From: Brevibacillus sp.
Lineage (GTDB): Bacteria; Bacillota; Bacilli; Brevibacillales; Brevibacillaceae
Reading direction: 5' to 3'
Length of the DNA: 64,000 bases
Assembly: GCA_017656235.1 (NCBI GenBank)
Contig: JACDOF010000010.1
Location: 62,001-126,000 of the forward strand
Shown: one piece after another, positions 1 to 64,000 of the stretch
How positions within the stretch are numbered: the first letter of the stretch is position 1
How the letters are laid out: each line of letters starts with the position of its first letter
The notes under the pieces: generated by a model
Database searches by the model: none
What the model saw: the letters and a program-made list of their open reading frames with translations, nothing else
What the model was told of the DNA's origin: nothing
Program-made: the position numbers and the translations under genes

Positions 1-335
1 AACCCCATCTTCTCTTCCGGGATGTCTGCGTATTCGTTGATGTTCTCGTAGGCGCGCACGGCGACGTAGGCATCGACGTCCTTCATTACGGCCAACTCGT
101 GCCTGGTGAACAGCTCCATCTGCGCTTCGCTGCTGCCGAGGATCATCTCGCGCATCACTTCCTGGTCTTTCAGCGTCACCAGCGGCAGAGCGCCTGCTGC
201 GTACGCTTCCCGGATCAGTGCCTTGACGATCGGAGCCTGGAGGTCGATGTTTTCAATCAAGACCTTTTCCCCCGGCTGCAGGTTGAGCGAGTAGCGGATC
301 AAACGACTTGCCAGTTCTTTTATACGTGGGTCCAT
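1..335 (-). CDS. M29-family aminopeptidase, N-terminal part (runs off the window)
   Basis: The first 111 codons of a minus-strand gene are present and the rest lies beyond position 1. The protein begins MDPRIKELASRLIRYSLNLQ, followed by PGEKVLIE, a typical opening of the M29 (thermophilic aminopeptidase II/AmpS/AmpT) metallopeptidases, which release N-terminal residues from peptides in the cytoplasm. The ATG at 335 is chosen because GAGGTG lies 8 bases upstream. The metal-binding residues are in the missing C-terminal part, so activity cannot be judged. It lies just downstream of the iron-type alcohol dehydrogenase on the same strand and may be cotranscribed with it. Confidence 0.8.
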   Translation of the reverse strand, partial: MDPRIKELASRLIRYSLNLQPGEKVLIENIDLQAPIVKALIREAYAAGALPLVTLKDQEVMREMILGSSEAQMELFTRHELAVMKDVDAYVAVRAYENINEYADIPEEKMG

Positions 336-362
336 CAAGACGACACCTCGATCTGGGAGTGA

Positions 363-1562
363 TTAATAACACGCTTCGTACAATGCCAGCACATCGTTCG
401 TATACAGCGGACGAGAACTGCTGATGTAGTCGGTTCCCTGACCTCCGATTCGCACCGATTCTCTGGCCATTACGGGCAGGGAATCGCGGGGGATATTGAA
501 GTCGGACAGCCGCTCGGTGATGCCGATCCGGGCAAACCAGTCCGCGACCGCTTCAATGGTCGCTTCAGCGGCAGCCTGCTCACTGCTGGCTGACACCCCG
601 AAGCACTCCCGTCCCATCCGGGCCAGACGTTCGGGACGATCCTGAAGGATCACCTGGCGGAAATAAGGGATGGACAGGATGGCCAAGCCGCGTCCATGGG
701 CGATGTCGAAGAAACCGCTGACGGTATGTTCAACCTTGTGCAGGGGATAACCCGCTTTGCGGCCCGACAAGGTAAACGGGCTGATCGCCAGCGTGCTGGT
801 CCAGAGCAGGGTGGCGCGGGCTTCTTCGTGGGCAGGTTCTTCCATCGCCAGCGACGTGCAGCGGACAACATGGCGAATCAACGACTCCGTGAAGCCATCC
901 TGCACGGGCGTATTGGCTCCGCTGATCAGATAGGCTTCAAACAGATGAGAAAAGATATCGGCTGACGATTCTGCCGTCACGCGGGCCGGAACCGTGTAGG
1001 TTAGCTCCGGATCGAGAATGGCCACTTTGGGGAACAGTCCTGGTCCGGAAATGGACGACTTTTCGTGCGTCTCCCAATGAGTGAGCACACTAATCCCGTT
1101 CGCCTCGGAACCGGTTGCGGCGACTGTCGGAATGGTCAGCAGCGGCAGCGCCTCTTTTACCGGCAGCAGCTCCTTGGCGGATCCGGCCGGATTGCCGCGC
1201 ATATAATCGTAGATCGGCCGACCCGACAAGGCGGCGACAGCAATCGCTTTGGCCGCATCCATCACGGAACCGCCTCCGAGGGCGATGACGAAGTCACAGC
1301 CTTCTTCACGGGCCAGGCGGGCTGCACTGTCTACCGAAGTGGTTCGCGGATTGGGCTGTACCCCCGAAAACAAGACATAATCCACTTGTACTTCCCGCAG
1401 CCGCTCACAGACGCGGTCCAGGACGCCCGTCTTCCTGGCCGAGCTGCCTCCTGTGACGAGCAGGGCCTTCTGGCCAAGCTGTCCGGCTTCCTGACCGACT
1501 CGGTCCACTTCTCCCGCTCCAAACAAAATCCGCGTGGGAAACGACAGTTCAAAAGCAAACAC
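363..1562 (-). CDS. Iron-containing alcohol dehydrogenase (butanol dehydrogenase/YugJ type)
   Basis: A 399-residue type III (iron-dependent) alcohol dehydrogenase. It has the nucleotide-binding motif GGGSVMDAAKA near residue 100 and the metal ligands expected in ADIFSHLFEAY (Asp and His) and HKVEHTVSGFFDIAHG (two His). Family members interconvert alcohols and aldehydes with NAD(P)H in the cytoplasm; the substrate cannot be read from sequence. The start is GTG with GAGGTGATCC nine bases upstream. It is divergent from purC, and the 230-bp gap holds the purine promoter. Length is usual for the NADH-dependent butanol dehydrogenase branch. Confidence 0.85.
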   Translation of the reverse strand: MFAFELSFPTRILFGAGEVDRVGQEAGQLGQKALLVTGGSSARKTGVLDRVCERLREVQVDYVLFSGVQPNPRTTSVDSAARLAREEGCDFVIALGGGSVMDAAKAIAVAALSGRPIYDYMRGNPAGSAKELLPVKEALPLLTIPTVAATGSEANGISVLTHWETHEKSSISGPGLFPKVAILDPELTYTVPARVTAESSADIFSHLFEAYLISGANTPVQDGFTESLIRHVVRCTSLAMEEPAHEEARATLLWTSTLAISPFTLSGRKAGYPLHKVEHTVSGFFDIAHGRGLAILSIPYFRQVILQDRPERLARMGRECFGVSASSEQAAAEATIEAVADWFARIGITERLSDFNIPRDSLPVMARESVRIGGQGTDYISSSRPLYTNDVLALYEACY

Positions 1563-1655
1563 GTTGGATCACCTCGGCTTTCTTGAGAACAATATGTATG
1601 TACGCCACCATTGTATCATACTCCCCTTTGAAGGAATGTACCAGTCGGTTTGCCA

Positions 1656-1668
1656 AAACCCGAACATT
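1656..1668 (+). promoter_or_regulatory. Extra upstream PurR box
   Basis: AAACCCGAACATT matches the Bacillus PurBox consensus AWWWCCGAACWWT at 12 of 13 positions. It lies about 34 bp upstream of the purC -35 region, outside the paired boxes. It could strengthen PurR binding to the purC promoter or affect the divergent alcohol dehydrogenase gene. That role is inferred from sequence only. Confidence 0.5.
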
Positions 1669-1696
1669 TACCACATAATAATTTTTCGTTCTCTTG

Positions 1697-1747
1697 TTGA
1701 AAAAATACGTATATTTATGTTTTAATGTAAAAGGAATGTTCGTATTT
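1697..1747 (+). promoter_or_regulatory. purC operon promoter with paired PurR boxes
   Basis: A sigma-A promoter reads TTGAAA (1697-1702), an 18-bp spacer, an extended TGT and TTTAAT (1721-1726). Two PurBox-like elements face each other: a weak one at 1703-1715 (AAATACGTATATT, 10 of 13) and a strong inverted one at 1735-1747 (AATGTTCGTATTT, 12 of 13), separated by 19 bp. The same promoter and the same 19-bp gap occur before purH. This predicts repression of initiation by PurR, relieved by PRPP as in B. subtilis. Confidence 0.7.
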
Positions 1748-1792
1748 ATTCTCCTTAACAACCGCTTCGCGTGCAGAGAGGGGACGTAATCA

Positions 1793-2512
1793 GTGGAAAA
1801 ACAAGAACAACTCTACGAAGGAAAGGCGAAAAAGATCTTTCGTACTTCCGACCCGGATGTATATTGGGTGTCGTACAAGGATGATGCAACCGCGTTTAAT
1901 GGCGAAAAAAAAGGAACAATTGTGGGAAAAGGCGAGCTCAACAACCGGATCAGTGCCATCTTTTTTGCGCTGCTGAAAGAATGGGGCATCGCCAATCATT
2001 TCATCAAGCTGCTTTCCGCCACCGAACAGTTGGTGCGGCGGGTAGAGATTATCCCGCTGGAAGTAGTGATCCGCAACACTGCCGCCGGTTCTCTCGCGAA
2101 GCGTCTGGGATGGGAGGAGGGGACCCCTCTTCCGCAGCCAGTGGTGGAGTTTTACTACAAAAACGATGCTTTGGGTGATCCCTTGATCAACCACTCGCAC
2201 ATTCGCGTACTGGGGATCGCCAGTGAGTCCGAAGTCGTGCAGTTGGAACAGGTCGGGCTGAGGGTAAATGAGGTGCTGCAGGCGTTTTTGAAAGAGCGCC
2301 GGGTGACCCTGGTCGATTTCAAGCTGGAGTTCGGGCGTACTTCCGACGGCAGCATTCTCTTGGCTGACGAGATTTCGCCCGATACCTGCCGCTTTTGGGA
2401 TGCAGAGAGTGGCGAAAAGCTGGACAAAGACCGCTTCCGCCGCGATTTGGGCAACGTTGAAGAAGCGTATCAGGAAATGCTGCGCCGTATAGGAGGAGAT
2501 ATTCATGTGTAA
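1793..2512 (+). CDS. purC: Phosphoribosylaminoimidazole-succinocarboxamide synthase (SAICAR synthetase)
   Basis: This enzyme joins aspartate to CAIR with ATP in purine biosynthesis. The 239-residue protein has the family start ([10 protein letters not shown], residues 6-15) and the substrate motif [13 protein letters not shown] near residue 200. The GTG start at 1793 is preceded by GAGAGGGG. It is the first gene of the operon here; in B. subtilis purE, purK and purB come before it. Its 3' end overlaps purS by 8 bp, which suggests translational coupling. Confidence 0.97.
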
Positions 2513-2753
2513 AGCGATTGTCTATGTGACCCTGCGTGAAAGCGTGCTCGACCCGCAGGGGCAGGCTGTGCAGGGGGCGCTGCACTCGCTTGGCTTTGAT
2601 GAGGTGAAGGGCGTGCGCATCGGCAAGTACCTGGAAGTAAGCCTGGGAACTGCGGACAAAGCGGCAGCCGAAGCGCGCGTCAAGGAGATGTGCGAAAAGC
2701 TTTTGGCCAATCCCGTCATCGAAGATTACCGCTTCGAGATCGTGGAGGGGTGA
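2505..2753 (+). CDS. purS: Phosphoribosylformylglycinamidine synthase subunit PurS
   Basis: The 82-residue PurS bridges PurL and PurQ in the three-subunit FGAM synthase of Gram-positive bacteria. The family pattern is visible: a start beta strand ([16 protein letters not shown]), the [11 protein letters not shown] strand and the C-terminal [14 protein letters not shown]. The ATG lies inside the last codons of purC behind AGGAGGAGA. Length matches the family (about 80-84 residues). Confidence 0.95.
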
Positions 2754-2756
2754 GCG

Positions 2757-3449
2757 ATGAAGGCTGCAGTGGTCGTATTTCCCGGCTCCAACGCCGATGT
2801 CGACATGTATCAGGCTGTCGAAGATGTAATGCAGGTACCGGTTGAGTACGTCTGGCACACGGAGACCAACCTGTCCGCGTACGATGTGATTTTGCTGCCG
2901 GGCGGTTTTTCTTACGGCGACTACCTGCGCTCCGGTGCGGTCGCCCGCTTTTCGCCGGTGATGGAAGAAGTGGTAAAGGCGGCACACGCCGGCAAGCTGG
3001 TGATGGGCGTCTGCAACGGGTTTCAGATTCTCCTGGAAGCGGGGCTCTTGCCCGGCGCCATGCTGCGCAACCGCTCGCTCAAGTTTCGCTGCACGATGTC
3101 CAGACTGCGCGTGGTGAACAACCAGACCCCGTTTACCCGCGAGTACGGCAGCGGTGAAGTAATCGAGATCCCGATCGCGCACGGCGAGGGCAACTACTTC
3201 TGCGACGAAACGACATTGGCCAGGCTGAACGCAAACAAGCAGATCGTGTTTCGCTATGAAGGGGAAAATCCAAACGGTTCGATTGACGACATTGCCGGTA
3301 TTGTCAACGAACAGGGCAACGTGCTGGGGATGATGCCGCACCCGGAACGTGCCGTCCACGACTGGATGGGCTCCGCCGACGGACAGCGGATTTTCCGCTC
3401 GATACTAACGACTTGGAGGGAACGTCACCGTGCCGCAACTCACGCATAA
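2757..3449 (+). CDS. purQ: Phosphoribosylformylglycinamidine synthase, glutaminase subunit PurQ
   Basis: A class I glutamine amidotransferase of 230 residues that supplies ammonia to PurL. The nucleophile Cys lies in GVCNGFQ and the His-Glu pair in PHPERA near residue 200. The oxyanion segment [13 protein letters not shown] is also present. The ATG follows GGAGGGG three bases after the purS stop, and the gene overlaps purL by 20 bp. It acts in the cytoplasmic PurSQL complex. Confidence 0.96.
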
Positions 3450-5670
3450 CGAACCGACCCCCGAACAAATCGCCGAACAACGTCTTTACGCCGAGATTGG
3501 CCTGACCGACGAAGAGTATTTGCGCGTCGTCTCGCTGCTCGGCCGCAAACCCAATTGGACGGAGACCGGCCTCTACAGCGTCATGTGGTCGGAACACTGC
3601 TCCTACAAAAACTCCAAACCGGTGCTGCGCCGCTTTCCGACCAAGGGGCCGCGCGTCTTGCAGGGTCCGGGCGAAGGAGCGGGGATCGTCGACATCGGCG
3701 ACAAACAGGCAGTTGTCTTTAAGATTGAAAGCCACAACCACCCGTCGGCCATCGAGCCGTATCAAGGGGCGGCAACCGGTGTGGGCGGGATTATCCGCGA
3801 CGTCTTTTCCATGGGTGCCCGGCCGGTGGCGCTGCTCAATTCGCTTCGTTTCGGCGAACTGGACAAACCGCGCGTCAAGTATCTGTTTCAGCATGTCGTC
3901 GCCGGAATCGCCGGGTACGGCAACTGTATCGGGATTCCCACCGTCGGCGGTGAGGTGAACTTCGATGCCACATACGAGGGCAACCCGCTGGTCAATGCGA
4001 TGTGTGTCGGCCTGATTGATCACGACAAGATACAAAAAGGGGTGGCCAAAGGAGTCGGCAATCCGGTGATCTACGTGGGGGCCAGCACCGGCCGTGACGG
4101 GATTCACGGGGCTACCTTTGCGTCGGAGGAGCTTACGGAAGAATCGGAGAAAAAACGTCCCGCCGTCCAGGTGGGTGATCCGTTCATGGAAAAACTGCTT
4201 CTGGAAGCCTGCCTGGAGTTGATCGACTCCGGCGCGGTCGTCGGCATTCAGGACATGGGTGCCGCCGGGCTCACCTCGTCCAGCGCCGAGATGGCCTCCA
4301 AAGCGGGGAATGGTATTGAGCTGAATCTGGATCTGGTGCCGCAGCGGGAAGCGGGCATGTCCGCCTACGAGATGATGCTCTCCGAATCGCAGGAGCGGAT
4401 GCTGGTCGTGGTGGAAAAAGGGCGCGAGGCGGAAGTAAAGGCGATTTTCGACAAGTGGGGCCTGTATTCGGCGGTAGTCGGCCGGGTGACGGACGACGGC
4501 ATGCTGCGCCTGCTTCACAAAGGAGAAGTGGTCGCCAACGTCCCTGTGAACAGCTTGGCGGAAGATGCGCCGGTCTACCACAAACCATCCCGGGTACCGG
4601 CGTACTATGAAGCCAACGCGAACGTGGATACGACCGACCTGCCGCAGCCGGCTGATCTGAATCAGCTTCTGCGAGACGTGTTGTCCCAGCCGACCGTGGC
4701 CAGCAAACAGTGGGTCTACGAACAGTACGACCACATCGTGCGGGCCAACACCGCGGTCAGACCCGGTTCTGACGCCGCAGTAGTGATGGTGAGGGGCACG
4801 CGCAAGGCGCTGGCGATGAGTACCGACTGCAACGGCCGCTATGTCTACCTCGATCCGGAGGTGGGCGGGGCGATTGCGGTGGCGGAGGCCGCGCGAAACG
4901 TGGTCTGCTCCGGGGCTGAACCGCTGGCCATCACCGACTGCCTCAACTTTGGCAGCCCGGAAAAGCCGGAGGTGTTCTGGCAGTTTGAGAAGGCTGTCGA
5001 CGGGATGAGTGCGGCCTGCACGGCCCTGAAAACACCGGTGATTGGCGGCAACGTCTCTTTTTACAACGAACGGAGCGGCGGCGCGATCTACCCCACCCCG
5101 ATTGTGGGGATGGTCGGACTGATTACCGATGTGGAGCACATCACCACTCAGGAGTTTAAAGCGGGTGGAGATGTCATCGTGCTGTTCGGTGAGACTTTTG
5201 GCGAACTGGGCGGCAGCGAGTATCAAAAGCTGGTGCGGGGCGAGATAGCCGGTCGACCGCCACAGCTGGATTTGCAAAAGGAAGCGGCCGTACAAGAACT
5301 GGTGCTGAAGGCGATTCGTCAGGGACTGGTTCGTTCGGCGCACGATCTGTCGGAAGGCGGACTGGGTGTTGCCGTGGCAGAGTGCTGCTTCGGTCGCGAC
5401 ATTGGAGCGGTCCTCAACTGGGAAACACCGCTTCGCGCGGACATCGCCCTGTTCAGCGAATCGCAGTCTCGCATTCTCGTAAGTGTGGCGCCTGAGCATC
5501 TTGAGGAGATCTGTCGGCTGGCGGAACAGGCTGGAGTGCCGTATACCCGGATCGGTACCACCGGCGGCGAGCGGCTGGTCATCCGCATCAACGGCAGCGA
5601 GGCGGTGAACGCGCCGCTGTCAGCATTGAAAGCAGCCTGGAAGGATGCGATTCCATGTTTGATCGGCTAA
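3430..5670 (+). CDS. purL: Phosphoribosylformylglycinamidine synthase, synthetase subunit PurL (small type)
   Basis: This ATP-dependent synthetase subunit converts FGAR to FGAM. At 746 residues it is the small PurL that needs PurS and PurQ. Motifs include [11 protein letters not shown] near residue 55, [15 protein letters not shown] near 97, and the second-half glycine-rich segment [11 protein letters not shown] near 643. The GTG start at 3430 has GGAGGGAACG upstream inside purQ. Its end overlaps purF by 16 bp. A long antisense reading frame is a codon-bias shadow. Confidence 0.97.
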
Positions 5671-7073
5671 TCTGGGACAAGTTAAATGAAGAGTGCGGCG
5701 TGTTTGGCATCTATGACCATCCGCAGGCGCCGCAGCTCACCTATCTGGGATTGCACGCGCTGCAGCACCGCGGCCAGGAAAGTGCCGGGATGTGCGCATC
5801 TGACGGCGAGAAGTGGTACAAACACCGCGGCATGGGCTTGGTCAGCGAGGCCTTTGGCAAGGGAGACCTGGAGAAGTTTGCCGGTCATATCGCCATTGGC
5901 CACACCCGCTACACCACCGCCGGGGCGAGCAAGATCGAAAACGCCCAGCCGCTGTTCTTCCGGTACGCACAAGGCAGCATGGCTGTTGCCCACAACGGCA
6001 ATCTGGTCAACGCTTCGCTTTTGCGCAAACAGTTGGAGGAGCAGGGCTCCATCTTTCAAACCTCCAGCGACACCGAGGTGATTGCCCATCTGATCGCCCG
6101 TTCCAGATCGAAGGATCTGCCAGGCGCTGTGCGCGAAGCGCTGCAGCAGATCAAGGGAGCCTTTGCGCTCCTGGTGATGAACGAACGACAATTGCTGATT
6201 GCGTTGGACCCCAACGGACTGCGGCCGCTGTCGCTGGGCCGTCTTGGCCAGGCGGTATGCGTCGCTTCCGAGACGTGCGCCTTTGATATCGTCGGCGCAG
6301 AGTACTGGCGGGAAGTGGAACCCGGCGAACTGATCGTCATTGACGAGACGGGCGTACACAGCAGCCGCTTCGCAGAGAAGACGGAACGGGCAATCTGTAC
6401 CTTTGAGTACATTTACTTCGCCCGCCCCGACAGCGACATCGACGGGATCAATGTTCACATGGCCCGCAAGCGGCTGGGAAAACAACTGGCCAAAGAGGCT
6501 CCGGTGGAAGCGGATGTGGTGACAGGCGTCCCCGACTCCAGCATCTCGGCAGCGATCGGTTTTGCCGAGGCAACCGGGATTCCCTACGAACTGGGCCTGA
6601 TCAAAAACCGTTACGTAGGCCGGACGTTTATCCAACCGACACAGGAGCTGCGCGAACGGGGCGTCCATTTGAAACTGTCGGCAGTGCGCAAAGTGGTAGA
6701 GGGAAAACGTGTGGTGATGATTGACGATTCCATCGTGCGGGGGACAACCAGCCGCAAGATCGTCAGGATGCTCAGGGAAGCAGGGGCGACAGAGGTGCAT
6801 GTCCGGATCAGTTCGCCTCCGGTCATGAATCCCTGTTTCTACGGCATTGATACATCAACGCGGGACGAATTGATCGCCAGCAGCAAATCGGTAGAAGAAA
6901 TCCGCGGCATCATTGGCGCCGATTCCCTCGCCTTTTTGTCGATCGAGGGAATGCTGGACGCAATCGGCCGCAGCGATACGTCGTCCGACCGCGGCCATTG
7001 TCTGGCTTGCTTTACCGGCAAGTACCCGACCGAGATCGAATTTGCAGATGCACTGCCCGTAAACAAGTGCTGA
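5655..7073 (+). CDS. purF: Amidophosphoribosyltransferase (glutamine PRPP amidotransferase)
   Basis: This enzyme makes phosphoribosylamine from PRPP and glutamine, the first committed step of purine synthesis. The nucleophile is Cys14 (EECGVFGI), so a 13-residue propeptide must be removed. The B. subtilis-type 4Fe-4S cysteines are conserved in AICTFEY, NPCFYG and [10 protein letters not shown]. The PRPP loop is [14 protein letters not shown] near residue 355. Length is 472 residues. The cluster suggests oxygen-linked stability as in the Bacillus enzyme. Confidence 0.97.
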
Positions 7074-7101
7074 AGCAGGCGGGTGACGAGGAGGAGAAAC
7101 G

Positions 7102-8142
7102 ATGACAGACCCATACAAGCAGGCAGGTGTAGACATCGAAGCGGGCAATCAGGCCGTCGAACGGATGAAAAAACACGTCAAGCGGACGTTCCGCCCGGAA
7201 GTGCTGACTGACCTGGGCGGTTTTGGCGCTCTGTTTCGCTTGAATATCAACAAGTACGCGAATCCGGTACTGGTCTCGGGAACGGACGGGGTCGGCACCA
7301 AGCTCAAGATCGCGTTTGCGCTCGATCGGCACGATACCATCGGCATCGATGCGGTGGCGATGTGCGTCAACGACATCGTCGTCCAGGGAGCAGAGCCGCT
7401 CTTTTTCCTCGACTACGTGGCCTGCGACCAGGTGATGCCCGAAAAAATGGAGGCCATCGTCAAGGGGGTTGCCGACGGCTGCCAACAGGCAGGCTGTTCG
7501 CTGATCGGCGGAGAGACGGCGGAAATGCCCGGCATGTACGGCGCTGGCGAATACGACATCGCCGGCTTTGCGGTTGGTGTGGTCGACGAACAGAACCTGA
7601 TTGACGGGCGATCGGTGACACCGGGCGATGTACTGATCGGCATCGGTGCGAGCGGCCTGCACAGCAACGGTTTTTCGCTCGTGCGCAAAGTGCTGCTTCA
7701 GGATCACGGACTGTCGCTGACTGCGCACGTGGATGAACTGGGCAGGACATTGGGCGAGGAACTGCTCACGCCGACCAGGATTTACGTCAAGCCGATCCTT
7801 TCTCTCCTGGACAAATACACGATCAAGGCGATGGCCCACATCACCGGAGGTGGTTTTACCGAAAACATCCCGCGCGTACTGCCGGAGGGCGTGCAGGCGG
7901 AGATCGACTGCGGTTCCTGGCCGATCCTGCCCATCTTCAGCCTTCTGGAGCAGTTGGGCCGGATCGAGCGTCCGGCGATGTTTCGCACCTTCAACATGGG
8001 CATCGGGATGGTGCTGGTGGTCAATAACGAAGACGCCGTCGCCGTCATTCAGGACCTTGAACGGCAGGGAGAAAAGGCGTACCTGATCGGGCGCATCTCC
8101 GCCGGTGAGCGGCAGGTCGTATACGGCGGGGTGTCCTGGTGA
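7102..8142 (+). CDS. purM: Phosphoribosylformylglycinamidine cyclo-ligase (AIR synthetase)
   Basis: This enzyme closes the imidazole ring, turning FGAM into AIR with ATP. The 346-residue protein has the family motifs [10 protein letters not shown] near residue 57 and [18 protein letters not shown] near 90, plus the C-terminal [13 protein letters not shown]. The ATG is preceded by GAGGAGGAGA. The gene ends in a one-base overlap with the purN ATG. Confidence 0.97.
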
Positions 8143-8744
8143 TGCGGCTGGCCGTATTTGCCTCCGGCTCCGGCAGCAACTTTCAGGCCATTGTCGAGGC
8201 GACACGCGACGGGAGACTGGCGGGAGCAGAGGTGGCCCTGGTAGTTTGCGACAGGCCGGGCGCCTACGTGCTGGAGCGGGCTGGCCGGTTGGGGATTGAA
8301 TGTTTCGTGTTTGATCCCCGGCAGTATCCTGACAAGGCTGCCTTTGAGACAGAGATTGTGCAGCAGCTGCAAGCGCGAGACATATCCTTCGTCGTTCTCG
8401 CCGGATACATGCGGCTGGTCGGTCCTGTTCTGCTCGCCGCATACGAGGGAAAAATGATCAACCTGCACCCTTCGCTTCTGCCCGCCTTTATGGGAAAGGA
8501 CGCCATCCGGCAGGCGTACGAGTACGGGGTGAAACTAACCGGGGTGACGATCCACTTTGTTGACGCCGGACTGGATACCGGACCGATTATCGCCCAACGT
8601 GCTGTCACGGTGGAAGAAGCTGATACCCTGGAGACACTGACGGCGCGTATTCACGCAGTTGAGCACCAACTGCTGGTAGAGGTGCTAAAGGACGTGGTTG
8701 CGGGCAGGGTGCGGATGGAGGGGCGGATGGTCCGTCGGTTGTAA
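8142..8744 (+). CDS. purN: Phosphoribosylglycinamide formyltransferase
   Basis: This enzyme transfers formyl from 10-formyl-tetrahydrofolate to GAR. The 200-residue protein has the substrate loop GSGSNFQAI at the N terminus, the catalytic Asn and His in INLHPSLLPAF, and the catalytic Asp in DAGLDTGPII. The ATG at 8142 forms TGATG with the purM stop; a GTG one codon earlier at 8139 is possible. It is the last gene of the first purine unit and is followed by a terminator. Confidence 0.96.
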   Translation: MRLAVFASGSGSNFQAIVEATRDGRLAGAEVALVVCDRPGAYVLERAGRLGIECFVFDPRQYPDKAAFETEIVQQLQARDISFVVLAGYMRLVGPVLLAAYEGKMINLHPSLLPAFMGKDAIRQAYEYGVKLTGVTIHFVDAGLDTGPIIAQRAVTVEEADTLETLTARIHAVEHQLLVEVLKDVVAGRVRMEGRMVRRL

Positions 8745-8767
8745 CCGGACAGCAATCAACAGATCAG

Positions 8768-8817
8768 AACCACAGAAAGCGGTCGGCTGCGGCCGGCCTG
8801 CGCTCTGTGGTTTTTTT
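8768..8817 (+). terminator. Terminator after purN
   Basis: AACCACAGA and AGCG pair with CGCT and CTGTGGTT across a GC-rich loop, followed by seven T. The hairpin ends the purC-N unit before the small gene at 8948. In B. subtilis purN runs straight into purH, so this is a difference. Confidence 0.8.
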
Positions 8818-8947
8818 GCGGCTGGGGGAAAGCCCCGGCTCAAGCAAGATTGTGTCACTTGTGCCGGTTCCATGTTCTTCCCTGCAGACATACCCTGTCA
8901 ACAAGCGTAAATATTCCTGTCGCTTGCACAGGGAAAGAGGTGGTTTG

Positions 8948-9352
8948 GTGAGTGGGGATTGGATCGGAGACATGCTGGCCAAACTAAGCGAAAAGACAGG
9001 TCGGGAGTGGACGATGCTCGACCTGCTGCGATTGGCGCAAAAGCTGCCGGAACTCAACGACAGCAATGTGGATGCCCTTCTCTCCGAGTTATCCGAAATG
9101 GGACTTACCCTCTCGGATAAGAAAAAAAACGCCATCAAGGAGAAGGTGATTGGCGAAAACGCCTTGACTCCGGCAGATCTGCCGGCATTGAAGAGGCGGC
9201 TGAAAGGAAAGTCCGCCAGGGAAACGGCCCGAAAAAAACAGGGAAGAGTGAAGCGCAGCAAGCGAAAGGGCGCTCGACCGGCTGATGGCAGGAAGATTGC
9301 GGATAACGTCATGCGTCAGCTAAATCGACGCGGCCGCAAAAAAAGAATGTGA
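8948..9352 (+). CDS. Probable stage VI sporulation protein F-like protein
   Basis: A 134-residue protein with no signal peptide or membrane segment. Residues 8-75 (EKTGREWTMLDLLRLAQKLP onward) resemble the short SpoVIF (YjcC) sporulation family in the opening KTG, a helical DLLxLA segment and a second helical unit. The last 50 residues are very basic (many Lys and Arg), which could bind nucleic acid or coat polyanions. The GTG start is chosen for AGAGGTGG seven bases upstream; the longer frame begins inside unlikely coding sequence. It sits alone between two terminators, between purN and purH. The family call is from memory of the motif and is tentative. Confidence 0.5.
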   Translation: MSGDWIGDMLAKLSEKTGREWTMLDLLRLAQKLPELNDSNVDALLSELSEMGLTLSDKKKNAIKEKVIGENALTPADLPALKRRLKGKSARETARKKQGRVKRSKRKGARPADGRKIADNVMRQLNRRGRKKRM

Positions 9353-9359
9353 GACAGGC

Positions 9360-9390
9360 AGGGCGCCCCGGCTTTGGGAGGCGCCCTCTT
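9360..9390 (+). terminator. Terminator after the SpoVIF-like gene
   Basis: AGGGCGCC (9360-9367) pairs perfectly with GGCGCCCT (9380-9387) around a 12-base loop, followed by a short pyrimidine run. It separates the small gene from the purH promoter. Confidence 0.7.
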
Positions 9391-9412
9391 CTCGGTACGC
9401 CTGGCAGAAACC

Positions 9413-9462
9413 TTGAAATTTCCGTACATTTATGTTTTAATATGAGTTAAATGTTCGTGATT
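9413..9462 (+). promoter_or_regulatory. purH promoter with paired PurR boxes
   Basis: TTGAAA (9413-9418), a 17-bp spacer, extended TGT and TTTAAT (9436-9441) form a sigma-A promoter. PurBoxes lie at 9418-9430 (ATTTCCGTACATT, 12 of 13 to the consensus) and, inverted, at 9450-9462 (AATGTTCGTGATT, 11 of 13), with a 19-bp gap. The core element from the -35 to the second box is nearly superimposable on the one before purC. Confidence 0.75.
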
Positions 9463-9522
9463 TTTTGCTGGTTTTGTTTTGAGTGAGCACATTTTTTGGA
9501 AACAGTCAGGAGGTTCTTTTTC

Positions 9523-11073
9523 GTGAATACCAAGAAGGCGCTGATCAGCGTTTCGGACAAGACAGGAATTGTTCCTTTTGCACGCCGTCTGGCAGAATTG
9601 GGAGTGGATATCATCTCTACCGGAGGGACGGCCGCACTGCTGAAAGAAGCGGGAATTGCCGTCACCGGCATCTCGGAGGTGACCGGTTTTCCGGAGATTT
9701 TGGATGGACGGGTCAAAACGCTGCATCCCGTCATACACGGCGGGCTGCTTGCGGTACGGGACAATCCGGAGCATCAGCAGCAGTTGGCAGACCATTCCAT
9801 CGCACCTATTGATTTCGTTATTGTGAACCTCTATCCTTTTAAACAGACAGTGGCAAATCCTGATGTGACGTTTGCAGACGCGATTGAAAACATCGATATT
9901 GGCGGCCCGACCATGCTGCGGGCAGCGGCAAAAAACCACGCCTATGTAACCGTTGTTGTCGATGCCGCCGATTACGATGCCGTTCTGGCCGAACTTGAAT
10001 CCGAGGGCAGTACCACACTGGAGACGCGGCGCCGCCTGGCGGCAAAAGTGTTCCGTCACACCGCCGCCTACGACGCCCTGATCGCCGCTTACCTGAGCGA
10101 GCAGGCCGGTGAGCAGCTTCCGGAACATTACACCATGACGTACGAGAAGGTGCAGGATCTACGATACGGGGAAAACCCGCATCAGCGGGCGGCCTTTTAC
10201 CGCCAGCCGCTTGCTGCTGCCGGGACAGTGGCGACAGCGGAACAGCTGCACGGAAAGGAACTTTCCTATAACAACATCAACGACGCCGACGCTGCCCTGG
10301 CCATCGTGCGGGAATTCAGCGAACCGGCGGTGGTTGCGGTCAAACATACCAATCCCTGCGGCGTTGGCATCGGCTCCACCATCGCGGAGGCCTGCCGGAA
10401 AGCGTACGAGGCCGACCCTGTCTCCATCTTTGGCGGCATTGTCGCCGCCAACCGCGTGATCGACGAGGATACGGCGCTTTTGCTCAAAGAGATTTTTCTG
10501 GAAATCGTGCTGGCGCCTGACTTTACAGAAGAAGCTCTGGCCGTCTTGCGGGAGAAGAAAAACCTGCGCCTGCTTCGCCTTGGTCACCTGAACCGGCAGC
10601 AAGCCGGACCATTTGCCCCGCTGCGGGTCTCGCCTGTCTCCGGAGGTCTTCTGGTGCAGGAGTACGATCAGCGGCAGCTTCAAGAGGCTGACCTGACTGT
10701 CGTCACCAAGCGGCAGCCCAGCCCGGAAGAGTTGGCCCAACTCGCTTTTGCCTGGAAAGTGGTCAAACACGTCAAGTCCAACGCAATCGTACTGGCCAGG
10801 GACAACATGACGATTGGCGTGGGCGCGGGTCAGATGAACCGGGTCGGGGCGGCCCGCATTGCCATCGAGCAGGCCGGAGAGAAAGCGGCAGGTGCGGTTC
10901 TTGCTTCCGACGCATTCTTTCCCATGCCGGATACAGTGGAAGAGGCGGCAAGGGCTGGCGTACGGGCCATCATTCAGCCTGGCGGTTCCATTCGTGACCA
11001 GGATTCCATCGACGCCTGCGACCGTCACGGCATTGCGATGATCTTTACCGGCATACGCCATTTCAAGCATTAA
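9523..11073 (+). CDS. purH: Bifunctional AICAR formyltransferase/IMP cyclohydrolase
   Basis: This enzyme makes the last two steps to IMP. Of 516 residues, the first about 200 form the MGS-like cyclohydrolase domain ([17 protein letters not shown]) and the rest the AICAR formyltransferase domain with the signature VKHTNPCG. The start is GTG at 9523, nine bases after AGGAGG; the longer frame adds nine unconvincing codons. It heads the purH-purD unit with its own PurR-type promoter. Confidence 0.97.
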
Positions 11074-11092
11074 ACAGGGAGGCTTTCAGAAC

Positions 11093-12364
11093 ATGAAGGT
11101 ATTGGTTGTTGGCAGCGGTGGACGGGAACACGCCATCGCCTGGAAACTGGCACAAAGCCCCAAGGTGGAAAAGGTATTCTGCGCCCCAGGCAATGGCGGA
11201 ACGGCGGAAGTGGCACAAAACGTGCCCATCCCCGCGGATGATTTCGCTGCACTGGTCCAATTCGTCAAAGAGGAAGGGATTGATTTGACGGTGGTGGGAC
11301 CAGAGGCACCGCTGCTCGACGGCATTGTCGACTTCTTCAGGCAGCGCGGTCTGGCGATTTTCGGACCGACGGCGATGGCGGCCAAGATTGAAGGAAGCAA
11401 GTCGTTTGCCAAATGCCTGATGAAGCGGTACGGTGTTCCTACAGCCAACTACGAATCGTTTATTGATTACCAGTCAGCGCTGGCCTACGTACGCGAGCAA
11501 GGAGCGCCGATCGTAATCAAGGCGGACGGATTGGCTGCCGGCAAAGGTGTGGTGGTCGCCCGCACCCTGCAAGAAGCGGAACAAGCCCTGTTCCAGATCA
11601 TGCAGGCGGGCGAGTTTGGTCTGGCTGGCAATCGCGTCGTGGTGGAAGAATACATGGAAGGCGAAGAACTGACACTGCTCTCCTTTGTCGACGGGGAAAC
11701 GGTGAAGCCGATGATTACGGTTCAGGACCACAAAGCTGTTTTTGACGGCGACAAAGGGCCCAACACAGGCGGAATGGGCACATACGCGCCGGTGCCGCAC
11801 GTGTCGAACGAACTGGTCAACCAGATCGTGGAGACGATCGTCAAACCGATGGCGAAGGGAATGAAGCAGGAAGGGATTCCTTTCACAGGGGTGCTGTACA
11901 CGGGTCTCATGCTCACTGCCTCCGGGCCGAAAGTGGTTGAGTTTAACGCCCGTTTTGGCGACCCCGAAGCACAGGTGGTTCTGCCGCTGTTGGAGACCGA
12001 TCTGGTTGACGTGCTCCTCGCCTCCGTACAGGGGGAACTGGCTCATGTGGACGTCAAGTGGAAGCGGGAAAGCGCAGTCTGCGTCGTGATGGCCTCCGCC
12101 GGCTATCCCGGTCATTACGAGAAGGGAGCGCTCATCTCCGGGCTGGAGCATATGCCCGGTAAGACCGTGATCTTTCACGCCGGGACAAAGCGGACAGACG
12201 CTGGTCTTGTCACCAACGGAGGTCGTGTATTGGGCGTGACCGGTTTGGGAGAACAGTTGAGCGAAGCGCGAGAAACTGCTTATGCTGCCGTAAGGCAAAT
12301 CTGCTTTGAGGGTGCTCACTACCGGACGGATATCGGCGAAAAGGCACTGCGCCGTCAGCGATAA
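11093..12364 (+). CDS. purD: Phosphoribosylamine-glycine ligase (GAR synthetase)
   Basis: An ATP-grasp ligase that joins glycine to phosphoribosylamine. The 423-residue protein opens with MKVLVVGSGGREHAIAWKLA and contains the ATP-grasp lysine segment VIKADGLAAGKGV near residue 140 and the metal site VVEFNARFGDPEAQ near 280. It follows purH by 19 bp behind GGGAGG and is followed by a strong terminator. Confidence 0.97.
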   Translation: MKVLVVGSGGREHAIAWKLAQSPKVEKVFCAPGNGGTAEVAQNVPIPADDFAALVQFVKEEGIDLTVVGPEAPLLDGIVDFFRQRGLAIFGPTAMAAKIEGSKSFAKCLMKRYGVPTANYESFIDYQSALAYVREQGAPIVIKADGLAAGKGVVVARTLQEAEQALFQIMQAGEFGLAGNRVVVEEYMEGEELTLLSFVDGETVKPMITVQDHKAVFDGDKGPNTGGMGTYAPVPHVSNELVNQIVETIVKPMAKGMKQEGIPFTGVLYTGLMLTASGPKVVEFNARFGDPEAQVVLPLLETDLVDVLLASVQGELAHVDVKWKRESAVCVVMASAGYPGHYEKGALISGLEHMPGKTVIFHAGTKRTDAGLVTNGGRVLGVTGLGEQLSEARETAYAAVRQICFEGAHYRTDIGEKALRRQR

Positions 12365-12383
12365 GTGTCAAACTCACCATAAA

Positions 12384-12424
12384 AAGGCGTGTCAACCGAA
12401 GCTGGTGTTGACACGCCTTCTTTA
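12384..12424 (+). terminator. Terminator after purD
   Basis: AAGGCGTGTCAAC pairs perfectly with GTTGACACGCCTT (12407-12419) around a 10-base loop, followed by CTTTAT. It ends the purH-purD unit. Confidence 0.85.
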
Positions 12425-12476
12425 TCAGGCAAGTTTTGGGCAACCGAAGCGTTCCCCTCAGGCTGCAAATTGTCGT

Positions 12477-12592
12477 GAACACGAGTGCGGGCGTTTTTCG
12501 CGCTCGCTTAAGGTGGCCAACCAGCGAAGAAGCAGTCCAGGACCGCTTTAGACCGGCTCCCACTGGTGGTTGGCAACGGAGTGAGGAAAGGA
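12477..12592. repeat. Repeat family 1, short internally deleted copy
   Basis: This copy holds the left end (ACACGAGT, then GGGCGTTTTTCGCGCTC, then GGTGGCCAACCAGCGAAG) and the right end (CACTGGTGGTTGGCAACGGA, then GTGAGGAAAGG) of the elements at 27.5 and 28.0 kb. The roughly 340 bp between them is missing. Both ends contain CCAACCA and CTC-C-CT-like blocks in inverted orientation. The copy lies directly after the purD terminator. Open frames through it are not thought to be genes. Confidence 0.8.
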
Positions 12593-12633
12593 AAATGGGT
12601 GCTTTCGCCGATCTCAGAGGAGCGGCGTGGTAC

Positions 12634-12774
12634 CTATTTGTAGCGATATCTCCCTTTTTTTCGTGCCGTGTTGACGGCAAAAAGGATCATGGCCACGACG
12701 GAACCGACGGTCAACGCGACTACAGCCAGGTTGTGCGAAAACCACTCGTACAGCGGCGGGCCAATGATGCTCAT
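12634..12774 (-). CDS. Small single-span membrane protein, 46 residues
   Basis: The protein begins MSIIGPPLYEWF, has one hydrophobic segment at about residues 16-34 (LAVVALTVGSVVAMILFAV) and a basic tail (ARKKGRYRYK), so the C terminus should face the cytoplasm. The ATG at 12774 follows AGGAGTGAGCGGAC, a good ribosome-binding site. It starts six bases after the stop of the DUF2892 gene on the same strand, so the two are likely cotranscribed. I do not recognise a family. Confidence 0.65.
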   Translation of the reverse strand: MSIIGPPLYEWFSHNLAVVALTVGSVVAMILFAVNTARKKGRYRYK

Positions 12775-12780
12775 GTCCGC

Positions 12781-13209
12781 TCACTCCTGGTAAGTGGGGT
12801 ACAGTTCTTTGCTGCGGCGTGTTTGTGTCGTGTACCGTTCGCTCTTCTCAGTCTCTCTATGATTACCTGTTTCCTCTTGCGTATGGGTTCGGGATGCGGC
12901 TGTGAGCACGTTCTCCATATCTTCAGCAATCTTCTGGATCTGCCGCTGTTCGCCGCTGTTTCCATCAGCGGTGGACAGTCCGCGTTGGTTCGCTCCCATG
13001 CTTCCCATCTCCCGGGTGCTCAAACCCATGCTGTATAGCATCGGGCAGAAACGGGTTATGCCTTCTGCCACTTTCATTGCAGACATCGCCATGAGAAACC
13101 AGGGGGTGCGATACGGTCTGCGGGCCATCTGGCCAACGCTGTAGGCCAGACCCAACAAGCCGGCGGTAATGCGAAGTGTTGCATCGAGCGTACCGACGTT
13201 TTTGCGCAT
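12781..13209 (-). CDS. DUF2892 (YgaP-like transmembrane domain) protein
   Basis: The 142-residue protein has the DUF2892 pattern in its first 65 residues: MRKNVGTLDATLRITAG, a membrane segment, a basic turn (ARRPYRTPW) and a second membrane segment ending in TRFCPMLYSMGLST. Residues 70-142 are polar and low in complexity, probably disordered in the cytoplasm. The start follows GGGAGGGAAG. It is divergent from the YerA-like deaminase gene. Function of the family is not known. Confidence 0.8.
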   Translation of the reverse strand: MRKNVGTLDATLRITAGLLGLAYSVGQMARRPYRTPWFLMAMSAMKVAEGITRFCPMLYSMGLSTREMGSMGANQRGLSTADGNSGEQRQIQKIAEDMENVLTAASRTHTQEETGNHRETEKSERYTTQTRRSKELYPTYQE

Positions 13210-13333
13210 GATTTTGGCTTCCCTCCCTTGTTTTGTTGATAGTTTGTGCCGGAGAGATGCAAAACAGACAAGGGAATTTATGCAAGAAGGCGAATGTGTT
13301 TTGTACCGACCGCAACGAAAGAGGTGTAATCTG

Positions 13334-15100
13334 ATGCGAGTACGACCGTTAAACGAAGAGGCTTACCTGCAGGTGATCCGGACGGCAAAACGTCAGCATC
13401 CGGCTGCCGTATGGATAAAGGGTGCCCGTGTGCTGGATGTTTATCTCAGACAATGGCGAGACGTACACATCGTGGTGGCTGGTGAGCGGATCGCCTATGT
13501 CGGGGAAAGCGAACCGCTGTGTGACGAGCGAACCGAAGTGATTGACGCGGCAGGTTATTATGCCGTGCCCGGCTACATCGAACCGCATGCCCATCCGTTC
13601 CAATGGTACAATCCGGTGACGCTAAGCGACTTCGCCCTGCGCACGGGAACGACAACGATCATTGCCGACAGCCTGACCATGTACCGCCTGCTGCCGTTTG
13701 AACAAGTGGCCGAGATCATGCAGTGTCTGGGGGATTCGCCTGTCAAGCATTTCTTCTGGGCCCGTCTGGACCCGCAGAACATCAGTCCCCGCCAACCCGA
13801 ACAGTTCGGGAAACAGCGTTTGGAAGAGATCATCACCCATCCGCTGGTCATTCAGGGCGGCGAGTTGACTGACTGGGGCGGCCTGTTGAGGGAAGACGAA
13901 AATCTTTTGTACGGGTTGAAGCGGGTGCGCGACGTGGGAAAACGCATGGAAGGACATCACCCCGGCGCTTCGTACGATACGCTGAACATTGCCGCTGCGG
14001 CGGGGGTTACGGCCTGTCACGAAAGCATCACCGCTGATGAGGTCATCCGCCGCCTGCAGCTTGGTTTTTACGCCGCGCTGCGGCACTCCTCCATTCGTCC
14101 CGACCTGCCCGATCTGATTCGGGGATTGCGGGAGCGCGGCATCACCTATTCTCCCCGGCTGATGCTTACCTCGGACGGCTCTACGCCACCGATGATGCGT
14201 TTCGGTTTTACGGACTACACGATCCGGGTGGCGATCGAGGCCGGCCTTTCACCGGCCGACGCCTATGCGATGGCAACACTTAACCCGGCAGCCTACTACG
14301 GATTGGATGCGGAGATAGGCGGCATTGCTCCCGGGCGGATTGCCGATATCCTGCTGCTTACGGCACCAGATGAACCTACACCACAAGTGGTGATTGCCAA
14401 CGGGCGCCGCTGGGCGGAGAAAGGACAACTGCTCGGTCCGCTTCCTTCCTTCGATTGGCAGCGTTATCACCTGCCGAATCTGGCTGGGAAAGAGACGGTC
14501 ATCCGTCCCGAACTGTTCCGCATCCGGGCCAAAGATCAGGGGGTGCCTGTGATCAACATGCGCAACGCTGTCATTACCGAAGCGGAACAGACACCGCTTG
14601 TCCCCGGTCCTGACGGTCAGCTGCCGGATGATCCGGAATTGGCCGCACTCGTCCTGATCGATCCGGTGGGCGGCAGGGTGACCCAGGCTGCGGTACGGGG
14701 GTATGGGCGGGAGATTGAAGCCATCGCCACCACCTATACCATCTCTTCCGACTGGATTGTGATTGGCCGCAACCCACAGTCCATGGCTGCTGCCCTCAGA
14801 CGTGCCCTTGAGCTAGGCGGCGGTGTCACCATGCTGGAGGAGGGCAAAACGGTTTTTGAGATGCCGCTGCCAATCAGCGGGTTGATGACGGACGCTCCGA
14901 TGGAAGAGGTGATCGCCAAGGCAGAAACGTTTGTGCACATGTTGAGGCAAAAAGGGCATGCCCACATCGATCCGATCTATTCCCTGCTGTTCTTTACCGC
15001 AACTCATCTGCCGTTTGTCAGGATGACGGCGGACGGAGTCTATGACGTGAAGCGAGGCAAGATGATCATTCCCTCCATGCGAGTGGAGGAACTTCCGTGA
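13334..15100 (+). CDS. YerA-type adenine deaminase-like amidohydrolase
   Basis: A 588-residue amidohydrolase related to adenine deaminase, which turns adenine into hypoxanthine. The metal-binding HxH appears in EPHAHPFQW near residue 80. Later ligands are in TACHES near residue 226 and the LTSDGS segment near 279. The C-terminal adenine-deaminase domain includes ELGGGVTMLEEGKTVFEMPL. The ATG at 13334 is preceded by AAGAGGTG. In B. subtilis the homologue yerA also follows purD, which supports a role in purine salvage, though activity of the YerA branch is not settled. Confidence 0.85.
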   Translation: MRVRPLNEEAYLQVIRTAKRQHPAAVWIKGARVLDVYLRQWRDVHIVVAGERIAYVGESEPLCDERTEVIDAAGYYAVPGYIEPHAHPFQWYNPVTLSDFALRTGTTTIIADSLTMYRLLPFEQVAEIMQCLGDSPVKHFFWARLDPQNISPRQPEQFGKQRLEEIITHPLVIQGGELTDWGGLLREDENLLYGLKRVRDVGKRMEGHHPGASYDTLNIAAAAGVTACHESITADEVIRRLQLGFYAALRHSSIRPDLPDLIRGLRERGITYSPRLMLTSDGSTPPMMRFGFTDYTIRVAIEAGLSPADAYAMATLNPAAYYGLDAEIGGIAPGRIADILLLTAPDEPTPQVVIANGRRWAEKGQLLGPLPSFDWQRYHLPNLAGKETVIRPELFRIRAKDQGVPVINMRNAVITEAEQTPLVPGPDGQLPDDPELAALVLIDPVGGRVTQAAVRGYGREIEAIATTYTISSDWIVIGRNPQSMAAALRRALELGGGVTMLEEGKTVFEMPLPISGLMTDAPMEEVIAKAETFVHMLRQKGHAHIDPIYSLLFFTATHLPFVRMTADGVYDVKRGKMIIPSMRVEELP

Positions 15101-15686
15101 GGGCGTAGCCGATACGTTGTGCATAAACAAAAGGCGAGATCGATTGGTCACTTTCGTTCGGTAAAGCATTGATATAATCATCTTGTCTTTTCTCGCTTTT
15201 TGATTATTGATGGACCTTGTAAAAATCAGGTTCTACAAAAATATTTTTCTGGCTTGTAAATTTTCTAATTTATCATAAAATAAAATATGGGGCCTGGCTT
15301 GATCCCATCTTGGCCTGCCAATCAGAAGAAACTGCTACCGCCGCAGACAATAAAACTTCCGCCAGAAAAACGGGAGCGCTGATTGTGTTTCCACACAAGG
15401 ATGGAAAGAGAGAAAAGGGGGATTCAATAGAACGGACTCATCTTCGTTTTTCGCCCGGGTTTTGAAGCTTCCCGGCACTGGCAGGCCGCAGGCAGGAAAA
15501 GACGCGGCTCTGTCCGTGACGGTTTAGGCGCAGGCGCTGGGTGCAGGGAATTTGTAACACTCTATGTTTCAGCCTCATCCAACTTCGGGGCGGCACGCAG
15601 GTGTACGCCCCCTTCGCTTTGGAGACAGGATGCCGTTGCGGCTGACCGGATGCGCCGCTTTAGTTTATGGGAAATGAGGGAAGACG
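15101..15686 (+). other. 585-bp gap before the liv operon; no gene recognised
   Basis: The first 200 bp are AT-rich, unlike the rest of the window, and could hold a promoter. From about 15420 the sequence turns GC-rich, as expected for an untranslated leader. One clear hairpin is GGGGCG (15587-15592) with CGCCCC (15606-15611). I looked for cobalamin, T-box and c-di-GMP riboswitch cores and found no convincing match. No open frame with a ribosome-binding site was found. Confidence 0.4.
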
Positions 15687-16637
15687 ATGCTGAGCATTTT
15701 ACCGCAGGTATTGATAGACGGACTGACCCTCGGGTTTATGTACGCCGTCGTTGCCCTGGGCTACACCATGGTCTACGGGATTCTGGAATTTATCAACTTC
15801 GCCCATGGGGAAATCTTCATGGTGGGCGCCTTTGTGGGTACAGAAGTGCTGTTGATTGCCGACTCGCTCGGTTTGCTTCAGGAAATGAATCCGTTTGTGG
15901 CCTTCTTACTTTCGCTGCTTATTGCCATGATTCTCTCCGGAGCGCTGGGAGTGGGAGTGGAACGGGTTGCGTACCGGCCGCTGCGCAACGCTCCCCGGCT
16001 GGTGGCGTTGATCTCGGCCATCGGGGTCTCCTTTTTGCTGCAGGATTTGGTTCGCTTTACGGAAGCTGTGGCCCGAAATGAGTTCTATCTGAACAGTCCT
16101 TCGCTGTTTCCGGGTTTTCTGGAAGTGGGCGGCTTCGCACAAGTCCCGCTCAAGGCCGTTGTGGTGATCGTGTTTGCGATTGTGATGATGGTCGTCCTGA
16201 CGCTGTTTATTAACAAGACCAAGTGGGGCATTGCGATGCGGGCAGTGGCCCAGGACCCGTCTACCGCTTCGCTGATGACGATCAATGTGGACAAAGTGAT
16301 CGTGCTCACCTTTTTGATCGGTTCCAGTCTGGGCGGGGCGACCGGTGTACTGTTTGCCCAGAACTACGGAACAATTGACCCGTACATCGGCTTCATTCTT
16401 GGCTTGAAAGCATTTACCGCTGCCGTTCTTGGCGGGATCGGAAACATTCGCGGCGCGATGGTGGGCGGTGTGCTGCTCGGGTTGTTGGAATCGTTGGCCG
16501 GAGCCTATCTCGGACCGCTGACCCATGGCGCGTTTGGATCAGAGTATAAAGACGTGTTCGCCTTCTCCATCTTGATTCTCGTGCTGCTGCTCAAGCCGGA
16601 GGGTCTGTTTGGTGAAGCCGTGAAAGAGAAAGTGTAG
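15687..16637 (+). CDS. livH: Branched-chain amino-acid ABC transporter permease LivH
   Basis: A 316-residue integral membrane permease of the LivH family with about eight hydrophobic segments. The signature GYTMVYGILEFINFAHGE is near residue 25, and FTAAVLGGIGNIRGAMVGG is near residue 240. It imports leucine, isoleucine and valine (or related amides) with LivM, LivG, LivF and a separate binding protein. The ATG follows GAGGGAAG. It heads a four-gene operon that lacks the binding-protein gene. Confidence 0.92.
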   Translation: MLSILPQVLIDGLTLGFMYAVVALGYTMVYGILEFINFAHGEIFMVGAFVGTEVLLIADSLGLLQEMNPFVAFLLSLLIAMILSGALGVGVERVAYRPLRNAPRLVALISAIGVSFLLQDLVRFTEAVARNEFYLNSPSLFPGFLEVGGFAQVPLKAVVVIVFAIVMMVVLTLFINKTKWGIAMRAVAQDPSTASLMTINVDKVIVLTFLIGSSLGGATGVLFAQNYGTIDPYIGFILGLKAFTAAVLGGIGNIRGAMVGGVLLGLLESLAGAYLGPLTHGAFGSEYKDVFAFSILILVLLLKPEGLFGEAVKEKV

Positions 16638-16645
16638 GTGAGAAC

Positions 16646-17947
16646 GTGGTGAAACAAGTGATTGCAAACGCAACCGGCAGCCTGTTCAAGGACAGGCAGG
16701 TCCCGCTGCTGCTGACTCTTCTCTGGATCGCCTCTTTTACGCTGGCGCTGTACATTCTGGAAAAATCGGTGCTTGCGTTTATGGGCATCCTGCTGTCCCT
16801 TCTGCTCGTCTACTACACAAAGACGAGCCAGACCGTCAAGGTGGTGTTGGGCGCTCTGATCCTGCTTGTCTTGATCCCGCTGGTGGCAGGGGACAACCGC
16901 TACTACATGGAAGTCGCCACTCAAGTCGGCATCTATGTGGCCATGGCGCTGGGACTAAATATCGTCGTCGGCTTTGCCGGACTGCTCGACCTGGGATATG
17001 TGGCTTTTTTCGCGGCAGGCGCTTACGCCTACGCCATTTTTGCGACGGCCCAGGCCAATCATTTTATCCCCGGAGACTTGTTTCCGCTAGGCGGCGAGTG
17101 GTTCTGGCCGTTTTTGCTTGTCGGGCTGATCGTGGCCGCCCTGTTCGGGATCCTGCTCGGTTTGCCCGTCTTGCGGGTGAAAGGGGATTATCTGGCGATC
17201 GTCACCCTTGGTTTTGGTGAAATCATTCGGATTATTTTCAACAACCTGAATAAACCGATCAACATCACCAACGGTCCGCAGGGACTTACGCCTGTGGCAA
17301 CGCCGGTACTCTTCGGCGTACAGATGAACACGCCATTTTACTACTACTTTATCGTGCTGTTTGTGATTGCCTTTATCGTTCTGGCCAACATTCGCTTTGA
17401 GCGCTCACGGCTTGGCCGGGCCTGGATCGCCATCCGCGAGGACGAACTGGCGGCCCAGTCGATGGGCATCCCGCTTTTGAACACCAAACTGGCCGCGTTT
17501 GCGGCGGGCGCGTCATTTGCCGGAGTGGTTGGCGTTATCTTTGCCGCCAAGCAAACGTTTATTGACCCCACCTCGTTTACGCTGATGGAGTCAATCGGGA
17601 TTCTGGTCATGGTCATCCTCGGCGGCAGCGGCAGCATCCCCGGTGTGGTCCTCGGCGCGGCTTTCGTGACGATCCTGCAGGTGCAGCTGTTGAAGGAGTT
17701 TTCCAACTTCCTGCATGGGCTGAACAGCTCTGGCGTGATCAGTCTGCCCAACCAGTTGGACCCGTCCAAGTTTCAACGGCTTGTCTTCGGAATCTTGTTG
17801 ATCCTTGCCGCGCTCTACCGGCCCAATGGACTGATCCCGGCCAAGCGGAACATCAACGATATCGAGGCGATCAAAAAGAGCCGCTTTGCCAAAGAGAAGC
17901 TGGGCATTCTGGCCAATCTGAACGAAGGGAAACGCCAAAGCGGCTAA
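16646..17947 (+). CDS. livM: Branched-chain amino-acid ABC transporter permease LivM
   Basis: The second permease, 433 residues. The conserved core starts at about residue 95 (YVAMALGLNIVVGFAGLLDL) and includes the LivM loop AWIAIREDELAAQSMGI near residue 260 and VILGGSGSIPGVVLGA near residue 325. About 90 N-terminal residues carry extra membrane segments. The GTG start at 16646 lies nine bases after the livH stop behind AGGTGAGA. Confidence 0.92.
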   Translation: MVKQVIANATGSLFKDRQVPLLLTLLWIASFTLALYILEKSVLAFMGILLSLLLVYYTKTSQTVKVVLGALILLVLIPLVAGDNRYYMEVATQVGIYVAMALGLNIVVGFAGLLDLGYVAFFAAGAYAYAIFATAQANHFIPGDLFPLGGEWFWPFLLVGLIVAALFGILLGLPVLRVKGDYLAIVTLGFGEIIRIIFNNLNKPINITNGPQGLTPVATPVLFGVQMNTPFYYYFIVLFVIAFIVLANIRFERSRLGRAWIAIREDELAAQSMGIPLLNTKLAAFAAGASFAGVVGVIFAAKQTFIDPTSFTLMESIGILVMVILGGSGSIPGVVLGAAFVTILQVQLLKEFSNFLHGLNSSGVISLPNQLDPSKFQRLVFGILLILAALYRPNGLIPAKRNINDIEAIKKSRFAKEKLGILANLNEGKRQSG

Positions 17948-17962
17948 CGGGAGGAGAGCAAG

Positions 17963-18739
17963 ATGGCATTACTGGAGGCAAAAGGATTGACCAAGCGTTT
18001 CGGCGGGCTGGTCGCCAACGAAAACGTGACGGTTGAGATAGAAAAAGGGACCATTACGGCGGTAATCGGACCAAACGGTGCGGGAAAGACCACGTTTTTC
18101 AACATGATTACCGGCTTTTACGAACCGGATGAGGGGGAAATCCTGCTCAACGGGAAAAGTATCAAGGGACTGCGCCCCGACCAGATAGCTGAACGCGGCA
18201 TCACCCGTACCTTTCAAAACATTCGGCTGTTCAAGCAGATGACCGCACTGGAAAACGTGATGGTGGGCAAACACAGCCGGTTGAGCGCGGGCATGCTGGG
18301 CATCTTGTTGAATGCCAAACGGGTACGGGAAGAAGAGGAACGGGCGCGCGTAGAGGCATATCAGCTGCTGGAGTACGTCGGGATCGCGGACATCGCCAAT
18401 GAGGAAGCGGGCAGCCTGCCCTACGGCTTGCAGCGCCGCCTGGAAATCGCCCGGGCACTGGCCACCCATCCGCAAATCATCCTCCTGGACGAACCGGCAG
18501 CGGGAATGAACCCGCGCGAGACGGTGGAGATGACAGCGTTTATTCGCCGGATGCGCGATGAACTAAACCTGACGATTATCCTGATCGAGCACGACATGAA
18601 GCTGGTGATGGGCCTGAGCGAATATATCCACGTGCTGGATCACGGTCAAAAAATAGCCGAAGGCACGCCCGAACAAATCCGCACCAATCCGCAGGTGATT
18701 GAGGCCTACCTGGGCAAAGCGGCGACGGAAGTGTCGTAG
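17963..18739 (+). CDS. livG: Branched-chain amino-acid ABC transporter ATPase LivG
   Basis: The 258-residue ATPase has Walker A GPNGAGKTT near residue 37, the signature SLPYGLQRRLEIARAL and Walker B IILLDEPAAGMNP. It pairs with LivF to drive the LivHM pore at the inner face of the membrane. The LivG form of the signature (YGLQRRLE) separates it from LivF. It follows livM by 15 bp. Confidence 0.93.
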   Translation: MALLEAKGLTKRFGGLVANENVTVEIEKGTITAVIGPNGAGKTTFFNMITGFYEPDEGEILLNGKSIKGLRPDQIAERGITRTFQNIRLFKQMTALENVMVGKHSRLSAGMLGILLNAKRVREEEERARVEAYQLLEYVGIADIANEEAGSLPYGLQRRLEIARALATHPQIILLDEPAAGMNPRETVEMTAFIRRMRDELNLTIILIEHDMKLVMGLSEYIHVLDHGQKIAEGTPEQIRTNPQVIEAYLGKAATEVS

Positions 18740-18752
18740 AGGGGGACTTACC

Positions 18753-19460
18753 ATGGCGCTCTTGGAATTGGAAAACATCCACACCTACTATGGCGGTATT
18801 CACGCCCTTAAAGGCTTGACGATAACGGTTGAGCAGGGAGAAATTGTCACGTTGATCGGTTCCAATGGTGCGGGCAAATCGACGACACTGAAGACCATTT
18901 CCGGTCAGGTCCGGGCCCGCTCCGGGACGATTCGTTTTAACGGTACCGACATCACCCGACTGAAGACGCATGAAGTGGCGCTTCACGGCATTGCCCACGT
19001 ACCGGAAGGAAGACGGATTTTTCCCAAGCTGACCGTTCGCGAAAACCTGGAGATGGGAGCCTTTTCGATCAAGGACAAGAAAGTGATCGAAGAGGGGATC
19101 GAACGCGCCTTTCACTACTTTCCGCGCCTGAAGGAGCGGATCAATCAGAAAGGCGGTACCATGTCCGGTGGGGAGCAGCAGATGCTGGCCATCGCCCGCG
19201 GCTTGATGATGAAACCGAAAATTCTGATGCTGGATGAACCTTCGATGGGGCTGGCCCCTATCCTGGTTGAGCAGATTTTTGAGATCGTCAAGGAAATGAA
19301 TCGGGAAGGAATGACGATTCTGTTGGTTGAGCAAAATGCCAATCAGGCACTGGCGGTTGCGCACCGCGGCTATGTGATTCAAACCGGAGAAATCATCCTG
19401 CAGGACGATGCGCTCAAACTGCTCAGCAATCCGCAGGTACAGGAAGCATACCTGTCGTAA
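18753..19460 (+). CDS. livF: Branched-chain amino-acid ABC transporter ATPase LivF
   Basis: A 235-residue ATPase with Walker A GSNGAGKST, the LivF-type signature TMSGGEQQMLAIARGL and Walker B ILMLDEPSMGLAP. The start at 18753 is chosen because AGAGGGGG precedes it and MALLELENIHTYYGG is the usual LivF opening; the longer frame overlaps livG. It is the last gene of the operon. Confidence 0.93.
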   Translation: MALLELENIHTYYGGIHALKGLTITVEQGEIVTLIGSNGAGKSTTLKTISGQVRARSGTIRFNGTDITRLKTHEVALHGIAHVPEGRRIFPKLTVRENLEMGAFSIKDKKVIEEGIERAFHYFPRLKERINQKGGTMSGGEQQMLAIARGLMMKPKILMLDEPSMGLAPILVEQIFEIVKEMNREGMTILLVEQNANQALAVAHRGYVIQTGEIILQDDALKLLSNPQVQEAYLS

Positions 19461-19487
19461 TCAGAGAAATCCTGCCTTCTTTTTGAG

Positions 19488-19555
19488 TGCACCCCTTAAA
19501 GTAGACAATGGGACCCCTGGGTATCCGATCTACTTTTGCAAGGGGTGTATTTTTT
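19488..19555. repeat. Inverted repeat after livF (terminator or IS-end remnant)
   Basis: TGCACCCCTT plus AAAGTAGA (19488-19505) pairs with TCTACTTT, a TGC bulge and AAGGGGTGTA (19529-19549), followed by six T. It would work as a terminator. The arms, CCCCTTAAAGTAGACAA on the left, also resemble ends of IS150-group IS3 elements, so this may be a minimal end-to-end remnant. No transposase is present. Confidence 0.6.
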
Positions 19556-19593
19556 ATGGCTGTGCATCAGGATATGTAGATTAACGGGTGGAT

Positions 19594-20235
19594 CTAGCTC
19601 TTTTCTTTTGGAATGCGAATTGTACCAAACAATGGTCCAACCACGATGTACGGGGATTTGTGTTTATTCATCTGACTAAAATAATGCGTACAAACGGCTA
19701 CCGTTGTAATGGTAAGCAAGGAAAAAACGGTCCCTTCCAACCCGTTTACATGAAAGGAGAGTCCGACAATGAACCCGTCAATAAAGAATATGAGCAGCGC
19801 CACAGGATAGTTGAGCCGTCTGGCAATAAATTGGGCAAGCAGATCAGTGCCACCTGTGTTTGTTTTATAGGCGAGCATGATGCCAATTCCACTTCCTATC
19901 AATGCTCCTCCAATCACCGAAGAAGTCTCCATTGAAAACACGTATCCCCACGTTCTTAAGCCGCTTAGCGCATCGATTAGAAAGGATGAAAGAAGCAATC
20001 CGTGAAAGCTGTGATAAAAAAGCTCCCTGTCATGAAGAAAAACCATCAGGTAAATGGGCAGACTACAAACTAAAATGACGAGCCCAGACGGCCACTCGAA
20101 ATAGTAGTTTGCCAACAATCCGATTCCAATCATCCCCCCATCCATTAACTGATGCGGAACCAGAAAGGCATTTACTCCTACTCCGACAAGAAAACACCCG
20201 AGCAAAGTGGATAACGCTTTGTGAAGGAGAGTCAT
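19594..20235 (-). CDS. YitT-family membrane protein lacking the C-terminal DUF2179 domain
   Basis: A 213-residue protein with five to six membrane segments and the YitT (DUF161) pattern: GVNAFLVPHQLMDGGMIGI near residue 20 and GIGIMLAYKTNTGGTDLLAQ near residue 117. Full YitT proteins are about 280 residues and end in a cytoplasmic DUF2179 domain; here the protein stops after the membrane part, as in a shorter branch of the family. The ATG follows GAAGGAGA. Function is unknown. Confidence 0.8.
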   Translation of the reverse strand: MTLLHKALSTLLGCFLVGVGVNAFLVPHQLMDGGMIGIGLLANYYFEWPSGLVILVCSLPIYLMVFLHDRELFYHSFHGLLLSSFLIDALSGLRTWGYVFSMETSSVIGGALIGSGIGIMLAYKTNTGGTDLLAQFIARRLNYPVALLIFFIDGFIVGLSFHVNGLEGTVFSLLTITTVAVCTHYFSQMNKHKSPYIVVGPLFGTIRIPKEKS

Positions 20236-20321
20236 GAGAAGCCTCCCACAACATTCTTACCTTCATGTTTATACATGAGTGGACACGAACATGTAATGTT
20301 CTTCCCCGCAACCCCGCTGAA

Positions 20322-20374
20322 CGTTTCGCAGCGGGCAGTCCTGCTTCCCTGCTGGACGGGCAGCAGCGCGAGCG
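20322..20374. repeat. Repeat family 2, copy at 20.3 kb
   Basis: CGTTTCGCAGCGGGCAG, then CCTGCTTCC and TGCTGG, then GGCAGCAGCGCGAGC match the element at 51.2 kb and, in part, the one at 28.5 kb. Here the final part (AGGACTTTTGGC and onward) is missing. It lies between the YitT gene and the 3' end of the GH18 gene. Confidence 0.7.
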
Positions 20375-20386
20375 TTTAGCCAAGGG

Positions 20387-21631
20387 CTAATCAAACTTCC
20401 TGACGCGGATATGGTTGGAAATGACCTGCCAGATTTCCGGGTCCTCCAAACCCAGCCGCCAGATGGCGATTCCCTGCAGGTTGTAGGTTTCAACCAATTG
20501 CAGTTTGGCTTTGAGGCTTTGACTGTTTTCGTACCAGACGTGGTGCAGAAAACCGGCTTCATCACGGTAACTGAAGTGAGGGGAGCGGGTCCGTTCATCC
20601 CATACCGGCTGGGCATCGTATTTCTGCAGGAAGCTGCGTATGTCCGTGTAGGAAGCGTACTTCGCCTTGCCGTCTGACTCGTTCCAGTTCCAGCCGTATC
20701 CGGCTGTACCGATCAGGATTTTTTCCGGCGGCACCTTTTGGCTGAGCGCATAGCGGACGGTGCTTTCGGTCCAGTCGTATGACGCCACGGGACCGGGCTT
20801 CGTGCGCGGATTGTGCTCGTCGTACGTCATCAGGACGATCCGGTCCGCCCAGCGGCCCAATGTACGATAGTCAAACCAGTGGGACCAGGGATTGGCCCGC
20901 TCATCTCCGCTGTTGGCCGGGACACTGACCGTAAGCAGCTTGTCTTCGCTGTGCAGCCGTTGGCCCAGTTGTTTGACCAACTGACTGAAGGCGTACCGGT
21001 CGCTTGGATGCAGATTTTCGATGTCCAGATTGACCCCGTCAAATCCGTAGGTCTTTACCTCGCGGACCAGGTGATTGATGAAGCGGACGCGCGTTTTCGG
21101 ATTGCGCAGGATGCGGCGGGCTGCGTCTTTCCCTTTGGTCAGGGTATCATAAAACAGATTGTGTACCAGCAGGTAGACGTGCGCATGGCTGCGGTGAGCC
21201 TCTGCAATCACCTGTTTCCGCTGTTCGGACGGGACTGTGGAGACAACATAACCTGGCCGCTTTTCATCCAAGCGATACCAGAAAGGGGCAATGGCGCTGA
21301 TCTGTTCGTGTTGGGCTGAAAAAGTATCCGCCGAGCCGGGGTAAACCCCTTCCGTTTCCGTGTAATAGCCCAGCACCTCCCGCGTTTGTCGGGTGGGAGC
21401 CTGTGCCGGCTCAAAGGGTCGATCCGCGTACAGTGCCCCATCGGGTAGATGGGCGTGCACTACGGCCTCCGTGCTCAATTCGTCTGAAGCCGGCTTGCCA
21501 ATGCCGTGTGTGGGGCGCAGCATCGGATCAGCCGTGGTTTGGTAGCGGTTGGCGGTCAGGCATCCTGACGCCAGCGAGCCGAAGATGAGACAGCAAAGAA
21601 CGATCCCGTTCATCCGAACTGCCAAACGCAT
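20387..21631 (-). CDS. GH18-family lipoprotein (spore-germination or peptidoglycan hydrolase type)
   Basis: A 414-residue predicted lipoprotein with a signal peptide and lipobox LASGC at about residues 19-23. The glycosyl hydrolase 18 barrel begins near VLGYYTETEG. The catalytic motif is FDGVNLDIEN (DGxxxDxE) near residue 205, with the Glu as acid. The later Tyr and Trp positions (VLMTYDEHN, GTAGYGWNW) are kept. Relatives such as YdhD and SleL cut cortex peptidoglycan or N-acetylglucosamine polymers; no LysM domain is present. The start at 21631 is set by AAGGAGCG. Confidence 0.82.
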   Translation of the reverse strand: MRLAVRMNGIVLCCLIFGSLASGCLTANRYQTTADPMLRPTHGIGKPASDELSTEAVVHAHLPDGALYADRPFEPAQAPTRQTREVLGYYTETEGVYPGSADTFSAQHEQISAIAPFWYRLDEKRPGYVVSTVPSEQRKQVIAEAHRSHAHVYLLVHNLFYDTLTKGKDAARRILRNPKTRVRFINHLVREVKTYGFDGVNLDIENLHPSDRYAFSQLVKQLGQRLHSEDKLLTVSVPANSGDERANPWSHWFDYRTLGRWADRIVLMTYDEHNPRTKPGPVASYDWTESTVRYALSQKVPPEKILIGTAGYGWNWNESDGKAKYASYTDIRSFLQKYDAQPVWDERTRSPHFSYRDEAGFLHHVWYENSQSLKAKLQLVETYNLQGIAIWRLGLEDPEIWQVISNHIRVRKFD

Positions 21632-21705
21632 TCCGTTCGCTCCTTTTTCCTGACCTTTTTTTATCAGGATGTGAAAAAACGAGGAAAGGTATACCAAATG
21701 TCAGA

Positions 21706-21735
21706 TTGACAGAGAAAAGAGGAGCGGAGTAGAGT
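21706..21735 (+). promoter_or_regulatory. Promoter of azlCD
   Basis: A perfect -35 TTGACA (21706-21711) and a weaker -10 TAGAGT (21730-21735) lie 18 bp apart, about 30 bp before azlC. Confidence 0.5.
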
Positions 21736-21763
21736 AAAGGAAGCTAAAGGGAGTGCGTAGCGG

Positions 21764-22441
21764 ATGCATATGGCGCTGTTTATCCGAGGAATGAGAGATA
21801 TTCTGCCGGTAGCTGCGGCAGGCGTAATAGATGGATTGGTATTTGGGATCTTGGCTCGACAGGCGGGTATTGGCTTGGTGGAGACGATGCTGTTATCCCT
21901 GTTGGTCAACGCGGGCTCATCCCAGTTCGCCGCTGTCGGACTGGTCTCACAGGGGCTGGTGGGATGGCCGATGCTGGTCTCCACCGCGTTTCTCAACGCC
22001 CGACAGCTTTTGTACGGGCTGGCTCTCGGCCCGTCGTTTCGCGATACCTCGCCCTGGAAGCTGTCTATCATGGCTGCCTTTTTGAATGACGAGACCTACG
22101 CCCAGAAAACTACCTATCTGTCTCTTGGCCATACGCCCAGTCTGGCTTACTTTTTCGGAGCCAGTTTTACCGATTACCTGATCTGGAACGGCAGTACCCT
22201 GCTCGGCGCCCTCTTTGGCCTGCTCATTCCGGAACCGGAGGCGTACGGACTGGATTTCGCTTTCCTGGCTACATTCGTTGGCTTTCTGGCGGTTAACCTC
22301 GTCTCCCGGGTGCACGTCAAGGCGACAGTCGCCGCGGCGGCAGTCGCTTGTCTGGGGTACTGGTGGAACGGGATTGCGGCTGCGGTGGTAAGCGGAACCA
22401 TCACGGCCATGGCCATAGGAGTCATGACTGATGAACGATAA
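21764..22441 (+). CDS. azlC: AzlC-family branched-chain amino-acid exporter, large subunit
   Basis: A 225-residue protein with about six membrane segments and the AzlC signature PVAAAGVIDGLVFGILARQAG near residue 15, then NAGSSQFAAVGL. With AzlD it exports branched-chain amino acids or analogues. The start follows GGGAGTG. Its end overlaps azlD by 11 bp, as is usual for the pair. Confidence 0.88.
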   Translation: MHMALFIRGMRDILPVAAAGVIDGLVFGILARQAGIGLVETMLLSLLVNAGSSQFAAVGLVSQGLVGWPMLVSTAFLNARQLLYGLALGPSFRDTSPWKLSIMAAFLNDETYAQKTTYLSLGHTPSLAYFFGASFTDYLIWNGSTLLGALFGLLIPEPEAYGLDFAFLATFVGFLAVNLVSRVHVKATVAAAAVACLGYWWNGIAAAVVSGTITAMAIGVMTDER

Positions 22442-22745
22442 GCTTGTGCTCTACATTCTGCTGATGGCTGTCATTACCTATTTGACCCGATTTCCGATGC
22501 TGCTTGTCAGTTCCAGAGTACGTCTGCCGGGTTGGCTCTCCCGTGCTCTGAAGCTGGTACCGGTTGGGGTGTTCAGTTCGCTGACCATTCCGCCCATTCT
22601 GTTTCACGTGAGGGAGGGGAGTTGGAGTCCGGAGTACCTGGCTGCCGCTGCTGCCGCCTTTGTGGCTGCCTGCCGAACCCGCCAGATCTTCGCTGCCCTG
22701 CTGGTAGGAGTGGCGGCCGTCGTCTGCTGGCGATATTTGCTGTAA
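22431..22745 (+). CDS. azlD: AzlD-family small subunit of the branched-chain amino-acid exporter
   Basis: The 104-residue protein has three to four membrane segments and the AzlD pattern MAVITYLTRFPMLL near the start, then LKLVPVGVFSSLTIPPILF. It overlaps azlC and is coupled to it. It is followed by a bidirectional terminator shared with the convergent kinase gene. Confidence 0.88.
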   Translation: MNDKLVLYILLMAVITYLTRFPMLLVSSRVRLPGWLSRALKLVPVGVFSSLTIPPILFHVREGSWSPEYLAAAAAAFVAACRTRQIFAALLVGVAAVVCWRYLL

Positions 22746-22790
22746 AAACGTACGCGAGAGACGTCGATCTCTCGCGTATGCCTACGTTTT
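22744..22790. terminator. Bidirectional terminator between azlD and the histidine kinase
   Basis: AAAACGT and CGCGAGAGA pair with TCTCTCGCG and ACGTTTT. A-rich and T-rich flanks on both sides make it usable for both convergent genes. The 3' end of the kinase frame overlaps its right arm. Confidence 0.75.
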
Positions 22791-24176
22791 CGCAGTTTTG
22801 GTTCTGGCCGGAAGGGTGACCACGAAGCGGACACCAGGCGGCTCGTTGAAGGCCTGAATCGTTCCGCCATGCGCTTCAATGACGGCGCGGGCAATGGCCA
22901 GGCCAAGGCCGTGCTTGCCGCTTTTCCCCTTGCGAAAGCGCTGGAACAGATGAGGAAGCAGGTTTTCGTCGATGGGCGGCCCATCATTGGCGATGGTGAT
23001 GCGAAGCTGCTCCCCTCTCTTTTCTCCCTCCAGCACCAGCATGCTTTTGGCGTAGCGAAGCTGGTTTTCAATGATGTTTTGAAAGGCTGTGCTCAACTGC
23101 TCGCCGTCCCCTTCGGCATCCAGGACAGGCGGCAGGCGGTCAATCCAGGCGATCTGCGGATTGAGTACACTGAGCCGCTGTTTGAGGAAGACGAACAGCT
23201 CACTGATGTTGAGCGGCGTTTTTTGTACCATCTCCGCCACCGATTCGATTTTGGTCAGATAAAGCAGCTGCTCCACGACTTTTTCCAACCGTCTGCTTTC
23301 TTCCATGATGATATGAAGCCCCTTTTTTGCCTGTTCCCCTTGAAACACGCCTTCCTGCAGCGCATGCGCGTACCCTTGGATTGCCATGATGGGAGTCTTC
23401 AGTTCGTGCGAGATGTTTTGCACAAAATAGCGCTGTGATTCGTCGTATTCTTTCAGTTGGTTCTTCATGGCTTCAAAGGAGCGGGCCAGTTCGCCGATTT
23501 CGTCCTGTCGATCCAGTTTCAGCGGGATGTCAAACTGGCGGCGGGCGATGTTTTGGCACCACTCTCCCAACCGGCGCAGGGGATTGGTCAGGTAGCGGCT
23601 GAACCAGCTCGCCAACAGCCAACTGATCATCAGCAGCACGGCGAAAACAATCACAAACTGGCGGGTCAATACCGCATTGATCTGGTTCAGTTCCCGTTCT
23701 TTGGAAAAAAGAATCAGGTAGTAGGGAAAACCATGGTAATCCATCTTCCTGCTGACGAACAAATAGGTCTCGCCGCCGCGGTCAAGGGTTCCCCGCTGCA
23801 GGTCGGCGCGTGGATAAGACGCGGCCAGACGAAACAGTTGGGCAGCGTCGGCAACCGGGACCGTTTCCGTCGTGCGGGAACCGAGCAGCCGGCCGTTGAC
23901 GGAGTACACCAGCATGTCAAACGAGTACTCGTACTTGGACAACAGCAGCTGCAGGAAGAAGGGGGCCGATGCCGGGACGGGCAGCAGTTCACGGTGTTCG
24001 GTAAAGGCGATGTGTCCGGCAAGTGTCTCAAACTCTTCTTCCAACAGCGTGTACACATTGTTAAGCAGGTACTGTTTGATGGCGATCGGATACAGGACGC
24101 CGACGCTGATGCCCAGTACGGTGCTGAGCAGCATGAACAGGACGAGAATCTGTTGGGCGAGCGGCCAGTTTTTCAT
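22782..24176 (-). CDS. Membrane sensor histidine kinase (HAMP type)
   Basis: A 464-residue kinase. A first membrane segment lies at residues 8-28 and a second near 165-190, enclosing an extracellular sensor of about 130 residues. A HAMP linker follows (RRLGEWCQNIARRQF), then the HisKA site SHELKTPIMAIQGYAHAL with the phosphoryl His, and an ATPase with GLGLAIARAVIEAHGG. The start at 24176 is set by AGGAGG. It is 14 bp downstream of its response regulator. The signal is not readable. Confidence 0.9.
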   Translation of the reverse strand: MKNWPLAQQILVLFMLLSTVLGISVGVLYPIAIKQYLLNNVYTLLEEEFETLAGHIAFTEHRELLPVPASAPFFLQLLLSKYEYSFDMLVYSVNGRLLGSRTTETVPVADAAQLFRLAASYPRADLQRGTLDRGGETYLFVSRKMDYHGFPYYLILFSKERELNQINAVLTRQFVIVFAVLLMISWLLASWFSRYLTNPLRRLGEWCQNIARRQFDIPLKLDRQDEIGELARSFEAMKNQLKEYDESQRYFVQNISHELKTPIMAIQGYAHALQEGVFQGEQAKKGLHIIMEESRRLEKVVEQLLYLTKIESVAEMVQKTPLNISELFVFLKQRLSVLNPQIAWIDRLPPVLDAEGDGEQLSTAFQNIIENQLRYAKSMLVLEGEKRGEQLRITIANDGPPIDENLLPHLFQRFRKGKSGKHGLGLAIARAVIEAHGGTIQAFNEPPGVRFVVTLPARTKTAKT

Positions 24177-24190
24177 CGACAGCCTCCTTC

Positions 24191-24892
24191 TCATGGTGCC
24201 GTCAACCGGTAGCCGAAGCCGTAGACTGTCTCCAGCGGAAACTTCGGCAGCTTCTTGCGGATGCGTTTCACCAGGTCGTCTACCGCCCGGTCAGAACCGA
24301 TGTAATCCTCGCCCCAGATTGCAGCCAGGATCTGCTCCCGGTGCAGCGCCTGGCCCCGGTTTTTGATCAGGTACAAGATCAGGTCAAACTCCTTGGTGGT
24401 CAATTCGATTGTCCTGTCGTCTTCTTTGACCAGGCGACCTTTTTCCGAGACGCGGTAGGGACCGACCACCGTCCAGTCCTGATAGGGAGGAGCGGGGAGT
24501 GAGACCGGCTTGCGCTCATAAGTGCGCTGCAGCAGTTTTTGTACGCGGATCACCAGCTCGCGCGGCAAAAACGGTTTGGCCAGATAGTCATCGCTGCCCA
24601 GTTCCAAACCGATGACCTTGTCAATATCCTGATCGCGTGCGGAAATGAAAATGATTGGCACGTCCGACTTGCTGCGGATTTGTCTGAGCAGTTCGTAGCC
24701 GTCGATGTCAGGCAGCATGATGTCGAGGATCCACAGGTGGGGCGGTTGGTCGTCAAGTACCTGCAGCACTTCCTCGCCTGTCTGAAACGTTCTTACATCA
24801 TACCCGGCGTTTTCCAAATAGGATTTCAGCAGCTCCAGCAGCGTGATTTCATCGTCCACCAGATAAACCTGATAGGGTGTGCCGACAGACAT
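24191..24892 (-). CDS. OmpR/PhoB-family response regulator
   Basis: A 233-residue regulator with a receiver domain (residues 1-120, phosphoacceptor Asp in ILDIMLPDIDGYELL). It has a winged-helix DNA-binding domain at the C terminus (DLVKRIRKKL, then VYGFGYRL). The start at 24892 follows GGGAGG. It is divergent from yerB and forms an operon with the kinase downstream. Confidence 0.92.
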   Translation of the reverse strand: MSVGTPYQVYLVDDEITLLELLKSYLENAGYDVRTFQTGEEVLQVLDDQPPHLWILDIMLPDIDGYELLRQIRSKSDVPIIFISARDQDIDKVIGLELGSDDYLAKPFLPRELVIRVQKLLQRTYERKPVSLPAPPYQDWTVVGPYRVSEKGRLVKEDDRTIELTTKEFDLILYLIKNRGQALHREQILAAIWGEDYIGSDRAVDDLVKRIRKKLPKFPLETVYGFGYRLTAP

Positions 24893-25164
24893 CGGGAATC
24901 CTCCCTTTCCGTGTTCAAAGTCTTGCTGAGGCCGTCTTGCGGAGCCCATTTTCCTTTATTGTAGCAAAGTAGTCCGGCTTGTACCTGTCACGTTTTGTAC
25001 CTCTTTCAGAATAGCAAATGGCTGTGGCAAACTGATAACAGGATTGTGGCAGGATTGTGGGAGGACCGTCCATTTTCCCGGAGGCGGGAGGAGTTCGGCT
25101 GTCTGGCGGAGAAGTTGTTGTCGAGGGATTCACGTGCATCCTGCACTCGAAAGGAGCGGACTTC

Positions 25165-26208
25165 TTGAATCGGCTGAAACACATTGTACCTGCCTTACTG
25201 CTGACTGTGATGCTTGCTGCCTGTGCCCAAGAGGTGACGACCGAACCGCAACCGACCAAGACACCGCCGACTCCCCCCGCGCAGACGGAACCCAATGAGA
25301 CGGAACCTCGGTATACCGCTCCCTTTACAGGTCTTCGTGTGGAAGAGCCCATTTTGGATCGTCCGGTGATGGTGATGGTGAACAACCATCCCAAGGCGAG
25401 ACCGCAGTCCGGACTGGATCAGGCTGACATCGTTTACGAGATTTTGGCGGAAGGGGAAGTAACCCGGTTTGTTGCCATTTACCAGAGCCAAAAACCGGCG
25501 GTAATCGGACCGGTACGAAGTATTCGTCCCTACTATATTCAGATCGGAGCCGGATTTGACGCGGTGATGGTGCATGCCGGAGGCTCACCGGACGCGCTGG
25601 ACATGTTGAGCCGCTCTGATTACGCTTATATCAACGAGATCAGCAACAGCGGGTATTTCTGGCGGGAGAAGTTTCGCCAGGCGCCGCATAACCTGTATAC
25701 CAGCGCGGATTTGATCGCACAGGCAATGAAGGACAAGGGAATGAGAATGACTTCGGAACTGCCGCGTTTCTCCTTTTTGCCGGACAATGCCAAGATTCTC
25801 GGCAGCGAGAGTGCCAAAGAGATCCAGGTCACCTTTCACAAATTGTACAGCGCCGGCTACACGTATGACGAAAAGAAAGGAAAGTACCTGCGTCTGACCG
25901 ATGGCAAACCGCATCTGGAGCTGTCCAGTGAAAAGCAGTTGGAAGTGACGAACCTGCTGGTGTTGGGCGCCCGTCACCGCGTGCTGGACAGTGAAGGGCG
26001 GCGTCAGGTAGACGTGGTGGGGCCGGGGGACGGCTATCTGTTTCAGCAGGGGAGCGTGCGCAAGATCAAGTGGAAGCGCAGCGGGGGTGTGATCCGTGCC
26101 TACGAGGACGAGGCATTAACCAAAGAGGTGCAGTTCCTGCCAGGAAACACCTGGATCAACATCGTCCCCGATTCGCCCAGCCTGTCTGCCAGTGTCACCT
26201 ATCAGTAA
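25165..26208 (+). CDS. yerB: YerB-type DUF3048 lipoprotein
   Basis: A 347-residue predicted lipoprotein with lipobox MLAAC near residue 20, followed by a Pro/Thr-rich linker. The DUF3048 body includes RPVMVMVNNHPKARPQSGL and YEILAEGEVTRFVAIYQS. The TTG start at 25165 is chosen because AAAGGAGCG lies just upstream and a signal peptide follows at once; the longer frame has no such site. B. subtilis yerB has the same neighbours (yerA upstream, yerC downstream). Function is unknown. Confidence 0.85.
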   Translation: MNRLKHIVPALLLTVMLAACAQEVTTEPQPTKTPPTPPAQTEPNETEPRYTAPFTGLRVEEPILDRPVMVMVNNHPKARPQSGLDQADIVYEILAEGEVTRFVAIYQSQKPAVIGPVRSIRPYYIQIGAGFDAVMVHAGGSPDALDMLSRSDYAYINEISNSGYFWREKFRQAPHNLYTSADLIAQAMKDKGMRMTSELPRFSFLPDNAKILGSESAKEIQVTFHKLYSAGYTYDEKKGKYLRLTDGKPHLELSSEKQLEVTNLLVLGARHRVLDSEGRRQVDVVGPGDGYLFQQGSVRKIKWKRSGGVIRAYEDEALTKEVQFLPGNTWINIVPDSPSLSASVTYQ

Positions 26209-26255
26209 CGCTGGTCCTTCCCTGCAGCCGGGGGCGGCTGCTCCCGCGCTGACTC

Positions 26256-26284
26256 TTGAATTGGACACTTTTTTTGCCTATGAT
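26256..26284 (+). promoter_or_regulatory. Promoter before yerC
   Basis: TTGAAT (26256-26261) and TATGAT (26279-26284) lie exactly 17 bp apart, a good sigma-A pair. They would drive yerC and pcrB. Confidence 0.65.
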
Positions 26285-26359
26285 GTATGGTAGGACTTTA
26301 ACGCATGAAAATGTAGAGGAAGAAGCAGGGAGCCACACGATATCCGACGGGGTGATCAG

Positions 26360-26650
26360 ATGCAATTGGAGAAACTGAAGGGGAAGGGAATTGAGCAGTT
26401 GTTCGAGGCGATTCTGGCGCTGGAGACCGTGGAAGAGTGCTATGCGTTTTTTGACGATCTCTGCACGATCAATGAGATGCAGTCGCTGGCTCAGCGGTTG
26501 GAAGTGGCCCGCATGCTGCGAAAGGGGTACACCTACAACCAGATCGAAGCAGAGACCGGAGCAAGCACCGCGACGATCTCCCGCGTCAAACGATGCCTGA
26601 ACTACGGGAACGACGGCTACCAGTTGGTGCTGGAGCGGATTGGCAAATAG
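26360..26650 (+). CDS. yerC: YerC/YecD-family TrpR-related DNA-binding protein
   Basis: A 96-residue all-helical protein with a helix-turn-helix near residues 57-80 (YTYNQIEAETGASTATISRV), as in Trp repressor relatives. The segment ETVEECYAFFDDLCTINEMQ is typical of YerC. The ATG follows GGGGTGATC. It sits between yerB and pcrB as in B. subtilis. Targets are unknown. Confidence 0.9.
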   Translation: MQLEKLKGKGIEQLFEAILALETVEECYAFFDDLCTINEMQSLAQRLEVARMLRKGYTYNQIEAETGASTATISRVKRCLNYGNDGYQLVLERIGK

Positions 26651-26668
26651 ATTCGGGAGGAACGAGAT

Positions 26669-27367
26669 GTGATTGATTTCAGCGGGTGGCGTCACGCCTT
26701 CAAACTGGACCCGGACAAGCAGATCGACGATGAGTGGCTGGAGCGGCTTTGCGAATCGGGAACCGATGCGATTATCGTCGGCGGGACGTTTGGCGTCACC
26801 TATGACAACACGCTTGAGTTGATGGCCAGAATCCGCCGCTTTGCGGTGCCGGCTGTGCTGGAGGTGTCCAGCCTGGATGCGGTGGTGCCGGGTTTTGATG
26901 CCTACTTTATTCCCCTGGTGCTCAACGCGGGCGATCCCGAGTGGCTGCTCAAGCCCCACGTCACCGGTGTACACGAGTACAGCGCGTACATCCATTGGGA
27001 AGAGATTTTCGCCGAAGGGTATCTGATTCTCAACCCTGACGCGGCTGCCGCCCGGCTGACCTCGGCCCGTCCTGTGTCCGATCCCGATGAGGCCAGGGCG
27101 TATGCCCAGGTAGCCGCCAAGTTGTGCCGCCTGCCGATGTTTTACGTGGAGTACAGCGGAAAGTACGGCGATCCGCAGTGGGTGAAGGCATGCAAGGAGG
27201 GATTTGAGGGGCACCTGTTGTACGGAGGCGGAATTCGCACACCGGAGCAGGCCCGCGAAATGGCGGGGATTGCCGACACCGTTGTGGTCGGCAACGTGAT
27301 TTACGACGACCCGCATGCCGCACTGGCAACAGTGGAGGCAGTCAAGGGAATGGCAGAACAAACATAA
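26669..27367 (+). CDS. pcrB: Heptaprenylglyceryl phosphate synthase
   Basis: PcrB couples heptaprenyl diphosphate to glycerol-1-phosphate, giving an archaea-type ether lipid in Bacillales. The 232-residue TIM barrel shows GTDAIIVGGTFGVTYDN near residue 30 and the phosphate-binding loops LLYGGGIRTPEQA and DTVVVGNVIYDD near the C terminus. The GTG start follows GGGAGG. In B. subtilis it directly precedes pcrA; here 1.3 kb of repeats separates them. Confidence 0.93.
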   Translation: MIDFSGWRHAFKLDPDKQIDDEWLERLCESGTDAIIVGGTFGVTYDNTLELMARIRRFAVPAVLEVSSLDAVVPGFDAYFIPLVLNAGDPEWLLKPHVTGVHEYSAYIHWEEIFAEGYLILNPDAAAARLTSARPVSDPDEARAYAQVAAKLCRLPMFYVEYSGKYGDPQWVKACKEGFEGHLLYGGGIRTPEQAREMAGIADTVVVGNVIYDDPHAALATVEAVKGMAEQT

Positions 27368-27403
27368 GGGATCGGCTGGCCATATGTTGGCCGCCGCTGT
27401 GGG

Positions 27404-27430
27404 AAGGGTGCTGGACAGTGCCCTTTTTTT
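27404..27430 (+). terminator. Terminator after pcrB
   Basis: AAGGG pairs with CCCTT across an imperfect TGC/GTG extension, followed by seven T. It ends the yerC-pcrB unit just before the repeat block. Confidence 0.6.
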
Positions 27431-27456
27431 CTACTGCGGACAAATCAGCGTAATGA

Positions 27457-27914
27457 ACACGAGTGGGGCGTTTTTTCGCGCTCACTTGCGGTGGCCAACC
27501 AGCGAAGAAGCAGTCCAGGACCGCTCCACGACGATCCGCAGGGGCAGCGTCAAAACGAGGTCTCGCTTTCGACGTGATGCTGCTGCCGCTGCGTTTTCCC
27601 TGCGGATGCGTCGTTTCGCTGGCAGGTTGGCCAAACCGTTCGCTGGCGAAAAACGGCCCGCACTCGCAATGGCGCCCTGTTCGTCCCAAGACAGCGAGTG
27701 TGACAGGAGAGCGGCCATTTTCCGCACGAACGACTTTGCCAACCATCCAAGCGGAGCAAGCCCGAAGCGGGGAATACGGGCGCAACGTGGACAAGCGGCG
27801 GAGCAGCGCTGCTTTTGCGCCCGTCCGCTGCGGGATGGCGAAGCGGACAGTCTGGCTTCACTGGTGGTTGGCAACGGAGTGAGGAAGGAACATGGCCGCC
27901 TCCTCTATCCAGAC
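27457..27914. repeat. Repeat family 1, full-length copy 1 (458 bp)
   Basis: This segment recurs with an offset of exactly 526 bp at 27983-28440, with identical six-frame translations over at least 130 codons. Near its ends are imperfect inverted repeats: CTCACT and CCAACCA with GCGAAG on the left, and CTTCACTGG with TGGTTGG and AGTGAG on the right. The left end is shared with copies at 12.5 and 36.9 kb. It fits a non-autonomous mobile element or a structured intergenic repeat. The open frames inside it show no ribosome-binding sites and no recognised domain. Confidence 0.85.
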
Positions 27915-27982
27915 ATCTTTGGCTGCACGCTTGGAGGTTACGATTAGTTCGTGCCTCTCAGTTTGAAGACAACGTATCGAGG

Positions 27983-28440
27983 ACACGAGTGGGGCGTTTT
28001 TTCGCGCTCACTTGCGGTGGCCAACCAGCGAAGAAGCAGTCCAGGACCGCTCCACGACGATCCGCAGGGGCAGCGTCAAAACGAGGTCTCGCTTTCGACG
28101 TGATGCTGCTGCCGCTGCGTTTTCCCTGCGGATGCGTCGTTTCGCTGGCAGGTTGGCCAAACCGTTCGCTGGCGAAAAACGGCCCGCACTCGCAATGGCG
28201 CCCTGTTCGTCCCAAGACAGCGAGTGTGACAGGAGAGCGGCCATTTTCCGCACGAACGACTTTGCCAACCATCCAAGCGGAGCAAGCCCGAAGCGGGGAA
28301 TACGGGCGCAACGTGGACAAGCGGCGGAGCAGCGCTGCTTTTGCGCCCGTCCGCTGCGGGATGGCGAAGCGGACAGTCTGGCTTCACTGGTGGTTGGCAA
28401 CGGAGTGAGGAAGGAACATGGCCGCCTCCTCTATCCAGAC
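27983..28440. repeat. Repeat family 1, full-length copy 2 (458 bp)
   Basis: This is the second arm of the tandem direct duplication, separated from the first by 68 bp of unrelated sequence. Beyond position 28440 both copies continue with a near-match (TTTGGCTGCACGCT) offset by one base. High identity implies recent duplication or ongoing gene conversion. Confidence 0.85.
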
Positions 28441-28473
28441 ACTTTGGCTGCACGCTGCACAGAGGAGCGCCGT

Positions 28474-28543
28474 CAGCGGGCAGACGTGAAACTTTTTGGG
28501 CCAGGCAGCAGCGCGAGCAGGACTTTTGGCCCCTTCGGGACAC
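28474..28543. repeat. Repeat family 2, copy at 28.5 kb
   Basis: CAGCGGGCAGAC, then GGCCAGGCAGCAGCGCGAGC, then AGGACTTTTGGC and CCTTCGGGACAC match the element at 51.2 kb. It abuts the second family-1 copy, so two repeat families meet in the pcrB-pcrA gap. Confidence 0.75.
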
Positions 28544-28711
28544 AAAATCCTCCAAAAACAGGATGATCGACACCCGGATTGGCCCGTCATGAAAAACTGG
28601 CATGCCGCCCAAATCTGTGCCAAAATAAGAACATATGCTTCGGTTGCGGGCCGCATAGGACCGCGAGCGATGGGTGATTTTTTGTTGACAGGAGAAAGGT
28701 GGCAAGAGGGT

Positions 28712-30994
28712 ATGTCTTCTACACAGGAAAAGATCCTGGCGGGCCTCAACCCGCAGCAGCAGGAAGCCGTACGGACGACGGAAGGGCCGGTGTTGATCCT
28801 GGCTGGAGCAGGGAGCGGCAAGACAAGGGTGCTGACCCAGCGTGTCGCCTATCTGGTCGGGGAAAAGCGGGTAGCGCCGTGGAGTATTTTGGCCATTACC
28901 TTCACCAACAAGGCGGCCCGCGAGATGAAAGAGCGGGTGGCCCGGCTCGTCGGTTCCGGCGCGGACGAGATCTGGATTTCCACCTTCCACTCCCTCTGTG
29001 TACGGATTCTCCGCAGAGATATAGACCGGATCGGATACAATCGAAACTTTACCATCCTGGATGCCGGCGATCAGCTTACCGTGGTCAAACAGTGCCTAAA
29101 TGAGCTGAACCTGGACCCCAAGCGGTATGAACCGCGGGCGATTCTCGCGGCGATCAGCGGGGCCAAAAACGAATTGATCCCGCCTGAGAAGTTTGCGGAA
29201 AAGGCCGGCGATCCGTTTCAACGGGCAGCGGCCCAGGTGTACGAGCGCTACCAACAGAGATTGAAGCAGAATCAATCGCTCGATTTCGACGATTTGATCA
29301 TGCAGACGGTCCGCCTGTTTCGCGATGTACCGGAAGTGCTGGACTTCTATCAAAAAAAATTCCGTTATATCCACGTCGACGAATATCAGGATACCAACCG
29401 GGCCCAGTATGCGTTGATTTCGCTGATCGCCGCCAAGTACCGCAACATCTGCTGTGTCGGTGATGCCGACCAAAGCATCTACAAGTGGCGGGGCGCGGAT
29501 ATATCGATCATTCTCAACTTTGAGCGGGATTATCCCGAAGCCAAACTGATCAAGCTGGAACAGAACTACCGCTCCACCAAAAATATCCTGGAAGCGGCAA
29601 ACGGCGTGATTGCCCACAACGTAATGCGCAAGGAGAAAAAGTTGTGGACCCAAAATCCGACCGGTGACAAAATCTACTGCTACCGGGGAAATACGGAGCA
29701 TGATGAAGCCTATTTTGTCGTAGAGACCATTCGCCAATTACTGGCCACCTACAAGACGTACGACAAATTTGCCGTCCTTTACCGGACCAACGCACAGTCC
29801 CGTGTCGTCGAGGATGTGCTGGTGAAATCCAACATTCCGTACACGATTGTCGGCGGCACCAAGTTTTACGATCGCAAAGAGATCAAGGACATGCTTGCTT
29901 ATCTGCGGCTGATCGCCAATCCTGATGATGACATCAGCTTGACCCGGATCATCAATGTGCCCAAGCGGAGTATCGGCGAAACCACCGTGGAAAAGATCGA
30001 AACATATGCCCGTGCGCACGGCTTATCCATGTTCCGCGCCCTGCAAGAAGTGGAAAGCATCGGGCTGGCCGCTCGTACGACCAATGCCATTCGCGCTTTC
30101 GTGGAGATGATCGAGCAGCTTATGCAGATGGTCGATTATCTCAGTGTCACGGAATTGGTTGAGGAGATGCTGAAGCGGACAGGCTACGAGCAGGCGCTCC
30201 ATGAGGAAAAATCCCTTGAAGCGGCCGCCCGGCTGGAAAATATCGGTGAGTTCAAGTCCGTCACCCAAGAGTTCGAGCGAAAAAGTGAAGACCGCAGTCT
30301 GGTCGCCTTCCTGACCGATCTGGCACTGATTGCTGATGTTGACTTGCTGGATGAGAAGCAGGCCGAACAGGAGACGTCAGAGGGGCAGGTTACGCTGATG
30401 ACCCTGCACAGTGCCAAGGGTCTGGAGTTTCCTGTCGTCTTTCTGATCGGGATGGAGGAAGGCATCTTTCCACACAGCCGGGCGCTGTTCGACGATACGG
30501 AAATGGAGGAAGAGCGGCGCCTCGCCTACGTCGGTATTACCCGGGCCGAGGAAAAACTGTACCTGACGCACGCCTATACACGTACCCTGTATGGACGAAC
30601 CAACAGCAATCCCCCTTCCCGTTTTCTGATGGAGATTCCGGAAGCGCTGCTGGAGGACGTCCATCCGGCAGAGGGAAGCGGAAGCCGGGGATTTGGCCAG
30701 ACTTACCGTTCGGCTGCGGCGGGTTACGCAGGCGGTACAGCTTATGGACGAATGCAGGAGGGCGGTGCCGGATCATTTCGGACTTCCCCCGGCAAAGGTA
30801 CGCTGCCTCAGCACGGCGCAGCCGCCGGAATTGACTGGAGGGCGGGTGACAAGGTAAAGCATGCCAAGTGGGGAATCGGCACGGTGGTCAGGACCAAAGG
30901 CAGCGGTGACGATCTGGAGCTGGACATTGCCTTTCCCAGTCCGATCGGGGTGAAAAAGCTGCTGGCCAAGTTTGCACCTATTGAACGAGTGTAA
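28712..30994 (+). CDS. pcrA: ATP-dependent DNA helicase PcrA
   Basis: A UvrD-family superfamily 1 helicase that moves 3'-5' on DNA in repair and replication restart. The 760-residue protein has the Q motif (LNPQQQEAV), Walker A GAGSGKT near residue 37, Walker B DEYQDTN, the [10 protein letters not shown] motif and [14 protein letters not shown]-like motif V. Its C-terminal end ([14 protein letters not shown]) is the Tudor-like RNA-polymerase-binding part. The ATG at 28712 is chosen over a longer frame that runs into the repeats. Confidence 0.95.
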
Positions 30995-33043
<2,049 letters not shown>

Positions 33044-33084
33044 ACCGGTCAGCTTTGCCATCCCGGGTTACAGGAAGGATGTGA

Positions 33085-33987
33085 GTGGTGTTGAGAGCCA
33101 GTTCCTGGAGAATCGTATGGGTATCCATAAGTTGGATTTGTCTGCTTGTGGGTTGCAGCTCCATAGAGAATGGCACAGCTCGAAATAACCCGACACCTCC
33201 GATACAGGCAGCCCATATACCGGGTGATTTAACCTACCAGGATGTGCTGCAAACAGGGGAGTTCGTGACGGCGGTGGGAATGTCGCCCGACGAGCCCCGC
33301 ATCTGGTTGGGAACCAATTCCGGTTTGTACCTTTCGGCCAGTCCCGGGCTGTGGACCCTTTTGGCCCCCGAGTTGGCGGAAGTGGCGGTGACCGGTTGGG
33401 TAATAGATCCCAATCAAACGGATCTGATCGTGATCGGGGCACAAAACGGAAGCATGCGCAGCACGGATGGAGGAAGGACTTGGCAGGAATCCGACGCCGG
33501 ACTGCCCCGCCAACCACTCTACCATCTTACGGGAGCCCGTGTGAACGATCAGCTCTATTTGTATGCATACGTGGCGGAAGAAGGTATCTTTCAATCTGTG
33601 GACGGCGGAGTGTCATGGCAGAAGTGGACGGATTCCGATGAGATATCGGCGATGCAGTATCTGCCCAATGAGAAGCAGTTGTATGTCGTGACGCGCGATT
33701 TGCTGCTGCACACGGATGGCCGGGAATGGAGCAGGGATACGATTCCCGGCGTCAAGCAGATCTACTCGGTGGCGATTGACCGGTCCGAAGAACGGCTGTA
33801 TGCAGCGACCGATCAAGGTGTTTACTGCCGGGAGAGGCACGGCTGGAAGCCGCTTGAGGCGCAGACACCGGAGAAACTGGTCATGCTTGGCCCCGGGTGG
33901 GGTGAATACAAACTGGTGGCTGTAGGGGAATCAGCGTATCTGTATACCTTGTTAGACGGCAGTTGGCAGAAATGGGATGAGTCGTAA
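33085..33987 (+). CDS. Lipoprotein with BNR/YCF48-like propeller repeats
   Basis: A 300-residue predicted lipoprotein (lipobox LLVGC at about residues 20-24). It contains Asp-box repeats typical of BNR propellers: RSTDGGRTWQESDAGLP near residue 125 and QSVDGGVSWQKW near 170. It would be anchored outside the cell membrane. The start is GTG at 33085 after AGGAAGGA; GTG 33088 or TTG 33091 are also possible. It lies between ligA and camS, where B. subtilis has no such gene. Ligand unknown. Confidence 0.75.
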   Translation: MVLRASSWRIVWVSISWICLLVGCSSIENGTARNNPTPPIQAAHIPGDLTYQDVLQTGEFVTAVGMSPDEPRIWLGTNSGLYLSASPGLWTLLAPELAEVAVTGWVIDPNQTDLIVIGAQNGSMRSTDGGRTWQESDAGLPRQPLYHLTGARVNDQLYLYAYVAEEGIFQSVDGGVSWQKWTDSDEISAMQYLPNEKQLYVVTRDLLLHTDGREWSRDTIPGVKQIYSVAIDRSEERLYAATDQGVYCRERHGWKPLEAQTPEKLVMLGPGWGEYKLVAVGESAYLYTLLDGSWQKWDES

Positions 33988-34003
33988 AGGAGTTTATTGA
34001 TAG

Positions 34004-35080
34004 ATGAACAAGCACATGAACAAGCTTCGATCCTGTATCCTGGTCCTGATACTGGCGATCACGACCACGGCCTGCACCTTCTTTGACGGTGAGGATGAGA
34101 AACCGAATCCAGCCACGCCTACAATCTCCCCGATCATCGAGGTCAGCGGGGATTACTATGGCAGTGTGGTCCCCTATCAACCCAACCAGACCAGGGGCAT
34201 GCTGTCGCGGATGTCGGGTTTCCGCATTGATTTCAGTCGTTTGGAATTGGGACTGTTGGAGATAGCCCGGGAAACTTTTTCTCCGAAGGAATACCTGTTT
34301 CAGGAAGGGCAGCTCATCAGCAGCGAACAGGTAAATGCCTGGCTGGCTCCGGCATCCAAAGACAATCCCGAGGGACTGAACCCGGAAGATGGCAACACCT
34401 TGCTGCTGCACGTGCTGGAGCACGATTACCTGGATAAGGAAAGCCAGCAATTGGCAGGAATCGTCCTGGGTCTGACCCTGTCACCGCAATATAAGGATGC
34501 CTCCGGCCAGGAGAAAGTCTACACGACGGATGAACTGCGGGAAAAAGGGAAAGCAATAGCGGCAAGGATTGTCCAAAAGGTGAGGGCGGAGAATCAACAG
34601 ATCCCAATGGTGGTGGCGCTGTTCCGGGTACCGGAAAAAAACTCCACCCTGCTGCCCGGGACCTTTATCATGACCGGGACGGTCAATTCAACAGAGAGCG
34701 CGGTTTCCAAGTGGCAGCCGATTGAGGAAAAGTATTACCTGTTCCCCAGCGATGCCGTGTATAAGGATTATCCGCAAATTTCTCTGCAGTACGACAAACT
34801 GATGAAACAGACCAAAGCGTTTTACGGTGAGTTCATCGGTCTGACCGGAGTGGGCCGATTTATGGGTGGAGAGTTGATTGAGCTGACGCTGACGGCTACG
34901 GCGGAATACGATTCACGTACGGAAGTGACCCAGTTCACCCAGTACTGCGCATCCCTCATCAACCAACTCCTTGACAAGCAGGTACACGTTAACCTCTATG
35001 TGGAATCGATCAACCGGCCGCTGGCGGTCTATGTTCGTCCGGCAAACGGGGAACCGTACATGCACGTATACCGCAAGTAA
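34004..35080 (+). CDS. camS: CamS-family lipoprotein (sex-pheromone precursor family)
   Basis: A 358-residue lipoprotein with lipobox ITTTAC near residue 25 and the CamS body (VSGDYYGSVVPYQPNQTRGM, then LEVGLLEIAR-like text). In Enterococcus and Staphylococcus the cleaved signal peptide of CamS-type lipoproteins gives pheromone peptides; here only the family is supported. B. subtilis yerH holds the same place after ligA. The ATG follows GGAGTTTATTG. Confidence 0.87.
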   Translation: MNKHMNKLRSCILVLILAITTTACTFFDGEDEKPNPATPTISPIIEVSGDYYGSVVPYQPNQTRGMLSRMSGFRIDFSRLELGLLEIARETFSPKEYLFQEGQLISSEQVNAWLAPASKDNPEGLNPEDGNTLLLHVLEHDYLDKESQQLAGIVLGLTLSPQYKDASGQEKVYTTDELREKGKAIAARIVQKVRAENQQIPMVVALFRVPEKNSTLLPGTFIMTGTVNSTESAVSKWQPIEEKYYLFPSDAVYKDYPQISLQYDKLMKQTKAFYGEFIGLTGVGRFMGGELIELTLTATAEYDSRTEVTQFTQYCASLINQLLDKQVHVNLYVESINRPLAVYVRPANGEPYMHVYRK

Positions 35081-35129
35081 CGATGCGTCAGCCGCTGTAG
35101 ACAACCAAAACAGTAGTGTGCAACACATG

Positions 35130-35161
35130 AACACTCTTGTACATTTATGTGCAGGAGTGTT
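35130..35161. promoter_or_regulatory. 32-bp palindrome upstream of rocA (activator site or camS terminator)
   Basis: AACACTCTTGTACA and TGTGCAGGAGTGTT form two 14-base arms around TTTA; the only two mismatches become G-U pairs in RNA. It ends about 70 bp before the sigma-54 promoter, where an enhancer-binding protein would sit, yet it also lies 50 bp after camS. Both roles are possible. Confidence 0.5.
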
Positions 35162-35230
35162 GCTTATTTCTTGGATGTGTGGAATGGGCCAGTTCCGCAA
35201 ACAATAGGGGAGACGTGTCCTGAAAAACAT

Positions 35231-35247
35231 TGGTACGATCTTTGCAA
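35231..35247 (+). promoter_or_regulatory. Sigma-54 (SigL) promoter of rocA
   Basis: TGGTACGATCTTTGCAA matches the -24/-12 consensus TGGCACG-N4-TTGCW with one change, and GG and GC are exactly 10 bp apart. It lies 50 bp before the rocA start. B. subtilis rocABC is also sigma-L dependent, which supports the call. Confidence 0.8.
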
Positions 35248-35296
35248 TAACACCCATACGATAACATTGAGAAAGAAAACGAAGGAGGCGTTGATC

Positions 35297-36844
35297 GTGA
35301 GAGTGGAATTCCAAAACGAACCGTTTACGAATTTCAAACTTCCCGAGAACAAACAGGCGTTTCAGGAAGCATTGGCTAAAGTGGAAAGTGAACTGGGCCG
35401 CGAATACGATATTATCATCGGGGGAGAACGGATTCGTACCGAGCAAAAGATCCGGTCTGTGAACCCCTCCAACAAGGCACAAGTGGTGGGCCTTGTCTCC
35501 AAGGCGGATCGTGAACTGGCGGAAAAAGCGATCCAGACAGCGGCAAAAACGTTTGAATCCTGGAAAGCTATACCGGGTACGGCCCGTGCCCGCTATCTTT
35601 ACAAGGCCGCAGCCATTTTGCGCCGCCGCAAGCACGAATTCTCGGCCTGGCTGGTAAAAGAGGCAGGAAAGAGCTGGGCAGAAGCAGACGCCGATACGGC
35701 GGAAGCGATTGACTTCATGGAATACTACGGTCGTCAGATGGATCAATTGTCGCAGCGTCAGCCGCTTACCCGCATCCCGACGGAAGACAACGAACTGTAC
35801 TACATTCCGCTTGGTGTCGGTATCGTCATCCCGCCGTGGAACTTCCCGCTGGCGATTATGGTGGGCATGACGACGGCGGCACTGGTAGCCGGCAATACGG
35901 TTGTTTTGAAGCCAGCTTCCACGACTCCGGTAATTGCCGCCAAGTTTATGGAAATCCTGGAGGATGCCGGTGTGCCTGCTGGCGTTGTCAACTACCTGCC
36001 GGGCAGCGGCGGTGAAGTAGGCGACTTCCTAGTGGAGCACCCGCTTACCCGCTTCATCAGCTTTACCGGTTCTCGCGACGTTGGACTGCGCATCAATGAA
36101 TTGGCCGCCAAACGGAGCCCCGGCCAAAAGTGGATCAAACGCCTGATCGCGGAAATGGGCGGAAAAGACTCCATCGTTGTCGACAGTGATTGCGATCTGG
36201 AACTGGCTGCCCAGGCAATCGTCAATTCCGCTTTTGGTTTCTCCGGTCAGAAGTGCTCTGCCTGCTCGCGAGCCATCGTTCACCAGGATGTGTACGACCA
36301 GGTGCTGAACCGCGTCGTTGAACTGACCAAGGAATTAACCGTGGGTGATGTAACCAATCCGGATTTCTACACCGGTCCGGTGATTGACGAGAATGCCTAC
36401 AACAAGATCCTCGAGTACATCGAGATCGGCAAGCAGGAAGGCAAACTGATGGTCGGCGGCGTGAAAGGACCGGATACAGGCTACTACATCATGCCAACCG
36501 TCTTTGCCGACGTTGATCCGAATGCCCGCATCATGCAGGAAGAAATTTTCGGTCCGGTCGTCGCGTTTACCAAGGCACGCGACTTTGACCACGCGCTGGA
36601 GATTGCCAACAACACCGAGTATGGTTTGACCGGATCGGTGATCAGCCGCAACCGCGCTCATCTGGAGAAAGCCCGTACCGAATTCCACGTGGGCAACCTC
36701 TACTTTAACCGCAAGTGCACCGGAGCCCTGGTGGGCGTGCATCCATTTGGCGGCTTTAACATGTCGGGTACAGACTCCAAAGCAGGCGGGCCCGATTACC
36801 TGCTCTTGTTTACGCAGGCCAAACTGGTTTCCGAGTTGCTGTAA
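35297..36844 (+). CDS. rocA: 1-pyrroline-5-carboxylate dehydrogenase
   Basis: This enzyme oxidises pyrroline-5-carboxylate to glutamate with NAD in arginine, ornithine and proline catabolism. The 515-residue protein has the catalytic Glu in [12 protein letters not shown] and the nucleophile Cys in [14 protein letters not shown]. The GTG start at 35297 follows AAGGAGG, and the product opens [13 protein letters not shown] as in RocA. It is monocistronic, with a sigma-54 promoter and a downstream terminator. The expected activator (RocR type) is not in the window. Confidence 0.94.
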
Positions 36845-36884
36845 AACGGCAGACAATCGAATTTCAACATTTTTCAACAGTGAC

Positions 36885-36920
36885 GGCTGCCTTCCCCATC
36901 CGGGGAGGGCAGCCTGCTTT
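36885..36920 (+). terminator. Terminator after rocA
   Basis: GGCTGCCTTCCCC pairs perfectly with GGGGAGGGCAGCC (36902-36914) around a four-base loop, followed by TGCTTTAT. Confidence 0.8.
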
Positions 36921-36942
36921 ATCAGATTGGCAAACAACGTGT

Positions 36943-37058
36943 CGAAACACGTTTGGGGCGTTTTTTCGCGCTCACTTGCGGTGGCCAACCTGCGAAGAAG
37001 CAGTCCAGGACCGCTCCACGACGATCCGCAGGGGCAGCGTCAAAACGAGGTCTCGCTT
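36943..37058. repeat. Repeat family 1, left-end fragment
   Basis: ACACGTTTGGGGCG and the following 100 bp match the left end of the 27.5-kb copies up to GGTCTCGCTT, then diverge. No right end is found before psd, so this copy is truncated. The rest of the 36921-37286 gap shows only a short inverted repeat (CGTCTAC/GTAGACG) near 37070-37100 and AT-rich sequence that may carry the psd promoter. Confidence 0.8.
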
Positions 37059-37286
37059 CCCCTATCACTTCGTCTACACGCTCCTTTAAAAGACGTAGAC
37101 GATGTGGTAATGTAAAATATGTTCTGATCTGCCCGGACCATGTTCTACACGCGTTCATCTTAATAATCTGACAAGTATCCGGCACGGCCCGACAGAAAAC
37201 GGCTTCCTTACCCGTTGACGGCAATAAACGGACGTCGATCCAAGCAATGCGGCAAGCCGGAACCCAGAAAAGAGGGGAGATGTGCC

Positions 37287-38147
37287 ATGAAAAAGCTCAT
37301 CTTGCGCGGCTTGCATCGCCTGCCGCAGAATGCAATGTCGAGAACGATGGGGAAAATCACGGCATCCCGCTTCAGCCGATTGGCGATTCGTCGGTACGTG
37401 CAGCATTATAAGATAGACGTTTCGTCGATCGAAAAACCGCTTCACGAATACCGGACCCTCAAAGAATTCTTTACCCGTCGGCTGAAGCCGGGGGCCCGTC
37501 CGATCGCACCCGGACCGGAGGTTGTTGTCAGTCCGGTAGACGGAACGGTCTCCCAGATGGGGGACATCCAGCGGGACACGCTGATCCAGGCCAAAGGCAA
37601 GTTGTTCAACCTGGTTGACCTGCTCGGAGATGATACGCGGATGGCATCCCGCTTTCAAGGCGGGACGTTCATCACCATCTATCTAAGTCCCCGCGACTAC
37701 CACCGCATCCACATGCCGGTAGACGGGAATCTGGAGCGGTATACCTATTTGCCGGGCCGCCTCTATCCAGTCAACCAGGTCGGGGTAGAACATGTGGATC
37801 AACTGTTCACCCGAAACGAGCGGCTGATTACCTACATTCGTTCCAAGACAGCCGGCTGCGTCGCTTTGATCAAGGTGGGAGCACTGTTTGTAGGAAGTGT
37901 CAGGGTAACCTATTGCAAGGCCAAGACCAACGTGCCGCGCGGCAAACAGGTGACGGAACCGATTGCCGCAGCGCCCTTCTATGAGAAAGGAGAGGAGTTG
38001 GGCTGGTTTGAGTTCGGTTCCACGGTAATCCTGCTGTTTGAAAAGGGGAGAATCACCTGGGAGGAAGGTCTTGAAGTGGGCAGCCCGCTGTTGATGGGCC
38101 AGCGGATTGGTGTGGCCAAAATTGACGAACAGCGGCCGATTCAGTAA
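37287..38147 (+). CDS. psd: Phosphatidylserine decarboxylase proenzyme
   Basis: This enzyme makes phosphatidylethanolamine from phosphatidylserine at the membrane. The 286-residue precursor should cleave itself within FGSTVILLFEKG near residue 245, with the Ser becoming the pyruvoyl cofactor. The Asp and His motifs of the family appear in VVSPVDGTVSQ and YLSPRDYHRIHMP. The ATG at 37287 follows AGAGGGGAGA; the longer frame adds unsupported codons. The serine synthase partner is not here. Confidence 0.93.
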   Translation: MKKLILRGLHRLPQNAMSRTMGKITASRFSRLAIRRYVQHYKIDVSSIEKPLHEYRTLKEFFTRRLKPGARPIAPGPEVVVSPVDGTVSQMGDIQRDTLIQAKGKLFNLVDLLGDDTRMASRFQGGTFITIYLSPRDYHRIHMPVDGNLERYTYLPGRLYPVNQVGVEHVDQLFTRNERLITYIRSKTAGCVALIKVGALFVGSVRVTYCKAKTNVPRGKQVTEPIAAAPFYEKGEELGWFEFGSTVILLFEKGRITWEEGLEVGSPLLMGQRIGVAKIDEQRPIQ

Positions 38148-38189
38148 GATCAAACGTATGTGAGAAAAAGTGACCGGAGGTGTCTGGCC

Positions 38190-38480
38190 GTGAGTGCCAT
38201 TACCCGCAAAGAAGTAGAGCATGTCGCCAACCTTGCCCGTCTCACGCTGACGGAAGAGGAAGTACAGCGGTATACCAACGATTTAAACGCGATTCTGGCG
38301 TTTGCAGCCAAACTGAATGAACTGGATACCTCGGACGTGCCGCCGACCAGTCACGCGACCGATGTGCACAACGTCATGCGCGATGATGAAAACCGCCCGT
38401 CCCTGCCGCTTGACGCCGTGTTGAAGAACGCTCCAGATCACGAAGACGGCCAGTTTAAGGTACCGGCGGTATTTGAGTAA
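38190..38480 (+). CDS. gatC: Aspartyl/glutamyl-tRNA amidotransferase subunit C
   Basis: GatC stabilises the GatAB complex that turns Glu-tRNA(Gln) or Asp-tRNA(Asn) into the amide form. The 96-residue protein has the family opening [20 protein letters not shown]. The GTG at 38190 is chosen because CGGAGGTG lies upstream. It starts the gatC-A-B operon. Confidence 0.95.
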
Positions 38481-38512
38481 CCGGAAGCGGCGGAAAAGGA
38501 GGAGAACTAAAC

Positions 38513-39985
38513 GTGTCCTTGTTCGATAAGCGATTGTCGGAGATACATAGTGAATTGACGAAAAAGCAGCTGTCCGCAAGCGAGTTGGTCGAGGCCAGCC
38601 TGAAACGGATCAGCGAAGTGGATCAGGAACTGCACGCTGTGATTACCGTGGATGAGGAAGGAGCCCGCCGCCAGGCAAAAGCGCTGGACGAGCGTCTGGC
38701 CAAGGGAGAGGGCGAGTTTGGCCTATTGTTTGGCCTGCCCGCCGGTGTAAAGGACAACATCGTCACCGCCGGGATTCGCACCACCTGCGCCAGCAAGCTC
38801 CTGTCCAATTACGATCCCATCTACGATGCCACGGTCAGCCGGAAACTGAAGGAAGCTGAAGCGGTCATCGTGGGCAAGTGCAACATGGACGAGTTTGCCA
38901 TGGGGGGCTCGACCGAAAACTCCGGTTTTTACCCGACCCGCAACCCGTGGAATCCCGAGTACGTGCCCGGCGGTTCCAGCGGTGGTTCCGCTGCGGCGAT
39001 GGCGGCCCGCCAGTTCTTCTTTACACTGGGGTCTGACACCGGCGGTTCCATTCGTCAGCCAGCCGCATTTTGCGGGGTCGTCGGGCTGAAGCCGACCTAC
39101 GGGCTGGTCTCCCGCTTTGGACTGGTTGCATTTGCTTCGTCGCTTGACCAGATCGGCCCGATCACCAAAAACGTGGAAGACGCCGCATATGTCCTGCAGG
39201 CGATTGCTGGCCACGATCCCTACGACTCCACTTCGGCCAAGGTGGAGGTACCGGACTATTTGTCCGCTCTCACCGGGGATGTTACGGGCATGCGCATCGG
39301 TGTGCCCAAAGAACTGATTGGCGAGGGCGTTGACAAAGAAGTGCGTGAAGCAGTGCTGGCGGCGCTGAAGCAGTTGGAGAGCATGGGTGCCACCTGGAGT
39401 GAAGTGTCAATGCCGCATACCGAATACGCCGTGCCCGCTTACTACCTGCTTGCTTCCTCCGAAGCATCGTCCAACCTGGCCCGCTTTGACGGGGTTCGCT
39501 ACGGCGTACGGGCCGACAATGCCGACAACCTGATTGAAATGTACAAAGAAACGCGCAGCCAAGGCTTCGGACCGGAAGTTAAGCGGCGGATCATGCTTGG
39601 TACCTACGCTCTTTCCGCCGGATACTATGATGCCTACTACAAGAAAGCACAGCAGGTACGTACCCTGATCATCCGCGACTTTGAACAGATTTTTGCCGAC
39701 TACGATGTCATTCTTCACCCGACCACTCCGACCACTGCCTTTAGACTGGGGGAGAAGCTGGACGATCCGGTGAAGATGTACCTGGAGGACATCTGTACCG
39801 TGCCGGTTAACCTGGCCGGTCTGCCCGCCATCAGCGTTCCCTGCGGTTTCTCGGCCAGCGGGCTGCCGATCGGAATGCAGATCGTCGGCAAGGCGTTTGA
39901 CGAGTCCACCGTGCTCAGGGTGGCCCATGCCTACGAACAGGCAACGGAACATCACAAGCGGAAACCGGAACCGGTGAGGGGGTAG
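38513..39985 (+). CDS. gatA: Aspartyl/glutamyl-tRNA amidotransferase subunit A
   Basis: The glutaminase subunit, an amidase-signature enzyme of 490 residues. The catalytic Lys is in LPAGVKDNI near residue 79, and the Ser-cis-Ser pair is in [11 protein letters not shown] and [12 protein letters not shown]. The GTG start follows AAGGAGGAGA. It forms ammonia that passes to GatB. Confidence 0.96.
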
Positions 39986-39989
39986 AAGG

Positions 39990-41426
39990 ATGAGTCAGTT
40001 TGAAACCGTGATCGGCCTGGAAGTTCATGCCGAACTGTCCACCAGGAGCAAAATCTTCTGCGGCTGCCCGACCGAATTCGGGGCACCACCGAATACACAT
40101 ACCTGCCCGATTTGTCTGGGCCACCCCGGCGTGCTGCCGGTCGTCAACAGACAAGCGGTGGAATTCGCGATGAAAGCGGCCCTCGCGCTCAACTGCGAGA
40201 TCTCGCGTGAAACCAAGTTCGACCGCAAAAACTACTTTTATCCTGATCTGCCCAAGGCGTACCAGATCTCGCAATACGATCAGCCGATCGGGAAAAACGG
40301 CTGGATCGAAATTGAAGTAAACGGCATAAAAAAGCGCATCGGCATCAATCGTCTTCATCTGGAAGAAGACGCCGGGAAGCTGACCCACTCCGAGTACGGC
40401 GGCGGATCGCTGGTCGATTACAATCGTGTCGGTGTACCTCTGGTGGAGATCGTTTCGGAACCAGATATTCGCTCCCCGGAAGAAGCCAAGGCGTATCTGG
40501 AAAAACTAAAGGCGATCCTGCAGTACACGGGCGTATCCGATGTCAAGATGGAACAGGGGTCGCTGCGCTGTGACGCCAATGTCTCCATCCGCCCGGTCGG
40601 CCAGAAGGAGTTTGGTACCAAAACCGAACTGAAAAACATGAACTCTTTCCGCAACGTTCAGCTCGGACTGGAGTACGAGGTAGAGCGGCAGATTCAGGTC
40701 GTCACCTCCGGCGGACAAGTAACCCAAGAGACACGCCGCTGGGATGAAGCGAGCAAAAAAACTGTCGTGATGCGCTCCAAGGAAGAAGCGCACGACTATC
40801 GTTACTTCCCCGATCCGGATCTGGTGCGGATGCAGATTTCCGAGGAGTGGATCGAGGCGGTCAGGCAGTCGATTCCGGAACTGCCGGACGCTCGCAAAGC
40901 GCGCTACGTTCAGGAGTACGGGCTGTCCAGCGCGGATGCCGAAGTGATTACGATTTCCAAGGAGTCGGCGGATTTCTTTGACCGTGCAACCGCGACCGGA
41001 GCCGATCCCAAAGCGGTGGCCAACTGGCTGATGGGCGATTTGTTCGGCTACCTGAATGCAAACAGCCTGGAATTCGCGGATATCAAGCTCACGCCGGAAG
41101 GTCTGGGCGAAATGATCAAGCTGATCGAAAAAGGAACCATCTCCACCAAAATCGCCAAAACAGTCTTCAAGGAGATGCTGGAGACCGGTAAGAACCCGGC
41201 TGCGATCGTGGAGGAGAAAGGCTTGGTTCAGATCAGTGATGAAGGCGCCTTGAAGAAAATCGTTGACGACGTAATCGCCGCCAACCCGCAGTCTGTTCAG
41301 GACTACCTGGGCGGCAAAAAACAGGCGATAGGCTTTTTGGTCGGTCAGGTGATGAAACAGACCAAAGGCAAAGCCAATCCGCCGCTGGTGAACAAGCTGC
41401 TGGCGGAAGCGATTGAGAAGCTGTAA
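39990..41426 (+). CDS. gatB: Aspartyl/glutamyl-tRNA amidotransferase subunit B
   Basis: The kinase and tRNA-binding subunit, 478 residues. It opens with [20 protein letters not shown], has a zinc-type Cys set (FCGC and CPICLGHPG) and ends in the YqeY-like tail domain. It starts five bases after the gatA stop. The next operon (pel) begins 430 bp downstream after a terminator. Confidence 0.96.
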
Positions 41427-41463
41427 AAAAGAACCAATCTTGACGCGCCCCACCCCAATGGTG

Positions 41464-41520
41464 AAACGAAACACCTCTCTGAATCGTAAGGGAACGATTT
41501 GGCGGAGGTGTTTCGTTTTG
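41464..41520 (+). terminator. Terminator after gatB
   Basis: AAACGAAACACCTC pairs with GAGGTGTTTCGTTTT (41505-41519); an inner stem AATCGT/ACGATT makes a long two-part hairpin. Confidence 0.8.
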
Positions 41521-41855
41521 ACAGGGAACTCATAGATCGTTTTTCCTATCTGGCGAATCGGCCACTTCTCTCTCTGGTAAAAAAGAATCACAATCTTCCT
41601 GAAAGTGGGGATATTGGAAAAGGGTTAGCGCTTAGAATGGCGAAGTAATCCTATTATAGTCCTATATCCGGAGTATGACCGAGGTAGTGCTTTCAAATGC
41701 TGATGCGTACAACCGGAAATTTTTGCGCATAGCTTTTCGCGGTGCGCGGTCACATTGTCCCCTTTGCCGGACGCCCGGCTACGACAGAGCAATAGAGATA
41801 CTATCGCGCCGTTTGATTGAGCAGCAAAGGAAAGAGTCCGTTGGGGGTATGGCAG
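41521..41855 (+). other. Leader region of the pel operon; no gene recognised
   Basis: About 335 bp without a supported gene. TATTAT at 41652-41657 could be a -10 element, but no good -35 lies 16-18 bp upstream, so an activator or another sigma factor may be needed. I searched for the c-di-GMP-I riboswitch core, which would make sense here, and did not find it. The longer reading frame from TTG 41817 has no ribosome-binding site. Confidence 0.4.
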
Positions 41856-44030
41856 ATGAATGTTCTGATCACAGGAGGTTACGGCTTTATCGGTGCTTCT
41901 GTGGCTGAACGGTTTTATAAAGAAGGGCATCGTGTATACATCATCGACAATTTGTCTTCGGGGCGGCGTGAACATGTAACCATACCACACAAGGCGTATG
42001 TTCTCAGTGTAGAAGATCAGGCTTGCGTGGAGGTGTTTCGCAGCGTTGGTTTTGACGTCGTCATCCACTTGGCGGCACATACAGCGGCTTCTTCGTCGCT
42101 GGATGAGCCGGTACTTGACGTACGGACCAACATCCTCGGGCTGGTCAACATGTTGAACTGCTCCCGACTGCATGGGGTGAAAAAATTCATCTTTGCATCA
42201 TCCGCTGCCGTCTACGGCGAGACTGACCAGCTTCCCGCCCGGGAAACAGCCACGTGCAGCCCCATGTCACCGTACGGAACGAGCAAGCTGACCGGGGAAA
42301 TGTACTGCGAAAAGTGGCGGGAACTGTACAACCTGGATACCCTGTGTCTGCGTTTTTCCAACGTGTACGGACCGCGTCAGAGGACTGACGGGGAAGCGGG
42401 GGTGATCTCCGTCTTTCTCCGCCAGGCGAGTGCGAATCAACCTCTTACGGTGTTCGGTGACGGGAGACAGACACGTGACTTCATCTATGTAGACGATGTG
42501 GCTGACGCCATCTACCGCGGTGCAACCAGCCGTGCAAGCGGCGTATACAACGTCTCCAGCGGCGTGGAGACAAGTATCAACGAGCTGATCGAAACGATCC
42601 GTTCGTTTGCCGCCGTGCCCCAAGTGGTGCACCACGAGCGACGAAACGGCGACATTACGCGCTCATGTCTGGACAGCAGCCGATTGCAGCTGGAACTGGG
42701 CTGGACTCCGCGGTACACGCTTCAAGAGGGATTGGTCAAAACGTACGAATGGCTGCTCAGACAGGAAGCGGCAGTCTCCGCAGAGCCTGCGCCTGCCCGT
42801 TGGCAGATGCCGCGCTGGCTTGCTGTCTTCCGTCCGTTTGCCGAAAACGCCATCGCCTTCAGCATTGTGATCACATTGTGGCATCATCAAAGCGGACTTT
42901 TCTACGAAAGCATTTTTGACTACAAACTTATTTACATATTGTTGATGGCTTTGTTGTACGGTACGCGTCAATCGTTCCTGGCATCTCTTGCGGTAATCGG
43001 TTTGTATGTGGCGGACAGCGTGCAAAACGGGCGCGACTGGGGATCGCTGCTGTACGACCCGGAATCGCTGTTTGTGACGGCCCTATACTTGTTTTTTGGG
43101 CTTTCGGTAGGGTATGTGACAGACAAGCACAGAAAGGAGCTGCTCTTTGCGAAAAACGAATTGGCTGTTGAACAACAGCGCTTCCGCTTGCTGATGGACG
43201 TATACAAGGATACACGCAGTGTAAAAGAAGCTCTGCAGCGACAGGTGCTGACCAGCCGGGACAGCCTGGGCCGCATCCACTCGATCATCACGGAACTGGA
43301 GAGCCTCGAACCGGAACAGGTCGTCCGCTCTGCGATCGGGGTGCTGGAGAACCTGATGGAAACCAAACAAATTGCCATCTATTCCGTTTCCCGTTTTGGT
43401 TATTTGCGGCTGCTTTTGAAATCCAATGATCCCGCGTTTCAGCTGCCCCGTTCCCAGCACCTGAACGAGGTCCCGGAATTGTCGGCAGTCGTTGACAAAA
43501 AACGTCTCTGGGTTAACAAAAAACTGTCCCCAGGGCTTCCGATGTACGCCGCGCCAATTGTGCACGACAACGAGGCGATCGCGCTTGTCTGCCTGTACGA
43601 CCAGGCGTTTGAACGCTTTACCCTGTATCACGAAAACCTGTTCAAAATAGCCGTCGAGATTATTTCCCGTTCGCTTGCTCGCGCATTTACCTACGTATCG
43701 GCAACTGAGAACGAGCGCTTCGTCGAGGGAACGTCCGTCCTGCAGGAATCCGCTTTCCGCGAGGTGCTGCGCAGTAAAATGCAGGCCAAAGAGCAGGCCC
43801 AGGCCGATTTCACCCTCTTGAGCGTACAGGCAACGGAGGAGAATCTGAAGGATGTGGCGGAGCGCACCATGCGATTGATGCGAGATACCGATTACCTCGG
43901 CATATTGGAGGGACGTCTGGTGCTGCTTCTGTCCAATACGGGGCCAAAGGAAGCAGACGCGGCAGCGGCCCGCCTGAAGCAAAACGGAATTACGACTGAA
44001 CAGATGGGTGGAATAGCAGTTTATGCTTGA
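41856..44030 (+). CDS. Fusion of a nucleotide-sugar epimerase with a PelD-like c-di-GMP receptor
   Basis: One 724-residue frame. Residues 1-310 are an extended-SDR epimerase of the GalE/PelX kind: NAD loop GGYGFIG at 7-13 and catalytic YxxxK at Tyr140/Lys144. Residues about 325-420 hold three to four membrane segments, followed by a coiled coil and a GAF domain (about 470-600). The C-terminal GGDEF-like domain has RDTD at 676-679, five residues, then EGRLV in place of GGDEF. So the inhibitory-site RxxD is kept while the cyclase site is lost, as in PelD. The ATG is preferred over an upstream TTG because of GGGGG before it. It heads the pel operon and likely gates polymer synthesis while supplying UDP-GalNAc-type sugar. 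Confidence 0.85.
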   Translation: MNVLITGGYGFIGASVAERFYKEGHRVYIIDNLSSGRREHVTIPHKAYVLSVEDQACVEVFRSVGFDVVIHLAAHTAASSSLDEPVLDVRTNILGLVNMLNCSRLHGVKKFIFASSAAVYGETDQLPARETATCSPMSPYGTSKLTGEMYCEKWRELYNLDTLCLRFSNVYGPRQRTDGEAGVISVFLRQASANQPLTVFGDGRQTRDFIYVDDVADAIYRGATSRASGVYNVSSGVETSINELIETIRSFAAVPQVVHHERRNGDITRSCLDSSRLQLELGWTPRYTLQEGLVKTYEWLLRQEAAVSAEPAPARWQMPRWLAVFRPFAENAIAFSIVITLWHHQSGLFYESIFDYKLIYILLMALLYGTRQSFLASLAVIGLYVADSVQNGRDWGSLLYDPESLFVTALYLFFGLSVGYVTDKHRKELLFAKNELAVEQQRFRLLMDVYKDTRSVKEALQRQVLTSRDSLGRIHSIITELESLEPEQVVRSAIGVLENLMETKQIAIYSVSRFGYLRLLLKSNDPAFQLPRSQHLNEVPELSAVVDKKRLWVNKKLSPGLPMYAAPIVHDNEAIALVCLYDQAFERFTLYHENLFKIAVEIISRSLARAFTYVSATENERFVEGTSVLQESAFREVLRSKMQAKEQAQADFTLLSVQATEENLKDVAERTMRLMRDTDYLGILEGRLVLLLSNTGPKEADAAAARLKQNGITTEQMGGIAVYA

Positions 44031-44919
44031 GTCAGCTCTAATGATCTATTATCTGTTAGCCTGCCTCTATGTTGCCCTTCTCCTGCAGCAGAGGAATCAA
44101 TTCGGCAGCGGTTTGGCCGCCATTGCATGCCTGATCCCGTTTGCCGGGCTGCCGCTGGCCGTGATTGCGGGCAGGGCGGGGCTTCAAGCAGGTACGGCGG
44201 ATACCCGCCGCTTTGCGGAATTGACTGAAGTTACCGGGACCGTAGATGTACCGTATAAAGTTGATATGAACAAAGAGTTGGCCATTGTCCCGCTGGAGGA
44301 GGCGTTGGTGATCAATGATTACCAGACCCGACGTCGTATTCTGCTTGATGCGCTGAAGCATGGCTCGCATGAACTGATCTCGTTTCTCTCCAAGGCGGTT
44401 CGCAATGAGGACACAGAAACGTCCCACTACGCCGTGACGGCGTTGGTAGAGTTGAAACGCGAAATGATGGGAGAACTGCAGCGCTGGTCGGTCAGCCTGG
44501 AAAAGCATCCGAACGACCTTGAGGTGTTGACCGGTTATGCAAATGCACTGCGGCGTTACCTGGGCAGCGGTCTGATGGATGCGAACACGGAACGGGCCTA
44601 TCGCCTGCTGCAGGCGGACGTATTGCAAAAGCTGACCAGACGGCCGGACTGCGGGGAGAAGGTGTTTCAGGAGAAGATCGAATGTGAACTGGCGCTGTCC
44701 CGATATGACGCAGCAGAGGACACCTGTAAACGATTCTTGACTGCCTATCCACAATCGGAAGCGGCCTATGTCATGGCAATGAAACTGTATTATACGATCA
44801 GGGCCGGGAACAAGTTTGAACTCATCCTGAAACGGTTGAAGCACTCTTCGGTAAAAGTCTCTCCCCGTACACTACAGCTAATCAGGTACTGGAGCAGGAG
44901 AGAGGAAGATGAGCAGTAA
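44023..44919 (+). CDS. pelE: PelE-like membrane and helical-repeat protein
   Basis: A 298-residue protein with two N-terminal membrane segments (residues 7-22 and 29-50) and an all-helical, TPR-like cytoplasmic part. Similarity to PelE rests on this layout and on its place between PelD and PelA genes. In Pel systems PelE joins PelD and the transferase PelF at the membrane. It overlaps the fusion gene by 8 bp and the next gene by 11 bp, which indicates tight coupling. Confidence 0.75.
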   Translation: MLESALMIYYLLACLYVALLLQQRNQFGSGLAAIACLIPFAGLPLAVIAGRAGLQAGTADTRRFAELTEVTGTVDVPYKVDMNKELAIVPLEEALVINDYQTRRRILLDALKHGSHELISFLSKAVRNEDTETSHYAVTALVELKREMMGELQRWSVSLEKHPNDLEVLTGYANALRRYLGSGLMDANTERAYRLLQADVLQKLTRRPDCGEKVFQEKIECELALSRYDAAEDTCKRFLTAYPQSEAAYVMAMKLYYTIRAGNKFELILKRLKHSSVKVSPRTLQLIRYWSRREEDEQ

Positions 44920-46762
44920 TACCTCGAATCGAACAAAAGCACTCAACCGCATCATTGTTCAGCTCGGGTTTGTCCTGCTGTTTACCATTTTGATACAGCT
45001 CTCCCGCTCCCAACTCCCGCTGGTCTGGACGTTCCATGACACGGCAGGAGAACGGCCCGCCCAGACCACACCGCGAAATGCGCTGACTCCGGAAGCGTGG
45101 AACCGTCTTGATAAGGAGAGGCTGCTCGTCCTGTACGAGCCGGACAATCCGCTTAGCGAGAAAATCAGGAAGAACGTTGAGCAGATTTTGAGCGGAATGA
45201 AGAAATCGTACGAGAGCGTCAGGGCAGGAGAAGAACTGCCGAATGTGGAAGAGAATGCTGCTGTCATCATCACCTTCTCCGACCTGTCCCACATGGGCGA
45301 AAGTGCCTGGCTGGAACGGTTTGTGGCCGAGGGGGGGCACCTTTTCTGGGCTGCCCTTCCCCAGGTGAACGATGCCTTCTACAGCTTGTCCCGCAAGCTG
45401 GGCATTCTGGAGGTGGGTTCGTATGTGGAAGCGGAGGGTCTCAAGCTCCAAACCAACATCCTGCTGGGACACGCCGGGGAGTCGTTTCACGATCCCGGCC
45501 TGGGAAACATCGTCCTGCAGGTGAAACTAACGGACGACAGCCGGATTCATGCCACCGTCGGGGAGGAGATGCCGCTGATGTGGCAGACGCCATACGGTAA
45601 AGGCTCGTTTCTCGTCTTCAATGGCACGATGCTGCAGGAAACGTCGAGCCGCGGGCTCATCGCCGGCGGATTGGGGGTCCTGCTGCCCGATTCCATCTAT
45701 CCGGTGATCAATACCAAGGTGATGTACATTGACGATTTTCCGGCACCGTTTCCGATGGGAACGCACCCGGCCATCTTTCAGGAGTACCGGCTTGATCTGC
45801 CCCAGTTTTACAAAAAGGTGTGGTGGCCGGACATGATCCGGTTGGCCCGGTCGCATGACCTGGTTTACACGGGAGCGTTGATTGTCACGTATGACGATGA
45901 CGTCTCTCCCCCTTTTGACTGGAAAAAGGAAGCCAATCTCGACAATCTGATCTTGTATGGACGTGATTTGCTCAAAGCGGGGGGTGAGATCGGGGTACAC
46001 GGGTACAATCACCAGTCGTTGACGATGAGCAAGCGGGTTTCCTACGCTTTCGGCTACAAGCAGTGGGCGGGAGTCGATGAGATGGCAGCATCGCTTCGGG
46101 AACTGCGGGAGTACGTGCAAGCTGCCTTTCCCAATTACCCGCTCCGTACCTACGTACCGCCGTCCAATGCCCTGGGGCCGGAAGGGCGGGCTGCACTTAT
46201 CCGGGCCCTGCCGGAGCTAAAGAATATCTCCTCGCTTTACGGTGAGGACGGGAAGAATCTGTCCTATACCCAGGAATACGGCATTGCCTCCGACGGCATC
46301 GTCGAAATGCCGCGGGTGACGTACGGCTACCGGATCGGTACTTACGATCGTTGGATCATGGCCAACGCAGTTACGTCGTGGGGGGTGTTTTCCCATTTCG
46401 TCCATCCTGACGACATTCTCGACCCCAAGCGCAGCGGCGGTGAGGGATGGTCCGACTTGTACGACGGATTTGCGGCCTTTCTGGATTTCGTTCACGATCG
46501 CTTTGGCTGGCTGCGCAGCATGACCGCTGCCGACGCCAGTGTGGAAGTGGAGCGGTGGGCGCGAAGCAAACCCGTTTTTGAGCGAAGGCCGGACGGACTG
46601 TACGGATATGTGAACCACTTTACAGGAGAGATGTATTTTGTCATGCGGACAGAAAAGAAGCTGGTCCGAACCAACCACTGCAGCCTGTTGCGGATTGATG
46701 AAGGCGTCTATCTGGTGCGGGCGGAGCGTGAGACTTTTTCCATTGAATGGACGGAGGGATAA
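44909..46762 (+). CDS. pelA: PelA-like polysaccharide deacetylase (DUF2194), hydrolase domain absent
   Basis: A 617-residue protein with one N-terminal membrane anchor (residues 15-31), a GATase-like or Rossmann-like region (about 70-270), then a CE4-like deacetylase. Probable metal ligands are the DD pair in MYIDDFPAPFP near residue 275 and HGYNH near 370; later motifs are RTYVPPSNALG and FSHFVHPDD. P. aeruginosa PelA also has an N-terminal glycosidase domain, missing here as in the Bacillus cereus type. It should deacetylate the polymer outside the membrane. Confidence 0.82.
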   Translation: MSSNTSNRTKALNRIIVQLGFVLLFTILIQLSRSQLPLVWTFHDTAGERPAQTTPRNALTPEAWNRLDKERLLVLYEPDNPLSEKIRKNVEQILSGMKKSYESVRAGEELPNVEENAAVIITFSDLSHMGESAWLERFVAEGGHLFWAALPQVNDAFYSLSRKLGILEVGSYVEAEGLKLQTNILLGHAGESFHDPGLGNIVLQVKLTDDSRIHATVGEEMPLMWQTPYGKGSFLVFNGTMLQETSSRGLIAGGLGVLLPDSIYPVINTKVMYIDDFPAPFPMGTHPAIFQEYRLDLPQFYKKVWWPDMIRLARSHDLVYTGALIVTYDDDVSPPFDWKKEANLDNLILYGRDLLKAGGEIGVHGYNHQSLTMSKRVSYAFGYKQWAGVDEMAASLRELREYVQAAFPNYPLRTYVPPSNALGPEGRAALIRALPELKNISSLYGEDGKNLSYTQEYGIASDGIVEMPRVTYGYRIGTYDRWIMANAVTSWGVFSHFVHPDDILDPKRSGGEGWSDLYDGFAAFLDFVHDRFGWLRSMTAADASVEVERWARSKPVFERRPDGLYGYVNHFTGEMYFVMRTEKKLVRTNHCSLLRIDEGVYLVRAERETFSIEWTEG

Positions 46763-48183
46763 TGAAGATCTGTATCGTTGCTGAAGGCTCTTATCCCTAT
46801 ATTACTGGCGGTGTGTCCAGTTGGATTCACACCTTGGTCAGTTCCATGCCAGAGCACCAATTCATCATTTACGCCATTGGAGCGGAAGAAAGGTATCGCG
46901 GCCAGTTTCGGTACAAGCTGCCTGAAAATGTGGAACAAGTGGTGGAAGTGTTTCTCGATTCGTTTCACCTGGACGGAAAACGATGGGGCCGATCTTTAAA
47001 GATGAACAAGGAAGAGCGGGAAGCGCTGAAAGCGTTGATCGCCGGAGAGGAAGAAACGGATTGGGAGCGTGTGTTTCGTACGCTGCGCGATGCCAGATGG
47101 CGGACATCGACCGAGTTCTTGATGAGCCGCGATTACTTTGATCTGTTGAGTGAACTGTGTCGGGAGCGGTTTGAGCAGCTTCCGTTCACGGAGATGTTCT
47201 GGACGGTCCGCTCGATGCTGCTGCCGCTGGTCCAGTTGATCCGCCACCCCTTGCCGCAAGCCGATCTTTACCATGCTGTATCGACCGGATATGCCGGTGT
47301 GATCGCCAGCCTGGGGAAACACCTGTACGGGAAACCGATGCTCCTGACGGAGCACGGGATTTACTCCCGAGAGCGGGAGGAAGAGATAATCAAGGCAGAC
47401 TGGGTGAAAGGGTACTTCAAGGATTTGTGGATACGCTACTTTTACGGTTTGTCCCGTTGTGCCTACGGCTATGCCGATCGCGTTGTCACCCTGTTTCAGC
47501 GAAATCGGGAGATTCAAGCGGAACTGGGCTGTCCGGAGTCAAAGATTATGATCATTCCCAACGGAATAAAGGTGGACGACTATTTGAATCTGCCCGGCAA
47601 AGATGGTGACGCCAAGACCATCAACATTGGTGCGATCGTGCGGGTTGTGCCGATCAAGGATATCAAGACAATGCTGTACGCCTTTGCGGCTGTAAAACGC
47701 GAGGTGCCGCAAGCCACTTTTACGATCATGGGCTCTTGTGACGAAGAACCGGAGTACTACCAGGAATGCCTGGAGTTGGTCAAGATGCTGGAGATCGCCG
47801 ATCTTGCCTTTACGGGAAGCATCAACGTCAAGCAGGTTCTCGGGCGGATGGACGTGATCGTCCTGACCAGTATCAGCGAAGGGCAGCCGCTGGCCGTTCT
47901 GGAGGCGATGGCGGCAGCCAAACCGGTCGTCGCTACCGATGTCGGCAACTGCCGGGAGCTGCTGTACGGCAGTGGGCAGGAGGGCGACACAGGACGTGCG
48001 GGAATCATTGTACCTGTGTTGGACGACGCCGAGATCGCCAGAGCAATCATCTCTTTATGCCGTAATAGCGTCGCCCGACAGGCCATGGGATTAAACGGCA
48101 GACGGCGCGTCATGTACGCTTACACCCACGATCAGTTTACCGACCGCTACGAGTCGTTGTACCGGTCACTTGGGTTGAAATAG
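46762..48183 (+). CDS. pelF: PelF-type GT4 glycosyltransferase
   Basis: The 473-residue protein is the cytosolic polymerising transferase of the Pel system. It opens with MKICIVAEGSYPYITGGVSS, the PelF hallmark, and contains TEHGIYSREREEEI near residue 195, NGIKVDDY near 270, and the GT4 donor site SISEGQPLAVLEAMAAAKP near 375. The ATG at 46762 overlaps the previous stop (TAATG) behind ACGGAGGG. It is expected to use UDP-GalNAc or UDP-GlcNAc. Confidence 0.93.
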   Translation: MKICIVAEGSYPYITGGVSSWIHTLVSSMPEHQFIIYAIGAEERYRGQFRYKLPENVEQVVEVFLDSFHLDGKRWGRSLKMNKEEREALKALIAGEEETDWERVFRTLRDARWRTSTEFLMSRDYFDLLSELCRERFEQLPFTEMFWTVRSMLLPLVQLIRHPLPQADLYHAVSTGYAGVIASLGKHLYGKPMLLTEHGIYSREREEEIIKADWVKGYFKDLWIRYFYGLSRCAYGYADRVVTLFQRNREIQAELGCPESKIMIIPNGIKVDDYLNLPGKDGDAKTINIGAIVRVVPIKDIKTMLYAFAAVKREVPQATFTIMGSCDEEPEYYQECLELVKMLEIADLAFTGSINVKQVLGRMDVIVLTSISEGQPLAVLEAMAAAKPVVATDVGNCRELLYGSGQEGDTGRAGIIVPVLDDAEIARAIISLCRNSVARQAMGLNGRRRVMYAYTHDQFTDRYESLYRSLGLK

Positions 48184-48199
48184 AGGAGGTCAGGAAAAC

Positions 48200-49621
48200 G
48201 TGGCGGGAATCGGATTTCAACTGAAGCGGTTGTTTGACCGGGAAGGGTTGATTGGCCGGGTTCAGGCCGTTTCGTACGCCTCGCTGGTGACAGTGGGCCC
48301 CATGTTGAGCTGTATCGTCGCGGTGGCCGTGATCCACTGGCTGTTGGTCGCCGCGCATGCTCCCTATTACGAGCGTGAAGTGTTTACGGCGGGCATGGCC
48401 TACGCCTTTGCCTTCTCGTTCGTGATTACATCGCCATTTAGCCTGTTTTTGACCCGATTGACCTCCGACTTGTTGTACGAACAGCGTTACGCTGAACTGC
48501 TGCCTTCCTTTTCTCGCTACCTGGGGATTACGCTTTTGTCCGCCTGTCTGCCGGCGCTGTTGTTTCTTTTGCTTGCCTCGCTGTCGCTGGGAGTGAAAGT
48601 ATCCCTGTTTGTCCTGTACATGGAGCTGAATGTGATCTGGCTCGCTGTCGTATACGTGTCGGCGATGAAAACCTACTATTACGTCGCACGCGCCTTTTTG
48701 GCAGGGATGGGTACGTCCGTTGCCGTGGTCTGGGTGTACCTGAACTGGACCTCTGCCGTGTCCGCTGCGGCTCTGTTGACAGCCATGGCGTTCGGATTCT
48801 TCCTGGTTGCCGCCAATCTGCTGCGGGAGATCGGGCGGTTTTTCGGGATGCCGGGGATGACGGTGCTCTCTACGGTTCAGGATGATCTCAAGCGGTATCC
48901 ATCGCTGCTGGCAATTGGTCTGTTCTCGGGCCTGTGCATGTTTGGGCACCAGTTTGCCCAATGGATTTTCAACGGGATTTGGCTGGCTGACGCTTTTCTG
49001 GTAACCCCGGAGTACGATGCCGTCGTCTTTTACGCCGTACTCTCGGTCCTGCCCACTCTTGTCCAGTTTGTCGTCTCGGTGGAAACCTCGTTCTACCCCA
49101 AGTATCGCCGGTACTATGATGCGATCCTGGGCCAGGGAACGATAGTCGAGATCGATCTGGCAAGGGAGGAACTGCAAAAAGTGCTGCTTGGAGAATTGGC
49201 CAGGCTGATGGGGATTCAGCTCGTTTTTTCTCTGATCGCCGTGGCCTGCGGGATTGGCTTTTTGCCTTACATCGGGTTTACAAGCCAGCAGATAGACGTG
49301 TTCAACATCCTGGTGATGGCCTATTACGTTTATGTCATGACCAGCGTGATCCTGCTTCTGCTGCTCTACTTTGACGATCGGATGGGTACGCTGCTCCTTT
49401 CGGCTTTGCTCTTTGCGGCCAACCTGCTTGCCTCCTGGTTTCTACAGGCCGAGCGGTTCCAGGGGCTGTCCCTGTTTGTCGCTTCCTTCCCTGTGCTGGT
49501 GATTGGCTTGACCAGGCTGTATATGCGCCTGCGCCAGCTTAACTATGCGACATTCAGTGCCCAGCCGCTGTCTCCCCGCAAAAAACACAGCGCGCACAGC
49601 AAAATGGAGCATGCTGGCTGA
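48200..49621 (+). CDS. pelG: PelG-type polysaccharide exporter
   Basis: A 473-residue protein with about twelve membrane segments, from the PelG branch of the MOP flippase superfamily. It begins MAGIGFQLKRLFDREGLIGR, the usual PelG opening, followed by SFVITSPFSLFLTRLTSD. It should pass the Pel chain across the membrane next to PelD, PelE and PelF. GTG start behind GAGGAGG. It is the last gene of the operon; no clear terminator follows. Confidence 0.93.
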   Translation: MAGIGFQLKRLFDREGLIGRVQAVSYASLVTVGPMLSCIVAVAVIHWLLVAAHAPYYEREVFTAGMAYAFAFSFVITSPFSLFLTRLTSDLLYEQRYAELLPSFSRYLGITLLSACLPALLFLLLASLSLGVKVSLFVLYMELNVIWLAVVYVSAMKTYYYVARAFLAGMGTSVAVVWVYLNWTSAVSAAALLTAMAFGFFLVAANLLREIGRFFGMPGMTVLSTVQDDLKRYPSLLAIGLFSGLCMFGHQFAQWIFNGIWLADAFLVTPEYDAVVFYAVLSVLPTLVQFVVSVETSFYPKYRRYYDAILGQGTIVEIDLAREELQKVLLGELARLMGIQLVFSLIAVACGIGFLPYIGFTSQQIDVFNILVMAYYVYVMTSVILLLLLYFDDRMGTLLLSALLFAANLLASWFLQAERFQGLSLFVASFPVLVIGLTRLYMRLRQLNYATFSAQPLSPRKKHSAHSKMEHAG

Positions 49622-49664
49622 CATCTTCCGTTCACTCTCATGGCAGAGATGTAAACCGTCCTGT

Positions 49665-49694
49665 TTGGCGACTCCCCGCGTTTTGCCCTATAAT
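49665..49694 (+). promoter_or_regulatory. Sigma-A promoter after pelG
   Basis: TTGGCG (49665-49670) and a perfect TATAAT (49689-49694) lie 18 bp apart. They precede the 116-codon gene at 49731 and separate it from the pel operon. Confidence 0.65.
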
Positions 49695-49730
49695 GGGAAT
49701 AGAGACTTGTTGGAGGGGGAATCATAACAG

Positions 49731-50081
49731 ATGAAAATCCTGTCCGTTACAGGAGAGAACGTGCCGCCCGGCAAAGGGGGATCGCCGTCGGACACCTTTG
49801 ACCGTTCCATTGTCACCTATCAAGACGGGGATCAGACGAAGACGCTGACCGTCACGTATGTTCGCTACTTTGCCAAACGTCTGGCCGAGAAAGGCATATA
49901 CGATGAGCAGCAAGCGGGGGTGCCGGTCAACAAACTGGCTGCCGTCTTGTTCCTGGAGAAATATCCAAAGGCAAAGGAGTCCCGCCATTACATCAATGAC
50001 GAGCAAGTGTTCCTCGCCCTGTTTGAAGGGTTTTCCCTCGAACAGTTTCAGGCCAGATACGGACAATGCGCCCTTGCGTGA
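49731..50081 (+). CDS. Hypothetical protein, 116 residues
   Basis: A soluble-looking protein with no signal or membrane segment. The N-terminal half carries a probable beta region (FDRSIVTYQDGDQTKTLTVT), the C-terminal half is helical with many charged residues. It has its own promoter, a GGAGGGGG site 11 bases upstream of the ATG, and a terminator at its end. I do not recognise a family. Confidence 0.7.
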   Translation: MKILSVTGENVPPGKGGSPSDTFDRSIVTYQDGDQTKTLTVTYVRYFAKRLAEKGIYDEQQAGVPVNKLAAVLFLEKYPKAKESRHYINDEQVFLALFEGFSLEQFQARYGQCALA

Positions 50082-50100
50082 ACATCACGCGAGGGTTTTT
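50071..50100 (+). terminator. Terminator overlapping the end of the 116-codon gene
   Basis: CCTTGCGTGA pairs with TCACGCGAGG around ACA, followed by five T. The stop codon lies within the hairpin. Confidence 0.8.
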
Positions 50101-50164
50101 CCGTTAATTGGGCCATCCCAAAATGAGATTGTCCACAAAACGTACACAGATTTATCTCATTTTT

Positions 50165-50179
50165 TGATTATAATTATTA
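50165..50179 (+). promoter_or_regulatory. Possible Fur-type box before the chelatase gene
   Basis: TGATTATAATTATTA matches the 7-1-7 Fur/Per/Zur type consensus TGATAATNATTATCA at 12 of 14 defined positions. It also contains TATAAT, so it may simply be a -10 region. A hairpin with arms AAAATGAGA/TCTCATTTT lies just upstream (50120-50163). Confidence 0.35.
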
Positions 50180-50213
50180 TAAATAAGCGCGATGAATCAG
50201 GAGGAGAAGGCAG

Positions 50214-50966
50214 ATGACGAAAAAAACGGGCGTATTGATTATTGGTCACGGTTCCAGCAATCCCTCCTGGGTACAGTTGGTAGATGAGGCAGTCGCTCAA
50301 TTAGATCTGCCGGTGCCAGTTGTCGCTTCATTTTTGGAATTGGTCGAAGGGCGGCTGATTGCGGACGGGGTGCGCCAACTGGAGCATGAAGGGGTGGAGC
50401 GGATCATCGCTGTTCCCTTGTTTGTTGCCTCCGGCAGCACCCACATCGACGAGATCGGTTACATGCTTGGGGTCCATCAGGGGACGGAGTTGGAAGAGGA
50501 ACTGGAGCGAATCGAGACGAAGGCGGAAATCGTCTACTGTTCCCCGATGGATGACCATCCGCTGATTGAGGAAATTCTGCTGGAGAGGGCCAGAGAGTTG
50601 TCGACTGATCCCTCCTCCGAAGTGGTCGTGTTGGTTGGCCACGGCGCGGACGAAGGACCCAATCATCTTCGCTGGGAGCAGCTGCTAAGACGTTTGTCGG
50701 TTGCGATCCGCAAACGCGGCGGCTTCAAGGGGGCCACGTACGGTACGCTTCACCCGGACAATTTGCACCAGCGGGCGCGGGCTGTTACCCGCAAGAACCG
50801 CGTTCTGGTCGTCCCGCTCTTCCTCAGTGAGGGGTACTTTACCAAACAGGTGATTCCGTCCCGATTGGAGGGGTTGTCTTACGCGTACAGCGGCAAAACC
50901 TACCTGCCGCATCCCCATGTGACGCATTGGATGGAAGATGTGATCAAACGGGCTCTGCAGGCCTAG
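50214..50966 (+). CDS. CbiX-type sirohydrochlorin chelatase
   Basis: A 250-residue class II chelatase with two CbiX/SirB-like halves. The first has LIIGHGSSNPSW with the metal-binding His near residue 11 and VPLFVASGSTHIDEIGY near residue 67. The second has VLVGHGADEGPNH near residue 140 and VVPLFLSEGYFTKQVIPSRL near 200. It would insert iron or cobalt into sirohydrochlorin or a similar ring. The ATG follows AGGAGGAGA. No siroheme or cobalamin genes are adjacent, so the ring substrate is open. Confidence 0.85.
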   Translation: MTKKTGVLIIGHGSSNPSWVQLVDEAVAQLDLPVPVVASFLELVEGRLIADGVRQLEHEGVERIIAVPLFVASGSTHIDEIGYMLGVHQGTELEEELERIETKAEIVYCSPMDDHPLIEEILLERARELSTDPSSEVVVLVGHGADEGPNHLRWEQLLRRLSVAIRKRGGFKGATYGTLHPDNLHQRARAVTRKNRVLVVPLFLSEGYFTKQVIPSRLEGLSYAYSGKTYLPHPHVTHWMEDVIKRALQA

Positions 50967-51186
50967 ACCATATCGTTTTGCACGTGTTGGAACAGGACGC
51001 CTGCGAATTGAGCAAGATTCAGCCCCGGTCAAATGGGGCTTAAGCGTATAGGGAAGGGTGCCAATTGTCCGTGACGAGCGCCTTTGCCTGGCCAACCGAG
51101 CGTAAGAAACGTGGACGCGGGGAAAAGCGAGGGCCACGCGTCGCTGCTCTGAGATGCTGAATCGGTTTGCCCTCGCCCCCGCGGAT

Positions 51187-51263
51187 CGTTTCGCAGCGGG
51201 CAGACCTGCTTCCTTGCTGGCCAGGCAGCAGCGCGAGCAGGACTTTTGGCTCCTTCGGGACAC
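51187..51263. repeat. Repeat family 2, copy at 51.2 kb
   Basis: The longest copy: CGTTTCGCAGCGGGCAGAC, CTGCTTCCTTGCTGG, CCAGGCAGCAGCGCGAGC, AGGACTTTTGGC and CCTTCGGGACAC. It ends just after the response-regulator stop. The rest of the 50967-51268 gap has no gene. Confidence 0.75.
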
Positions 51264-51268
51264 TTCGT

Positions 51269-52717
51269 CTACTCCTTTTCATTCAGGATGTAGCGCAGCG
51301 TTCGTTTGGAAATACCCAATTTGTCGCTCAGCAGAGCCCGATCCCCGGCGGTCTCTGCCAGCCCCTGTCGGATAACGGCCCGCCCGACTTCTCCTTCCAA
51401 TCGCCTGATCCGTTCCAGCAGCCGGGGGAAGTCGATCTCGTCAACAGAGCCGATTCGCTCCGTGATCGTATGGACAAACCGGGCCGCTTCCTGTTCGAGA
51501 AAAAGATCAAAGGAAAGCGGCTGGCGGTCTTTTGCTTGCTCCGACGAAAAGGGGCTTCTCCCGTTGAAAAGCTGTGGCGGGAGATGCTCTACCCGCAGCA
51601 CCTGGCAGTCGTGAATCGCCATCGCCTGGTTAATCACATTGAGCAGCTGCCGGACGTTTCCGGGCCAGTCGTATTGCTGCAGCAGCTCCATGGCCGCCGG
51701 GTCGATCCGGCAGGCATCGTTTGATTTTTTGCCCAGGTAGTAATTGACGATAAGCGGAATGTCACCGGGTCTGTCCCGCAGGGCGGGGATGGATAGTTTT
51801 ACGCCTTCCAGCCGATACAATAGATCAGCCCGGAATCGTCCCGACGCTACTTCCCGTTCCAGATTGCGATTGGTGGCAGAGATAAACCGGATGTTGCTTT
51901 TCAGGGTTTGTTCACCGCCAATCCGCATAAACTCTCCTGTCTCGATGACGCGAAGCAGTTTGGCCTGAATGGTTGGCGGCGCTTCTCCGATCTCGTCGAG
52001 AAAAAGTGTTCCCGAATCGGCCAGCTCAAAGAATCCCTTGCGTCCCTTGACTGCTCCGGTAAAAGCTCCCTTTTCATGTCCGAACAATTCACTTTCCAGC
52101 AGCGTTTCAGGTATGGCGGCACAGTTCAGCCCGACAAAGGGAGCTTGAGCACGCAGGCTGGCGCCGTGTAAAAAGCGAGCCATCAGTTCTTTGCCGGTCC
52201 CCGTTTCGCCTTCGATCAGCACATTGATTGCCTTTTTGGCCAGCTTGTCGGCGACGGACATCACCTTGGCCATTGGACTGTCGGGGGCATAGATAATGCC
52301 GTACCGCGCTGCTTGACGGGTGATGTGATCATGCCGGGGATGGGATTGATCCAGGACAGAAAAGATCACCTGTTCCAAACTGTCCAGATTGTCAAACGGC
52401 TTTTCCAGATAATCTCGAGCCCCCGATTGGATGGCGGTGACGGCAGACTTGATCGTACTGTAGCCCGTCATGATGATTACCTCACAGGAGGGGCAGGCCG
52501 CTTTGATCGACGACAGCAAATCCAATCCATTGGCATCGGGCAGCTTCAAATCAATCAGGGCCAGATGAAACGGGAATGGGTTCGTCTTAAGCAGCCGGTA
52601 TACTTCCCGGCCGGAGTGGGAAACCGTTACATCACAGTTTTTGGTTTGCAGAAAATAGGAAAAAAACGATGTGACTTCCACTTCGTCGTCGACGACGAGT
52701 ACGTGCAGCTTATTCAC
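51269..52717 (-). CDS. NtrC-family sigma-54-dependent response regulator
   Basis: A 482-residue activator. The receiver domain (residues 1-125) has Asp in [17 protein letters not shown]. The AAA+ domain has Walker A GETGTGKE, the sigma-54 contact loop [15 protein letters not shown] and Walker [10 protein letters not shown]. The Fis-type helix-turn-helix is at the end ([16 protein letters not shown]). The GTG at 52717 is preferred to ATG 52723, which sits too close to GAGGAG. It overlaps the kinase gene and most likely drives the dehydrogenase genes from 55310. Confidence 0.9.
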
Positions 52718-53999
52718 CCGCATTCTCCTCGTTTTCGTAGTTTGGCAGTAAAAGGGTAAAGATACTGTACTCTCCTGCTTCGCTTTCAACCGTTAGCTTT
52801 CCTCCATGAGATTCGGCGATACCGAGGCTGACGGACAGACCGAGTCCGCTTCCTTTCCTTTCTGCCTTGGTCGTGTAAAAGGGTTGAAAGATCTGTGCAA
52901 GGGCCTCCTGCTTAATGCCTACCCCGTTATCGTGTACCGATACGCCGACAAAGGATCCATCCGCTGTCTGATGACGGAACGATTCAATGGTGATGACGGG
53001 ATTTGGCACGCCCTGCAGCGCATCACGGGCATTGAGCAGCAGGTTGATGAGAATCTGTTCAATCTGATGACGGCTGCCTTGAAACAAGAGTGCCTCATCC
53101 GACAGCCTTTTGCTGATTTTGATACCCGAGACTGTCAGCTGGTAGCCGATCAGCACCAGTACATCTTCAATCAACTCGTTGACTGACAAACATTCGAAGT
53201 GGTACTCCTCCTGGCGGGAAAACGTCAAAAGATTTTGAATGATCTTCTTGCAGCGGACTCCACACTGATAAATATCTTTGGTCATGCGCTGCAGGGGTTC
53301 GGATGACAGCTGACGCATCAATAGCTGGGCATTACCCAGAATGGCAGTCAGCGGACTGTTCAGTTCATGCGCCACACCTGCAGCCATCTCACCGATGGCC
53401 GCCATTTTGGCGGACTGGACCAGTTGGGCTTCAATTCCTACTTTTTTGCTCACATCTTTAAACAGCAGGATATTTTCCACTGACACGCCGATGTGTTCGG
53501 CGATTTGTTGAAACAAGATGAGCTGCTCCTGATCGTCCTGCTGCTGTTCCCCAAGCAAAAGACTGAGAAAACCGAAGCTGCGCTGCAGACGGCTTTGCAG
53601 CGGGACAGAGGTGATATGCCAATCGGGATAAGAGGTCTGCAGCATGCTGTTTAGTTCCTGTACGGATGAGGGCAGTTTCCTGTCGAGCGGGGCGGTGAGC
53701 GGGAAGTTAAGCCAAGACTGCTGTTCCCGCTGGGAAGCGTAGAATGCCAGGCTTCCATCTTCCACCAGTGTAAGGACAAACACGTCAAACGACAGCAGAT
53801 GATAAAGCTGCTCCGCCAGGTAGGCACTCACGTCCGCCCAATCGGCATTGATGCGGATTTTTGTCAATTGATTGATAATCTCCAACTGCTTGTTCTTTTT
53901 CTTCATTTCTTCGACGACGTAGTTTAATTCTTTGTAGTAACTTTTGCGGGAGGAGCGAATACCGGTCAATTTTTCCAAGAGCTCCTGTTTTGGATGCAA
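52710..53999 (-). CDS. Soluble GAF-domain sensor histidine kinase
   Basis: A 429-residue kinase without membrane segments. An N-terminal coiled coil (residues 15-45) is followed by a GAF-like sensor (about 50-190), the HisKA site AAGVAHELNSPLTAILGNAQLL with the phosphoryl His, and an ATPase domain (LINLLLNARDALQG, HDNGVGI, GSGLGLSVSLGIAESHGG). The start is TTG at 53999, six bases after AGGAGGGG. It follows the iron-type dehydrogenase gene by 12 bp and overlaps the regulator, so the three are likely one operon. It should sense a cytoplasmic small molecule. Confidence 0.88.
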   Translation of the reverse strand: MHPKQELLEKLTGIRSSRKSYYKELNYVVEEMKKKNKQLEIINQLTKIRINADWADVSAYLAEQLYHLLSFDVFVLTLVEDGSLAFYASQREQQSWLNFPLTAPLDRKLPSSVQELNSMLQTSYPDWHITSVPLQSRLQRSFGFLSLLLGEQQQDDQEQLILFQQIAEHIGVSVENILLFKDVSKKVGIEAQLVQSAKMAAIGEMAAGVAHELNSPLTAILGNAQLLMRQLSSEPLQRMTKDIYQCGVRCKKIIQNLLTFSRQEEYHFECLSVNELIEDVLVLIGYQLTVSGIKISKRLSDEALLFQGSRHQIEQILINLLLNARDALQGVPNPVITIESFRHQTADGSFVGVSVHDNGVGIKQEALAQIFQPFYTTKAERKGSGLGLSVSLGIAESHGGKLTVESEAGEYSIFTLLLPNYENEENAGE

Positions 54000-54011
54000 G
54001 ATGATCCCCTC

Positions 54012-55160
54012 CTACAGTGCTTTTAGAAACAGTTCCTTTACATCTTCCACGGTCATGTCGCGGGGATTTGTGGCCATACAGACGTCGTTAATGGAATGGC
54101 GGCTGATCACCTCGATCTGCTCTTCCTTAAGTCCCAACGCCGACAGCCTGACCGGAATGTCGAGGTCGGCAGCCAGTTCTTTCACCGCCTTCATCGCCAG
54201 GCGAGAGGCGTCATGCAGACTTCGCCCGGTCACGTTTTCTCCCAGTGCTTCTGCCATGTTTTTGTATTTTTCGGGAGCGGCCAGGTAGTTGTATTCCAAT
54301 AGATATGGCAGCAGGATCGCGTTTATCTCGCCGTGTGGTGCATCAATCAGTCCGCCGATCTGGTGTGACATCGCATGTACCGCCCCCAGTATCGCATTGG
54401 AGAAGGCCAGCCCTGCTTGCAGACTGGCCATGGCCATCGCCTGCTTTGCTTCCATGTTGTACTGGCTGGCGGCTGAAGGCCGAAGATACTGAGAGATCAG
54501 CCGCATCGCCTGCAGAGACAGCACTTCTGTCAGTGGTGTGGCAGCCAGCGAGATGTACGATTCGATCGCATGGCTCAACGCATCCATGCCGGTGTTGGAG
54601 GTTAAGCGGCTGTCCTTGGTCATCAGGGTTTGCGGATCAATAATGGCAATATCAGGGATTAATGATTTTGAAATAATCGTTATTTTTGCCTTTCGTTCTG
54701 AATATACGATTATTGAGAACTGCGATACTTCGGAGCCTGACCCGGCTGTTGTCGGGATCATCACCATGGGCGGCAGGGGGCGGCTGATTTTGTCCACGCC
54801 CTCATACTGCAGGATGCTGCCTCCGTTCGTCGCCAGCAGGGCGATTGCCTTGGCTGCATCCAGTACACTTCCACCGCCGACTCCGACGATCGCATTACAC
54901 TCATGGACAAGATACTCAGAAAGACCGGAATGAACTTCGTAATCTTTTGGATTGGGGGTGACATCGGTCCACAGATGGTAATCCAGGTGACTCAGCCGCA
55001 GGTAATGGATCACCTGCTCCACCCAACCGGCAGCGACGACACCAGGATCGCTGGCTAGAAATACCTTTTTTGCTCCCAGCCTGCCCAGGCACTCTCCGAC
55101 TTGGCTGAGCGATTGATTACCAAAGATGATTTCCGGGGCCATGAACTTGGAAATTTTCAT
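54012..55160 (-). CDS. Iron-containing alcohol dehydrogenase
   Basis: A 382-residue type III alcohol dehydrogenase with the nucleotide motif GGGSVLDAAKA near residue 95. Metal ligands lie in GMDALSHAIESYIS (Asp, His) and HAMSHQIGGLIDAPHGE (two His). It resembles 1,3-propanediol/ethanol dehydrogenases more than the butanol type at 363-1562. The ATG at 55160 follows AAGGGTGAG; the longer frame runs through the regulatory region. Its gene heads the kinase-regulator operon. Confidence 0.88.
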   Translation of the reverse strand: MKISKFMAPEIIFGNQSLSQVGECLGRLGAKKVFLASDPGVVAAGWVEQVIHYLRLSHLDYHLWTDVTPNPKDYEVHSGLSEYLVHECNAIVGVGGGSVLDAAKAIALLATNGGSILQYEGVDKISRPLPPMVMIPTTAGSGSEVSQFSIIVYSERKAKITIISKSLIPDIAIIDPQTLMTKDSRLTSNTGMDALSHAIESYISLAATPLTEVLSLQAMRLISQYLRPSAASQYNMEAKQAMAMASLQAGLAFSNAILGAVHAMSHQIGGLIDAPHGEINAILLPYLLEYNYLAAPEKYKNMAEALGENVTGRSLHDASRLAMKAVKELAADLDIPVRLSALGLKEEQIEVISRHSINDVCMATNPRDMTVEDVKELFLKAL

Positions 55161-55212
55161 ATGCTCACCCTTTTTTTGAAAAATTGTAATACAGGAGATG
55201 GGCCATTCGAAA

Positions 55213-55268
55213 GGACAAAATTTTGGCCGTAGAGCCGATTTTTTGACCACAAAGCCAAAAAAATGTCC
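55213..55268. promoter_or_regulatory. Three phased 15-bp sites, probable NtrC-type activator binding region
   Basis: GGACAAAATTTTGGC (55213-55227, plus strand), GGTCAAAAAATCGGC (55234-55248, minus strand) and GGACATTTTTTTGGC (55254-55268, minus strand) share the pattern GGWCA-N5-TNGGC-like. Their centres are 21 and 20 bp apart, about two helical turns, so they face the same side of the DNA. They lie 40-100 bp upstream of a sigma-54 promoter and between divergent dehydrogenase genes. Confidence 0.75.
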
Positions 55269-55309
55269 TGTTGAAGAAAGCGCTGTCATTATTTTCGCAT
55301 AATTGAGAT

Positions 55310-55326
55310 TGGTATGTATATTGCAA
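55310..55326 (+). promoter_or_regulatory. Sigma-54 promoter of the zinc alcohol dehydrogenase operon
   Basis: TGGTATGTATATTGCAA has the -24 TGG and -12 TTGCA elements with GG and GC exactly 10 bp apart, 50 bp before the gene at 55379. With the phased sites upstream and the NtrC-class regulator next door, this forms a consistent circuit. Confidence 0.8.
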
Positions 55327-55378
55327 AAATGAGTGAACGAGTGGCCACATCATCACATTTAAAAAAGGAGGAGCATGG

Positions 55379-56392
55379 ATGAAAGCTGCTGTTGTGAATC
55401 GTTTTCGCGAAAAACTGGAACTGAAGCAGGTACCGGTTCCCGAGATCGGATACGGAGAAGTGCTGGTGCGAATAAAAGCATGTGGGGTATGCCATACCGA
55501 TCTCCATGCTGCACACGGAGATTGGCCGGTAAAGCCGAAACTGCCCCTGATCCCCGGGCACGAAGGCGTAGGAGTGGTGGAAAAGATTGGCGAAGGTGTA
55601 ACCTCACTCATGGTGGGGGATCGTGTGGGGATTCCCTGGCTGTATTGGGCATGCGGCGAATGCGATTACTGTCTGACGGGATGGGAGACCTTGTGTCAAC
55701 GTCAAAAAAACGGGGGATATTCCGTTGACGGAGGGTATGCGGAATACTGCAAGGCTCCCGCTGCTTATGTGGCGAGGATTCCTGACGGCCTGAGTGATGT
55801 GGATGCAGCCCCGATCCTGTGTGCCGGCGTGACTACCTACAAAGCGCTGAAGCTGGCTGATCTGGCGGCAGGCGAATGGGTTGCCATCTATGGAATCGGC
55901 GGATTGGGGCATTTGGCTCTCCAGTATGCCAAGGCAATGGGCTACCACGTGATTGCCGTGGATATTCACGATGAAAAGCTGAAACTGGCCAGCGAGCTGG
56001 GTGCTGACCTGACCGTGAACGGGGCAGCATGTGATCCGGTACAAAAAATCATCGATCAGATCGGTGGTGCTCATGCTGCGGTTAGCGTCGCTGTCACCAA
56101 AAAAGCGTTTGAACAAGCTTACCGTTCCGTGCGGCGCGGCGGAACCCTGGTCGTTGTCGGTTTGCCAAACGATGAACTGCCGATTCCGATTTTTGACACC
56201 GTTCTGAATGGCGTCGCGGTGAAAGGCTCCATCGTGGGGACCAGAAAAGATATGCAGGAAGCACTGGATTTTGCGGCACGCGGCAAAGTAAAGGCGATTA
56301 TCGAGACACAGCCATTGGAAAACATCAACGAGGTGTTCCAGCGCATGGAAAAGGGTCAGATTAACGGACGAGTCGTATTAACGATGGAATAA
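55379..56392 (+). CDS. Zinc-dependent alcohol dehydrogenase (AdhP/AdhA type)
   Basis: A 337-residue medium-chain dehydrogenase. Catalytic zinc ligands are in [16 protein letters not shown] and [12 protein letters not shown]; four structural zinc cysteines are in [15 protein letters not shown]. The NAD site is [17 protein letters not shown] near residue 175. It oxidises primary alcohols to aldehydes in the cytoplasm. ATG at 55379 behind AAAGGAGGAG. It is first in an operon with an aldehyde dehydrogenase. Confidence 0.92.
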
Positions 56393-56417
56393 AACAGGAA
56401 ACCGAGGAGGATGTCTG

Positions 56418-57938
56418 ATGATTTACGAACAGCCCGGACAACCCGGCAGCAAAGCAACGTTTCGTACCCGCTATGACAACTACATCGGCGGTGAGTGGGT
56501 GCCGCCCGTCAAAGGGGAGTACTTCGAGAATGTTTCCCCGGTAAACGGCAAGGTGTTTTGTGAAGTAGCCCGCTCAACGGCCGAGGATATCGAGAAGGCC
56601 CTGGACGCCGCCCATGCGGCCAAAGAGGCGTGGGGGCGCACGTCGGTGGCGGAGCGTGCCCTGATCCTCAACAAGATCGCTGACCGCATCGAGGAGAACC
56701 TGGAGATGCTGGCGGTAGCGGAAACATGGGACAACGGAAAGCCGATACGCGAATGTCTGGCCGCCGACATCCCGCTGGCTGTCGATCACTTCCGCTACTT
56801 TGCCGGGGTGATCCGGGCTCAGGAGGGAAGTATCAGCGAATTGAACCACAACACGGTGGCCTATCACTTTCACGAGCCGCTGGGTGTGGTCGGGCAGATC
56901 ATCCCCTGGAACTTCCCGCTGTTGATGGCCACCTGGAAGCTGGCGCCGGCCCTGGCGGCGGGCAACTGCGTCGTGCTGAAGCCGGCGGAACAGACTCCGG
57001 CCAGCATCATGCTGCTGATGGAATTGATCGGCGACCTGCTGCCCCCAGGCGTGGTTAACGTGGTCAACGGTTTTGGCATTGAAGCGGGCAAACCGCTGGC
57101 AACCAACAAGCGAGTGGCAAAAGTGGCTTTTACGGGCGAGACGACGACCGGGCGGCTGATCATGCAGTACGCATCGGAGAACATCATCCCGGTGACCTTG
57201 GAGCTGGGCGGCAAATCGCCAAATATTTTCTTCCCCGACGTGTTTGACAAGCAGGACGAGTTTGCGGATAAAGCGCTGGAAGGGTTTACCATGTTCGCCC
57301 TGAATCAGGGAGAGGTGTGCACCTGCCCGTCGCGGGCGCTGATCCATCAACAGATCTACGATGAGTTCCTGGATCGCGTGGTGGAGCGGACCAAGGCAAT
57401 CAAGCAGGGGAATCCGCTGGATACCTCTACGATGATGGGAGCCCAGGCGTCCAATGACCAGTTGGAGAAAATCTTGTCCTACATCGACATCGGCAAACAG
57501 GAGGGAGCGAAGCTTTTGCTCGGCGGTGAGCGCAACATTCTGCCAGGCGATCTGGCGGGGGGATATTACGTGACTCCGACGATCTTCGCCGGCACCAACA
57601 ACATGCGCATCTTCCAGGAGGAGATCTTTGGACCAGTCGTCTCTGTCACGTCCTTTGCCGACTTTGATGAGGCACTTCGCATTGCCAACGACACCCTGTA
57701 CGGGTTGGGGGCAGGCGTATGGACGCGCGACATGAACACGGCTTACCGGATGGGACGCGGCATCCAGGCGGGCCGGGTCTGGGTCAACTGCTATCACGAC
57801 TATCCGGCACACGCGGCGTTTGGCGGGTACAAACAATCCGGAATTGGCCGCGAAACGCACAAGATGATGCTGGAGCATTACCAGCAGACCAAAAACCTGC
57901 TGATCAGTTACAGCCCCAAAGCGCTTGGCTTCTTTTAA
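56418..57938 (+). CDS. NAD-dependent aldehyde dehydrogenase (AcoD/ExaC type)
   Basis: A 506-residue aldehyde dehydrogenase, the exact length of AcoD and ExaC acetaldehyde dehydrogenases. It starts [15 protein letters not shown]-like and has the family Glu in [15 protein letters not shown] and the nucleophile Cys in [14 protein letters not shown]. It should oxidise the aldehyde made by the two alcohol dehydrogenases to the acid. It follows the zinc enzyme by 25 bp behind GAGGAGG. Confidence 0.92.
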
Positions 57939-57960
57939 ACCGGGAAAGGGCTGCCGGTCC

Positions 57961-58326
57961 ATGGATACGCGCAAAGTGATCGCTACCGATCAGGCGCTTG
58001 CCTTGATTGAAAAGTTGAAAGCAGAGCACGGTCAGCTGATGTTTCACCAATCGGGCGGCTGCTGTGATGGCAGTGCTCCCATGTGCTATCCGGCGGGAGA
58101 GTTCCAGATCGGCCAACAGGATGTCTTGTTGGGCGAGATTGGCGGGTGTCCCTTTTACATCGGGGCAGGCCAGTACGAGTACTGGAAGCATACCCAGTTG
58201 ATCATCGATGTCGTCCCCGGCAGGGGCAGCGGCTTCTCGCTGGAAGGGCCGCATGGCGTACGCTTCCTGACCCGTTCCCGCTGCTTTACGGATGAAGAAT
58301 GGAAGGCGATTTCGGCAAATCACTGA
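57961..58326 (+). CDS. DUF779 protein
   Basis: A 121-residue protein with the DUF779 hallmark HQSGGCCDGSAPMCYP near residues 28-43, whose three clustered cysteines could bind a metal or form a disulfide. Genes of this family often lie next to AcoD-type aldehyde dehydrogenases, as here; a helper role for the enzyme is inference. The ATG at 57961 lies 22 bp after the dehydrogenase stop behind AAAGGG. It ends the operon before a strong terminator. Confidence 0.85.
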   Translation: MDTRKVIATDQALALIEKLKAEHGQLMFHQSGGCCDGSAPMCYPAGEFQIGQQDVLLGEIGGCPFYIGAGQYEYWKHTQLIIDVVPGRGSGFSLEGPHGVRFLTRSRCFTDEEWKAISANH

Positions 58327-58374
58327 AGGTGAGACGTTCGAAAGTTTGTCTCAGGAACGCAGAAGAAGAATAGA

Positions 58375-58416
58375 AAAGCTCCACCCTTTCACCCGGACGG
58401 GAAGGGTGGAGCTTTC
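58375..58416. terminator. Strong bidirectional terminator between DUF779 and EamA genes
   Basis: AAAGCTCCACCCTT pairs perfectly with AAGGGTGGAGCTTT (58402-58415). A-rich and T-rich flanks suit both convergent genes. Confidence 0.9.
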
Positions 58417-58475
58417 TGCTTGTGTCGGCCGGTAAGTGAATGCGCGGGCGACGGAGGGCGACAGGTGGTCTTACG

Positions 58476-59417
58476 CTACCCCCTGGCCTGCGCCTTGCGC
58501 GAATCGGGCGTCCGCGGCTTCAGCGGCAGATGGCTGCCGAAGCGGGCAACCAGCACACCGGTGATGATCAGCAGCGCTCCGGCGATTTGCGGCAGTGTAA
58601 CGGCTTCGCCCAGCCAGATCGCTCCCGACAACAGCGCAAAGGCGGGCGGCAGATTTCCGTACATGGACGTACGGGTGCTGCCGATTTTTTGCAGTCCCCA
58701 GTTCCAGATCACATAGCAAATGGCGATGGCAAACACGCCGGAAAAGAGCAGACCGCCCCAGCCCACTATGGTGATTGCGGACCAGTCCTGCTGGATCAGG
58801 GCCGGCGTGGAAACAAGCAGCAGCGGAATGGTCCCCAGTGTCATCGTGTAGGTGGAGAATTCCAGCGGCGTGTAGCCGGACAGCCACCTTTTGGAGAGCG
58901 CCGTGTACAAACCCATGACCAGACCGGCGCAGACGATCAGCACATCGCCGATGAAATGGGTTGACGAGAAGAAGGTAAAGCCGGACTGGGAGGCAAATAC
59001 CAGCAGGATGCCGGTAAACGAACAGACCAGACCGGTCCAGATATACCAGTGTGAGCGCTCGATCCGAAGCAGAATGCTGATCCAGGCGACATGGATCGGT
59101 ATGGTAGCGAGGAGAATTGACGTGTTGCCTGCCGTGGTCAGATTGGTTCCTTCAATAAACAGGTACTGGTACAGCGTATGGCCCAGCATCCCCATCGCAA
59201 ACAGGCCGGGGATGTCCTTCAGGCGCAGCCGCCGCTTACGCTGTACGAGCAGCAGCAGTACCCAACTGACCAGTGCGGCCAGCAGGAAGCGGACGCTGTT
59301 GAAGGGCAGGGTGAGAAAGCCCGCCATGAGTGACAACTTGATAACGGTGGCGTTTACGCCCCAGACGACAGCGACAAAAATAAGAAGAAGGTCAACACCT
59401 TTCAAGAAAGCGGGCAA
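58476..59417 (-). CDS. EamA/DMT-family transporter
   Basis: A 313-residue protein with ten predicted membrane segments in two EamA repeats (VDLLLIFVAVVWGVNATVIK at the start; GGLLFSGVFAIAICYVIWNW near residue 225). The family exports metabolites such as amino acids. The TTG at 59417 is chosen because GAGG lies eight bases upstream; the longer frame starts at another TTG without a site. Confidence 0.85.
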   Translation of the reverse strand: MPAFLKGVDLLLIFVAVVWGVNATVIKLSLMAGFLTLPFNSVRFLLAALVSWVLLLLVQRKRRLRLKDIPGLFAMGMLGHTLYQYLFIEGTNLTTAGNTSILLATIPIHVAWISILLRIERSHWYIWTGLVCSFTGILLVFASQSGFTFFSSTHFIGDVLIVCAGLVMGLYTALSKRWLSGYTPLEFSTYTMTLGTIPLLLVSTPALIQQDWSAITIVGWGGLLFSGVFAIAICYVIWNWGLQKIGSTRTSMYGNLPPAFALLSGAIWLGEAVTLPQIAGALLIITGVLVARFGSHLPLKPRTPDSRKAQARG

Positions 59418-59522
59418 GCAGCATACCTCACAATCCAATCATATTTTTTGGAACTCATGCACGTGAACCATCGTATCACTGAAGGGGAGATTCCGCAATG
59501 CTGGAAGGAGTGGCAGCTGCAC

Positions 59523-60254
59523 ATGATCGAAGTTAACCAGGTAACGAAGCGGTTTGGTTCATTTGTTGCAGTGGACAATCTGACTTTTGCGATCCAACCG
59601 GGTGAAGTATTGGGTCTGCTGGGGGAAAACGGGGCCGGCAAAACGACCACGATGCGGATGATGGCTACCGTGCTGCAGCCGACCAGCGGGGATATCACGG
59701 TGGACGGTTTTTCCGTCTCCAGACAATCGATGCAGGTGCGCCGCCGCATCGGCTTGCTGTTTGGCGGCGATGTAGGACTGTACGGGAGGTTGACCGCACG
59801 GGAGAACATCAGTTACTTCGGCATGCTGTACGGGATGGAGGAACGGGCGCTTTCAGAGCGCATCATCCAGTTGAGCCGTACGCTGCAGATGGAGGAATAC
59901 CTGGACCGACGAGTAAGCGGGTTTTCGCGGGGGATGAAACAAAAAGTGGCGATAGCGCGTTCGCTGGTACACGATCCTGCGGTGATCCTGCTTGACGAGC
60001 CGACGACCGGACTGGATGTCAGTGCGGCCAGTGTGTTTCGCCGCTTGATCGCCGATTTGCGGCAGGCGGGCAAAACGATCCTGTTTTCCAGCCACAACAT
60101 GGGGGAAGTGGAAAAGCTCTGCGACCGTGTCGTGATCATGCACAGAGGGCGGCTTCGCTTTGTCGGCAGCATAGCCGAACTGAAACAGCGCTACCGCTTG
60201 GACGATCTGGATGATCTTTTCATGCGGGTAGTGGGAGGGGAGCACGATGAATAG
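59523..60254 (+). CDS. natA: ABC transporter ATPase, NatA-like
   Basis: A 243-residue ATPase with Walker A GENGAGKTT near residue 38, signature VSGFSRGMKQKVAIARSL and Walker B VILLDEPTTGLDV. The pairing with the NatB-type permease suggests sodium or drug extrusion as in B. subtilis NatAB. The ATG at 59523 follows AAGGAGTGG. It overlaps natB by 8 bp. Confidence 0.8.
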   Translation: MIEVNQVTKRFGSFVAVDNLTFAIQPGEVLGLLGENGAGKTTTMRMMATVLQPTSGDITVDGFSVSRQSMQVRRRIGLLFGGDVGLYGRLTARENISYFGMLYGMEERALSERIIQLSRTLQMEEYLDRRVSGFSRGMKQKVAIARSLVHDPAVILLDEPTTGLDVSAASVFRRLIADLRQAGKTILFSSHNMGEVEKLCDRVVIMHRGRLRFVGSIAELKQRYRLDDLDDLFMRVVGGEHDE

Positions 60255-61431
60255 AAGGCAAATCTGGCTGGTGTTTCGAAAAGAGTTTATCGATTTGCTG
60301 CGTGACCGCAAAACATGGATTGGCGCCTTTGTGATCCCGCTCGTCGTGATTCCGCTGCTCTTTCTTTTGATTGGCAGTTCGATGAGCAGTGTCGAGGAAG
60401 AGGCCAGATCAGATATTCCCCTGGTCGTATTGGGCAAAGCGGATCAACCGCTCGTCGAACAGCTTTTGGCACAACCCGGGACGCGCCTGGTACAAACGGA
60501 TGAGCCGTTGGCTTTGTTGGAGCAGGCTGAGGTGCGTGCCGTTTTGGAACTGCCGGATGATGTGGAACAGAAGCTTTCCCGCGGGGAGACGATCAAGCTG
60601 ACGCTCTGGTACGATCCCTCCAATCAGAAGTCTGCTTATGCGCGGGACGTTGTCGGGCAAGCGATCGACCGCTACGAACAGCAGGTGGTGGCCGAGCGTC
60701 TGAACGCGGTCGGATTGTCCACACGCGCGATTCAACCGATAGAGACGAGCGTGAAAAGCGTCGCCTCCGACGAACGACTGACGGGCAGCATGCTGGCCTC
60801 GATCATCCCGCTGATGTTGGTCATCTCCCTGGCTTCAGGAGGCATTCCGGCGGCAACGGATCTGGTCGCCGGTGAAAAGGAGCGCGGTACGCTGGAAGCG
60901 CTGATCGCAACCCCTGTCGCGCCGAAGAATATGCTGACGGCCAAGCTGTTCGCCGTGATGCTGATGAGCGGAATCAGCGCGCTTGCCTCGTTGATCAGCC
61001 TGTCCAGTGTGCTGGCGTTTGCTCCGTTTGGCATGGATCAGGTTGAATACTCGCTGGGTTTCCTCAACCCTGTGACGATCGCGCTCCTGCTGGTGATGCT
61101 GCTTTTGCTGGCCGCGCTGTTTGCCGGGGTGGAGCTAACCATCAGCACCATGGCCAAGTCGTTTAAAGAAGCGCAAACGTATATGACGCCGGTGGTGTTT
61201 GGGGCGATGGTGCCCGCTTACATGATGCTGCCGCTCAACCCGGCAGACGTTCCGCTCGCCTACTATCTGCTGCCGGTGTTTAACGGGATGGCCATCTTTA
61301 AAGAAGTGTTTTACGGTACGGTGGATGCCTTGCACGCCCTGTTGGCGATCGCTTCTTCACTGGTGTACGTGGTCGCGGCGATTGCCGTGGCCGCACGCTT
61401 TTTCCAGCGAGAGAACCTGCTGGTGAAATAG
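60247..61431 (+). CDS. natB: ABC-2 type permease, NatB-like
   Basis: A 394-residue permease with one N-terminal membrane segment (residues 26-45), an extracytoplasmic domain of about 150 residues, then five to six membrane segments. The cytoplasmic coupling loop GEKERGTLEALIATPV is typical of NatB. It forms the pore for the NatA-like ATPase. Confidence 0.8.
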   Translation: MNRRQIWLVFRKEFIDLLRDRKTWIGAFVIPLVVIPLLFLLIGSSMSSVEEEARSDIPLVVLGKADQPLVEQLLAQPGTRLVQTDEPLALLEQAEVRAVLELPDDVEQKLSRGETIKLTLWYDPSNQKSAYARDVVGQAIDRYEQQVVAERLNAVGLSTRAIQPIETSVKSVASDERLTGSMLASIIPLMLVISLASGGIPAATDLVAGEKERGTLEALIATPVAPKNMLTAKLFAVMLMSGISALASLISLSSVLAFAPFGMDQVEYSLGFLNPVTIALLLVMLLLLAALFAGVELTISTMAKSFKEAQTYMTPVVFGAMVPAYMMLPLNPADVPLAYYLLPVFNGMAIFKEVFYGTVDALHALLAIASSLVYVVAAIAVAARFFQRENLLVK

Positions 61432-61603
61432 GATCATTCCGGGTGCGGAAGCGCTTGGAGGTGTGGCTGACCAAACCGCTGGACGGCTTCAGACGTGATG
61501 TAGTAGAATGCTTGGAAATAAACCAGACTACAAGAGATCCGGCAGGCGGAACAACGACGAACGGCAGCGATCGTGGTAGTCGATTGAGGGAAGGTTGACG
61601 ACA

Positions 61604-62497
61604 GTGAATCCATTTTACCTGGGCAGTCTGTACGTGTTCATCTCGGCTGCAGCCTTTGCGATGATCCCGATTTTTGCGCTGTATGCCTACCAGAGCGGAG
61701 TGAATGTGACAACGCTGCTCTTTCTGCGCTTTCTGATTGCCAGTGTGCTTTTCTTTTCCTGTTTTTTGGTGACGAAATCGTTTCGTCTCCGGCTGACGCG
61801 GCAGCAACTGCTCTATTTGCTGCTTTTGGGCGGTTTCTTTTACACGCTGCAGTCGATGCTTTACTTTTCGGCGGTCGCGTACATTCCCGCTTCACTGGCC
61901 GCTCTTTTGCTCTATACGTTTCCGATTTACGTAGCGATTCTGGCCTACCTGCTGGATCGCGAGCCGATCAGCCGGCAGACGGTGACGTCAATCGTGCTGG
62001 CGATGGCTGGACTGGCGATGGTGCTGGGAACGTCCTTTGGCCAGGTGCAGATCATCGGGGTGGTGCTGGCCTTGGGCGCGGCGGTCAGCTACTCCCTGTA
62101 CATCGTACTGGGCAATCGGGTGGTCAAGCAGATCTCCTCGTATGTGGTGAGCGGGTACGTGACGCTGTTTGCCGCCTGTTCGCTGTTTGTGATCGGCTTG
62201 GCCGCGGACGGCCTTCGCTTTTCCTTTGCGGGCAGTGCCTGGTGGGCGGTGCTGGGTGTTTCGCTGGTCTGCACCGTGCTGGCCTTCTTTACCTTTTTTC
62301 GCGGGTTGGCGCTGGTCGGCTCCACCAGGGCGTCCGTCTTGAGCATGATCGAGCCGGTGGTGACCAGCCTGCTGGCGGCCCTGCTGTTTGCTGATCGGCT
62401 GAGCTGGCTGCAGATGCTGGGCGGTGCGATTGTGCTGGTCGGGGCAATGCTGATCGTCACCACGCGTGAAAAAGCAAAAGTGGAGCAGAGCGGCTAG
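61604..62497 (+). CDS. EamA/DMT-family transporter
   Basis: A 297-residue, ten-segment EamA protein (YVFISAAAFAMIPIFALYAY at the start; second repeat from VVLALGAAVSYSLYIVLG). The GTG at 61604 is chosen because GGAAGG lies nine bases upstream; TTG 61595 is too close to it. It is not closely similar to the EamA protein at 58476. Substrate unknown. Confidence 0.85.
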   Translation: MNPFYLGSLYVFISAAAFAMIPIFALYAYQSGVNVTTLLFLRFLIASVLFFSCFLVTKSFRLRLTRQQLLYLLLLGGFFYTLQSMLYFSAVAYIPASLAALLLYTFPIYVAILAYLLDREPISRQTVTSIVLAMAGLAMVLGTSFGQVQIIGVVLALGAAVSYSLYIVLGNRVVKQISSYVVSGYVTLFAACSLFVIGLAADGLRFSFAGSAWWAVLGVSLVCTVLAFFTFFRGLALVGSTRASVLSMIEPVVTSLLAALLFADRLSWLQMLGGAIVLVGAMLIVTTREKAKVEQSG

Positions 62498-62658
62498 AGA
62501 GGAGAACAGCCATCTATAACACTCTCCATGGTGGGAAAAAATAGGACTTGATATGCATTACATATAATTCCAATTATTACGAGAAATAAAAGCAGAGAAA
62601 ACGAAGGCTCTGAGCAAAACACGTTGATGCTGAGCACAGATTGATGAGCTCTGATTCT

Positions 62659-62698
62659 GATAAGCGTCAGATCATGACAGACGCTTATCTTCTTTTTT
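62659..62698 (+). terminator. Terminator just upstream of the 62.7-kb lipoprotein gene
   Basis: GATAAGCGTC pairs perfectly with GACGCTTATC (62680-62689) around an 11-base loop, followed by TTCTTTTTT. It ends 28 bp before the next start codon. It may end the EamA transcript or act as an attenuator for the lipoprotein gene. Confidence 0.7.
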
Positions 62699-62725
62699 CG
62701 CATCCGCAACCAAAGGAGGGGTTTG

Positions 62726-63784
62726 ATGAGAGTATCTCTTTATATTTTAACGGGCCTCTTGTGTCTCGGTCTTGTCGCGTGTACACCCGTTTCAACCACT
62801 CCCGAGACAAGGACGCCGGCACATCCCGACGCCCCTCGGCCAGACCAGGAGACCGTCTCCCGCTCTCCTTACCTGTCGCTTACGGTGACGAACAAACAGG
62901 CGGAAAATCTCTTTCTTTCCTATCACCTGGAAACCGGCGAGATCAGGGAAGTGGCCAAAACCCGGGACAGCGCCCAATACCCGCTGGGGGCCTTGGATCT
63001 TGCCAATCAGCATCTCTATTACGCCGAGCGGGATGCCACAGGGTCAGACCAATTGGTCAAACTTGATTTGGCCACGAAAGAGAAAGAGGTGCTGACCACC
63101 GATCTGTTCGCCATCAATACGATCATCCCGGTTGACGATCGCGTCATCCTGGCGGCAGTAACCAAAGAAAAGACTGCCGTGCAGCTGGCCTCCTATGATC
63201 TAAAGGCCCAACAACTCACCTTCTGGGTGGAACCAGAGGACGATGATACATCGGTGGCCGCCTTATCCTACAATCCGTTTACGCAAAAACTGTATGCCGT
63301 GCTCTTTTCCGATCGGCAAAGAAGAACCCTTGTCGATAAAGCGGCAGAGGAGCAGGCAGATGATGTCTTACCGGCCGTTCACCGCATCGTCGAGTATGAT
63401 CTGGAAGGAAAAGAACGAAGGGAATGGTATAAAGCAGAAGAGAAGATTGTGCTGGTTGCGGTCTCCTCCGACACCGATTTTGCCCTGATCAGAAGCGCGC
63501 CGATGGTCTTTAAAAGGAGAGAGCTGTTTTGGTACGACCTGCATACGGGCGAAAAGCAGAAGCTGGACATCCCGGGCCTTCGTGCCATCGAGAACGTACA
63601 GATCGCGCCCGACAAGCAAGGCTTCTATTTTACCGGGATTGCCGAGTCTGATTCGGAAAAGAACGCGGCGACCCTGGGAGGGCCGCCAAACGGATTGTAT
63701 TACTACGATTTCAAGACGAAGCAAATCACCCAACTGTATGCGAGACCGGATCAGTATATCAACAATTTTCTCCTGCTTAAATGA
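62726..63784 (+). CDS. Lipoprotein with probable beta-propeller fold
   Basis: A 352-residue predicted lipoprotein (lipobox LGLVAC near residue 18) followed by a Pro/Thr-rich linker. The body has repeated strand pairs of the kind LFLSYHLETGEIREVAK, YYAERDATGSDQLVKLDLAT and FWYDLHTGEKQKLDI, which suggests a TolB/WD-like propeller facing outward. The ATG at 62726 follows AAAGGAGGGG. No family name can be given. Confidence 0.7.
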   Translation: MRVSLYILTGLLCLGLVACTPVSTTPETRTPAHPDAPRPDQETVSRSPYLSLTVTNKQAENLFLSYHLETGEIREVAKTRDSAQYPLGALDLANQHLYYAERDATGSDQLVKLDLATKEKEVLTTDLFAINTIIPVDDRVILAAVTKEKTAVQLASYDLKAQQLTFWVEPEDDDTSVAALSYNPFTQKLYAVLFSDRQRRTLVDKAAEEQADDVLPAVHRIVEYDLEGKERREWYKAEEKIVLVAVSSDTDFALIRSAPMVFKRRELFWYDLHTGEKQKLDIPGLRAIENVQIAPDKQGFYFTGIAESDSEKNAATLGGPPNGLYYYDFKTKQITQLYARPDQYINNFLLLK

Positions 63785-63800
63785 GCAGGCTCGCCATCGC

Positions 63801-64000
63801 CTATTCCACCTGCTGATGGACCAACCAGGCCGCTCCGATCACCCCGGCATCATTGCCCAATGTGGCGGGAACAATCTCGCACGATTCAGCGGCATGACAG
63901 AACGAAAAACGTTGAAAATGTTCCCGCACGCGGCTGAACAAAAACTCGCCGGCTGCCGCTACGCCGCCGCCAATTACGATCCTGCCCGGATTGAGGATGT
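63801..64000 (-). CDS. glcK: ROK-family glucokinase, C-terminal part (runs off the window)
   Basis: The last 66 codons of a minus-strand gene. The reading LNPGRIVIGGGVAAAGEF and the end IVPATLGNDAGVIGAAWL are the C-terminal signature of bacterial ROK glucokinases, which phosphorylate glucose with ATP. The ATP-binding and zinc sites lie outside the window. It is convergent with the lipoprotein gene. Confidence 0.85.
   Translation of the reverse strand, partial: ILNPGRIVIGGGVAAAGEFLFSRVREHFQRFSFCHAAESCEIVPATLGNDAGVIGAAWLVHQQVE

What the first reader, a model, noticed from the sequence alone, without database searches (positions are those of the whole stretch)
27457..28440. 458-bp direct duplication of an inverted-end repeat between pcrB and pcrA
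Two copies at an exact 526-bp offset are nearly identical, while related pieces occur at 12.5 and 36.9 kb. Ends carry CTCACT and CCAACCA blocks in inverted orientation. The element splits a pair of genes that are adjacent in B. subtilis. It looks like a non-autonomous mobile element or an expanding intergenic repeat.
Basis: seen in the sequence. Interest (0 to 1): 0.65.

Follow-up and report, generated by a model that had tools for sequence, protein, structure and literature searches.

The report
Hitchhiking repeats that duplicate transcription terminators
The doubled repeat between two bacterial genes belongs to a family of small transposon hitchhikers that settle at the hairpin "stop signs" at gene ends and leave a copy of the stop sign on both sides, which would help explain how many copies are tolerated and how they can chain up.

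Summary
Units 27457-27915 and 27983-28441 are identical over 459 bp at offset 526, just after the pcrB terminator. The family is dispersed: 65 BLAST pieces in the genome, a lower bound.

The elements are modular MITEs. Their ends match IS1182-family insertion sequences of congener G001. Many copies of both sit between two copies of a locus-specific terminator stem-loop, touching the ends: 22/29 MITEs in G002, 7/13 in G001, 6/9 type-A IS, and 26/35 scorable relatives across Bacillota. Target duplications are 19-39 bp, centred exactly on the hairpin dyad in 52/61. Orthologous sites have one terminator and no element.

Best reading: an IS1182-clade transposase recognises the hairpin and joins the element at its two feet; repair duplicates the whole terminator. 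Terminator targeting by IS1182 elements is already reported; the MITE family, dyad-centred duplication and chained arrays look like a new variant. The window's own pair has no intact duplication, and its identity may reflect later tandem duplication or mis-assembly.

The parts
26669..27367 (+). pcrB, upstream gene
   Evidence: Pfam PcrB E 9.4e-71
27404..27430 (+). intrinsic terminator of pcrB (hairpin AAGGGTGCTGGACAGTGCCCTT plus T-run): the inferred target
   Evidence: folds at -13.4 kcal/mol; a single orthologous terminator stands after pcrB in G001
27430..27443 (+). left terminal inverted repeat of unit 1 (4 mismatches to the motif)
27457..27671 (+). module A, unit 1 (long imperfect hairpin)
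27693..27906 (+). module B, unit 1 (long imperfect hairpin, shared with G001 and G002)
27918..27931 (-). right terminal inverted repeat of unit 1
27931..27958 (+). degenerate stem-loop at the junction of the two units
   Evidence: folds at -12.1 kcal/mol; the same junction is at two other tandem loci
27959..27972 (+). left terminal inverted repeat of unit 2
   Evidence: 1 mismatch to the motif
27983..28197 (+). module A, unit 2
   Evidence: identical to unit 1
28219..28432 (+). module B, unit 2
   Evidence: identical to unit 1
28444..28457 (-). right terminal inverted repeat of unit 2
   Evidence: 1 mismatch to the motif
28458..28545 (+). module C; in several other copies it precedes a further right end and a terminator hairpin
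28712..30994 (+). pcrA, downstream gene
   Evidence: UvrD-helicase E 1.6e-101
12459..12598 (+). deleted copy (pieces of A and B)
36923..37082 (+). 160-bp deletion derivative with both ends, next to a hairpin
51194..51263 (+). module C piece

Best explanation
The repeat is a tandem pair of modular MITEs. They have ~14-bp terminal inverted repeats (CAGNNTGYAGACAA) and an interior built of interchangeable fold-back modules (A, B, C). They are, or were, moved in trans by a transposase of one IS1182-family clade. That transposase picks its target by structure: the stem-loop of an intrinsic terminator. It joins the two element ends at the two feet of the hairpin on opposite strands, and gap repair duplicates the whole hairpin, so the duplication is as long as the hairpin. 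Shown by sequence: shared ends, duplicated hairpins, dyad-centred duplications, orthologous sites with one terminator and no element. Inferred: recognition of a cruciform or hairpin, mobilisation in trans, and that the window's pair grew because each insertion leaves two fresh hairpin targets, later exchange making its two units identical.
For: MITEs and IS types A/B of G001 share ends; both types are IS1182 family, 491.7 and 478.6 bits, cut-off 270. Flank duplication above the 99th percentile of mispaired flanks: MITE_G2 22/29, MITE_G1 7/13, MITE_own 7/16, IS_A 6/9, IS_B 2/3; 26/35 relatives across Bacillota above the maximum of 1190 mispairs. Dyad centre equals the centre of the duplication in 52/61 and is within 1 nt in 58/61; lengths 19-39 bp. 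A-tract outside the left copy (53% A), T-tract outside the right copy (49% T), 43 elements. Single terminators without element at orthologous pcrB, phoU and GDPD. IS type C of G001 has other ends and no hairpins by eye.
Against: No intact IS1182 transposase of this clade is found in the window's own draft genome; its weak hits are IS5- and IS1634-type remnants. Only 9 of 41 clusters there keep a clear duplication, and the window pair itself keeps none. 3 of 9 IS_A, 7 of 29 MITE_G2, 6 of 13 MITE_G1 and 9 of 35 survey elements lack it; recombination or decay is assumed. Cruciform recognition has not been observed, and no transposition was seen.
Confidence: 0.8

Rival explanations
1. The 526-bp doubling is a local tandem duplication, or an assembly product, of an old repeat; transposition has nothing to do with it.
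For: The two units are 100% identical over 459 bp and no intact target duplication surrounds the pair; contigs break at copies.
Against: It does not explain the dispersal, the ends or the hairpins. Two other tandem loci with diverged sequence share the same junction, so tandem pairs are real. It may still be true for the last step in this pair.
Confidence: 0.4
2. The modules are a conserved structured RNA (or a DNA structure with a host function) and the dispersal is incidental.
For: Module B keeps 98.1% paired cells and 113 cells with a change on both sides against 43 in shuffles.
Against: Double changes fall in 8 of 37 pairs and follow species, so few events; module A shows none; no Rfam match over the element; the ends and target duplications mark mobile DNA.
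Confidence: 0.1
3. The flanking hairpins are not target duplications but outer parts that the element carries along.
For: A hairpin abuts nearly every end.
Against: The hairpins differ at almost every locus while the inverted repeats inside are conserved. Orthologous genes have one terminator at that place with no element. The A-tract lies outside the left copy and the T-tract outside the right copy.
Confidence: 0.04

Closest known systems
ISCbo5, IS1182 family, Clostridium botulinum group III (PMC3098183, passages read)
   Same: IS1182-family element; all sites but one are hairpins at gene ends, thought to be transcription stops.
   Different: Reported for a full IS; the passages read give no statement that the whole hairpin is duplicated and mention no MITEs.
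IS1272 and TnSha1, IS1182 family, staphylococci (PMC5678879 and PMC4923244, passages read)
   Same: Target is an inverted repeat or terminator hairpin chosen by structure, not by sequence. PMC5678879 draws whole-stem-loop duplication as hypothetical 'pathway b'.
   Different: There the hairpin is removed or partly deleted and no target duplication is seen; here it is duplicated whole.
Bacterial MITEs and clustered intergenic repeats such as BOX/RUP/SPRITE (PMC10969869, passages read)
   Same: Short non-autonomous elements with inverted ends, intergenic, clustered and nested.
   Different: The review holds no mention of IS1182. Here the target is the terminator itself and the interior is modular and long.

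Membership tests
MITE (non-autonomous DNA transposon) | terminal inverted repeats | tested here: met
   Motif CAGNNTGYAGACAA at both ends; 43 vs control 1 in G001, 11 vs 2 in G002, 175 vs 33 in G000 with one mismatch
MITE (non-autonomous DNA transposon) | target site duplication | tested here: met
   22/29, 7/13 and 7/16 in the three genomes; not intact at the window pair
MITE (non-autonomous DNA transposon) | autonomous relative with the same ends | tested here: met
   IS types A and B in G001; none found in the window's own draft genome
MITE (non-autonomous DNA transposon) | movement in trans by that transposase | not testable with these tools
   needs a transposition assay
IS1182 family (the G001 partner) | transposase matches the family model above its cut-off | tested here: met
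   NF033551, 491.7 and 478.6 bits, cut-off 270
Inverted-repeat-replacing transposition (IS1272 type) | target hairpin lost on insertion | tested here: not met
   The hairpin is duplicated instead
Rfam RNA family | match over the element | tested here: not met
   Window: 0 matches; in three example loci the SRP RNA hit and a sub-threshold hit were all that appeared

The most novel reading that the evidence does not exclude
A clade of DDE transposases chooses its target by DNA shape: it reads an extruded terminator hairpin, places its two strand transfers symmetrically at the feet, and so makes target duplications whose length is dictated by the target (19-39 bp) and not by the enzyme. Each insertion doubles the terminator, so both neighbouring genes stay terminated and two new targets arise, which lets MITEs pile up in tandem at one gene end.
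Probability: 0.65. Interest if true: 0.75.

Novelty: new variant of a known kind. Interest (0 to 1): 0.62.

Why it matters
DDE transposases usually leave a target duplication of fixed length set by the enzyme (general knowledge, recalled). Here the length follows the target hairpin and the cut is centred on its dyad. That makes structure-guided target choice directly testable, suggests a gene-friendly landing site (a terminator that is copied rather than broken), and would explain how repeats hundreds of bases long can accumulate between housekeeping genes. The survey offers ready-made elements in named Bacillus and Peribacillus strains for such a test.

Tried and rejected
Rfam hits for the modules: none over the element. 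Homologues in plasmid and phage records: none. An IS1182 partner inside the own genome: the weak hits lie among IS5- and IS1634-type remnants. IS type C of G001, also IS1182 family, as partner: rejected, because it has other ends and, by eye, no hairpin at its five sites. RNA function from covariation: module B shows species-level compensatory changes but few events; module A none. In one search own copies were first scored with A-B ends only; one search showed that module C can lie before the true right end, so one search repeated the count.

Rows dropped before counts: one search used 29 of 32 G002 loci (3 partial; one search lists 42 matches), 13 loci of the 21 G001 matches, 3 of 5 type-B IS (2 lack a right end), and own copies only if they span most of the query with both ends at 4 mismatches or fewer (16 of 50 joined hits). 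Searches used 38 of 70 survey loci (near full length), 35 of the 38 had an end pair. One search was given 70 + 26 flank pairs (the 26 being survey loci already showing a duplication); 62 passed the score and adjacency filter, 61 of them with a stem; 4 of 23 proteins were too short for the tree. Alignment A4 used 56 of the 65 module-B copies printed.

Papers: passages only were seen of PMC5678879, PMC4923244, PMC3098183, PMC10969869, PMC3281130, PMC4438569 and PMC7911792. No paper on a MITE of IS1182 elements in terminators turned up in searches; the library lacks most subscription journals. What ISfinder or Siguier et al. say on IS1182 targets is recalled, or seen only as cited in PMC5678879.

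Full report
Observation. The duplication is in the sequence as described: 459 identical bases at offset 526 (27457-27915 and 27983-28441), then a 1-nt indel and 15 more matching bases. A BLAST of the 526-bp unit against the window's genome (G000, 3.6 Mb, 31 contigs) gave 65 matching pieces at E <= 0.001; only 40 of 140 first-look candidates were scored, so this is a lower bound. It is absent from the plasmid and phage collections. Congeners G001 and G002 hold shorter relatives matching query 249-445: 21 and 42 matching pieces with a G002 element as query. Of the other 57 relatives searched, two gave marginal matches.

Anatomy. Aligned copies show that the unit is modular. Module A (about query 1-215) and module B (about 237-460) each fold into a long imperfect hairpin, joined by a variable middle; a third module, C, follows in some copies. 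The true ends are inverted repeats of about 14 bp, CAGNNTGYAGACAA. That pattern occurs 43 times in G001 (reversed-pattern control 1), 11 in G002 (control 2) and, with one mismatch allowed, 175 in G000 (control 33). The elements of G001 and G002 consist of ends plus module B, 240-308 bp long. In G000, 41 module clusters show orders such as A-B, A-B-C, C on the far side of A, A-C, and tandem A-B-A-B.

Target. The flanks of the G001 and G002 elements revealed the main point: the same locus-specific stem-loop stands on both sides, touching the ends. Left against right flank scores were compared with all mispaired flanks of the same group. Above the 99th percentile were 22 of 29 MITEs in G002 (20 above the maximum of 812 mispairs), 7 of 13 in G001 and 7 of 16 in G000. 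With module-C ends allowed, 9 of the 41 G000 clusters (28 with candidate ends on both sides) exceeded the 99th percentile and 6 the maximum; G000 copies are more decayed. Outside the duplicated hairpins the 8 neighbouring bases are 53% A on the left and 49% T on the right (43 elements), the signature of terminators that can act in both directions. Neighbours fit: pcrB here, phoU and GDPD genes (named by eye from the protein), the large SRP RNA next to one copy.

Autonomous partner. Searches with PF13751 and NF033551 found 20 IS1182-family transposases over the NF033551 cut-off in G001, fragments in G002 and only weak hits in G000. G001 types A and B (1.5 kb) have the same ends as the MITEs and score 491.7 and 478.6 bits against the IS1182 model, cut-off 270. 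They too stand between duplicated hairpins: 6 of 9 type A and 2 of 3 type B. Two of the three type-A exceptions share a hairpin with each other, as expected after recombination between copies. Type C, another IS1182 subgroup in the same genome with different ends, shows no hairpins by eye at its five sites. The weak G000 hits lie among IS5- and IS1634-type remnants. So the partner is not in the held draft of the window's own genome; mobilisation there is inferred.

Breadth and symmetry. A scan of genome contigs with the type A/B alignment gave 70 named loci. [quoted passage not shown] They come from Bacillus, Peribacillus, Priestia, Ureibacillus, Cytobacillus, Vagococcus, a Lachnospiraceae bacterium, Gemmiger and others. 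A tree of 19 transposases groups the G001 types with Bacillaceae sequences, type C far away. Most of the 9 misses have different hairpins at the two ends. In 61 clean cases the duplications are 19-39 bp long (median 25); their centre coincides exactly with the dyad of the hairpin in 52 and within 1 nt in 58. Of 62 duplications, 42 begin with A and end with T. The length is therefore set by the hairpin and not by the enzyme.

Sites without the element. In G001, pcrB is followed by one terminator (AAGGGTACTCAGCAGTACCCTTTT) and then pcrA, with no element. The phoU terminator carries an IS in G001 but is single in G002 and G000; the GDPD terminator carries a MITE in G002 but is single in G001 and G000. 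The hairpin sequences differ between species, in keeping with recognition of structure. These are orthologous sites in related species, not one strain before and after insertion. In G002 pcrB is not followed by pcrA, so that locus is not informative.

The window pair. The array begins directly at the pcrB terminator (27404-27430) with a diverged left end at 27430. Unit 1 ends near 27931; a degenerate stem-loop fills 27931-27958; unit 2 runs 27959-28457 and module C follows to about 28545. The same junction occurs at tandem copies at C10:60.1-61.2 kb and C1:1207.4-1208.0 kb. I read this as chained insertion (each insertion leaves two hairpin targets), with the perfect identity of these two units due to later unequal exchange, or possibly to the assembly. 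No intact duplication of the pcrB hairpin remains around the pair, so for this very copy the mode of entry is inferred from the family.

Mechanism. [quoted passage not shown] PMC5678879 (passages read) draws this as a hypothetical 'pathway b' while reporting that IS1272 itself removes the hairpin; PMC4923244 (passages) reports partial deletion of terminator hairpins by TnSha1; PMC3098183 (passages) reports the IS1182-family element ISCbo5 at hairpins at gene ends. The present data are many natural insertions that fit pathway b. Cruciform recognition itself is not shown.

Alternatives. A purely local duplication explains the doubling but not the dispersal. A functional structure is not excluded for module B, which keeps 98.1% paired cells with 113 double-changed cells against 43 in shuffles, but these lie in 8 of 37 pairs and follow species. 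Outer hairpins carried by the element are contradicted by the single-terminator orthologous sites.

Verdict. Observation confirmed; the interpretation as a non-autonomous mobile element is supported in substance, with misplaced ends and an unrecognised target. New variant of a known kind.

Noticed in passing
L005:1116-1381 (G000:C11, about 45.8-46.1 kb): A copy of the repeat lies about 120 bases after the gene for large SRP RNA (RF01854, 204 bits), so terminators of RNA genes seem to be hit too.
   Followed up: partly
36923-37082: A 160-bp internally deleted copy that still has both ends, next to a strong hairpin.
   Followed up: partly
L070-L074 (G001 IS type C): Another IS1182-family subgroup with ends GAGGGTGTCCC and, by eye, no hairpin targets; a natural contrast for finding what sets target choice.
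   Followed up: partly
L123 (G000:C12, 14-22 kb): A cluster of broken IS5-, IS1634- and IS3-like transposase genes next to a phage-type integrase-like gene (the last two named by eye).
   Followed up: no
L232:2187-2760 (G002): pcrB in G002 is not followed by pcrA; a different gene follows after two hairpins.
   Followed up: no
L033, L034 (G025, G030): Marginal relatives of module B in another genus of the family (E 5.8e-4 and 7.2e-4), so the fold-back module may be older than the genus.
   Followed up: no

Follow-up and report, generated by a model that had tools for sequence, protein, structure and literature searches.

A fused epimerase-PelD protein encoded by the first gene of a complete Brevibacillus pel operon: a predicted membrane c-di-GMP receptor with its own UDP-hexose 4-epimerase-like domain

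Introduction

Pel is built from N-acetylgalactosamine (GalNAc), and its synthesis requires UDP-GalNAc (PMC9135694). In the survey of Whitfield et al. (2020, PLoS Pathog; PMC7112168), every Brevibacillus PelD was found to have an extra SDR/epimerase domain at its N terminus whose residues look functional, while the domain has altered residues in the extended PelDs from streptococci, clostridia and actinobacteria. The same authors found that a Streptococcus without the epimerase domain still forms a pel-dependent biofilm, and they showed by mutation that c-di-GMP binding and biofilm both require each of the I-site residues of Bacillus cereus PelD, R363 and D366 of the RxxD motif and the distal R395. 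The epimerase-PelD fusion itself has therefore been known since 2020 from Brevibacillus, and it is common among spore-forming relatives; the original prediction for the present locus, in which the two were taken to be known only as separate proteins, was wrong on this point. The accessible literature yielded no biochemistry for any fused epimerase-PelD. For supply of the precursor by a separate enzyme, PelX of Pseudomonas protegens is reportedly a UDP-GlcNAc C4-epimerase.

Results

Fusion gene and pel operon

The analysis was performed on a 64,000-nucleotide stretch of Brevibacillus sp. DNA, here called the window, and all of the features described lie on its forward strand. The fusion gene (positions 41856 to 44030) is a single uninterrupted open frame from an ATG at 41856 to a stop codon ending at 44030, giving the predicted 724 residues; an alternative in-frame TTG at 41817, upstream of the ATG, would give 737 residues. 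The nearest named relatives were Brevibacillus thermoruber, B. migulae and "Anoxybacillus sediminis" PCH 117. An origin of the fusion in a frameshift or an assembly artefact was given practically no weight, as one-frame fusions with 61 to 71% identity across the whole length were present in several independent assemblies, and dozens of further genomes also contained the fusion in one frame. Numerous one-frame relatives likewise excluded a sequencing error as its source.

The Gram-positive pelDEA(DA)FG operon was complete and in order, with the fusion gene in first place. The end of this gene is overlapped by pelE (44023 to 44919), a membrane/TPR protein gene assigned from weak TPR matches and from its position beside pelD, which is kept in relatives. 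This is followed by the deacetylase-type gene pelA (DUF2194; 44909 to 46762; PF09960, E=6e-146), the glycosyltransferase gene pelF (46747 to 48183; NCBIfam NF038011, 384 bits against a cut-off of 100) and pelG (48200 to 49621; PF16933, E=2e-109). A search for a riboswitch ahead of the pel genes was negative, with nothing in the window reaching the Rfam gathering score, and a simple scan of the 430-base gap gave no sigma-70-like promoter. Since five GGDEF and three EAL matches were found in the genome, c-di-GMP is presumably both made and degraded there.

Epimerase half

Residues 1 to 303 (41856 to 42764) were assigned to an extended-SDR, UDP-hexose 4-epimerase-like domain. This was supported by a match of residues 3 to 233 to Pfam Epimerase (PF01370, E=7.7e-60) and by its nearest sequence in the PDB, 4zrm, a "UDP-glucose 4-epimerase" (E=4e-66). 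Alignment to E. coli GalE accounted for the GxxGxxG, catalytic serine and YxxxK features of extended SDRs: the NAD-binding glycine motif TGGYGFIG (residues 6 to 13; 41871 to 41894) aligned with G7/G10/G13, and S116, Y140 and K144 corresponded to S124, Y149 and K153, the last two lying in YGTSK (residues 140 to 144; 42273 to 42287). The expectation of a complete epimerase with a Rossmann loop and a YxxxK motif was thus borne out. Against the GalE equivalog NCBIfam TIGR01179 the fused domain scored 184 bits, under the curated cut-off of 262 bits, so that by sequence it is epimerase-like but falls outside GalE proper as filed by NCBIfam.

Work on GalE enzymes includes the replacement of the E. 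coli gatekeeper Tyr299 by Cys, and Cys or Ser occupies this site in enzymes that accept N-acetylated substrates. The equivalent residue here is S270 (42663 to 42665, by alignment), and Ser was the gatekeeper in nearly all of the intact fusions. This small residue would be compatible with UDP-GlcNAc/UDP-GalNAc as the substrate pair, as a feature that is permissive and no proof of the substrate. In three closely similar fused proteins (L085 to L087), the gatekeeper was Leu or Gln instead of Ser, and these may possibly act on a different sugar.

PelD half and c-di-GMP site

Four membrane segments were predicted at residues ~323 to 421 (42822 to 43118) from hydropathy, and helices were present here in the predicted models. 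Given four segments, both soluble parts should be cytoplasmic, where the UDP-sugars are. A GAF domain (residues ~468 to 620; 43257 to 43715) was assigned from fold comparison and because 9 of 13 relatives matched GAF families. The degenerate GGDEF domain (residues ~631 to 716; 43746 to 44003) was assigned from alignment and from the match of the GAF-GGDEF part to the PelD fold. GG[D/E]EF is absent and is replaced by EGRLV at residues 685 to 689, as in the noncatalytic GGDEF of PelD. The translation confirmed that the I-site motif RDTD (residues 676 to 679; 43881 to 43892) stands exactly five residues (YLGIL, to 684) ahead of EGRLV. The columns of R676, D679 and the second I-site arginine, R706 (43971 to 43973), were all kept across fused and standalone PelDs. 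The half therefore has the membrane segments, GAF, degenerate GGDEF, RxxD and distal Arg that mark a PelD.

The predicted structure of the C-terminal ~400 residues had a mean pLDDT of 81.5, and its top PDB fold matches were P. aeruginosa PelD, 4etz (E=3e-8) and 4dn0, the c-di-GMP complex (E=2.5e-7). The rmsd of these alignments was high, about 15 to 16 Å, which would fit differing domain angles. PelD was recognized by fold search only and not by sequence: the half had no Pfam match, PelD was absent from the PDB sequence searches, whose weak matches were taken as chance, and a search with Pfam PelD_GGDEF (PF16963) found nothing in the genome, the control sequences likewise being without a match. 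Domain databases and structure prediction thus bore out the epimerase in Pfam and PelD as the best PDB fold match, but Pfam was silent on the PelD half. A VIA-align fold comparison returned mainly GAF proteins, with PelD not among the 50 matches listed, the list being taken up by matches to the GAF domain. Taken together, the motifs, the fold match and the I-site conservation support the predicted combination of an active-looking epimerase with what appears to be a PelD-type c-di-GMP receptor lacking the cyclase motif.

Distribution of the fusion

The fusion was found in many relatives. Within the order to which the window belongs, a PelD match was obtained in 17 of 39 genomes, lying in 16 of them in open frames of 708 to 774 residues; the remaining match was partial, in a frame of 667 residues. 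Nearly all of the PelD-bearing Brevibacillaceae sampled carried the one-frame fusion. In a Paenibacillaceae-like family, 49 of 396 genomes had a match in an open frame of ~700 residues or more. The class- and phylum-wide samples contained fused forms and standalone forms of ~410 to 450 residues, the latter under-sampled, as the search profile had been derived from fused sequences.

In a tree of 54 PelD parts, one branch (support 100/99) separated the standalone from the fused forms, a topology consistent with a single fusion event, and the degenerate epimerases required at least three changes on the same tree. Most of the 67 distinct fused sequences kept every catalytic residue, and most of the decayed ones kept the I-site. 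Among the clostridia, the genomes of Clostridium aestuarii (L005) and of one Peptococcaceae MAG (L004) had intact epimerase motifs, which refines the published statement on this group. In Jeotgalibacillus (L009 and L010), the epimerase motifs were intact and the I-site was lost (EENE for RxxD, with the second Arg gone); these fusions are probably no longer responsive to c-di-GMP. One genome (G104) had two pel loci (L110 and L122), one with a fused, decayed epimerase-PelD and the other with a standalone PelD.

In three genomes the epimerase and PelD frames were split at the linker, and in each case a poly-A run marks the shift of PelD into the −1 frame: Paenibacillus plantiphilus (L011, 7894 to 7939; A7), Neobacillus dielmonensis (L013, about 7900 to 7975; A11) and a single-contig Paenibacillaceae-like genome (L095, about 1462 to 1500; A6). 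The breaks look like single-A losses. Sequencing errors in homopolymers or recent mutations could account for them, as could slippage (a programmed frameshift) yielding both separate and fused products.

Neighboring epimerases

Among 32 pel loci whose fused epimerase is intact, only 1 had a second epimerase-like gene within about 7 to 9 kb, as compared with 7 of 21 loci with a standalone PelD or a decayed domain (Fisher p=0.004, with kinship ignored and with flank lengths that differ between the groups). The rarity of a separate epimerase beside the intact fusions would fit a fused domain that does the job of a separate galE. The fused epimerase of Bacillus sp. V5-8f (L016) reads IGMNK, without the catalytic Tyr, and an intact, separate epimerase gene lies just upstream. 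The genome under study also encodes other epimerase-like SDRs, at least two of which (L020 and L022) share its small gatekeeper residue; the precursor may thus have other sources besides the fused domain. Furthermore, in several relatives the epimerase has decayed within a retained operon and no replacement lies next to it, from which it follows that the domain can be dispensable or can gain another role.

Discussion

The best explanation of the locus as a whole, to which a probability of roughly 0.8 was assigned, is a Brevibacillus-type PelD, that is, a c-di-GMP receptor in the membrane that carries its own UDP-hexose 4-epimerase domain in the cytoplasm, where UDP-GalNAc would be made beside PelF. 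This is supported by the complete pel operon, the PelD fold match, the intact catalytic residues and gatekeeper serine, and the conserved I-site triad, and further by the scarcity of second epimerases beside intact fusions, the GGDEF and EAL matches of the genome, the need of Pel for UDP-GalNAc and the predicted cytoplasmic location of both soluble parts. Against it stand the other epimerase-like SDRs, the GalE score below the cut-off, and the relatives with a decayed, unreplaced epimerase. The epimerase domain would most likely turn UDP-GlcNAc into UDP-GalNAc at the membrane, beside the Pel synthase PelF, a substrate and a catalytic activity that we infer. Binding of c-di-GMP at the I-site of the degenerate GGDEF domain would switch on Pel synthesis, as it does in B. 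cereus and P. aeruginosa; both this binding and the need for it in biofilm formation are carried over from the literature on unfused PelD. The simplest role of the fusion would be to co-localize precursor supply with the synthase.

At least three lineages retain decayed copies within a single frame, which raised the question of whether the fused SDR is mainly structural, serving in assembly or in NAD/UDP-sugar sensing rather than as a needed enzyme. The pel-dependent biofilm of a Streptococcus without the domain (PMC7112168) and the other epimerases in the genome point the same way. This was nevertheless considered rather unlikely, as every catalytic residue is kept in the window protein and in most of its fused relatives, and a second epimerase is seldom adjacent. 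A direct switching of the fused epimerase by c-di-GMP through the PelD half, so that one messenger would gate both UDP-GalNAc supply and polymerization, was judged quite improbable. The two domains are physically linked in a single chain, both are predicted to be cytoplasmic, and the I-site and catalytic residues are conserved together in most fusions. However, the linker is poorly conserved and modeled with low confidence, which does not suggest tight coupling; a few relatives have the chain split at this very place, and Jeotgalibacillus has kept the epimerase motifs while losing the I-site.

With the preferred reading of a PelD carrying its own epimerase, precursor supply and the c-di-GMP receptor would reside in a single polypeptide in a wide range of Bacillota, and the fusion would be a good test system for the channeling of UDP-GalNAc to the Pel synthase. 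To the published picture are added the single branch between fused and standalone forms, the contrast in neighboring epimerases, the repeated decay of the epimerase with the I-site usually kept, and the serine gatekeeper. The distribution data (few epimerases beside intact fusions, repeated decay, two clostridial intact epimerases) refine that picture and leave its kind unchanged.

Among the described systems, P. protegens PelX was likened to the fused domain by description, since the identical reaction is proposed for Pel precursor supply; it differs in being a stand-alone enzyme. P. aeruginosa PelD (4etz, 4dn0) shares the GAF and degenerate GGDEF fold and the c-di-GMP I-site and is the best PDB fold match, but has no epimerase domain, is ~14% identical and belongs to a Gram-negative operon with pelB/pelC. 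The PelD of B. cereus ATCC 10987 (BCE_5583) has the same order of membrane segments, GAF and degenerate GGDEF, the same RxxD and distal Arg, and the same operon order; it lacks the epimerase domain, and galE (BCE_5588) is a separate flanking gene. The closest system is the Brevibacillus SDR-PelD (PMC7112168), with an N-terminal SDR/epimerase of functional-looking residues on PelD in a pelDEA(DA)FG operon. The window protein, a one-frame fusion with intact epimerase residues from a member of the Brevibacillaceae, belongs to this type; the species differs, and no difference of kind was found.
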